Notes under the pieces: model-generated | The model's database searches: none | Told to the model about the DNA's origin: nothing | What the model saw: only the letters and a program-made list of their open reading frames with translations | In this document: one piece after another, positions 1-39,523 of the stretch | How positions within the stretch are numbered: the first letter of the stretch is position 1 | Layout: the number at the start of each line of letters is the position of its first letter | Source: Aeriscardovia sp. | GTDB taxonomy: Bacteria > Actinomycetota > Actinomycetes > Actinomycetales > Bifidobacteriaceae | Reading direction: 5' to 3' | DNA length: 39,523 bases | Assembly (NCBI GenBank): GCA_017386585.1 | Contig: JAFNPO010000099.1 | Location: 1 to 39,523, forward strand | Program-made: the position numbers and the translations under genes

Positions 1-67
1 ACGTCGTGCCCTGGCGACTGTGGGAAAGTAACCGCGGGGACAGCCGGATCGGCGGCGAAGTAACCGC

Positions 68-88
68 TTGCCGCTAGACTGGCGGCAA
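68..88 (+). promoter_or_regulatory. Candidate tyrS promoter -10 inside a small inverted repeat
   Basis: TTGCCGC (68-74) and GCGGCAA (82-88) are perfect inverted arms around a 7-nt loop that begins with TAGACT (75-80), a good actinobacterial -10 hexamer (TAnnnT). No convincing -35 lies at the expected distance. Transcription from here would give a leader of about 105 nt before tyrS. The -10 match is seen; promoter function is inferred. Confidence 0.35.
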
Positions 89-109
89 CAAGGAAGTTCA
101 GCGGTGCCT

Positions 110-155
110 ACAACGCCTGGATAGGAAGCTGAAGGCCTCCAAAGCCAGGCGTTGT
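110..155 (+). repeat. Inverted repeat in the tyrS leader
   Basis: ACAACGCCTGG (110-120) is exactly repeated in reverse complement as CCAGGCGTTGT (145-155), with 24 nt between the arms. It lies 40 nt upstream of the tyrS start, so it would fold in the 5' leader of the tyrS mRNA. There is no T-run after it and no recognisable T-box core, so a terminator or T-box is not supported. A leader stem-loop of unknown role is the safest description. Confidence 0.5.
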
Positions 156-194
156 GGCGCGTCGACGGCACAGAAGGAACCGAGAAAGGGAACC

Positions 195-1451
195 ATGGAT
201 ATTCTCGAGGATCTGAAATGGCGCGGTGCCATCAACCAGCAGACCGACGCTAATGGGCTGAAGGCGCTGCTAGATGAGGGGCCGATTTCCCTGTATTGCG
301 GTACCGATCCGACCGGCGACTCACTGCACGTCGGGCATCTCATCCCTTTTATCGTGCTCAAGCGTTTCCAGATGGCGGGACACCGCCCGTACATCCTTAT
401 CGGCGGCGGCACAGGTACCATCGGTGACCCCTCCGGCCGTTCCACCGAACGGGTGCTCCAGACGCGCGAGACCGTGCAGCGCAACGAGGAGGCGCTCACT
501 GACCAGATGATTCGTCTCTTCGGCACGGAAAATTTCAACATTGTCGACAACTGCGACTGGCTCGACCGAATGTCGCTGCTTAGCTTCCTGCGCGACTATG
601 GCAAGGACTTTTCCGTTAACGCTATGCTGTCAAAAGAATCTGTGTCCTCGCGCATGGCCAACGGCATCTCCTTCACCGAGTTCAGCTACCAGATCCTCCA
701 GTCCATCGACTTCCTGTACCTGTACGAGAAGAGGAACGTCCAGCTGCAGATTGGCGGAGCGGACCAGTGGGGCAATCTCACCGACGGCGTGGACCTTATC
801 CACCGCAAGCACAACGACGCTAAAGTCTACGGTCTAACCATCCCGCTGATGCTGAAGGCTGACGGCACCAAGTTCGGCAAGTCTGCCGGCGGCGCTGTGT
901 GGCTCGACCCGAAAAAGACCTCGCCGTACGAGTTCTATCAGTTCTGGATTAACCAGGACGACCACGACGTAGTCAAATACCTCAAGTATTTCACCTTCCT
1001 TAGCCACGAGGAGATCGACGAGCTTGCTGCCAAGACCCAGGAGCATCCAGAGCAGCGCGAGGCACAGCGCCGCCTCGCGCAGGAGGTAACCGCTTTCGTT
1101 CACGGCGCGCAGGCCATGAAAGAAGCTGAGAAGATCTCGCAGGTCCTGTTCAATGGCAGCGTCGCCGACCTGACGGCTGATGAGGTCGAGCAGGCCTTTG
1201 AGAAGGTTCCTTCCGTGACTATTGCGGCCGATAAGGCTAACATCGTCGAAATGCTGGTCAGCTCTGGTATCGAGAAATCTAAGCGCCAGGCGCGCGAGGA
1301 TATCGCTAACGGTGCTATCACCATCAACGGAGAGAAGATCACCAACGTCAATGCTGAGATTGACCCCTCCACGTCCTTCAACGGCCGGTATGTGGTTGTG
1401 CGCCGTGGCAAGAAAAAGTACACGCTGGCGCACGTCGAGGACGGTGAGTGA
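195..1451 (+). CDS. tyrS: Tyrosine--tRNA ligase
   Basis: Class I aminoacyl-tRNA synthetase that activates tyrosine with ATP and charges tRNA-Tyr in the cytoplasm. The 418-residue product has the usual TyrRS length. The HIGH-type motif is HVGH at residues 45-48, the KMSKS-type loop is KFGKS at about residues 226-230, and the C-terminal 60-70 residues form an S4-like RNA-binding domain (SKRQAREDI, then ITINGEKI). The ATG at 195 follows a purine-rich site (AGAAAGGGA). The stop overlaps the gmk start, so the two genes are probably co-translated. A long leader with an inverted repeat precedes the gene. Identification is firm. Confidence 0.97.
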   Translation: MDILEDLKWRGAINQQTDANGLKALLDEGPISLYCGTDPTGDSLHVGHLIPFIVLKRFQMAGHRPYILIGGGTGTIGDPSGRSTERVLQTRETVQRNEEALTDQMIRLFGTENFNIVDNCDWLDRMSLLSFLRDYGKDFSVNAMLSKESVSSRMANGISFTEFSYQILQSIDFLYLYEKRNVQLQIGGADQWGNLTDGVDLIHRKHNDAKVYGLTIPLMLKADGTKFGKSAGGAVWLDPKKTSPYEFYQFWINQDDHDVVKYLKYFTFLSHEEIDELAAKTQEHPEQREAQRRLAQEVTAFVHGAQAMKEAEKISQVLFNGSVADLTADEVEQAFEKVPSVTIAADKANIVEMLVSSGIEKSKRQAREDIANGAITINGEKITNVNAEIDPSTSFNGRYVVVRRGKKKYTLAHVEDGE

Positions 1452-2053
1452 TGACTAGAGAGGTCGGACCCGCCAATACTCGCCGCCTCATCGTCCTGTC
1501 CGGACCCACAGCCGTGGGAAAAGGGACTGTTGAAGCCGCGATGAAGGGACGCCATCCGCAGGTATGGGTATCCGTGTCCGCTACGACGCGTGCATCCCGT
1601 CCCGGCGAGAAGGACGGTGTCGACTACCTGTTCGTCTCCGACAATGAGTTCAATACCATGAAGGAGCGCGGAGAGTTCCTCGAGAGCGCCGTTGTCCATG
1701 GCATCGCGCAGTACGGCACTCCACTACAACCGGTTCTCGATCATTTAGCAGCCGGCGTACCGACGCTGCTGGAGATTGACCTGCAGGGCGCGCGCCGTGT
1801 CCGGCAGCGCGCCGCGGAGCTGGGGTTGAATGTACTATCAGTGTTCTTAGCGCCGCCGAGCTTCGACGACCTCGTCACCCGCCTAGCTACCAGGGGCACC
1901 GAGACGGAGGAGCAGAAGCGTGCTCGTTTAGAGACGGCCCGCGTCGAACTAGCAGCGCAGAATGAGTTCGACGTTGTCCTGGTCAATGACCATGTCGAAA
2001 CCACGGCTGAGCGACTGTGGGAACTCATCGTACGTGAATACGGCTTGAATTGA
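1451..2053 (+). CDS. gmk: Guanylate kinase
   Basis: Transfers phosphate from ATP to GMP (or dGMP), giving GDP in purine nucleotide metabolism. The P-loop GPTAVGKG is near residues 18-25, followed by the GMP-binding region with SATTRASRPGEKDGVDY, and later the lid-region arginines. At about 200 residues it matches the family. The ATG at 1451 shares one base with the tyrS stop (TGATG). A GTG three bases upstream (1448) would give a 4-nt GTGA overlap and one extra residue; either start implies translational coupling to tyrS. The neighbouring rpoZ and metK are the usual actinobacterial context for gmk. Confidence 0.96.
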   Translation: MTREVGPANTRRLIVLSGPTAVGKGTVEAAMKGRHPQVWVSVSATTRASRPGEKDGVDYLFVSDNEFNTMKERGEFLESAVVHGIAQYGTPLQPVLDHLAAGVPTLLEIDLQGARRVRQRAAELGLNVLSVFLAPPSFDDLVTRLATRGTETEEQKRARLETARVELAAQNEFDVVLVNDHVETTAERLWELIVREYGLN

Positions 2054-2132
2054 GCGCCCAGGAAAAACGTCCACGATGGGTATTTTCGTTCGGAGAAAAG
2101 TCCTGGGCATACCTCTCGTCGGTGCGCTGCTG

Positions 2133-2138
2133 TAGCAT
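2133..2138 (+). promoter_or_regulatory. Candidate rpoZ promoter -10
   Basis: TAGCAT lies 78 nt upstream of the rpoZ start, in the 163-bp gmk-rpoZ gap, which is long enough to hold a promoter. No strong -35 is visible. Seen as a motif only. Confidence 0.25.
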
Positions 2139-2216
2139 AGTGACAGTTTTGATGGCGCATTGGCGTTTCACGCTGCTACATCGCAATCCATCGAATCGAA
2201 TCTGAGGAGTAAGCAT

Positions 2217-2705
2217 ATGCCACTGGGCACGACGCCTGAACCGCAAGGATTGGGTAATCCGCCAATCGACAAGCTCATGAAGCACGCGGATTCCAAGTAC
2301 GCGCTGTCGATTTTCGCCGCGAAGCGTGCGCGTCAAATCAACTCTTACTTCAACCAGCTTAATGAAGGCCTGCTGCAGAACGTGGGTCCGCTGGTCGAGT
2401 ACCAGAACGACGATAAGCCGCTGTCCATTGCCTTCCGCGAGATCAACGAGGGCCTTCTGGAGGAAACCCTCGGCGCAGATGAAAAAGACGACGATTTGCA
2501 AGCACAGAAGCTCGTTAACGCGTCGACGAGTATCTCCGTGTCCGCAGCCGACATCGTCGATGCCGCCGCTGTCGACGCCGAGGACGAAGCCGACGACGCC
2601 AATGACGTTGACGAAGACGATTACTCCGAGGAGATGGACTCCGACGCTTTGTTCCTGCTGAACACGGATGACAATGACGAGGACGACGACTCGGACGACA
2701 AGTGA
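2217..2705 (+). CDS. rpoZ: RNA polymerase omega subunit with long acidic tail
   Basis: Small RNA polymerase subunit that chaperones the beta-prime subunit during assembly. The recognisable omega region ([20 protein letters not shown], then the KRARQIN segment that lies against beta-prime, then [11 protein letters not shown]) fills roughly residues 15-85. The ATG at 2217 has a GAGGAG site 7 nt upstream; an upstream in-frame start at 2160 lacks one and would add 19 unconserved residues. The product is 162 residues, well over the 80-110 usual for omega, because of a C-terminal tail of about 55 residues that is mostly Asp and Glu. gmk upstream and metK downstream support the call. A terminator follows immediately. 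Confidence 0.9.
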
Positions 2706-2720
2706 ACGAGTGTTTTGGGT

Positions 2721-2753
2721 CTCCCGCCGACGCGTCCGACGGGAGGCTTTTTT
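2721..2753 (+). terminator. Rho-independent terminator after rpoZ
   Basis: CTCCCG (2721-2726) pairs with CGGGAG (2739-2744), with further pairing across one mismatch inside, followed by GC and a run of six T (2748-2753). It starts 16 nt after the rpoZ stop and separates rpoZ from metK. Confidence 0.75.
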
Positions 2754-2771
2754 ATTGACGGGGTCTGTCGC

Positions 2772-2777
2772 TAGAAT
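2772..2777 (+). promoter_or_regulatory. Candidate metK promoter -10
   Basis: TAGAAT lies just after the rpoZ terminator and 74 nt before metK. A TTGACG at 2755-2760 is only 11 nt upstream, too close to act as its -35. The terminator on one side and the gene start on the other make a promoter here likely, but the exact elements are uncertain. Confidence 0.35.
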
Positions 2778-2850
2778 CAGCTCCGCGTTTTCGAGACGCA
2801 GCACGATAGCGTTGGACCGCCCGTATCGAGTGAGTGTCACGGGAGGGAAA

Positions 2851-4068
2851 ATGGCAGAACCGCGCTTGATGACCGCCGAGTCGGTGACTGAAGGACATCC
2901 CGACAAGATTTGCGACCAAATCTCCGATGCGATTTTAGACGATCTGCTAGCGCAAGACCGAACGTCGCATGTGGCGGTCGAAACATCTGCCACGCGCGGC
3001 CAGTTTTTTGTGTTCGGCGAAATCGATTCACAGGGATACAGCGAGGTGCAGCAGGTTGTTCGCGACGTAGTACGGTGTATCGGCTACGATAATTCGGCTA
3101 TCGGCCTGGACGCCGACTCCTGCGGTGTGCTTGTAGCTATCGGTCAACAAAGTCCGGAAATTGAGCAGGGCGTCGATCGTGTCAATCGCACAAATTCCAT
3201 GAGCACCGTCGACAAAAAGAACCTATACGAGCAGCAAGGAGCCGGTGACCAGGGCGTCGTCTTTGGCTACGCCTGCCGCGAGACGCGCGTGCTCATGCCG
3301 CTGCCAATCACCCTAGCCAGCCGCATGGCCTACCGTTTAGCGCGTGCGCGCAAGGATGGCATCGTGCCCGGTCTACGCCCCGACGGCAAAACCCAAGTCA
3401 CCGTAGAGTACGATGAGAACAATAAGCCAGTACGAATCGACACCGTCATCGTCTCTTCCCAGCATGAACCGGATGTTGAACAAGACGACCTGCGCCGCGA
3501 GCTGCGCGACCATGTCATTAACCCCGTGCTAGACGAGTGGTGCGGCGACGCCGTAACACATGACGATTATCGCCTCCTCGTCAATCCAACCGGCTCTTTC
3601 GTGCTGGGAGGTCCCGCCGCAGACGCGGGTCTGACCGGCCGCAAAATCATCGTTGACACCTATGGCGGCGCAGCCCACCACGGTGGAGGCGCGTTCTCCG
3701 GCAAAGACCCATCCAAGGTCGACCGGTCCGGAGCCTACGCAGCACGCTGGGTCGCCAAGAATATCGTCGCCGCCGGCCTGGCCGACGCTGCCGAAGTCCA
3801 GATTGCCTACGCTATCGGCATGGCCAACCCAGTGGCCATCAACGTCGAAACATTCGGTACGGAGGTAGCCGGCGTGAGCCGTAACCAGATCGAAACAGCC
3901 GTACGCCAAGTCTTCGATCTGCGTCCCGCAGCCATCATTGACGAGCTAAACCTACTACGTCCGATATACCGCAAGACTGCCTCCTACGGGCACTTCGGCC
4001 GAGAAGATCCTGATTTCACGTGGGAAAAGACAAACAAGGCCAATGCTCTGCGCGCCGCTATCCGCTGA
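2851..4068 (+). CDS. metK: S-adenosylmethionine synthetase
   Basis: Makes S-adenosylmethionine from methionine and ATP. The product is 405 residues, the normal length. Signatures in order: [17 protein letters not shown] near the N-terminus (His16 and Asp18 of the active site), the hexapeptide-type [12 protein letters not shown], and the glycine-rich phosphate loop [19 protein letters not shown]. The ATG at 2851 follows a GGGAGG purine stretch and begins at the conserved family start; the frame stays open 183 nt upstream but that part is non-homologous. The stop shares one base with the priA start (TGATG), so metK and priA form one transcription unit. Confidence 0.97.
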
Positions 4069-6317
4069 TGGCAACCAGTTCATCCGCAGACGCCCGGGTC
4101 GTCGCCGAACAACCAGCACTGCATGGCCTTGCCATCCACAAGCACCCGAGGACGGCGAAAAAGACCGCTACCCAACCCCGTCCAGCCGAGCATTTGCCAG
4201 TAGCTCGTGTCGTCGTGGACGTGCAGGCGCCGCATCTGGGACGATTCTTCGATTATCTAGTCTCCGAGAAAAATGACATGCTTGCGCTACCAGGAACGTG
4301 GGTCCGCGTCCGCTTTGGCGGCCGCCTGATGAACGGCGTCATCTGGAAACGAGTCGACAAGTCAGACACGCCATCCGGGCGCCTGCGGTTCCTCGATCGT
4401 GTCCTGGCTGACGCGCCGCGGCTCAGCAGGGAGTATTGCCGTGACGTCGAGGCAATCGCACGGTTCTTCGGTGGAACGTTAGCCAATATCTTGCGTCTCG
4501 CCGTTCCACCGCGTGTTGCCGGTGTCGAGACGGAACGGCCGTGGGCAGATTTGGGTGCTATCGCTAGGGAACAGCGGCGACAAAAGTTGGTTCCGTCGGC
4601 GGCGACAGAACTAGAAACGGAGACGCGTCGTGAGCTGGACGGATACTCCGGAGTCCGAGAGCTGTTGGACGCCCTCGATATGTCCACGGTGCGGGAAGCC
4701 GTTTGGGACGTGCTGCCCGGCCCGAACCGTTGGGCCGCCGACGTGGCGTGGCTCATCGTCGCGGCGCAGCGGCGCGGCCGGGGTGTCATCTCTGTCCTTC
4801 CAGGACGTGCTGCCCTGCTGGCCGTGCGGCGGGAACTGACTCGATGGGGTTTCTCACAGTATGCCATCTTTGATTCCGCGGACAAGCCAGAGGTTCGCTA
4901 CCGCTCCTTCTGCGCTTGCTCCGCGGGCATCGTGACATGCGCCATCGGTACGCGGGCGGCGATGTACGCGCCCGTCTCCGGCCCCTCGCTCTTCCTCGCT
5001 GTCGACGACAACGTCTACCAGAACAGCGACGGGTTCGCCCCGTATGCCAACGTCCACGACGTGCTGCGCGTGCGTGCAAAGGAGCAGGACGGTCTTTTCG
5101 TCTCGATGGCGTTCGCTCGTAGCACTGTCCTGCAGAAAGAATCCGCGGCCCCCGACGTTCTGGAAATTCATCCGCTGGACGCAGCCTTGGCCCGCGTCCG
5201 TCCACGGTTGTGCTGGCTGTCGCCAGAAGCCGCACAGGCCGCCGGAGACGCGACAGCATTCGCCCGTATTCCGCACGCTGTCGTCACAGTCCTAACAAAG
5301 GCTGTAGAAACCGGCCCGGCGCTGGTGGTCGTTCCAATGGAAGGTTTTGCTGAGGTTCTGGCTTGTGCCAGCTGCCACCGCCAGGCCCGGTGCGGCCGAT
5401 GCGACGGACCTTTGCGGCGCGAAGAAGCTGCCGTACCTGTTTGCGCGTGGTGCGGCGCAGTCGCCGAATCCTGGAAATGTTCGGGCTGCGGCGGACGTCA
5501 GTTGCTAACAGCCCGCCTAGGAACGCAGGCAACGGCGCGAGACCTAGCGAACTTGGTACGCGACGTGCCGATTATCGTAGCGACCAAACCGGCGCCCGGA
5601 GCTATAAATCCGCCGATGATCGCCGATGCTCCCGTCATTGTTGTTGCGCCGCCCGGGGCATTACCGTCCGTCGTACCCCCCGCGGGAAGCGATGGCAGGA
5701 CAGACCAAACTGGCCACGAGAATCGACACGGGAATACAAACCGATTAGGATACCGCTGTTGCGTTGTACTGGACCCATGGGCAGTGTCGTCGGCCGGAAA
5801 CCTGGACGCTCGCGAGGATGCGCTCGAATCATGGATGTCGGCTGCGGCGCTCGTTGTACCCGCCGAACAAGGAGGCCAAGCGATTCTGGCGGGGGATTGC
5901 GATCCGGACATGGCCCGGTCCTTCGTCGCCTGGGACGCGCGTATCCTGGCCCGCGCTGACTGTAATGAACGACGGGAGCTGCGGCTGCCGCCGTTCGTCG
6001 CCACGGCCAGCATCTGGGGTAGCCGCCAAGCGGTGGAAGGCTGCTTGGACGCCATCGGCGCTCGCGGCGGGGACTTGTCCCTTGTCGACGGCGTGCCCGC
6101 CGTGATGGGGCCAGTTCCCATTCCGGAACCGGAAACGGAAAGGAACCGATCTTTAGTCGGCGTCACGGACCGTGTCCGTGCTATTGTCAGAGTCTCTGAA
6201 ACAGAGCGCGGCACGCTAGTGAAACGGCTGTCCAACGCGGTCGCGGAGCACTATCGGAAGGGAAATCCGGGCGAACTGCGGTTTTGGGTGGATCCTAAGG
6301 ATCTGCACCATCGGTAG
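4068..6317 (+). CDS. priA: PriA-like primosomal protein N', helicase motifs degenerate
   Basis: Replication-restart protein family. The 749-residue product starts at the ATG at 4068, which overlaps the metK stop by one base. An N-terminal DNA-binding domain is visible (RVVVDVQAPHLGRFFDYLV). The paired zinc-binding cysteines are intact as four CxxC pairs (CASC, CGRC, CAWC, CSGC) around residues 435-490. The Walker A of true PriA (GxTGSGKT) is absent: the aligned segment reads PGPNRWAAD. The DEAH box is replaced by a segment reading VDDNVY. Actinobacterial PriA is known to have lost ATPase motifs, so this is a family trait. It probably acts as a DNA-structure binding or loading factor and not as a helicase. 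Confidence 0.88.
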   Translation: MATSSSADARVVAEQPALHGLAIHKHPRTAKKTATQPRPAEHLPVARVVVDVQAPHLGRFFDYLVSEKNDMLALPGTWVRVRFGGRLMNGVIWKRVDKSDTPSGRLRFLDRVLADAPRLSREYCRDVEAIARFFGGTLANILRLAVPPRVAGVETERPWADLGAIAREQRRQKLVPSAATELETETRRELDGYSGVRELLDALDMSTVREAVWDVLPGPNRWAADVAWLIVAAQRRGRGVISVLPGRAALLAVRRELTRWGFSQYAIFDSADKPEVRYRSFCACSAGIVTCAIGTRAAMYAPVSGPSLFLAVDDNVYQNSDGFAPYANVHDVLRVRAKEQDGLFVSMAFARSTVLQKESAAPDVLEIHPLDAALARVRPRLCWLSPEAAQAAGDATAFARIPHAVVTVLTKAVETGPALVVVPMEGFAEVLACASCHRQARCGRCDGPLRREEAAVPVCAWCGAVAESWKCSGCGGRQLLTARLGTQATARDLANLVRDVPIIVATKPAPGAINPPMIADAPVIVVAPPGALPSVVPPAGSDGRTDQTGHENRHGNTNRLGYRCCVVLDPWAVSSAGNLDAREDALESWMSAAALVVPAEQGGQAILAGDCDPDMARSFVAWDARILARADCNERRELRLPPFVATASIWGSRQAVEGCLDAIGARGGDLSLVDGVPAVMGPVPIPEPETERNRSLVGVTDRVRAIVRVSETERGTLVKRLSNAVAEHYRKGNPGELRFWVDPKDLHHR

Positions 6318-6370
6318 CCGGAGGCCGGCTGACATCATGGCGGAGGAATCGCGCCCAAGGAGGGAAGAAT

Positions 6371-7066
6371 ATGGTGGCAGGAGAAGAAAGGTCACATATG
6401 GAGTCTGATATCCGCAACGTTGTTTTTGATTTCGGTGGCGTCCTCATCCACTGGAATGTTCGGAGCGCTCTTATGAGTCGCTATTCGCTGCAGACCATCG
6501 CAGAGTTTGACAGCAGCGAGACGTTCCGCCGCGCTAACGCGATGGGCGACCTCGGCGAGCCATTGGACAAAGTCGTCACATTCGTCCGCGAGGAAGGTTG
6601 CAATCTATGGGGTGACATGATGCAGTGGTACATCGATCACTTCCGCGATGCTATCGAAGGTGAGATGCCGGGCGCCCGCCAACTAGTCGCCGACGTTCAG
6701 GCTGCCGGCTGTCACGTCTACGGCCTGTCGAATTGGTCGATGGATACTTTCCGTCTTGTGCGAGACTCCGATGCTCTGCCAGCGCTCCACTTGCTCGAGG
6801 ATATGGTCATCTCTGGCGATGTGCGTCAGATCAAGCCGCATCGTGACATCTATGAGACGGCACTGACACGCTTCGGTATTGAGGCTGGACAGTCGGCGTT
6901 CATCGACGACCACGAGGAGAATGTCGAGGCCGCTGAAGCTGTCGGCTTCCACGGCATTCTAGCGCACGGATCCACGGGAATCCGCCGCGACTTGATTCGT
7001 CTGGGCGTAGACCTGCCGCGGCTTATTGCCGGCGACGAGGTTAAACCCAGCAGCGAGGAGGAGTGA
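6371..7066 (+). CDS. HAD-superfamily hydrolase (YihX-like phosphatase)
   Basis: Predicted cytoplasmic phosphatase of HAD subfamily IA, substrate unknown. Motif I is FDFGGVL with the nucleophile Asp at about residue 20; the usual second Asp is Gly, as in YihX-type members. Motif II is LSNWS, motif III is the lysine in QIKPHRDIYE, and motif IV is FIDDHEENVEAA. An inserted cap region lies between motifs I and II. Length 231 residues is typical. The ATG at 6371 has a strong AAGGAGG site (6358-6364) 6 nt away, better than the ATG at 6398. It sits 3 nt before fmt, so it is in the priA-fmt-rsmB operon. Sugar-phosphate or nucleotide phosphatase activity would be a guess. Confidence 0.85.
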   Translation: MVAGEERSHMESDIRNVVFDFGGVLIHWNVRSALMSRYSLQTIAEFDSSETFRRANAMGDLGEPLDKVVTFVREEGCNLWGDMMQWYIDHFRDAIEGEMPGARQLVADVQAAGCHVYGLSNWSMDTFRLVRDSDALPALHLLEDMVISGDVRQIKPHRDIYETALTRFGIEAGQSAFIDDHEENVEAAEAVGFHGILAHGSTGIRRDLIRLGVDLPRLIAGDEVKPSSEEE

Positions 7067-7069
7067 GGA

Positions 7070-8089
7070 ATGCGCATTCTGTTCGCTGGGACGCCACAAG
7101 CAGCTGTCCCTAGTCTTGAGGCGTTAGCGGCGCGCAACGAGGTCGTTGCCGTACTGACCCGACCCGACGCTGTCCGCGGTAGGGGACGGAATCGAACAGC
7201 AAGTCCGGTGAAACAGGCCGCCAAACGGTTAGGGATCCCTGTCTGGGAGGACGACCCACGGGACCCCAGTTTCGCCAGGAAAGTCGCCACGACGAACCTC
7301 GACGCTGCCGCGGTTGTCGCGTACGGCAAAATCCTGTACCAACCGGTCCTTGACGCGGTTCCTGGCGGCTGGTACAACCTGCATTTTTCCCTGTTGCCGC
7401 TGTGGCGCGGCGCGGCTCCCGTGCAGCGGGCTATCTGGAACGGCGACGCGCAAACGGGTCTCACCGTCTTCCGTCTGACCGCCGGCATGGACGAAGGCCC
7501 GATCCTCCTGCAGCGGACGCTTCCCATCGAAGGTGAGCCAACATCCGGCGAGTTGATGGAGCAGCTAGCCGTCAGTGGGGCTCGAGTTTTGTCCGAAGCA
7601 TTCGACCGTTTAGGCGCCGGCACCGCCGAGCTACGCGACCAGAATGGCCTGGATGAAGTTCCCGCTGACCATGCGCGGGCGGCGAAGATCACCCAAGACG
7701 ATGCCCATATCGACTTCCGTTTGCCGTCCACGGTCGTCAGCCGCCGGGCACGCGCCTGCAACCCCAACCCGGGGGCGTGGTGTACCGTCGAGTCGGCGCA
7801 GCTGAAGGCTCCGGTTCTACTGCGCGTCGACCGCCTATCCGTCGCGGACACACAGGATCCGTCATTCCGGTCCGCCTGCACCGCTGCGGGTGTGTCTGCG
7901 GAAAACGCCAAAGCGGGTCAGTTCGTCGTCTCGAAGAAGCACGTGTGGGTGCTGTGCGGCGGTTCTGATGCCGGCAACGATGTGGATGCGGTGGAGCTGT
8001 TGCGCGTAACAGCACAGGGAAAGAAGACGATGTCTGGCGCTGACTGGGGGAGGGGCGCCCGTCTGGGAAGCCAGGCGCGCGGTGTCTAA
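7070..8089 (+). CDS. fmt: Methionyl-tRNA formyltransferase
   Basis: Formylates Met-tRNAi using 10-formyltetrahydrofolate to make the bacterial initiator tRNA. The 339-residue protein opens with MRILFAGTPQAAVPSLEAL, has the loop SPVKQAAKRLGIPV, and carries the signature NLHFSLLPLWRGAAPVQ near residues 103-119 with the catalytic Asn/His region. The C-terminal tRNA-binding domain includes ACNPNPGAWC. The ATG lies 3 nt after the HAD stop, and the gene runs 8 nt into rsmB. Length and motifs agree with the family. Confidence 0.97.
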   Translation: MRILFAGTPQAAVPSLEALAARNEVVAVLTRPDAVRGRGRNRTASPVKQAAKRLGIPVWEDDPRDPSFARKVATTNLDAAAVVAYGKILYQPVLDAVPGGWYNLHFSLLPLWRGAAPVQRAIWNGDAQTGLTVFRLTAGMDEGPILLQRTLPIEGEPTSGELMEQLAVSGARVLSEAFDRLGAGTAELRDQNGLDEVPADHARAAKITQDDAHIDFRLPSTVVSRRARACNPNPGAWCTVESAQLKAPVLLRVDRLSVADTQDPSFRSACTAAGVSAENAKAGQFVVSKKHVWVLCGGSDAGNDVDAVELLRVTAQGKKTMSGADWGRGARLGSQARGV

Positions 8090-9500
8090 TGACATTGACG
8101 TCACGTCGCGGATTGTCGCTTTCTGTGTGCTAGAACGGGTTCGCCGCGACGGCTCGTTCGCCAATCTTCTGCTGCCGGCGGAGTTACGGACCCGTCAAGT
8201 CCATAGTCGTGACGCTGCTTTTGCTACAGAGCTGACATATGGTTGCCTGCGCTGGCTTGGCTTGTGTGACTCGGTTATCTCGGCGGCAGCCAAACGCCCT
8301 TGCTCAAAGATTGATCCGGCAGTTCTGGACGTTCTACGGTTGGGGGTTTACCAGTGGCTATTTATGGCTGTTCCAGCCTACGCTGTTGTCTCCAGTTCCA
8401 TGACGGTGGCGCGCCGTGAAAAGTTGACCCGACAGTCCGGCTTCGTTAACGCAGTGTTGCGCGTAGTGACAGCACGTAGGCGTCAAGAGTGGGAGGCGCT
8501 GGTCGTTTCTCGTATCCCAAAGGAAGACCGGTATGGAAGGCTGGCCGTCCGCTATTCCCATCCGCGCTGGATTGTTGAGCGACTGGATCGCTCGCTGCAG
8601 GCGGCCGCTGCCGCCGATCCGTCGTTAGCGAAAATAACTCTGGAGCAGGTACTGTCCGCTGACAACCAGGCGCCGGCGGTGACCCTGGCGGTTCGGCCCG
8701 GCCTGATGACGCCGAAGGAGATTCTGAGCCAGATCCCATACCGGGCCAAAGGGGAGTCCGGTTTGTGGTCGCCCTTTGCACTCAGGCTTAAAGGCGTAGA
8801 TCCAGGATCGCTACCTGCCGTCCATACCGGCGTGGCTGGCGTGGAGGATGAAGGCAGCCAGCTGACAGCACTGACCGCTGCGATGGCTCCGCTGCCCGGA
8901 TTAGGGACAGAGAAACGCTGGCTGGACTTGTGCGCTGGCCCGGGCGGAAAAACGGCGATGTTGGCCGCTGTCGCACGTCAGCGCAACATCGTGGTTCAGG
9001 CCAATGAGCCAGTACCGCGTCGCGCCCAGCTCGTCCGCGACGCGGTACGCGCACTAACGGACACAGTATCCACCATCACTGAAAGAGACGGGCGCGATTA
9101 CAATCCGTCGCGCGACGGCCTATTCGACCGTGTTCTGGTCGACGTTCCGTGCTCCGGACTAGGAGCGTTGCGTCGCCGTCCAGAAGCGCGCTGGACAAAG
9201 CGCGAGTCCGACATCGCTGACCTAGCCAGCGTGCAAAAGGAGCTGTTGACAGTGGCGACGCTGCTGGTACGTCCCGGCGGTCTCGTCGCGTACGTCACCT
9301 GCTCGCCGGTCCTCGAAGAAACGCGCGCCATTGTGGACGCGGTTCTCGCCGCTGACCCATCTGTGCGCCGGCTTGATGCTGCTGCCGCGATGAAGGTGGC
9401 TGCTCCAAAGGTTCCCGTCGCTAGCACGGGCGACGTTCAGCTGCTATCCGCGCCGCACGACACTGACATGATGTTCGTCAGCCTGCTGACTCGGAACTGA
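8082..9500 (+). CDS. rsmB: 16S rRNA (cytosine-C5)-methyltransferase RsmB (Sun)
   Basis: SAM-dependent enzyme expected to methylate C967 (E. coli numbering) of 16S rRNA. It starts at the GTG at 8082, inside the end of fmt (8-nt overlap); no in-frame ATG is nearby. The N-terminal 150 residues are a NusB-like RNA-binding domain (FANLLLP, YGCLRWLGLCD, FVNAVLR). The methyltransferase half shows the SAM site WLDLCAGPGGKT at about residue 280, DVPCSGLGALRRRPEARW at about residue 353, and YVTCSP at about residue 404; these contain the two cysteines of the m5C mechanism. 472 residues is normal. fmt-rsmB is a classic gene pair. Confidence 0.95.
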   Translation: MSNDIDVTSRIVAFCVLERVRRDGSFANLLLPAELRTRQVHSRDAAFATELTYGCLRWLGLCDSVISAAAKRPCSKIDPAVLDVLRLGVYQWLFMAVPAYAVVSSSMTVARREKLTRQSGFVNAVLRVVTARRRQEWEALVVSRIPKEDRYGRLAVRYSHPRWIVERLDRSLQAAAAADPSLAKITLEQVLSADNQAPAVTLAVRPGLMTPKEILSQIPYRAKGESGLWSPFALRLKGVDPGSLPAVHTGVAGVEDEGSQLTALTAAMAPLPGLGTEKRWLDLCAGPGGKTAMLAAVARQRNIVVQANEPVPRRAQLVRDAVRALTDTVSTITERDGRDYNPSRDGLFDRVLVDVPCSGLGALRRRPEARWTKRESDIADLASVQKELLTVATLLVRPGGLVAYVTCSPVLEETRAIVDAVLAADPSVRRLDAAAAMKVAAPKVPVASTGDVQLLSAPHDTDMMFVSLLTRN

Positions 9501-9609
9501 CGTGAATCCGACGCGGATTCGTCGACGGGAAGTGGACTCGCGTGTGTTGTTCCAGCGCGGAACCGCTTTCTACTTCGCACCGGAACCCAGGGCGGAGCAC
9601 AATGGAGGC

Positions 9610-10332
9610 ATGATCGCTTCGTCTTTCATTGCTGAGGCCGCTGCAGCGGCCGTTGTGCCGTGCGGCTTGTTCGATGCCGGTTTGATTGCGCGCGTCACCA
9701 CGTGGATTCTACGCTTGTTCACCATCGTCGGAGCGCCGGCCGTCGGATTCGGTGAGCTGGCGCAAAGCATTTTCCCGCCGATTGCTAGCGAAGTGATCCT
9801 GCCGATGGCTGGTTTCGCGTCCGCTGAAAGCGCATTCTCGCCGGTGTGTGCTGTCATTTGGGCACTGATTGGCACTATGATTGGCTCGTCCATGGTGTAC
9901 TTCGTGTGCCGTGCTATCAGCATGGGCCGTCTAGTGTCCATTTGTCGGCGCCTACCGGGCCTCCGAGTGGGCCGGATTATTCGTTTCAACGAGCGGTTTA
10001 AGCGCCACGCGTCTGCGTTGGTAGTGATCGGGCGATTCATTCCAGTTGTACGCTCGCTGGTGTGCGTCTTTGCTGGCTTTGCGAAGATGAACTTCCTGCG
10101 TTTCCTATTGCTGATCTTGGCCGACTCGGTGGTCTGGGACTCTCTGCTGCTAGCGTTCGGACACTTTTTCGGGACTCGCTGGTGCCTTGTTTTACACATG
10201 CTTGTCGTGTGCGAAGTGGCGATCTTGGTTATCTGTGCCATTATATTGCTGGCTGCCCTCATCGATTGGCTGGTTGGCTTGTCAGTAATGCACGGTAGGT
10301 CGGAACTGGGTCTGAAGCGGGCGCGGCGCTGA
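9610..10332 (+). CDS. DedA-family membrane protein
   Basis: Predicted inner-membrane protein of the DedA/SNARE-associated family, implicated in lipid carrier recycling and membrane homeostasis. Family hallmarks are the acidic loop IFPPIASEVILPMAGF and the re-entrant motif GRFIPVVRSLVCVFAGFAKM; four or five hydrophobic helices surround them. The start is uncertain. ATG 9610 (240 residues) has GGAGG only 1 nt upstream, which is too close, while GTG 9502, 1 nt after rsmB, extends the frame by 36 unconserved residues and has no ribosome site. Substrate is unknown. A terminator follows. Confidence 0.85.
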   Translation: MIASSFIAEAAAAAVVPCGLFDAGLIARVTTWILRLFTIVGAPAVGFGELAQSIFPPIASEVILPMAGFASAESAFSPVCAVIWALIGTMIGSSMVYFVCRAISMGRLVSICRRLPGLRVGRIIRFNERFKRHASALVVIGRFIPVVRSLVCVFAGFAKMNFLRFLLLILADSVVWDSLLLAFGHFFGTRWCLVLHMLVVCEVAILVICAIILLAALIDWLVGLSVMHGRSELGLKRARR

Positions 10333-10361
10333 TGGAGGGAAAACGGAAGAGGATGTAAGAA

Positions 10362-10394
10362 AAGGGTCGGCGCTGTGGGCGTCGGCCCTTTTTC
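10362..10394. terminator. Strong, probably bidirectional terminator between dedA and hup
   Basis: A 10-bp stem (GGGTCGGCGC against GCGTCGGCCC, two G-U pairs) with a 6-nt loop is followed by a run of five T on the + strand. An A-rich stretch precedes the stem, so it could also serve hup, which is transcribed towards it from the other strand. Confidence 0.85.
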
Positions 10395-10506
10395 TAGGAA
10401 TGTCTCCATTGTTTGAATTCCGCCACCCAGATAGTGCCAGACCTCGGTGTCTAAATTACCGGTAGGTGGTGTGCGGAGCGGACCTACGCCCGTCTGGAGG
10501 GGAACG

Positions 10507-10788
10507 TCACTCGGAAACAGCCTTCTTCAGGAGACTGCCTGCCTGGAGCTTGACGCCATAGCGAGCCGGAATCTTGATGATCTCGTTTGTGCGCGGATTA
10601 CGGCCGGTGCGCGCGGCGCGCTTGACGCGTTCCGCGGAGAAGATGCCAGTGAGTTTGAGGCCTTCTCCGCTCTTCAGGGAATCGATAAGAACTTCCTGGA
10701 ACGCGTTAATTGCCGCTTCTGATTGGGCCTTGGTGAGATTGGACTTCTGCGCGACCTTAGAAACAAGATCCGCCTTGTTGTACGCCAT
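10507..10788 (-). CDS. hup: DNA-binding protein HU
   Basis: Histone-like nucleoid protein that bends and compacts DNA. The 93-residue product has the full HU fold: MAYNKADLVSKVAQ at the start, the GEGLKLTGIFSAERV strand region, the beta-arm signature GRNPRTNEIIKIPA with the DNA-intercalating proline, and a C-terminal helix ending LLKKAVSE. The ATG at 10788 has an AAGGAA site upstream; an upstream in-frame start adds seven unconserved residues. No Lys/Ala-rich tail of the mycobacterial type is present, as expected for Bifidobacteriaceae HU. It is monocistronic, with its own 140-bp upstream region. Confidence 0.96.
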   Translation of the reverse strand: MAYNKADLVSKVAQKSNLTKAQSEAAINAFQEVLIDSLKSGEGLKLTGIFSAERVKRAARTGRNPRTNEIIKIPARYGVKLQAGSLLKKAVSE

Positions 10789-10868
10789 GATGTGTTCCTT
10801 ACTTCTCAAGTGGGAAGGGCGGACGACGCTTTCATGGAGTTGTCGCCGTGGCGCCCAAATGCGGTTAA

Positions 10869-10874
10869 ATCATA
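10869..10874 (-). promoter_or_regulatory. Candidate hup promoter -10
   Basis: On the - strand the hexamer reads TATGAT, about 80 nt upstream of the hup start. No good -35 is found at 17 nt; the nearest candidate (TTTCAA) is 20 nt away. Motif seen, function inferred. Confidence 0.35.
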
Positions 10875-10951
10875 ACTCTGAATACGTAGAAACCTTGAAA
10901 TGACGCGGTTGATAGGGTTTTTGTTTGCAATCTGCTCACAATGAAACAATG

Positions 10952-13405
10952 TCAGAGCAGGTTCTTTTTCTCCATCCATTTCATGTAGATGCCGCCGAGC
11001 ACCATGCGCAGCCAGTAAGTCTCGACGCGAAACAGAAGCGTAGCGGACACTGCGATGGTGGGCGGCACACCAATTCCAATGAATGTCGCCGACAGAACGG
11101 CCTCGATAGCACCCAGACCGCCCGGCGTGGGAATGGCCTGGCCGATTGCGTTCGCCAGGAGGAAGAGGAAGATGGTCTCGATGAAGTCGGCGTGGTAGTT
11201 GAACGCGAAGAGCGAAAACCAGAAAGCCATGGCTAGTGTCGTATTTTGGATGATAGAGCCACACATCGAAATCAGCAGCGTGGTGGGATGGGAAAAGAGT
11301 TCTAGGAGCTGACGGCTGTACGAGCGCAACGTCGGCACGACTTTGTTGTGTACCCAGACGCGCACCGGCGGGATGATCATGGCCACGGCGCAGGCTGCTC
11401 CCAGCAGCCCAATAACGATGATGACTGTCTTGCCGGGTAGCACGTTCTGCAAGGCGTTTTGACCGGTGAAGACGCCCAGGATGATGAACATGAGGAGCGT
11501 AGTAGTGAACTCGGCTACCATGTCAGCGGACGTGATGGCAGTGGCACGCGTGCTCTGGTAACCGATCTTGCGTAGGAAGGTAAAGTTAACAGCGACCGGT
11601 CCGGCGAGAGCCGGCATGGACACTGCCGTGAAGCTGGCAGCAGCCTGTGTTCCTAGGATGCCGAGGTAGTGTCCTTTGCGTTTATCGGGATCGATAAAAG
11701 AGCCGAAGGCGATGCCCGAGCCGGACCAAGAGACTAGCCCGATGAGGAAACCGGCCAGACCCCACCACGGATCGGCATCCTTGACAGCCTTGATAACCTG
11801 CTCAAAGTTGAGCTGAGTAAACACGACGACGAGTGCGACAACCACCAGCAGAGCCGTGACGAAGCGACGCACGCTGAAACGCGCCAGCTGCACCGGCTGA
11901 GCGGCCTCCAAATTTTCCGTAGGGTTCAGGGCCTCCAGGTCGGAACGCAGAGTCTTGAGCAGATGCTTATTCCAGCCGGTGGCCTGCTTGGTGGGTTTAG
12001 GCACGGCGATGCTTTGGGTATAGGGGGCGATGGATGCCAGCTGCTGGCGTGTCATCACTTTCTGTGCCAGGCTAATTGTCCGGTCGATACCGAGGGCGGT
12101 GCTGAGCAGAGCCAGCAGCTGCACGCGGTCGATTTGCTTGTGGGCGTTCGTGGAGATGATGTCACCGTAGGACCAACCGCCGATGACCGGAGTCCCGTCG
12201 GCGGCGCGGCCGATGCAGGCGGGTGTTAGCTCTCGGTGTGAAATGCCGTGACTGTGTGCAGTCTCCATATCGGTCAGCAGGTGGACAACGTCACCGTCGG
12301 ATAACGCCGCCAAGTCGGCTTGCTTGACGGGATGCTCCGGCTGATTGAAAACGAGGAACGTGGATTCACCAGTCGCGCCGATAGCGATAGGATCCGGTAC
12401 GGGTAGCCCAATGCGCCCCAAGCTCAAGAGCATCGTCAGATGATGCTCGGTCATGTCGCGAGCGGAACGGTCCTTGCGGATGGTTAGACCCTCCATAGTG
12501 ACGGTCTTCCATAGCTGTGAGAGGTAGTCGATGGCATGCTCCTGTTCGTCGTTGACGGAGACAACGAGTCGGCGACCGTCCTTTGTCACCGCCGTATAGA
12601 GGCGCGACAGGTCCGACAGGTCATCCATGAAGCTCGGGACCTTGTCAGGACAGTCGGATTGCCGGACGAGTGAAACAAGGTCGAAGCCAACACCCTGCAG
12701 CGCGGTCACCAGCTGCTGACCCCAGGCTCCGGTGCTGGGGGTACCAATCGAGAAACGAAGCGCTAGACCTAGAGCGTAGCCCATGGACAAGGAGACAAGC
12801 AGGCTCGTCAGGGTGATGCCTCCAGATGCGAGAACGATGAAGGCCAGCGCATAGAATACGTCCCACGTCCACCGAATGCGGGTGCGAATGCTGCGGTTGT
12901 TAGCAGCCGTCAGGAAGGCTCCAATGGTGGTGAATAGCTCAAATGGTCCGGTGCCAAACCAATTGCTGGCATGAGTGATGAGCGTACCCAACGGACTGGT
13001 GGGGAAGCGGAGGATAACGAAGGCGAAGACGCTGGAAACGAGGAAGCCAGCGAACAAACCACTCGCAGCCGTTACGGACGGTAGCCACAGCTTAGCCATA
13101 AGAAGCTGGACAAACACGACGGCGACAATGCCCACCATCGTCAGTGACAGGATGAACGCAAGCGGCAGCTGAACGAGCCAGTGCAAATTGGTGCCGGCAT
13201 GGCGCACGTCGCCTTCGATACCGCTGGCTGTTTCCCGTAGCCAGACGGCGACGACAAGGACGAGGATCGTAAACGCGAAGGCAATCACTGCTCTGACGAG
13301 GTTACTCCAGTCACGCACCCGTTTTGGAGCGGAGTCGACGATAGACACGGGCTGCGATGCGGCGGACGCGTCGACAGGTTCACCGGATGTATTCGCTGTT
13401 TTCAC
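10952..13405 (-). CDS. Large membrane protein: TM block, kinase-like domain, LPG-synthase/flippase TM domain
   Basis: The 817-residue integral membrane protein has three parts. Residues 1-240 hold about six hydrophobic helices. Residues 250-460 resemble a protein-kinase/APH-like fold (LVVSVNDEQEHAIDYL, then a catalytic-loop-like SHRELTP at about 389-395). The C-terminal 300 residues form an AglD/MprF-type flippase domain (PTPGGLGAIEAVLSA, FRVETYWLRMVLGG). The catalytic Asp of HRD is Glu and no DFG triad is seen (the spot reads GGWSYGD), so the middle domain is probably a pseudokinase. Related actinobacterial proteins are annotated as lysylphosphatidylglycerol synthase TM-domain proteins. No aminoacyl-transferase domain is present, so lipid or glycolipid flipping is the likelier role. 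The GTG start overlaps the purB stop by 4 nt (GTGA). Confidence 0.8.
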   Translation of the reverse strand: MKTANTSGEPVDASAASQPVSIVDSAPKRVRDWSNLVRAVIAFAFTILVLVVAVWLRETASGIEGDVRHAGTNLHWLVQLPLAFILSLTMVGIVAVVFVQLLMAKLWLPSVTAASGLFAGFLVSSVFAFVILRFPTSPLGTLITHASNWFGTGPFELFTTIGAFLTAANNRSIRTRIRWTWDVFYALAFIVLASGGITLTSLLVSLSMGYALGLALRFSIGTPSTGAWGQQLVTALQGVGFDLVSLVRQSDCPDKVPSFMDDLSDLSRLYTAVTKDGRRLVVSVNDEQEHAIDYLSQLWKTVTMEGLTIRKDRSARDMTEHHLTMLLSLGRIGLPVPDPIAIGATGESTFLVFNQPEHPVKQADLAALSDGDVVHLLTDMETAHSHGISHRELTPACIGRAADGTPVIGGWSYGDIISTNAHKQIDRVQLLALLSTALGIDRTISLAQKVMTRQQLASIAPYTQSIAVPKPTKQATGWNKHLLKTLRSDLEALNPTENLEAAQPVQLARFSVRRFVTALLVVVALVVVFTQLNFEQVIKAVKDADPWWGLAGFLIGLVSWSGSGIAFGSFIDPDKRKGHYLGILGTQAAASFTAVSMPALAGPVAVNFTFLRKIGYQSTRATAITSADMVAEFTTTLLMFIILGVFTGQNALQNVLPGKTVIIVIGLLGAACAVAMIIPPVRVWVHNKVVPTLRSYSRQLLELFSHPTTLLISMCGSIIQNTTLAMAFWFSLFAFNYHADFIETIFLFLLANAIGQAIPTPGGLGAIEAVLSATFIGIGVPPTIAVSATLLFRVETYWLRMVLGGIYMKWMEKKNLL

Positions 13406-14883
13406 TTTTTTCCTGCGCTTTCGCTGGGAGTCGGAGAGGCTTTCCAGTCTAATTGGGATTCCGTGCGCGCGATGGCAGACGCCAGGCCCGTGCAGTCACG
13501 AGGCGACAGAGACAGGAGCAGTTCGCGCGCGGTCGGCGGCAGAGAGAATCGTTCCAGCAGAGCATGGATAGCGTCGCGGCTGGCTGTTTCGCCACGCAGT
13601 GCGTCCTTGACTCGCTCGTAGGGACGGTCCAGACTGGCGTCGCCGGCGAGGCTCTGGGCGCGCATCACCGTCTGGATGGGTTCTCCTAAGACCTCCCAAT
13701 GCGCGTCCAGCTCTTGCTCGAGGAACGCTTTGTCCGGCTCGATGGACCGCATTCCGCGTAGTAGGTTGGTCAGCGCGAGCAGGGAGTAGCCGAACGCCAT
13801 GCCAATGTTGCGCAACATCGTGGAATCGGTGAGGTCGCGCTGCCACCGCGATTCAACCAAAGCAGCGCTCAACTCATCAAATAGAGCGCAGGAAAGCTCA
13901 AAGTTGGCCTCCGCATTCTCAAAGCTGATGGGATTAACCTTGTGCGGCATGGTGGAAGAGCCCGTCGCACCGGGAACGGGAATCTGCCGGAAGACGCCGC
14001 GTGAGACATACATCCAGCAGTCGACGCACAGCCCATGACAAACGCGGTTGGTGTGGGAGACAGCCCCGTAGAGTTCGGCCTGCCAGTCGTGGCTTTCGAT
14101 TTGTGTGGTGCAAGGGTTCCAGGACAAACCCATTCGGTTTTCCACGAAATCACGGGAAATGGCCAGCCAGTCGACATCCGGTAGGACCACGCGATGTACA
14201 CCGAACACCCCCGTCGCACCGTTGAACTTGCCCAGGTACTTCTGGCCAGCAACGCGTCGGCGCTGACGCTTGAGCCGGTGCGCTGTCACAGCCGCCTCCT
14301 TGCCCAAGGTCGTGGGCATCGCCGGCTGGCCGTGCGTCATCGCCAGCATCGGGACGTCGGCCTCGTCGTGAGCAGCCTGATTGAGGAACGCGATGACCCG
14401 GTCCAACGCCGGCAGCCAGATCTGTGTCACCGCCCCGCGTACACAGCGGGCATAGGCAAGGTTATTGACGTCCTCAGACGTGCAGCAGAAGTGGACCAGC
14501 GGTCGCAACCGCGTCAGTTCCGTAGAACGCCTCAGCGCAGTTTCAGCTTCTCTAAGCCGACGGTCACAGTAGTATTCGATGGCTTTGACGTCGTGCCTCG
14601 TCCGTTTCTCGAGGTCGTACAGCTCCCTGACACTCTTCGGACCAAAGTTGCGCGGGATGCTCCGCAGGTAGTCCTTCTCATCGAGGGACAGCGGCTCAAC
14701 GCCGTCCAGCCCCAGGTCGCCAGCATGGTCTGTCAGGTAGACGAGCCATTCGGTCTCGACCACCAGGCGCTCGCGGTTCAGGGCCGGTTCCGAAAGCCAG
14801 TTGACCAGCGGTCGCGTGTAACGCGCGTAGCGGCCGTCAAGGGGATTGAGCGCGATAGGCGGCTTACAGTGGGAGAAATCCAT
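13402..14883 (-). CDS. purB: Adenylosuccinate lyase
   Basis: Catalyses two fumarate-releasing steps of purine synthesis (SAICAR to AICAR, and adenylosuccinate to AMP). The 493-residue product carries the fumarase/aspartase superfamily regions: TSEDVNNLAYA, the His loop MTHGQPAMPTTLGKE, and the signature SSTMPHKVNPISFENAE at about residues 308-324. It is of the longer, E. coli-like PurB type. The ATG at 14883 begins MDFSHCKPPIALNPLDGRY, a normal PurB start. The stop overlaps the flippase-like gene by 4 nt, so the two are co-translated although no metabolic link is evident. A -10-like hexamer sits 6 nt before the ATG. Confidence 0.96.
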   Translation of the reverse strand: MDFSHCKPPIALNPLDGRYARYTRPLVNWLSEPALNRERLVVETEWLVYLTDHAGDLGLDGVEPLSLDEKDYLRSIPRNFGPKSVRELYDLEKRTRHDVKAIEYYCDRRLREAETALRRSTELTRLRPLVHFCCTSEDVNNLAYARCVRGAVTQIWLPALDRVIAFLNQAAHDEADVPMLAMTHGQPAMPTTLGKEAAVTAHRLKRQRRRVAGQKYLGKFNGATGVFGVHRVVLPDVDWLAISRDFVENRMGLSWNPCTTQIESHDWQAELYGAVSHTNRVCHGLCVDCWMYVSRGVFRQIPVPGATGSSTMPHKVNPISFENAEANFELSCALFDELSAALVESRWQRDLTDSTMLRNIGMAFGYSLLALTNLLRGMRSIEPDKAFLEQELDAHWEVLGEPIQTVMRAQSLAGDASLDRPYERVKDALRGETASRDAIHALLERFSLPPTARELLLSLSPRDCTGLASAIARTESQLDWKASPTPSESAGKK

Positions 14884-14889
14884 AGTTCC

Positions 14890-14895
14890 AGCCTA
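14890..14895 (-). promoter_or_regulatory. Candidate purB -10 giving a leaderless mRNA
   Basis: On the - strand TAGGCT is followed by 6 nt and then the purB ATG, the spacing expected if transcription starts at or next to the start codon. There is no clear Shine-Dalgarno site in these bases. Leaderless mRNAs are common in actinobacteria. The -35 is weak. Confidence 0.3.
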
Positions 14896-15758
14896 CTTCG
14901 GTAACAGCCATTTCAGGCTTCGGAGAGAATTAAACAGCTTCAAGGGCATGAAATGCCGCATCTCGGTGAGTTGGTCGTCCAATGTGTTCCCGCAATGACG
15001 TTTATCTCGTTCGACAGAAGGGTTAACGTGACAGATGGGATATCCATCAATTCTCTCGGTGGCGTTTTAGCCCGTGCATAGACTCCGACCGGTCCTTCTC
15101 GTCCAAACCCGTTATTCCGCATGGCTACACACCCTCGTTAGGAATGTCTAATCCTGGGCGCGATAGCGGGCAGGATTCACCGAAGTGGTGATCCTATCGA
15201 GAACAAGGAGGGGTGCTGTTGTTCTCTCAAGGCTGCTCAGCTACGGTTTCTCGGATAGTATGCCCGACGATGGAAAAACTGGCCGTCACGATGGGCGCGA
15301 CGTTGCAGGTCGCAGCATTGCCTGCGAGGCTCACTGTGTTAACCGGCCGGTCGTCCCCCGCAGCGTGTGGGTTGGCGTTGCTGCGCTTATCAGCTGGAGA
15401 TTCTGCAGCTGCTCATCAGTGATTCCAAATGGTTTGAGTTAGTTCCTGAGGGCAGACCACCTCGGGGTTTGCTTCGGACAGTGCCTGATAGTGCCGCACA
15501 GTGACGGTACCTAAGGAACAATTTTTCTGGGTGGGGACGGTTAGGGTATTGCTGGATAAGCCTGCCAGCAGAAAGAACGCGCTCAGACACGCCGTGCGAA
15601 TCTCAACAGAATGGATTTCGCTTTGAAACAGGGCTTGAGCACTAGGGGAGCTAGCAGGTTGGTCGGCTCGTTGACAGCAGGAAGGAATGATGCTATCGAT
15701 GCTTGTAGAATTTTCCTCTCCCCGAGTACTGGTGCCAGCAGCAGTCGGTCGCTGGCAT

Positions 15759-15794
15759 TGAGTAGGCGTTTCGCCTTGGCGAAACGCCTACTCA
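15759..15794. repeat. Perfect palindrome, 17-bp arms, 2-nt centre
   Basis: TGAGTAGGCGTTTCGCC (15759-15775), TT, GGCGAAACGCCTACTCA (15778-15794). The arms are exact reverse complements. There is no T-run on either side, so it is not a standard intrinsic terminator. It lies about 200 nt beyond the stop of the last VWA-operon gene, in the direction of its transcription. Confidence 0.95.
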
Positions 15795-15995
15795 CCCAAA
15801 TTTTCAATGCCGCCAATTGCTGTGGAAGCGACACACAGCGTCGTTCAGGCAGCGAATCCGTCCTCCGGGAGTTCACCCAGGGGCTGAAGAAACCAGGCGT
15901 TCGCAGCAACAGCAATGATTCGGATAGGTTCAGGGTCATCAGCCGATCCGAGGGATAGCCATGAGAAAAGGAGTCGAAGGATGCGAGCGTTCGGA

Positions 15996-16592
15996 TTACC
16001 AGGGCTGCGTCGTGGTGACGTGTGTTGGCGCAGCAGCGGTGCCGTCGGCGGTCGAAGAGTCGTTCACAGTGTTCTGTCGCAGCAGGGAGTCCAGTTTCGT
16101 CTGATCCTGCGATTCCTGCGTCCGTTCCTGCGCTTCCTGAATCGCCTGATTCCGTGCAGCGTCCGTCGATTGCGACGACGAAGACGGCGATGAAGTCGAC
16201 GAGGACGGCGCTGGGGAGGCACCCGCTTGCTTAACGTTCTGGTCGGCAGCCTCTTCGTTTTTCTTCTGGATTGTCGTGAGCTTGACGTCTAGCGACTTGC
16301 TGGCCTGTTGAGCCGAGCGGATGGCCTTGCTGACACGCCGTGCCTGGAACAACGACGTCGACGCTTCTGACGCCAGCTGCTCATTGACCTGCGACTGGGA
16401 GCGCTGCAGTGCCGAGATGTCTGGGTCTTTCTGAGAAGCGGAGATTATATTGCTCTGCAGCAGCGCTGCTGTGGCGTTATAACGGCGTGACACCGACCAG
16501 TTCAACAGCGCCGCCGCCGCGGCGGCGAGGAACACGAGGGCGCACAGGACGCTGACGATGATGCGGAGCACTGTGGAACGTTTGGCTGTCAC
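15996..16592 (-). CDS. Ser-rich membrane-anchored protein at the end of the MoxR/VWA operon
   Basis: I do not recognise a named family. The 198-residue product has one N-terminal membrane helix (about residues 8-32), a Gln/Ala/Ser-rich and probably helical external part (QSQVNEQLASEAS, RVSKAIRSAQQASKSL), and then a low-complexity Ser/Pro stretch and Gln/Thr-rich tail with no cysteines. GTG 16592 is chosen because it overlaps the preceding VWA stop by 4 nt (GTGA) and has AGGAGG just upstream. An upstream in-frame start would lie inside the VWA gene. Position and coupling suggest it works with the VWA proteins at the membrane, perhaps as a scaffold or partner. Function is unknown. Confidence 0.8.
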   Translation of the reverse strand: MTAKRSTVLRIIVSVLCALVFLAAAAAALLNWSVSRRYNATAALLQSNIISASQKDPDISALQRSQSQVNEQLASEASTSLFQARRVSKAIRSAQQASKSLDVKLTTIQKKNEEAADQNVKQAGASPAPSSSTSSPSSSSQSTDAARNQAIQEAQERTQESQDQTKLDSLLRQNTVNDSSTADGTAAAPTHVTTTQPW

Positions 16593-17608
16593 TGGAACCT
16601 CCTCTGGCGGTAGAAATCGATGCCCAGTTCCCACAGGCACAGCAGCGAAAGTACCATCGCGTACGGCCACACCGTGATGTCGCGCTGCGAGTGCTTGCGG
16701 CGCGTTTGTTCAACAAGGTAACTGTGCGAGGCGTCAGGGGTGAGCTTGCGGACGGTGTTCGTGGCGTTCAGCATCAGCGATGTTCCCCCGAATTGTTCGC
16801 CAATCTGCTGAAGGTTCTTCGGATCCTCCTTAGAAATGGCCGGCTGGTGCGTCTTCGGATTGTCAATCCATTCGTCGCCATCCTGGGCGCTCGTCACAGC
16901 CCCGGCGGCGATGTACGGCACCTTGCCGCCGGCGGTGGAGCCGACGCCCAGCGCTGCTCCAGCGTCGACGAACTGCCGCAGCGGACTGAAGGAAGCCTGC
17001 GGGATAGTGGACGTCTGCTCACCGTCGGAGATGAAGTACAGCACGATGGTGTTGTTCGGATGCTCTTGATGGACTTTCTGCATGGCGAGCAGCAGAGTGT
17101 TGACCGGCTCGCTCAGGTGCGTGCCGTTTGACACGGCCGTTGGCTCAACCTGGAGCCCGTCCACCCAGTCATGGATGGCTCCAGTGTCCGGAGTTGGCGG
17201 GACGGCGAGGTCTGCGGAGGCACCAAACGTGACACCGGCGAAGTTCGCGCCCGGGTACAGGGAGACAATGCCGTTGACGGCATCCTTTGCTGCTTGCAGG
17301 CGCGTAATCTTCGTGGGGGAACCGTAGGTTGCATCGTCAACAGCCATGGAGCCGGTGATGTCGATGACGAAGAAGACGTCGGTCCCAGTGACAACCTGCG
17401 ACGAGTTAGTAACGGCCACGGTCGGACCCAGGCTCATCACGACCAGCACCAAGGCGATAAGTCCGCGGCGTGTCCAGTCGAGGACGGTCGAATCGGAGTG
17501 GCCATGGGTGCGCAGGAAGAGGAATAGGCCTACGCAGAATGCAGCGAGGACAACGACGTCGAAGATAATGGTGACGACCCAGTTGTTGAGAAGCGGCACA
17601 AAGGTCAT
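16589..17608 (-). CDS. VWA-domain membrane protein (BatA/BatB-like), second copy
   Basis: The 339-residue protein has an N-terminal membrane region (VVTIIFDVVVLAAFCVGLFLF and a second helix near residue 55), a von Willebrand factor A domain, and a C-terminal helix (WPYAMVLSLLCLWELGI). The metal-binding MIDAS motif is complete as DITGS at the domain start (FVIDITGSM), with a later Thr and the ISDGEQT segment. ATG 17608 overlaps the upstream VWA stop by 4 nt (ATGA); a longer frame to 17671 would overlap it more. VWA proteins next to MoxR and DUF58 are thought to be assembled by the MoxR ATPase. The specific substrate is unknown. Confidence 0.88.
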   Translation of the reverse strand: MTFVPLLNNWVVTIIFDVVVLAAFCVGLFLFLRTHGHSDSTVLDWTRRGLIALVLVVMSLGPTVAVTNSSQVVTGTDVFFVIDITGSMAVDDATYGSPTKITRLQAAKDAVNGIVSLYPGANFAGVTFGASADLAVPPTPDTGAIHDWVDGLQVEPTAVSNGTHLSEPVNTLLLAMQKVHQEHPNNTIVLYFISDGEQTSTIPQASFSPLRQFVDAGAALGVGSTAGGKVPYIAAGAVTSAQDGDEWIDNPKTHQPAISKEDPKNLQQIGEQFGGTSLMLNATNTVRKLTPDASHSYLVEQTRRKHSQRDITVWPYAMVLSLLCLWELGIDFYRQRRFQ

Positions 17609-18795
17609 CGTTTCACCCATCCCATCACAAGGAAGAGTACCGCAAACAGCAGCCCGAGAACCAGAATCCACGGGTCTGGCTGGTCGTCGAGGTCGACGGT
17701 CTGTTCCTTGGCCTTTTGCTCAATTTTCTGCTTTTCGATGCTATGAACCAGCTGGTCTACCGACTGCCCGTTCTGCCGCGTGGAGAAGGTCCCACCTTCC
17801 CACTTGACCTGCTGACGGAACTCCGAGGTCGTAGCGGCGTTAAGCGACTGGTTGTCGCCAGTGTACAGGCCATCGACACGGATTGAATTGCGCTTAGCTA
17901 GGGTCATCGCCTGGTGCAGCGTATAAATCGGCGTGCCAGAAAGCACGTTATCGGTGGCTAAGACGATGGAGGCCGGCGAAACACGCGCCTGGGTTGTCTG
18001 CGCAGAGGCGGAAAATCCGGGGAACATCGCCTCGCAGCTGACCAGACCGTCGCCGATGAGGCTCGTGGCGTTCTTGCGGTCCTGTGTCCCGGACAGGAAA
18101 TTCGAGAGGTTCTGATACTGCTTCGGCGTCATGTTGTTGATGCTCTGCTGGGTGGCTACGCCGTCGAGAGCCGTCAATGCGGAGCGCAACTCCTGCTTGA
18201 CTAAGGAATAGTCGTCGGTTAACGGAAAGACAGTCTTGGACGTAGAGTTGAAGATGCTCATGCCAATGCGCTCGGTCTTAAAGTTCTGGACAAGTTCCAA
18301 GTAGCTAGCGATGACCTGCTGGTCGAACGGTAGCGTGGAGCCAGAAACATCAAGGCACAGCACGATGTCACGTGAGGAGCTAGCAGATTCCAACGGCATA
18401 ACGGTGCTGGGCCGGGCGGCCAGGCACACGGATCCGACAAGCGCGCAGCAGGCTAGAACACTGCCGGCAGCCACACCGATACGGTAGGCGCGATAGCGCG
18501 CCGCGCTGGGAGAAGCTGTGATGCGGCCTTTCAGGCCCCAAGTAAAAAGATGGTCCTTCTGCTTCTTAACGTGGGAGGTCTTTCCTGGGCCATTGAGGAT
18601 ATCGGAGGCGCTCGCATTCTGTTCGTTCTGTGCAGCCAGCGTGGCCTTGAGGCGTTTCTCAGGACTAAGCAGCCGACCGGGGTCCGGCTTATTGGCCGAT
18701 CGGCGCGTTAGCCACAGGATCAGCAGGACAAGCAGAACAATGAGGACCGCGCCAACAATGAGAACGACAGGCCATTGCCAAACGAAGCCGTTCAT
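17605..18795 (-). CDS. VWA-domain membrane protein, first copy
   Basis: The 396-residue protein has an N-terminal helix (WPVVLIVGAVLIVLLVLLI), a basic/polar stretch of about 80 residues, a second helix (AAGSVLACCALVGSVCLAA), a VWA domain with MIDAS DVSGS (IVLCLDVSGST), and a C-terminal helix (PWILVLGLLFAVLFLVMG) ending in basic residues. ATG 18795 overlaps the preceding stop by 4 nt (ATGA) and has a GGTGG site 5 nt upstream; a GTG 9 nt earlier is an alternative. It differs from the next VWA protein by the extra N-terminal helix and linker, so the two are paralogous but not duplicates. Confidence 0.88.
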   Translation of the reverse strand: MNGFVWQWPVVLIVGAVLIVLLVLLILWLTRRSANKPDPGRLLSPEKRLKATLAAQNEQNASASDILNGPGKTSHVKKQKDHLFTWGLKGRITASPSAARYRAYRIGVAAGSVLACCALVGSVCLAARPSTVMPLESASSSRDIVLCLDVSGSTLPFDQQVIASYLELVQNFKTERIGMSIFNSTSKTVFPLTDDYSLVKQELRSALTALDGVATQQSINNMTPKQYQNLSNFLSGTQDRKNATSLIGDGLVSCEAMFPGFSASAQTTQARVSPASIVLATDNVLSGTPIYTLHQAMTLAKRNSIRVDGLYTGDNQSLNAATTSEFRQQVKWEGGTFSTRQNGQSVDQLVHSIEKQKIEQKAKEQTVDLDDQPDPWILVLGLLFAVLFLVMGWVKR

Positions 18796-19280
18796 GCAAT
18801 CCACCTACCAATCAGCGATTCGACCCAGTCGGCTGCCGCGTCAACGTTCGCTTCGCCGGCGTCTCGGTTGCGGCTGGCGTCGGCGAACTCGGGCGGGTAC
18901 AGAGCGGCGATGGTTTGTTTGAAAGCATCAAAATGCTCCTTATTGCTGACCTGGTGGCGTCGATTGAGGTCCAGCAGCGTGTTGGACGTCAGATCGGTCC
19001 CTAGGCGTTCGGAGGCGAAGGATCGGGCGATGCTAGCAAGGCTCGCATAGGCCTCCGTCTCGGTGATGTCGCCAGCCTGGTAAGAGGAGCGGATCTTTTC
19101 GATGTCGGCATCCCATTGGCTAGCCGAATGCGTGACGCTGTGGCGCCACTGCTTAGGCTTGCGCCCTTGTCGGCGGCGGGGACGCAGACAGGCGACAACG
19201 ATGGCAATTAGCGCGAGGACAATAAGAACTACGGCGCACCACAGGAAGGCGTCGACGTTGTCGATGTGCGGCACTGTCAT
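18792..19280 (-). CDS. Small membrane-anchored protein between DUF58 and VWA genes
   Basis: The 162-residue protein has one N-terminal helix (FLWCAVVLIVLALIAIVVACL, about residues 12-32), a strongly basic stop-transfer segment (RPRRRQGRKPKQ) and a mostly helical cytoplasmic part. Such small proteins commonly occur between DUF58 and VWA genes (DUF4381-like position), but I cannot confirm that family from the sequence. Both ends overlap neighbours by 4 nt (ATGA). Topology suggests that the C-terminal part faces the cytoplasm, where it could link the MoxR/DUF58 pair to the VWA proteins. Confidence 0.8.
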   Translation of the reverse strand: MTVPHIDNVDAFLWCAVVLIVLALIAIVVACLRPRRRQGRKPKQWRHSVTHSASQWDADIEKIRSSYQAGDITETEAYASLASIARSFASERLGTDLTSNTLLDLNRRHQVSNKEHFDAFKQTIAALYPPEFADASRNRDAGEANVDAAADWVESLIGRWIA

Positions 19281-20215
19281 GAGGCAGTCATCTCCTTCTG
19301 CAGACGGGGCAACAAGCTCTCCTGGTGGGGACGCATGCCGTTGCGCCGCGTCGACACGAGACGGATGAAGTTCGTCAGCATCTCGTCGCTCGAGCCGCCG
19401 CGCAGCAGTGTGTCACCGTGACGGGCCAGCGCACGGTCGAAGGCTAGTGCCAGGACGCGAGAGCGGGTGTCGATTTCACGGGCGAGTTTGCCGCTCTGCA
19501 GGAAAGCCGGCATGAGCTTGCCATTTTGCGCGTCCTGGATGCGACGATTCGTCGGGTCGAAGGGGTTGACCGGTTCAACGGAGATGAACACGAGCGGGTG
19601 ATCTTGGGAAATCGTGGCGATGAGCTTCTCGTGGCGTGCGTCCATAGCGCTGTCATCGCTAGCGATGACAACTAGGCTGTTGCGCGAGCGAATGCCTTCC
19701 GCGTAGCGCAGCATAGACGTTAGGTCGCGTGGCGCCGGATGTAGCTCTGCGAGGGAATTGGTCAGCACGTGGTCAAATTTAGGGTATTCGCCGGTGAAGG
19801 GGATACGCGTGATGGTGCGCGAATCCGCCAGGACGAGGGAAATGCTGTCCGAGCGCTTGAGGCTGAGGAGCGCGAACATGCGTAACGCGTTGGCGGCCAC
19901 GTCGAGCAGGGTCTCGCCGCTGCGCGCCGTGGCTCCCATCTGGGAGCTGACGTCGAGCATGAGCCAGACCGCGTTGTTGACTTCACGCTGCTTATTGATG
20001 ATGATCGGTTTGCCGGCGCGGCCGCTGGCTTTCCAGTCGATGAGTGCCGCCTCGTCGCCGGGGGCGTAGGGACGCAGATCGAGGTAGTCATAGCCATGGC
20101 CATACTGGTTAGAGCCGTGCTCGCCTTCGAGTGAGCCGAGTGCTGCGCGCGCGACAGGGAGCGTCAGATGCGATCCAAACACCTCCAGCTTGGTACGGAT
20201 GGGATCCTTGCTCAT
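19277..20215 (-). CDS. DUF58-domain protein
   Basis: The 312-residue protein has the DUF58 core YDYLDLRPYAPGDEAALIDWKAS (shown in the family as a conserved RxYxxGDxxxxIDWxxxAR pattern), followed by a VWA-like fold with LMLDVSSQMG in the MIDAS position and a later IASDDSAMD segment. No membrane helix is evident, unlike many DUF58 proteins that begin with two, so it is probably cytoplasmic or peripheral. It overlaps moxR upstream and the small TM gene downstream by 4 nt each. MoxR-DUF58 pairs are widespread and thought to work together in maturation or metal loading of partner proteins. Confidence 0.9.
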   Translation of the reverse strand: MSKDPIRTKLEVFGSHLTLPVARAALGSLEGEHGSNQYGHGYDYLDLRPYAPGDEAALIDWKASGRAGKPIIINKQREVNNAVWLMLDVSSQMGATARSGETLLDVAANALRMFALLSLKRSDSISLVLADSRTITRIPFTGEYPKFDHVLTNSLAELHPAPRDLTSMLRYAEGIRSRNSLVVIASDDSAMDARHEKLIATISQDHPLVFISVEPVNPFDPTNRRIQDAQNGKLMPAFLQSGKLAREIDTRSRVLALAFDRALARHGDTLLRGGSSDEMLTNFIRLVSTRRNGMRPHQESLLPRLQKEMTAS

Positions 20216-21276
20216 GGGGCCGGGACCACCTCGAGTACCTTGTCGACGACCTCGTCGCTGGCCAGGTTGTCGGCCATTGCTTCGAATGTCAGCAGGATAC
20301 GATGGCGCAAGATCTCGTGGGCGAAAGTCTTCATATCCTCGGGGATGACGTAGTCACGGCCGTTCATAAGGGCGAAGGCCTGTCCGACGCGCACTAGAGC
20401 GATGGACGCTCGCGGCGAGGCGCCAAGACGGACGAGCTGGGCCAAGCCCTTGATCGGGCGCGGTCCAGTTCCACGGGTCGTGGATGTTAAGTCGACGGCA
20501 TACTTCATAATCTGGTCGCTGACATGGACGCGCCGGGCGCAGATGCGCAAAAACTGCACGTCGTCGATGTCGATGCGCTGGTCGAGCGGGGCGTCGGACG
20601 AGGTGTCCGTGCCGCGGGACGTCAACAGGCGCAGCACGTCCTGCTCTTCCTCAGCGCTGGGGTAAGTCATGAGCGTCTTCATAAAGAAGCGGTCCATCTG
20701 AGCTTCCGGAAGATTGTAGGTTCCCTCTTCTTCAATCGGGTTCTGCGTGGCGATGACCATGAACGGCTGCGGCAGCTCAATGCGCTGACCGCCGATGCTG
20801 ACGGCACCTTCGCTCATAGCCTCAAGCATGGCTGACTGAGTCTTGGCGCTGGAACGGTTGATCTCGTCGAGCAGCACGAAGTTGGCGTCGATCGGACCCA
20901 TCTGAGTAATAAGCTTCTGCGACTGAAAATCGAAAATCTGGGTCCCCACAAGATCGGACGGCATGAGGTCTGGCGTGCACTGGATGCGCTTGAAGGTACC
21001 GGAGACCGACTGGGCGAGCGTTTGCGCCGCCGTTGTCTTCGCCAAGCCTGGGACGGATTCGATAAGGACATGGCCGCCGGCGATGAGGGATGTGATAAGG
21101 GATTCGCGCAGCATCGTCTGACCGACGACGCGCGTGCAGAAGCGCTGACGCAGCTGCGCCGTCAGTTCCTTAGCGCGCTCGGTGTCGTCACTCGTGAGCG
21201 CCGGCTGCATCTCGTTCAAAGGGTGATCTGCCATCTGTTCATCCGCCGTGAGGGGCGCTGGTGGAAATAGAGCCAT
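20212..21276 (-). CDS. MoxR-type AAA+ ATPase
   Basis: Chaperone-like ATPase that heads the operon. The 354-residue protein shows Walker A as ESVPGLAKTT (the family form of GxxGxGKT), Walker B LLDEINRSS, the sensor stretch IATQNPIEEEGTYNLPEAQ and an arginine-containing MDRF segment, with a C-terminal helical domain. ATG 21276 has a GAAGG site; a GTG 9 nt upstream is the alternative. It is the first gene of a six-gene unit joined entirely by 4-nt overlaps. The 54-bp gap to the upstream ung gene leaves open whether ung and the operon share a promoter. Confidence 0.93.
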   Translation of the reverse strand: MALFPPAPLTADEQMADHPLNEMQPALTSDDTERAKELTAQLRQRFCTRVVGQTMLRESLITSLIAGGHVLIESVPGLAKTTAAQTLAQSVSGTFKRIQCTPDLMPSDLVGTQIFDFQSQKLITQMGPIDANFVLLDEINRSSAKTQSAMLEAMSEGAVSIGGQRIELPQPFMVIATQNPIEEEGTYNLPEAQMDRFFMKTLMTYPSAEEEQDVLRLLTSRGTDTSSDAPLDQRIDIDDVQFLRICARRVHVSDQIMKYAVDLTSTTRGTGPRPIKGLAQLVRLGASPRASIALVRVGQAFALMNGRDYVIPEDMKTFAHEILRHRILLTFEAMADNLASDEVVDKVLEVVPAP

Positions 21277-21330
21277 GACCTTCACTCTACAAATCGCTCT
21301 TGAGAAATCACGTAAAGCCGGGCGCGAAGA

Positions 21331-22083
21331 CTAGAACTCCGGTTCATCCTGCGGCACTGGCAGTGTGGGCTGGGCTGCTGGCAGCGACCAGTCGATCGGC
21401 TCGGCACCCATCTGCTTCAAAGCAGCGTTAGCGCGGGAGAAGGGACACGATCCGAAGAAGCCGTGCTGGGCTGACAGTGGCGAGGGATGTGCCGACTCGA
21501 TAATCTGCGCGTGTGTCAGCAGCGGCTTGAGACTCCGCGCGTCACGGCCCCAGAGGATCGCCACCAGCGGCAACGACTTGCCATTAGCATCCGTTCGTGC
21601 GTCAAGGACACGGATCGCCTGTTCCGTGACGGCTTCCCAGCCCTTGCCGCGATGACTGGCGGGTTTGCCCGCACCCACCGTCAAACACCGGTTGAGGAGC
21701 ATGACACCTTGACGCATCCAGGGCTGCAAGTCGCCGTTGGTGGGCATCGGGATGTGAACGTCGTCCGTCAGCTCCTTATAGATGTTCCGCAGGCTGGGGG
21801 GAAGCGGTGAAACATGCGGGGCAACGGCGAAAGCCAGCCCAATGGGATGTCCCGGCGTCGGGTAGGGGTCCTGCCCCACGATGAGCACCCGAACATCGTC
21901 TACCGGCAGACGGAAAGCCCGGAAAATATTCGCGCTCACGGGAAGATAGGAGCGGCCGGCCGCAATCTCTGCGCGCAGGAAATCACCCATCCGGCGGATG
22001 TCCGCTTCGACGGGCGCCAACGCCCGTGCCCAGGAAGGATCCATGATGGCGTCGAGGGGCGCCCGTTCCGATTTTTCTACCAT
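21331..22083 (-). CDS. ung: Uracil-DNA glycosylase
   Basis: Family-1 UDG that removes uracil from DNA to start base-excision repair. The water-activating loop is [17 protein letters not shown] (Asp and Tyr of the active site), and the DNA-intercalation loop is [14 protein letters not shown]. The 250-residue length is slightly more than the usual 220-230 because of an N-terminal extension. ATG 22083 has GGTGGA 4-5 nt upstream; a GTG at 22092 is an alternative. It is transcribed divergently from the LytR_C gene. Confidence 0.95.
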
Positions 22084-22157
22084 GCTGTCCACCGTAGCCG
22101 GTCGGTGCGGATGGCGCGCGCAATCGGAGCTTTTCGTATCTCATGTGGCCATTCCAC

Positions 22158-22177
22158 TAGAATCACTTAGAATCACT
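22158..22177 (+). promoter_or_regulatory. Tandem 10-bp repeat carrying two -10 boxes before the LytR_C gene
   Basis: TAGAATCACT occurs twice with no gap (22158-22167, 22168-22177). Each copy starts with TAGAAT, a good -10 hexamer, so two potential -10 elements sit exactly one helical turn apart in the divergent ung/LytR_C promoter region. The repeat is seen; promoter use is inferred. Confidence 0.45.
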
Positions 22178-22229
22178 GGAAAAGGATTGCGTTGGCAAGC
22201 AAAACATGGTGACGGCCCAGGAGACAGAC

Positions 22230-22913
22230 ATGACAGACCATTCGCAGCAAGCAGCATTCGACGACGAGTTCGAGAACCCACGGGAAGGCCCGGTCGGTCT
22301 CCACCGCGGTAGAAAAAGCCGCGGCGCTCGCTTCCGCCCCTACGCGGTCACCGCCGTTGCTGCCATCGTCGTGGCCCTGTGTGCGTGGCTGGTGTGGAGC
22401 GGAAAGCTCCAGTCGGCGTCGACGAACTCGGGCGCTACAAGGCCCACGTCCAGCGTGCGGACGGCATCATCCGCTCAAAAGGCGCCCAGCTCGTCCTCAT
22501 CGTCCTCCGCGGACTCAACCACCACCGTCGGCGTGGCGCCGTCCCACTCGTCGTCTGATTCGTCCAATACGCCCAGTTCCACGGCGACTATCCAGAACAC
22601 AATAAGCCAGAGCAGCGCCACGTCCTCCGCATCGTCGACACCGAACTACAGCTCCCAGGTGACTATCTACAATGCCAACGGCGCTGCCGGTCTGGCTGCT
22701 CGCACGGCGTCCGTACTTGAGTCAGTCGGCTATACAAACGTCCAGGCGAAGAACTACTCGGGCACGCGTCCACAGGCAGACGTCGTATGGTACAGCTCAG
22801 CGTCCGAGAAAACGACCGCCGACGCCGTGGCCCAGAAGTTAGGGATCTCGGCAGTGGTACAGCAGAACTCCGCACTACAGAGTCCCGTCGAGGTTATCTT
22901 AGTGACCGATTGA
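22230..22913 (+). CDS. Membrane-anchored LytR C-terminal-domain protein
   Basis: The 227-residue protein has a short charged N-terminus, one membrane helix (AVTAVAAIVVALCAWLVW, about residues 39-56), about 85 residues of Ser/Thr-rich linker, and a C-terminal LytR_C domain (VTIYNANGAAGLAARTASVL to VEVILVTD). LytR_C domains occur on cell-wall ligases of the LCP family, but the LCP catalytic domain is absent here, so this is a stand-alone wall-side binding module. ATG 22230 has AGGAG 8 nt upstream; ATG 22206 would add eight residues and lacks a good site. It is probably monocistronic. Confidence 0.88.
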   Translation: MTDHSQQAAFDDEFENPREGPVGLHRGRKSRGARFRPYAVTAVAAIVVALCAWLVWSGKLQSASTNSGATRPTSSVRTASSAQKAPSSSSSSSADSTTTVGVAPSHSSSDSSNTPSSTATIQNTISQSSATSSASSTPNYSSQVTIYNANGAAGLAARTASVLESVGYTNVQAKNYSGTRPQADVVWYSSASEKTTADAVAQKLGISAVVQQNSALQSPVEVILVTD

Positions 22914-23084
22914 CCCTTGGCAGCAGACTTGCCGACAGTCGACCAGCGGCAACCTTCACCGATTCCGCTGGTAGGGATGCGTGTTGATGGCATCCTCGCG
23001 GTATCGTTTGAAGTACCGTCTGTGTGATTCTTCGAAATGCAACGGCTTTTCGCATACGTGGCGGTTTAAAGGAGTTAGGTAAAT

Positions 23085-23291
23085 ATGGCAACCGGCACCG
23101 TTAAGTTCTTTAACGCAACCAAGGGATACGGCTTCATCACTCCGGACGACGGCTCCGAGGACGTTTTTGTACATTACTCTGCTATCCAAGCCGACGGTTA
23201 TCGGACTCTTGACGAGGGCGACAAGGTCGAGTATGAGGCAGAGAAAGGCCCCAAGGGGCTTCAGGCGACGATGGCAAAGAAGATTGCCTGA
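23085..23291 (+). CDS. Cold-shock protein (CspA family)
   Basis: Single-stranded nucleic-acid-binding RNA chaperone of 68 residues, with RNP1 KGYGFIT and RNP2 VFVHYSAI intact. It has the usual start [16 protein letters not shown] and ends in a short Lys-rich tail. AAAGGAG lies 10 nt upstream of the ATG. The upstream leader could be up to about 170 nt; long leaders are common for csp genes. A terminator lies 19 nt after the stop, so the gene is monocistronic and separate from groEL downstream. Confidence 0.96.
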
Positions 23292-23310
23292 GATTTCATT
23301 CGCTTTTCCT

Positions 23311-23346
23311 AACGGGAGGGTCCGCACTAACGAGCCTTCCCGTTTT
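23311..23346 (+). terminator. Terminator after cspA
   Basis: AACGGGAGGG (23311-23320) pairs with CCTTCCCGTT over a 10-bp stem with one G-U pair, followed by T's (GTTTTTG). Confidence 0.8.
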
Positions 23347-23422
23347 TGTCTTTCATCGTATTTTCCCCACCGTATTCCCGAGGGCGATCGGATTGCGCTC
23401 TGGGTGGAGAACGGGGAGGATA

Positions 23423-23449
23423 TTGGCACTCGCCGGGGCAGAGTGCTAA
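23423..23449 (+). promoter_or_regulatory. CIRCE operator (HrcA site) upstream of groEL
   Basis: TTGGCACTC, nine bases, GAGTGCTAA matches the CIRCE consensus TTAGCACTC-N9-GAGTGCTAA at 17 of 18 arm positions. It lies 97 nt upstream of the groEL ATG. CIRCE is bound by HrcA, which represses chaperonin genes until heat stress. A further half-site, TAGCACTC, follows at 23459-23466. Confidence 0.93.
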
Positions 23450-23537
23450 CCTCGCAGGTAGCACTCGAGATGGCAGCTGCCGCGCGCTGACGGCGTCTTC
23501 TGCCAATCTCAAGTGATTCCCTTACCTATCCTTTTGA

Positions 23538-25166
<1,629 letters not shown>

Positions 25167-25205
25167 TTCGGCGACCGGTGCCTGGAGAGCCGTGCCCGGT
25201 AGTTT

Positions 25206-25253
25206 GAAACAAAAAGCGGGAAGCTTCGTCAAAAGCTTCCCGCTTTTTGTTTC
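25206..25253. terminator. Very strong bidirectional terminator after groEL
   Basis: Two 21-bp arms (25206-25226 and 25233-25253) are perfect reverse complements around the loop CGTCAA. The inner stem is AGCGGGAAGCTT, the outer parts are an A-run and a T-run, so either strand would end in T5. Confidence 0.95.
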
Positions 25254-25710
25254 TTTGCACTGCCTGCAGCTGAGCGGTCGTCATCCGTTTGCTAATCATT
25301 ACTGTCTGTTAGTGAGTGGAAGGACTGTCTGCGTCCCTGCTTACGAGCGGACAGCTGAGAGCTGTACCAATATCTCTGCAGTGGCTCCAGTAACATCTTT
25401 TATTTCTGCGCGGCGTGCCATTGTTACGCCATGTTTTTGAATTGTTGGGCGGTCGCTGTGTGCCAGAACACCACGCAGCTAGGAGAGACATTGGTAGGCA
25501 TACCGAAGACCGTCGCGTGACCGGCGACGATAGACAAAGAAACCGCTACCAAGGACGGTACAATCTACAAAAAGGTTCTATTTTGGTACTGGCTCATGTG
25601 GTGCTTCTCTCATGCGGTCGGATAGATGATCTTCACCGGCGCGGAACTCCGCGTCGACTACCATGAACGGTAGGAAGTGAGCGCTGGCCGAGAGAGAGGG
25701 ATTCGGACCT
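25254..25710. other. Intergenic region between groEL and the TPM gene
   Basis: No coding frame with family features is seen. TACAAT (25559-25564) is a good -10 hexamer that could drive the TPM gene with a leader of about 140 nt, although the -35 is unclear (TAGACA at 25531 is 22 nt away). A purine-rich AGAGAGAGGGA site before 25711 is the probable ribosome site for the TPM gene. Confidence 0.4.
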
Positions 25711-26436
25711 GTGCGTCGATGTGGTGTGAGCCGGTTTGCCGGTGTTGTTATTCGTGCTGCCGAGGGCGTTCTATGCCTAGTGCTATCGATTGTGTTGCTG
25801 GCTTTCGCGCCAGCCGATGCCTGCTCGGCAGAAGCATCCTCGCCTTCGGTATCCTCGGGCATAACCAACAACATCACCGACACCCAGAACCTGCTGGGAT
25901 CGGCCGTCACGACGGTTTCGAACGCCATCGTCGCCACAAAGAAACAGACCGGTGTTACCGTTAAGCTGTTGTACGTCCCTAGTTTCTCGGACATCCAGCT
26001 GGAGAACAACGCGGCGAACGCATCGCGTGACCCGGCCGCTTGGGCAGAGGACCTGCTGACGGCGCAAAAGCCTGTCCCGAACACTGTTCTGCTGGCCGTC
26101 GCTTCACAGGAGGGGCGTCTCGTGGCGGTAGTCTCGCGGAATTCAGCGTCCTGGCTGCGTAGCCAGAGGACTGTTAATGAGCTGTCAGATGCGGCGCAGG
26201 GGCCACTGGAGAAAGGCCAGATCCCAGACTGGTCGCAGTCGGCCCTCGCATTTCTGAACGAGATTGACGCCGTCAAGCGCCGGGCCGACGAAGCGCCTAT
26301 CCGCCGAGCTTGGACAATCGTCGGCATTGTTGTCGGCATCCTGCTGGCAGGCGTAGCTGTCGCGGTAGTTATTATTCTACGCTGCCGTCGTCGTTCCAAA
26401 CCCGGCAAGCACGCGGGCGGCCACCATTTGGTGTGA
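25711..26436 (+). CDS. TPM-domain membrane protein
   Basis: The 241-residue exported protein has an N-terminal signal or anchor helix (GVLCLVLSIVLLAFAPADACS), a TPM-like domain (ITDTQNLLGSAVTTVSNAIV, GVTVKLLYVPSF, NTVLLAVASQEGRLVAVVS), a linker with the helix SALAFLNEIDAVKRRADE, and a C-terminal membrane helix (WTIVGIVVGILLAGVAVAVVI) followed by a basic and His-rich tail. TPM proteins are membrane-tethered extracytoplasmic proteins of unsettled activity; acid phosphatase activity is reported for some. The start is GTG at 25711. Its position between groEL and the two-component genes is remembered from bifidobacteria. Confidence 0.75.
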   Translation: MRRCGVSRFAGVVIRAAEGVLCLVLSIVLLAFAPADACSAEASSPSVSSGITNNITDTQNLLGSAVTTVSNAIVATKKQTGVTVKLLYVPSFSDIQLENNAANASRDPAAWAEDLLTAQKPVPNTVLLAVASQEGRLVAVVSRNSASWLRSQRTVNELSDAAQGPLEKGQIPDWSQSALAFLNEIDAVKRRADEAPIRRAWTIVGIVVGILLAGVAVAVVIILRCRRRSKPGKHAGGHHLV

Positions 26437-26804
26437 TGCAGTTGTTGGCATTCTCTACTAACCACTTTGTCGGTACAGGTTGACGCAGATGGGCCTTTAG
26501 CTTTCCGTCGATTCGTTTGTCTATCGGAAAACGGTCTGGTCAGAAATAATTTCATACTTACTTCCCGCCAGCAGCGGGACTCGTGGGAGGGGGGGTCGGA
26601 GAAATCTGTACTTTATGGAACAATTGTCGGATTCTTGCAAGAACAACGATATGCTTTTATCCGATTGAAACGGAAAAGATTGCCTTTTTTATAGAAATGA
26701 ACTACCTACACGGATGGTTTCTCACAAAAGGCATCTTGTACTCTTGATAGAGAGTAACAGTTTTCTTTCAGAGAACGCAAAGTGAACAAAGGAATGATGC
26801 GAAT
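26437..26804. other. AT-richer intergenic region before the two-component genes
   Basis: No gene is recognised in these 368 nt. It holds a perfect 12-bp palindrome TTCTTGCAAGAA (26632-26643) and a possible promoter (TTGAAA 26665, TATAGA 26690, spacer 19). This would place the response-regulator transcript start about 100 nt before its ATG. Base composition is visibly more AT-rich than the flanking genes. Confidence 0.4.
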
Positions 26805-27548
26805 ATGAACAAAAAAGAGGAAGCGACCATCGTCGTCGTTGATGACGAACCGTCCATTCGTCAGCTTCTCATGGCTGCGTTGCATTTCCAGGGATTTGAG
26901 GTCATTTCCGCTTCGACCGGTTCCGAGGCAATCGAAGTGATTGAGAAAAGCAAACCGGATCTGGTCGTGCTTGACGTCATGCTTCCGGACATCGACGGTT
27001 TCACGGTCACGCGTCGCATCCGCAAAGCAGGCATTGAGTCGCCAGTCCTTTTCCTAACCGCCCGCGACGACACCCAGGACAAGATTATGGGCCTCACCGT
27101 CGGTGGCGACGATTACGTCACCAAGCCGTTCAGCCTCGAGGAGGTCATTGCGCGTATCCGCGCCATTCTGCGCCGCACCCGCCAGGAGGGAGAAGACAAT
27201 CCAATCATTCGCGTGGGTGATCTCGAGATTAACGAGGACTCCCATGACGTGACCCGCCACGGCAAAATCGTCGACCTCAGCCCAACTGAGTATAAGCTCT
27301 TACGCTACCTGATGGACAATGAGGGACGCGTGGTCTCCAAGGCACAGATTCTCGACCATGTCTGGCAGTACGACTGGGGCGGGGACGCGGCTATCGTTGA
27401 GTCCTACATCTCCTATCTGCGTAAAAAGGTTGACGACGTGACCTATACCGACGAGAACGGTGAAGATCAGAAGGTCGATCGCCTTATCCAGACTAAACGC
27501 GGTATCGGCTACATGATCCGCGCGCCTCGCGAGAAGACGGCGAAGTGA
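26805..27548 (+). CDS. OmpR/PhoP-family response regulator
   Basis: Two-component transcription factor of 247 residues. The receiver domain (1-125) has the acidic pair Asp13/Asp14, the phospho-acceptor Asp57 (LVVLDVMLPD), Thr85 and Lys107 (TKPF). The winged-helix DNA-binding domain follows (IVDLSPTEYKLLRYLMDNEG, VWQYDWGGDAAIVESYISYLRKK, TKRGIGYMI in shorter segments along residues 150-240). An AAGGA site lies about 11 nt before the ATG. The partner histidine kinase begins 96 nt downstream. It resembles MtrA/PhoP/TcrA-type actinobacterial regulators; which one cannot be decided. Confidence 0.93.
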   Translation: MNKKEEATIVVVDDEPSIRQLLMAALHFQGFEVISASTGSEAIEVIEKSKPDLVVLDVMLPDIDGFTVTRRIRKAGIESPVLFLTARDDTQDKIMGLTVGGDDYVTKPFSLEEVIARIRAILRRTRQEGEDNPIIRVGDLEINEDSHDVTRHGKIVDLSPTEYKLLRYLMDNEGRVVSKAQILDHVWQYDWGGDAAIVESYISYLRKKVDDVTYTDENGEDQKVDRLIQTKRGIGYMIRAPREKTAK

Positions 27549-27644
27549 GACTGCCTAGCCTGGGGAAGCAGACGGAAACCGGCGCACTAAACGAAAATAG
27601 TTGGAGCGTAGCCTCCAGCCGATTTTGCCTGAGGAGCTGAAACA

Positions 27645-29480
27645 ATGACCGACGCGGCGGAGCCGTCGGACGGGGGCATACCACAGTCCGGGGGGGAACC
27701 AGCAAAGCAACGCGGAAAGAAAACGGTATGGAAACAGTTCTCCGCATGGGTCCGCTGGCGGTTCGATGCTACGCCACTGTCGTTGAAGCTGGTCTCGATC
27801 CTGCTCGTCCTCCTGGTGGCGGGTCTATTCGTCGTTGGCATGACGACGCGGCAACTAATGTGGTCCTACATGGTCGGGCGCACGGATGACCAACTGACGC
27901 AACAGGCGCAGCTGGTTCTGGACAACGTCAACTCGCTGTCGCAGAGTACCGGCCCGCTTCCGACTAACTACTTCCTGCAAATCCGCAACGCGGACAATGA
28001 CATCGTCAGCACGCCGTTAGTCCCTGTGATGCGCGATGGCTCTGTGTCAGTGCCAAAAATGCCCGGCAACGGCAAAGCCGGTACGCTACAGATTGGCGTG
28101 CCCACAACGCTGCAAGCGACGGTTCTGCAGAAGGGCGCGTACGACTCACGCGTCATCGCTCGCGCACCGTGGCGGGTCATTAAGCTGCATTGGGTGCGCC
28201 AGGCGAGCGGTCAGACAGGGTGTTTGTACATCGGCCTATCCCTCAGCGATGCCATGGACACCGTGGCGACCATCACACACTATTTCCTAGTCGTGGGCGT
28301 GGTCATCGTCGTCCTGGCGTTCCTCATCGGGAGCCTCATCATTGCGCGCACGCTCTCGCCCCTCAAAAGCATCGAGAAAACGGCGGCGAAAATTGTGGCA
28401 GGTGATTTGTCCCAGCGGCTACCCTCCCTACCGGAGAACACTGAGGTAGGTTCCCTGTCCGCGTCTCTGAACACGATGTTGGGCAAGATCGAGGAGAGCT
28501 TTCAGGAAAAGGAGGCGGTTAACGCCAAGATGAAGCGCTTCGTGTCCGACGCAAGTCACGAGCTGCGCACCCCGCTGGCTGCCATCCATGGTTACGCGGA
28601 GCTTTACCGCATGCAGCGCCAGGAGCTCGGTGCGCTGCAACGGGCTGATTCGACAATCGGCCGCATCGAGGCTTCCAGCACGCGCATGACGGCGCTGGTC
28701 AACGACTTGTTGAGTCTGGCGCGCTTGGACGAGGGCCATGGCGCCGACGTTACCCGACAGGTGCGCATGGATACCGCGCTCGGCGAGTCCGGAGAAGACC
28801 TGCATGCCTTAGACCCCGTGCGGCCAGTTCGGTACGGTACGCTGCGGTTCACCAAAGACGCGGCGCGCGCGCTGGGACGCAAGACGTCGACCCCGCTGGC
28901 CTCCGTTATAGAGTTTATCGAAGGACCGCTCCCTAAGATTCAAACCTTCGGCGACCCGGGGCGGCTGCGCCAGGTCTTCACTAACATTGTGGGTAATATT
29001 CACCGATACACCCCGGATGACTCCCCGGTGGAGATTGCGCTGGTGGTGGTGTATGCCGCAATGTCGTACGACGTCGCGGGGCAGCTCAAAGCGACGACGG
29101 AATCGTTCCAGCGGTTCCTCTTTTCCCTCGACGTGTCCTCATCCGGCAAGAAGGGACAACCGTACATCCTAGCCCGCTTCATTGACCATGGCCCCGGCGT
29201 GAATCCCGGTGCCCTCGATCTGCTCTTCGAGCGCTTCTACACGGCGGACGCTTCCCGTGCGCGGGAAAAAGGTGGTACCGGCTTGGGCATGGCTATTGCC
29301 AAATCGGTGATGTCAGCGCACTCCGGTTTCATTAGTGCATCCGACACCCCCGGTGGCGGTCTGACTGTCAACGTAGTGATGCCTCTGCGCTCACAGACGC
29401 CCCTCGCTGTTAGCTCAGAATACATTACGGGCAGCAACACAGGTACAGTAGGGAGAGAGTGGAAAGACCCGAGAGCTTGA
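27645..29480 (+). CDS. Two-component sensor histidine kinase
   Basis: Membrane sensor of 611 residues that should phosphorylate the preceding regulator. It has helix TM1 (LKLVSILLVLLVAGLFVVG, about 47-65), an extracytoplasmic sensor of about 150 residues, TM2 (HYFLVVGVVIVVLAFLIGSL), HAMP (LSPLKSIEKTAAKIVAGDLS), and HisKA with SHELRTPLAAIHGYAEL (His305). The ATPase domain has N box NIVGNIHRYTP, G1 IDHGPGVNP and G2 GGTGLGMAIAKS. Two segments in the ATPase region look longer than usual: between HisKA and the N box, and between the N box and G1. A GAGGAG site precedes the ATG. Confidence 0.93.
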   Translation: MTDAAEPSDGGIPQSGGEPAKQRGKKTVWKQFSAWVRWRFDATPLSLKLVSILLVLLVAGLFVVGMTTRQLMWSYMVGRTDDQLTQQAQLVLDNVNSLSQSTGPLPTNYFLQIRNADNDIVSTPLVPVMRDGSVSVPKMPGNGKAGTLQIGVPTTLQATVLQKGAYDSRVIARAPWRVIKLHWVRQASGQTGCLYIGLSLSDAMDTVATITHYFLVVGVVIVVLAFLIGSLIIARTLSPLKSIEKTAAKIVAGDLSQRLPSLPENTEVGSLSASLNTMLGKIEESFQEKEAVNAKMKRFVSDASHELRTPLAAIHGYAELYRMQRQELGALQRADSTIGRIEASSTRMTALVNDLLSLARLDEGHGADVTRQVRMDTALGESGEDLHALDPVRPVRYGTLRFTKDAARALGRKTSTPLASVIEFIEGPLPKIQTFGDPGRLRQVFTNIVGNIHRYTPDDSPVEIALVVVYAAMSYDVAGQLKATTESFQRFLFSLDVSSSGKKGQPYILARFIDHGPGVNPGALDLLFERFYTADASRAREKGGTGLGMAIAKSVMSAHSGFISASDTPGGGLTVNVVMPLRSQTPLAVSSEYITGSNTGTVGREWKDPRA

Positions 29481-29554
29481 AATGAAAGCATTGGATGGGG
29501 AGCGTGTCGCGGTGTGCGCCGTGGCACGCTTTCGCTTCTGTCTGGAGGTGCGGT

Positions 29555-29944
29555 ATGCCAAGCGGCAAGGTGCGGTGGTTTGATGCGAAACGCGGATATG
29601 GTTTCATCACCGGCGATGACGGCGCGGACGTTTTCCTTCCCGCCGCGGCCCTTCCGGCCGGAGTGATAACGGTCCGTAGGGGTGCACAGATTGAGTATTC
29701 CGAGATTGACGGTCGCAAAGGCCCACAGGCGATGAGCGTTCGTCTCATCGGACCCAAGCCATCGGTGGTGGCCGCGAGACGGCCAAAGCCGGACGATATG
29801 GCTGCTATTGTTGAGGACCTCATTAAACTGCTGGACGGCGCGGGGGCTAAGTTGCGACGTCACCGGTATCCGGCGGCTGCGGAGTCCCACAAGCTGGCGG
29901 CGATGCTGCGGGCTGTGGCGGACGATTTCGATGTTGAGGAGTGA
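29555..29944 (+). CDS. Cold-shock-domain protein with C-terminal extension
   Basis: The 129-residue protein has an N-terminal cold-shock domain (VRWFDAKRGYGFITGDDG, then DVFLPAAAL) in which the RNP2 His is replaced (VFLP in place of VFVH). About 55 C-terminal residues form helices (DDMAAIVEDLIKLLDGAGA, HKLAAMLRAVADD). This longer form is typical of actinobacteria and differs from the 68-residue cspA at 23.1 kb. ATG 29555 has GGAGG 6 nt upstream; 20 upstream in-frame codons are non-homologous. Its stop is 1 nt before the DUF3027 gene, so translation is coupled. RNA chaperone activity is inferred. Confidence 0.9.
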   Translation: MPSGKVRWFDAKRGYGFITGDDGADVFLPAAALPAGVITVRRGAQIEYSEIDGRKGPQAMSVRLIGPKPSVVAARRPKPDDMAAIVEDLIKLLDGAGAKLRRHRYPAAAESHKLAAMLRAVADDFDVEE

Positions 29945-29945
29945 A

Positions 29946-30845
29946 ATGATTGAGTTTTCCCCGATTGAGACGGCGCGCCGGGCGGCCGTCCAAATGGCGG
30001 AGGACGCATCGGCTGTTGGACGGTTCCTGTCGCGCAGCGACCTTGGCGACGGTGTGTACGACTTTCGGTTCCAGTCACTGCTACGCGGATATGAGCAATG
30101 GCAGTGGTCGGTAAGCTTGTACCACGATGTCCAGATGGAGGAGTGGACCGTCAACGAGTCTTCACTACTGCCGAACCCCGACGCGCTGTTGGCGCCGGCT
30201 TGGGTGCCTTGGCGGGAGCGTCTGCGGCCCTCCGACCTGTCAGTAACGGATGTGCTGGGTACAGCGCCGGACGACTCTCGCCTGGAGGATGGCTTCCTGC
30301 CCACCGATGAGCGCGCGGCCAAGGACGCCGACATCGGCCAGACCGTTCGTGAGATCGTCGAAGAGTACCGCCTGTCCCGCTCACACGTCCTGACCTCATC
30401 AGCGCGCCAGAAAATTGCACAGCGGTGGTACGACGGTCCGCACGGACCCAAGTCGCTAAGCACCCGCGCTGCAGCAGGCTATGTATGCGAGACCTGTGCG
30501 TTTTTTATCCCGCTCCGGGGCGACTTGGGTGAGGTGTTCGGCGTTTGCGCCAACAAATGGAGTCCTGATGACGGCCGCGTAGTCTCTCTGGACCACGGCT
30601 GCGGTGAGCATTCTGAGATTGCGCCGCAGCAAACCACGGGTCTGTGGCCGGACAACAAGCCCACTTACGACGACGGCCATATTGACATCCTAGCGCGCAC
30701 CGAGCGTGAGGACCCTGATCATTCTCGCGTCGTTGAAAACCTGGACGAGGTGATTGAGGAAGCGGAAGAAACTGTTAGCGCGAAGGTGGACAGAACGGAG
30801 GAAGATGGGTTCCGAGACGCGCAGCCGGGCGATATTGCGCAGTGA
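29946..30845 (+). CDS. DUF3027 protein with a Cys/His metal-binding-like cluster
   Basis: The 299-residue cytoplasmic protein is of unknown function. The N-terminal part has the family-type start FSPIETARRAAVQMAED and a QWQWSVSLYHD core with a WRERLRPSD motif. Around residues 180-225 lies CETCAFF, then a single Cys (VCANKWSP), then HGCGEHSE: a C-x2-C ... C ... C-x2-H arrangement that could bind zinc. The C-terminal 60 residues are acidic and probably disordered. It begins 1 nt after the cold-shock-domain gene and precedes clpC by 76 nt. A role in RNA or stress regulation is guessed from context only. Confidence 0.85.
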   Translation: MIEFSPIETARRAAVQMAEDASAVGRFLSRSDLGDGVYDFRFQSLLRGYEQWQWSVSLYHDVQMEEWTVNESSLLPNPDALLAPAWVPWRERLRPSDLSVTDVLGTAPDDSRLEDGFLPTDERAAKDADIGQTVREIVEEYRLSRSHVLTSSARQKIAQRWYDGPHGPKSLSTRAAAGYVCETCAFFIPLRGDLGEVFGVCANKWSPDDGRVVSLDHGCGEHSEIAPQQTTGLWPDNKPTYDDGHIDILARTEREDPDHSRVVENLDEVIEEAEETVSAKVDRTEEDGFRDAQPGDIAQ

Positions 30846-30889
30846 GCGCAATTAGGGGCGGAGCAAGGCATATCGTCACCTGAAATCTG

Positions 30890-30895
30890 TAGAGT
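30890..30895 (+). promoter_or_regulatory. Candidate clpC promoter -10
   Basis: TAGAGT lies 26 nt before the clpC ATG in the 76-bp gap. The -35 is poor. No HspR (HAIR) or CIRCE element was seen here; a ClgR-type site cannot be judged by eye. Confidence 0.3.
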
Positions 30896-30921
30896 GAAGT
30901 GACGAAGTCGGAAGGAAATAC

Positions 30922-33522
30922 ATGTTCGAACGGTTCACAGACCGCGCACGAAGGGTGGTTGTCTTAGCCCAGCAGGAGGCTCACGCCCTTCAGCACAACT
31001 ACATTGGCACGGAGCATATCCTGCTCGGCCTCATCCGTGAAGGGGACGGCATTGCCGCCAAGGCTCTGGCGGCCAAGGGCGTGGAGCTCGACAAGGCTCG
31101 TGCCCAGGTCATCGAGATGATTGGTAAGGGCACTGCGACCCAGAACGGGCATATCCCGTTCACGCCGCACGCCCGCCAGGTTCTCGAACTTAGCCTACGC
31201 GAGGCGCTGCAACTGGGTCACAGCTACATTGGCACGGAGCATATCCTGCTCGGCCTCATCCATGAGGGCGAAGGTGTTGGCAGCCAGGTCCTGGTGAAGA
31301 TGAACGTCGACTTGGGGGACTTACGCGCGTCCGTCATCGACATGATTCGCGGTGCATCCGCGTCCGAAGGTGACGACCAGGACCGTCTGGCCAACGCCGG
31401 CGGCGTGGAAAACAAGACACCGCAGTCCGGTTCCGCCATCCTCAATCAGTTCGGCCGCAACCTCACCCAGGAAGCTGCCGACGGTAAGCTCGACCCAGTC
31501 ATCGGCCGTGAGAAGGAAATCCTGCGTGTGATGACCGTTCTCAGCCGCCGTACCAAGAACAATCCGGTACTCATCGGCGAGCCGGGCGTCGGCAAGACCG
31601 CTGTTGTCGAGGGACTCGCGCAGCGTATCGTGGATCAGGACGTGCCGGAGACACTCAAGGATAAGAAGATCTACGCCCTCGACCTCGCCTCGCTTGTGGC
31701 TGGCTCCCGCTACCGTGGCGATTTCGAGGAGCGTCTCAAGAAAGTTACCAAAGAAGTCAAGACTCGCGGTGACATCATCCTTTTCATCGATGAGATTCAT
31801 CAGATCGTCGGGGCTGGTTCTGCCGATGGCGCGTTGGGCGCTGGCGATATGCTCAAGCCGATGCTCGCGCGCGGTGAACTCCAGACGATTGGCGCAACGA
31901 CGACAGACGAGTACCGCAAGTATATCGAGAAGGATGCTGCGCTGGAACGCCGTTTTCAGCCCATCCAAGTCTCAGAACCGACTATCGCTGAAACCATCGA
32001 GATCCTCAAGGGTCTACGTGGTCGCTACGAGAAACATCACCAGGTAACCATCACTGACAGTGCGCTGCAAACCGCGGCTGAGCTGTCTGCACGCTACATC
32101 CAGGACCGCAACTTGCCGGACAAGGCCATTGACTTCATCGACGAGGCGGGCGCGCGCCTGCGCATCCAGCGCCTGACTGCCCCACCGGAGCTCAAGAACC
32201 TTGACGTGCGTATCGCGAAGACTAAGGCAGACAAGGACAAAGCCGTCGCAGCGCAGGATTTCCAGAAGGCTGCGGATCTGCACGATAAGGAGGAGAAGCT
32301 CGAGGCCGAGCGAACCGAGAAGGAAAAAGCGTGGCAGGATGGCGAATCCAACACGAAGATGGTTGTGGACGATGAGACGATTGCCAAGGTTGTTTCCGAC
32401 ACCACGGGCATCCCGGTCTTTAAGTTAACGGAGACCGAATCAAAAAAGCTTCTGGGGATGGAGGAGGCACTCCACCAGCGTGTTGTGGGTCAGGACGAGG
32501 CCATCAGCGCCATCTCCCGATCCATCCGACGCGCGCGCGTGGGTCTCAAGGACCCGAAGCGTCCGACAGGATCGTTCATTTTCGCCGGCCCGACGGGTGT
32601 GGGCAAAACCGAACTCGCCAAGGCACTTGCACAGTTCCTCTTCGATGACGAGGACGCGCTCATCCGTGTCGACATGTCCGAGTTCTCTGAGAAGTACTCG
32701 GTGTCCCGCCTCTTCGGCGCGCCCCCGGGATATGTCGGCTATGAGGAGGGTGGCGAGCTCACCGAGAAGGTGCGCCGCAAACCATTCTCCGTCATCTTGT
32801 TCGACGAGATCGAGAAGGCGCATCCGGACATCTTCAACACGCTGCTGCAAGTGCTGGACGACGGCCATCTCACCGACGGACAGGGACGTATGGTGGACTT
32901 CAAGAACACCATCATCATCATGACGACCAATATCGGCACGAAGGACATTACCCGTACGCAAAGCATGGGCTTCAGTGCAGGCGATTCGCCGGAGAGTGAC
33001 TACCGGAACATGAAGGCCCAGGTCACCAGCGACCTCAAGAAGCAGTTCCGCCCCGAATTCCTCAACCGCCTTGACGACATCATTGTCTTCCAGCAGCTGA
33101 CAAAGGGACACGTCCGCCAGATTGTGGATATGCAGGTCGCTGAGCTGAACACGCGTCTCTTCGCACATCACATGTCGATTGAGCTGACCGATGCCGCCAA
33201 GGACCTCTTGACGCAGAAAGGCTTCGACCCGCTACTGGGCGCACGTCCGCTGCGCCGCGTGATCCAAAACGAGATTGAGGACTCCATCGCTGAGCAGATT
33301 CTGCAAGGAACACTGCACGACGGCGAAATGATTACGGTCGACGCCCGGGGCGAAGGCCCTCTCGGCGAGTTCCTCTTCGAAGGCAGACCGTTGGAGGCCC
33401 CTGTAGAGATTGGCGCTAACGCCACAACCGGTTCCGATGTACCAGGGGAAGGCGATCCTATGACCCTCGAGCCGACGACAGCGGCCGATTCCGGAGACGC
33501 CGATCTGACGAAGGCCCAGTGA
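30922..33522 (+). CDS. clpC: ClpC, AAA+ unfoldase of the Clp protease
   Basis: ATP-dependent unfoldase that feeds substrates to ClpP. The 866-residue protein has two Clp_N repeats (each with [12 protein letters not shown], residues about 27-38 and 102-113), AAA module 1 with Walker A GEPGVGKT (219-226) and LFIDEIH, a UVR-type middle segment ([21 protein letters not shown] split by the M domain), and AAA module 2 with Walker A GPTGVGKT (556-563) and the typical [14 protein letters not shown] and [11 protein letters not shown] stretches. GGAAGGAAA precedes the ATG. The length and the acidic C-terminus are typical of actinobacterial ClpC. The MFS gene follows with no gap. Confidence 0.98.
30999..31261 (+). 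repeat. Perfect 38-bp direct repeat inside clpC
   Basis: Positions 30999-31036 and 31224-31261 are identical base for base. Both encode the same part of the two Clp_N repeats and are 225 bp (75 codons) apart, in the same frame. The protein-level repeat is known for Clp_N; exact DNA identity over 38 bp is more than selection on protein alone requires. Confidence 0.9.
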
Positions 33523-35013
33523 GTGGGCGCCACAAGTCAGCAAACTGTGAGAAAAGACCGAAGCGACGACGCGTTCCGATCCGTCCCTCGTCGAGGATGG
33601 ATGCTGGGCGTGCTCATGGCTTCGGCCTTTTTCTGCCTCTTTAACGAAACACTTCTGTCCGTCGGCAACAACGTGGTCATGAAGCAGTGGCATTTATCCT
33701 ACAACGCCGTCCAGTGGACGATGACAGCCTTTCTGGTGTCCATGAGCTTGTCCGTACCAATGGCTGCGTTCGTTATCCGGCGGCGTTCTACGCCATGGGT
33801 TCTGGCGACGGCACTGGCGCTAATCGTTGTCGGGTTGGCCATCGACGCCGTCAGCCCTGTGTTCCCGATGCTCATTGTCGGACGCGTCGTCGAGGGCTTT
33901 GGTGCTGGGTTCATCACGCCGCTGCTGTTCACCAGCACGCTGTCCATCACGGACCCTCATCACCGGGGCATCGTCACAGCCGTGTGCGGTATCGTCTGCG
34001 GCTTGGGACCGTCATTGGCGCCGTTGTATTCGGGCGTGATTCTGGACGTGGGCCTCAACTGGCACTGGCTGTTCGCCGTACCCTTGTGCGTGTGCGCGTT
34101 GCTGCTAGCAGTCTCAACGTATACCGTCTCTGATATCTCGCCGCATGCGGGCAGCATCCCGGATCACCTGTCCATAGTTGAATCTGCCGTTGGCTTTCCG
34201 CTGGCCATTGCCGGAATCGACTCCCTTGCCATCTCCTGGGTATCCCGGTGGGGTTGGGCTATGGCCATAGTTGGCGTCGGTTTCTGCGTGACTTGGGTGA
34301 AGCGGCAATTGTTGCTCTCATCGTCTCCAGTTACGACGGACCGGATCGATCCGGAAACGGGGGAAAGGTACGTTATTGCCCCGCTGCTGAACCTACGGGC
34401 TTTGTCCTCGGTGCCCGTCTGGTGCGGTCTGCTGCTTGTCTTGCTCATCCAGATGGCGAATATGTGCCTATCTGTCGTGTACCCGATGGCGGTTCAGCCG
34501 GCGTTCGGGCTTAACTCTGTGCAGTCATCCCTCATGCTGATGGCACCGCTGTTGTTCTCACAGCTGTGCGCCGCCGCTTCGGGACGCCTGTTCGACCGTA
34601 TCGGTCCGCGTGTCAGCGTCTTCAGTGGGTTCACACTGCTGATTCTCGGGTTCTTGTTGTTCGCGCTGAATAAATCAGCGGACAGAGTGGGCCTGTGGAC
34701 GACCGTTGTCGCTGCCGTCTGCGCCTTCGTTGGTGTGGCCTTCGCGACGCCCGGCATCGAAGCCACGCTCTTCGCGCTGGCTCCCTCGGCCACGGCCGAC
34801 GTGTCGACCGCCGTCCAGACAGTGATGCAGGTGGGGGGAGCCATCGGAACGGCCGTCAGCATGGCGGTGTTTCAGTCCGTTTTGGATAGCAATCCATTGC
34901 GCGTCCTATACGTGGATGCTTTCGGGGACGTCTCCTGGATTCTGGTCGTCCTGTACGCGCTGTGCATGATGATTGCGTACTTTGTCGTCGCTTCGCCGCA
35001 ACCTCGTCGCTGA
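33523..35013 (+). CDS. MFS transporter, DHA2-like drug efflux family
   Basis: The 496-residue polytopic protein has about 14 hydrophobic helices. The first is MLGVLMASAFFCLFNETLL, with the DHA2-type loop VQWTMTAFLVSMSLSVPMAA, followed by RVVEGFGAGFITPLL and a motif-C-like GLGPSLAPLYSGVI. The start is GTG 33523, directly after the clpC stop and with GAAGG about 10 nt upstream; later starts at 33547 (GTG) and 33601 (ATG) cannot be excluded. The adjacency implies it is read from the clpC transcript. Proton-driven efflux of a toxic compound is inferred from the family; the substrate is unknown. Confidence 0.88.
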   Translation: MGATSQQTVRKDRSDDAFRSVPRRGWMLGVLMASAFFCLFNETLLSVGNNVVMKQWHLSYNAVQWTMTAFLVSMSLSVPMAAFVIRRRSTPWVLATALALIVVGLAIDAVSPVFPMLIVGRVVEGFGAGFITPLLFTSTLSITDPHHRGIVTAVCGIVCGLGPSLAPLYSGVILDVGLNWHWLFAVPLCVCALLLAVSTYTVSDISPHAGSIPDHLSIVESAVGFPLAIAGIDSLAISWVSRWGWAMAIVGVGFCVTWVKRQLLLSSSPVTTDRIDPETGERYVIAPLLNLRALSSVPVWCGLLLVLLIQMANMCLSVVYPMAVQPAFGLNSVQSSLMLMAPLLFSQLCAAASGRLFDRIGPRVSVFSGFTLLILGFLLFALNKSADRVGLWTTVVAAVCAFVGVAFATPGIEATLFALAPSATADVSTAVQTVMQVGGAIGTAVSMAVFQSVLDSNPLRVLYVDAFGDVSWILVVLYALCMMIAYFVVASPQPRR

Positions 35014-35032
35014 CCGTGAAAGAATAAGGGAC

Positions 35033-36025
35033 ATGGACAAGCTCGCAATCGTCGTCGTGACGTACAAACGCCAAGAACTGCTGTCGGAACTTTTCGAATC
35101 CATTCTAGCGTCCAGCATCGCCCCGTGGCGCATCATCGTCACGGACAACGAAAACTCGGAAGACACCAGGAAGCTGTCGGAGAATTTTGCGCAAGCCGTC
35201 GACCGTCAGTGGGGTAGTACTGCACCCGACACGGAAAGCAACACCCACCGGGTCATCTACCAGGCCATGACGGAGAACACCGGCGGCTCGGGCGGCTTCA
35301 ACGCGGGCGTCAAACGCGCGTACGACCTGGGAGCGCAATGGTTCTGGGTAATGGATGACGACATCGCCATCGAACCGGACGGCATCAAGAAACTTGACAA
35401 GTGGACCGGCCGTCACGATGTCATCCAAGGCCAGCGCCATAACTTCGACGGGACCCCGTTCTACTGGCAGTACCACTTCATCGTTCCCCTGGGTATCCCG
35501 GACCCCGTCGCTCCCAGCGGCTTCGGCCACGCCGGCTACAAGACCATAAACACTATCTGCTTCGAGGGCAGCCTGTTCAAACGGTCCGTCGTCCGAAAGA
35601 TCGGCTTGCCGGACAAGCGGTTCTTCATCTACTGGGACGACACGATATACGGCTACCTAGCCAGCAAGGTCACCAACCCAATCATCGTGCCAGACTTCGT
35701 CATGCGCCGCACGCGCGCCGTCGTCAACTGGAACATCGCCGGCAAGCGCAAACTCAATTCCACCTCCGACATGAACCGCTACTACATCATGCGCAATCGC
35801 GGCTACATGGCTCGGTATTTCATGCTATACGGCGACTATCGGCCGATCCTGTTCGGCCTGGGCACCCTACTGACATTCGCCAAAGAGCTTGTTCGCCTGG
35901 CGATGGTCGACAAATCCTTCAAAACAGCCATCCCCGCGCTGATCCGTGGCTGGTGGGACTCCCGCGCAATCCTGCATGATACCCAGTGGCGACCGATGCC
36001 CCCGTTGGGGGATAAGGAGGGATGA
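35033..36025 (+). CDS. GT2 glycosyltransferase, galactofuranosyl/rhamnosyl-type
   Basis: The 330-residue GT-A enzyme begins DKLAIVVVTYKRQELLSELF, has the hallmark NTGGSGGFNAGVKRAYD, and the metal/sugar-nucleotide site WVMDDDI (Asp108-110). The FIYWDDTIYGYLA segment supplies the likely catalytic acidic residues. This pattern is shared with galactofuranosyl and rhamnosyl transferases of cell-wall polysaccharide synthesis, so the donor sugar is not settled. The C-terminus has an amphipathic hydrophobic segment (LFGLGTLLTFAKELVRLA). ATG 35033 has AAGGG 5 nt upstream. It follows the MFS gene by 19 nt, and a strong AAGGAGG near its end serves the next, degraded gene. Confidence 0.88.
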   Translation: MDKLAIVVVTYKRQELLSELFESILASSIAPWRIIVTDNENSEDTRKLSENFAQAVDRQWGSTAPDTESNTHRVIYQAMTENTGGSGGFNAGVKRAYDLGAQWFWVMDDDIAIEPDGIKKLDKWTGRHDVIQGQRHNFDGTPFYWQYHFIVPLGIPDPVAPSGFGHAGYKTINTICFEGSLFKRSVVRKIGLPDKRFFIYWDDTIYGYLASKVTNPIIVPDFVMRRTRAVVNWNIAGKRKLNSTSDMNRYYIMRNRGYMARYFMLYGDYRPILFGLGTLLTFAKELVRLAMVDKSFKTAIPALIRGWWDSRAILHDTQWRPMPPLGDKEG

Positions 36026-36026
36026 C

Positions 36027-36448
36027 ATGGTTCCATTAGCACAGGATTTCGACATCGACGTCGGTAAATCGGGAATCACAAGTGCTCTCGTTAACCTAGA
36101 GAGTGTCCGTTTCGCGGTGAGAGGGCAAGGATTCTTATCCCCACTCCGTCCGCTTCGGACGCTGTGGCTAACCTTATCGCGCGGTTCCCGGAAGGGTATA
36201 ATATCTCGATGAGTGCGCTAGTCGACGGGTCTTTCCCAGAACCCATCAAGGCGGTCGATCCGCTGAGCTTCATGACTAGCCTCAACCAGTTCCGGGTTGG
36301 CGTGGGCACCACCAAGCTGCTGAGCAACTGGACCGGCCGCCCGGTGGCCGTGATCAACGACGTTAACACCGGCGGTAGAGCATTAGTGCATAAACTGGAG
36401 TGCATATTTAAATACATCCGACGGAGATGCAGGGAGAGAGGTCAATAA
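36027..36448 (+). pseudogene. Truncated, frameshifted polyphosphate-glucokinase-like remnant
   Basis: A perfect ribosome site (AAGGAGG, 36014-36020) precedes ATG 36027. Frame 1 gives a ROK/PPGK-like start (DFDIDVGKSGITSALVNLES), comparable to the FGIDIGGSGIKGALVD start of polyphosphate glucokinases. Around 36110-36125 homology moves to another frame, with ILIPTPSASDAVANLIARF and then GRPVAVINDVNTGG, matching the family TP-loop and the LNDADAAG region. The phosphate-binding GGSGIK is changed (GKSGIT), the frame is broken, and the C-terminal half (normal length about 250 residues) is absent. Read as a decayed ppgK. It could not make a working kinase. Confidence 0.6.
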
Positions 36449-36502
36449 ACTAGAGAATTTTTGCAGAAGATTAGAAAGTCAGGATACTGGAAGGTAGCCG
36501 CC

Positions 36503-36963
36503 ATGGCAATTAGCAAAAAAACAAGAAACCATTCTACAAACGAGCCTGGTTCTGGGTACTCCTTATCATCATAATCATCGCCATCATCTCCGGCATGAGT
36601 TCAGGAGGAAAAACGACAACCGACAGCAAGCCCACCACTACAGGGACAAACACCTCTCAAGCCGCTCCGACCAAACCAGCGGAAGAAAAAGTCGAACTCC
36701 AAGCCACAGCCACTGGAAAAGGAAGCGTTGATTGGGGAGAAGTTGGATCTACCCATACCGAAAACTTCACCAAGACATGGAGTAAAACCATCACTGGTGA
36801 AGAAGCAGAAAAGGGCTACACACTCATAGTCGACGGAGACCTCACAGGTAGCGACAGCCAGGAAGTCTCCTGCAGCGTTCTGGTCAATGGCGTGCAGAAA
36901 AGCCATAAGACCGGCTCAGGCGCTGGAGGAAGCGCCATGTGTGACACGAGCGGACTTTTCTAA
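36503..36963 (+). pseudogene. Small MmpS-like exported protein, out of frame at a poly-A run
   Basis: ATG 36503 (GGAAGG upstream) starts MAISKK and then stops at codon 24. If the 7-A run at 36515-36521 had eight A, the frame would continue as SKKNKKPFYKRAWFWVLL, a membrane helix of Ile residues, a Thr/Ser/Pro-rich linker and a C-terminal domain (GSVDWGEVGSTHTENFTKTW, VSCSVLVNGVQKSHKTGSGA) ending in CDTSGLF, about 153 residues. The two cysteines and the TGSGAGGSAMC ending resemble MmpS-type domains. An ATG at 36595 could express only the external part, without the anchor. The defect may be real inactivation, phase variation, or a sequencing error. Confidence 0.65.
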
Positions 36964-37612
36964 CCATTGAAGCTTTGGCCTTCCCAATAGTCTCTCCAGC
37001 CCGTTAGGAGACTGTCATCCATAGCAGCCTTGACAGGTGTCTGCCCCCAGACTCGGACGCGGGGAAAGGGTCTCGTCTACCTGGCTGCTATTGCGTACTC
37101 AATGATGAGCATACTGGGGGAATTTTGCTCGACAATCGGCTTATCGATAGGCGAATGAGGTACATGCTGACCCAAGGCTTAGCCATGCCGCACACCATGA
37201 CATGGCATACAGAGCGCGTCCCTACATGCGTCGTCAGGGGGAGTGAGCGAGGAGACGACAGCCCCTTCTGAGAGCCAGGGAAGGGACTCCTGTAGAGTCG
37301 CTTGTGAGGCCTATAAGGGTAGACAAATATCAGAGATGATTGCCCTTGGGATCACGCTCCAAGTCCTAGGGCTATGAGCAGGCGGTACGCGAGCGCCTAG
37401 ATTCGGTTGCGCTTTCCCTGGGATTGGTGATTGACTGATGGCGTCGATTGGGCCGTGTGTGACTAAGAGGGGGTAAGAGTAGCATGTACGGTCATGAGCC
37501 TGACTTATAGTTCGATGGATAAGCGTGGATTCCACCACAAAAGGATGTGGAAGATTGACCCGCTAAGCAATCTCACTTCCATCAACTCTGCGCGGCCGCT
37601 GGGCTAGAGCCG
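36964..37612. other. Non-coding stretch before the aminotransferase gene
   Basis: No frame with recognisable homology was found. There are only weak stem-loops, for example AGTCTC/GAGACT at 36989-37013 without a T-run, and GACTC/GAGTC at 37285-37299. Codon-like periodicity is not apparent. With the degraded genes on its left it is probably decayed DNA plus the promoter region of the aminotransferase. Confidence 0.45.
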
Positions 37613-37669
37613 ATGGTCTTCCACGATCTGCGGTATACGGCAGCTCCGGCATACAACAGTTCCATTGAT

Positions 37670-37710
37670 GGTCTCATGATGGTCTCAGGGGGGGAGAACA
37701 TCATGAGACC
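37670..37710 (+). promoter_or_regulatory. Hairpin that would enclose the aminotransferase start codon
   Basis: GGTCTCATGAT (37670-37680) is the exact reverse complement of ATCATGAGACC (37700-37710). The right arm contains ATG 37703 and the 19-nt loop contains the purine-rich ribosome site (GGGGGGAG). A second GGTCTCA (37681-37687) directly follows the left arm and could pair instead with TGAGACC (37704-37710). Two mutually exclusive hairpins are therefore possible. Regulation is inferred. Confidence 0.45.
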
Positions 37711-39067
37711 CTGCAAAGGGAGCTACAACCCTTCTCCGCTTCAGGGTGAGGTTCTAAAGATACTCATGAGAGATGGCATTTCCAACGCTTACATCGGTAT
37801 GGAGACGAGTGGGAGGGGGACTCCGAGGTTCTCCCATCGTGTCCCCGTTGGTGAACCGAACCCCATCATCGCCGCTCAAGACGCGGCGAAAACGGTGGGA
37901 CACTCGCTCTACCAACTCAATGACTCCAATCCGACGCACCACGGCCTGACCCTGAAAGACATGCCACTGTGTTACGACGCTGAACCGCGGGGCCAGGGTT
38001 TCGCGCGCCAGGCGCTCGCGGAGTTCCTGACGCACCGCGCCCGTAACCAAGGCTTCGACCTGCCAGTCCCGGCCTGTGTTCCCACTCCGCATGGCGCGGC
38101 CGCTAGTATGGTTTCCATGCTTGCGTCGGAGTCCATCGATTCTGACGATTTGTACCTCGTCAGCTCCACGTCGGAGGCTTATTCATGGCTCATGAAGCTG
38201 TTGTGTGACCCAGGTGAGGCTGTGCTGTGCCCGACGCCGGGCTACCCGCTCATCCCATCCATCAGTGCCCTTGAAAGCGTCAAAGCGGTGCCCTACCCGC
38301 TGCGGTACGACGGCTCTTGGTACATCGACGTGGACTGGATTGCTCGCATTCTTAAGGAACGTGACGATATCCGCGCATTGATTCTCATCAACCCCAACAA
38401 CCCAACCGGCTCCTATGCTGGCCGCGACGACTACGAGCGGTTAGTGGAGCTGTGCGCAGAACATCGTTTGGCGGTCATCGCGGACGAGGTGTTCTTTGAC
38501 TTCGCTCTGGAGCCAACGCACGTCCCGTTCCGCGTCGCGGGGGAGAAACGTGTTCTAACCTTCGGGCTGGACGGCTTTTCGAAGTTGTTGGCCGCTCCGC
38601 ATGCCAAGATTGGCTGGATTCAGATGTCCGGACCGGACGAAGCGATGGCCGAAGCCAAAAAGCGTCTAGACGTTATCAGCGACGACTACCTGCCGATGTC
38701 TAGCATTCTCGCCGAGCGTCTCCCCAGCCTGCTGGAACGCGTGCCCGATCAACTGCGTCGTACGCGCGAGCGAACGGTTGGCAATCTGCGCATCCTCAAG
38801 GATCTTTTAGCCTGTAGTCGTAGCGGTGTGACGACCTTGCTACGCCCGGAGGGTGGCTGGAACGTCTTGCTGCGTTTCCCAGGCTCACTCGACGAGAACG
38901 AGCTGGTCGATGCCATGATTCACGAGCAAGGTATGACCGCCCAACCCGGATACTTCTTCGACATGCCGACCAATGGCTACGTCTGCGCGTCCCTGCTACC
39001 GCGTCCCGCTGACTTTCGCAAAGGAATCTCAGCGCTGCTGGACGTCGTCGACGGCTTCTTCGAATAA
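37703..39067 (+). CDS. PLP-dependent aminotransferase, class I/II
   Basis: Fold-type I aminotransferase, substrate unknown. Seen in order: the substrate-side segment LYQLNDSNPTHHGL, LYLVSSTSEAYSWLMKLLCDPG, PTPGYPLIPSI, the cofactor-contacting NPNNPTGSY, IADEVFFDF, and the PLP lysine in GFSKLLAAPHAKIGWI. The start is uncertain. ATG 37703 (454 residues) has a G-rich Shine-Dalgarno site 6 nt away. An upstream ATG 37613 lacks one, and conserved sequence (SHRVPVGEPNPI) begins about 40 residues in, so ATG 37799 is also possible. It stands apart from its neighbours, with no pathway context. Confidence 0.88.
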   Translation: MRPCKGSYNPSPLQGEVLKILMRDGISNAYIGMETSGRGTPRFSHRVPVGEPNPIIAAQDAAKTVGHSLYQLNDSNPTHHGLTLKDMPLCYDAEPRGQGFARQALAEFLTHRARNQGFDLPVPACVPTPHGAAASMVSMLASESIDSDDLYLVSSTSEAYSWLMKLLCDPGEAVLCPTPGYPLIPSISALESVKAVPYPLRYDGSWYIDVDWIARILKERDDIRALILINPNNPTGSYAGRDDYERLVELCAEHRLAVIADEVFFDFALEPTHVPFRVAGEKRVLTFGLDGFSKLLAAPHAKIGWIQMSGPDEAMAEAKKRLDVISDDYLPMSSILAERLPSLLERVPDQLRRTRERTVGNLRILKDLLACSRSGVTTLLRPEGGWNVLLRFPGSLDENELVDAMIHEQGMTAQPGYFFDMPTNGYVCASLLPRPADFRKGISALLDVVDGFFE

Positions 39068-39263
39068 CTCTCTGCAGGCACCTTCGGCGTATTGGAGAGA
39101 GGATTATCATTCCGGTTTACTTTAAGTCACTCGTTTTCCTTCCGTTAAAGAAGCGAGGAGTTCCTCGTGTAAAGGGCAAAATCGCTCGGAAACATAGGTC
39201 CTTAGCTAATTGACTGACCTTTGTGAAAAGATGTCACGCACTGTTGCTACTCTGAGATTCTAA

Positions 39264-39299
39264 TGACATTGTCAGTAGGCGACTGAGCCAGCAATGTCA
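39264..39299. promoter_or_regulatory. Inverted repeat upstream of the nucleoside hydrolase gene, possible operator
   Basis: TGACATTG (39264-39271) is the reverse complement of CAATGTCA (39292-39299). The left copy is also part of a self-complementary 11-mer, TGACATTGTCA. The element ends 46 nt before the start codon, a position suited to a repressor. Seen as sequence; the regulator is unknown. Confidence 0.35.
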
Positions 39300-39345
39300 G
39301 GGAATGGAAAGCGGTCGAAAAGACGAACGAAGGAGTTTGGTTGAA

Positions 39346-39523
39346 ATGACCGAGAAAATCATTCTCGATTGCGACCCTGGACACGATGACGCCGTCGCCA
39401 TCCTGCTGGCGGTGGGTGATCCGCGCATCGATTTGCTGGGCGTAACAACGGTCGGGGGTAACGCACCCCTAGATAAGGTCACCTACAATGCACGCGCCAT
39501 GCTTGAGCTGGCCAAAGCGACGG
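39346..39523 (+). CDS. Nucleoside hydrolase, 5' part (cut by window end)
   Basis: The visible 59 codons encode [19 protein letters not shown] followed by [20 protein letters not shown], the N-terminal hallmark of inosine/uridine-preferring nucleoside hydrolases. The DxDPGHDD motif binds the catalytic calcium. The enzyme splits ribonucleosides into base and ribose. AAGGAG lies 10 nt upstream of the ATG. The gene continues beyond the window, so length and the remaining motifs cannot be checked. A candidate operator lies just upstream. Confidence 0.9.

Follow-up and report, generated by a model that had tools for sequence, protein, structure and literature searches.

Within a gene-poor stretch of an Aeriscardovia genome lies a perfect 36-nt palindrome (positions 15759–15794), which raises the question of whether such a structure stabilizes the 3'-end of an mRNA, binds a regulator or belongs to a small mobile or repeated element, the three guesses put forward in the original prediction. 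The DNA analyzed here (39,523 nt, hereafter the window) constitutes contig C116 of a genome assembled to 1.32 Mb in 138 contigs (97.6% complete, 6.3% contaminated). In agreement with the original description, the palindrome is an exact inverted repeat, TGAGTAGGCGTTTCGCC-TT-GGCGAAACGCCTACTCA, with 17-nt arms and a 2-nt centre. RNA transcribed from either strand is predicted to fold into a 16-bp stem capped by a 4-nt loop, with a folding energy of −29.7 kcal/mol and a z-score of −10.3 for the minus strand. The GC-rich stem-loop that characterizes canonical rho-independent terminators is thus present, but the U-tract is not: the 8 nt past the stem contain a single T on the minus strand and two on the plus strand, and a T-run is absent on both sides. 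For lack of this U-tract the palindrome falls outside the canonical terminator definition, as had been anticipated when it was judged not to be an intrinsic terminator of the usual form. It is also absent from the set of seven terminator-like sites that were predicted, and Rfam gave no match at the gathering score anywhere in the window.

All genes near the palindrome point leftward, in the order of a gene at 20212–21285 that we take to be MoxR-like, two further genes, two VWA-domain genes (16589–18804, minus strand, identified by domain match), a DUF6466 gene in the same operon (15996–16592, minus strand, within a longest ORF of 15996–16670; domain match and gene calling), a gap of 1112 nt (14884–15995), purB encoding adenylosuccinate lyase (13402–14883, minus strand) and a flippase-like gene (10952–13405, minus strand). 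The DUF6466 gene is the last of the VWA operon, and the palindrome lies 201 nt beyond its stop codon, which bears out the original estimate of about 200 nt; the start of purB, the next gene downstream, lies 875 nt beyond the hairpin. The gap was also correctly described as 1.1 kb without genes, inasmuch as its ORFs (15583–15939, 15611–15958 and 15185–15442) yielded no Pfam match at an E-value of 0.1 and no convincing gene. As to the 20212–21285 protein, its NCBIfam matches were confined to AAA/chelatase families and stayed below the cut-off; its nearest named relatives among the best 80 listed are the Bifidobacteriaceae metagenome-assembled genomes UW_DM_BIF2_1 and BIF4_1, then Aeriscardovia metagenome-assembled genomes, and then Bifidobacterium, by which the genome is assigned to the Bifidobacteriaceae. 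Elsewhere in the window, a 17-nt inverted repeat with 94% complementarity and a 7-nt spacer (37670–37710) lies close to the start of the 37613–39067 ORF.

The gap occupies the place where most relatives examined carry an alpha/beta hydrolase gene. Most of them share the gene order VWA, DUF6466, hydrolase, purB and flippase, from which the hydrolase is missing here. In seven genomes of the family (loci L072–L078), purB sits some 2.7–6.9 kb past VWA1, with the VWA genes on one side and the flippase on the other. The DUF6466 gene was confirmed in three of these loci (L072, L073 and L074), a small ORF is found at the place of the hydrolase as well in L072 and probably in L073, and the two hydrolases scanned (L072 and L074) pass the Pfam cut-offs with PGAP1-like and Abhydrolase_8 domains. 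A second sample consisted of the 22 best loci (L132–L153) obtained from the best 80 relatives of the 20212–21285 protein; by their titles, 21 belong to Bifidobacteriaceae and one (L151) to an uncultured actinobacterium. Here, the hydrolase is followed by purB in 18 of 22 cases, L146 has the hydrolase without a purB match, and L135–L137 have neither. In three genomes (G001, G002 and G013), a homologue of the flippase-like gene directly follows DUF6466. More broadly, a search for purB in 151 family genomes, sampled evenly from a larger group, left 13 without a match; these 13 are listed at 0.6–1.4 Mb, some of them being incomplete, and have presumably lost the gene. Both other genomes of the same genus that were examined are among these 13, and the window genome has kept purB. 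Judging from this gene order across relatives, the simplest reading would be that the hydrolase was lost and purB retained in the window genome. The direct adjacency of DUF6466 and the flippase homologue in G001, G002 and G013 had also suggested insertion of purB and the palindrome as one block, an idea we rejected because purB is located between the end of the VWA/DUF6466 genes and the flippase in most relatives. A possible relic of the hydrolase gene was found at 15254–15304 on the minus strand, where VAPIVTASFSIVGHTI resembles the family motif IQHIVTAGSPVANHPI. The match (E = 0.02) agrees in strand and order with what a relic would show, but a better one in the same search (E = 0.013), the best of all, falls on the opposite strand. 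The profile scores of the relic were reached in 12 of 500 shuffles in one test and in 95 of 2000 in another, so that a decayed trace of the hydrolase is suggestive only.

How exceptional, then, is the palindrome? When the window was shuffled 100 times under a first-order Markov model, the longest perfect arm (loops of up to 10 nt) was 13 nt and occurred once, which upholds the original view that such a structure is very unlikely by chance; this view is to be tempered, however, by the frequency of similar structures in the genome itself. We recorded perfect hairpins with arms of at least 12 nt and loops of up to 10 nt across 522,919 bases of the window genome and 284,471 bases of G002, using gene calls from a retrained home-made caller that were compared by eye with the ORFs of the window. 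The genome under study yielded 18 intergenic and 3 coding hairpins. Ten of the intergenic ones are situated in gaps between tandem genes, eight between convergent genes and none between divergent genes (P 0.0045), with divergent gaps accounting for 18.9 of 76.3 kb in this sample. For 17 of the 18, the nearest gene end is a 3'-end (random mean 8.46, P 5e-5), and 12 are found within 50 nt of it, compared with 201 nt for the focal hairpin. At a cut-off of 11 nt, one hairpin between divergent genes appears (L028, 9500–9527). G002 contained 11 intergenic and 2 coding hairpins; a 3'-end is nearest in eight of nine cases after dropping two of the 11 at stretch edges (random mean 3.69, P 0.0045), and one of the 11 lies between divergent genes, the divergent deficit not being significant here (P 0.26). 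The hairpin class is hence concentrated at gene 3'-ends, though not strictly confined there. Hairpins followed by few U residues are no rarity within it: of the 28 that have a sense strand (a 29th, between divergent genes, has none), 10 show fewer than three T among the 8 nt that follow the stem, whichever sense strand is read, the focal hairpin with its single T being one of them.

Several members of the class deserve mention in their own right. The longest in the sample, a perfect hairpin with 33-nt arms, is located between convergent genes (L096, 18248–18319). An A/T-rich, loopless perfect palindrome of 36 nt at a gene 3'-end, 22 nt from the next start (L035, 4840–4875), might act as an operator instead of forming a hairpin in RNA. 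Two other gene-poor gaps of about 1 kb (L088, 5274–6390; L038, 8598–9646) contain one perfect hairpin each, with arms of 13 and 14 nt, in a layout similar to that of the focal gap. In genome G003, a perfect hairpin with 17-nt arms follows the purB ORF at a distance of about 30 nt (L072, 9392–9430), again at the end of a gene. At one orthologous convergent site, the hairpins of the genome under study (L030, 14407–14444) and of G002 (L129, 7205–7244) are alignable: four of 15 stem pairs differ, and all four changes are compensatory, leaving Watson-Crick pairs in both genomes. This is as expected under maintained pairing and supports the class, but not directly the focal hairpin, for which no orthologue was found. 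Template-switch correction could be another source of such compensatory changes.

At the corresponding place past DUF6466, a few relatives have a hairpin and most of those examined have none. In G001, which belongs to the same genus, a perfect hairpin with 23-nt arms follows DUF6466 within 10 nt (L021, 8475–8527), its sequence being unrelated to the window palindrome, and L074 has a hairpin with 10-nt arms 80 nt past the DUF6466 ORF. Among the 16 loci of L132–L153 with a detected DUF6466 gene, a hairpin with arms of at least 9 nt precedes the next gene in two, L133 and L151. In L133, three near-identical short palindromes are found past DUF6466 (14739–14873), each with a T run within about 40 nt; no tandem array was reported for this locus. 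L151 has a single hairpin. In G002 and G013, DUF6466 is not followed by any perfect hairpin with arms of at least 10 nt. A hairpin in this position thus recurs without being generally conserved, given that 14 of the 16 loci as well as G002 and G013 lack one at the thresholds used.

REP-like elements and transposon ends can hold palindromes, which is a point in favour of membership in a mobile or repeated element. The results speak against it. With up to two mismatches allowed, the arm was found in its own genome at the palindrome only, plus one site with three mismatches on contig C72; a reversed control pattern had four forward and four reverse sites in the same genome, more than the arm itself. 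None of 38 relatives carries the exact arm. For the gap as a whole, a DNA search of the remainder of its genome and of 150 further family genomes (at most two candidates scored per genome) gave no match, nor did searches of plasmids and phages, and the palindrome core had no exact match in genome_contigs or viral_contigs. REP and MITE elements occur in several copies, whereas the palindrome occurs once. From its single copy and its absence from the relatives and collections searched we conclude that it is not a repeat, and we give the mobile or repeated element next to no credence. The original prediction had named a single copy without counterpart in relatives among the results that would speak against it, and this is what the search for the arm returned, albeit for the exact sequence only; it weighs against the repeat idea alone, as gene-end hairpins need not share sequence.

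Of the three initial guesses, that of an mRNA 3'-end stabilizer fits best, since the class to which the palindrome belongs sits at gene 3'-ends. The hairpin lies downstream of the operon's last gene and can fold on the operon's own strand, as expected of a 3'-end-protecting hairpin. On balance, we lean towards the interpretation that this U-poor hairpin forms the 3'-end of the VWA operon message, probably with the help of Rho and exonucleolytic trimming. The VWA-DUF6466 transcript, synthesized from the minus strand, would reach the palindrome 201 nt past DUF6466, where its RNA would fold into the 16-bp hairpin that sets and protects the 3'-end of the message. RNA polymerase might pause at the hairpin or run just beyond it, Rho would then release the transcript, and a 3'-5' exonuclease, presumably PNPase, would trim the RNA back to the hairpin. 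This order of pausing, Rho action and trimming is proposed because the hairpin is almost devoid of a U-tract; the analysis establishes the hairpin, where it lies, the preference of its class for 3'-ends and the existence of rho and PNPase genes, whereas its transcription, the end of the message and the parts played by Rho and the exonuclease are all inferred. Genes for rho and PNPase score above the family cut-offs in the window genome (G000) as well as in G001 and G002. Further points in favour of a 3'-end function are the stable fold, the commonness of U-poor members in the class, the compensatory changes of the L030/L129 pair, the G001 hairpin next to DUF6466 and the U-poor ends mapped in Streptomyces clavuligerus. 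Points against it are the distance of 201 nt from the stop codon, the predominance of loci without a hairpin among L132–L153, the lack of one in G002 and G013, and the incomplete restriction of the class to 3'-ends.

Release of RNA polymerase by the hairpin alone, in the manner of a U-less ('I-shaped') intrinsic terminator, would be in line with the strong perfect stem and the near absence of U after it, and such terminators are predominant in mycobacterial genes, without a polyU tail, according to a review (PMC12288462). The same review, however, places them no more than 50 bp from the stop codon, which the palindrome with its 201 nt clearly exceeds, and describes mycobacterial intrinsic terminators as scarce and Rho as dominant; moreover, the titles of two papers that it cites disagree on whether a U-tract is needed. 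We therefore consider autonomous release rather unlikely and favour Rho-assisted release with trimming, based on this review and on the reading given for Bifidobacterium breve in PMC5746004. We also find it unlikely, somewhat more so, that the palindrome is a functionless relic, that is, a former terminator or a chance inverted duplication in DNA decaying after loss of the hydrolase and kept perfect by quasi-palindrome correction. The gap indeed replaces a gene kept by most relatives, and the hairpins in the long gaps of L088 and L038 likewise lie far from genes, ranking with the focal one among the five farthest from a 3'-end. Yet the hairpins of the class cluster overall at gene 3'-ends, and a relic should accumulate mismatches, of which the palindrome has none. 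Binding of a regulator to a two-fold symmetric DNA operator, another of the initial guesses, would make use of the perfect dyad symmetry but is otherwise left without support: the next start codon is 875 nt away, a simple consensus scan revealed no sigma-70-like promoter at 13300–17700, the site exists in a single copy, and no hairpin with arms of at least 12 nt occurs in divergent gaps of the own-genome sample. An operator thus appears very improbable.

The palindrome is a real but ordinary element of a known kind, and the 3'-end reading explains a striking structure without invoking a new system. In this genome and in G002, gene ends are marked by long perfect hairpins, of which roughly one in three has no U-tract. 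Such hairpins could guide the annotation of operon ends across the family, in which U-tract-dependent predictors would overlook sites of this type, and they bear on the question of whether transcription termination in Actinobacteria requires a U-tract. Speculatively, and with considerable doubt on our part, many messages in small-genome Bifidobacteriaceae might end at long perfect hairpins that suffice for termination without a U-tract; after loss of a downstream gene, a new, unrelated hairpin might form or be kept at the new operon end and stay perfect through selection or template-switch correction.

For comparison with known systems, the window itself offers the hairpin 39 nt past groEL (25206–25253), with perfect 21-nt arms and a T-rich stem end, which is probably a canonical terminator; like the palindrome it follows a gene and has long perfect arms, but it also has a T-run of five across stem end and tail that the palindrome lacks. 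Term-seq in Streptomyces clavuligerus (PMC8269248) mapped 353 ends with strong hairpins and fewer than three U in the 8 nt past the stem, termed HS-U-lack. The palindrome resembles these in hairpin strength and by the same U count, although they are mapped ends and ours is predicted. To the U-less I-shaped terminators described for mycobacteria (PMC12288462), it is similar in its strong stem without a U-tail and dissimilar in its distance from the stop codon, release being putative here. In B. breve, PMC5746004 reports that transcripts often end at GC-rich stem-loops outside the rho-independent terminator class, where its authors propose Rho-dependent termination or polymerase pausing; while those are transcript ends and ours is predicted from DNA sequence, both come from the same family, judging by the nearest named relatives, and have the stem-loop downstream of genes.
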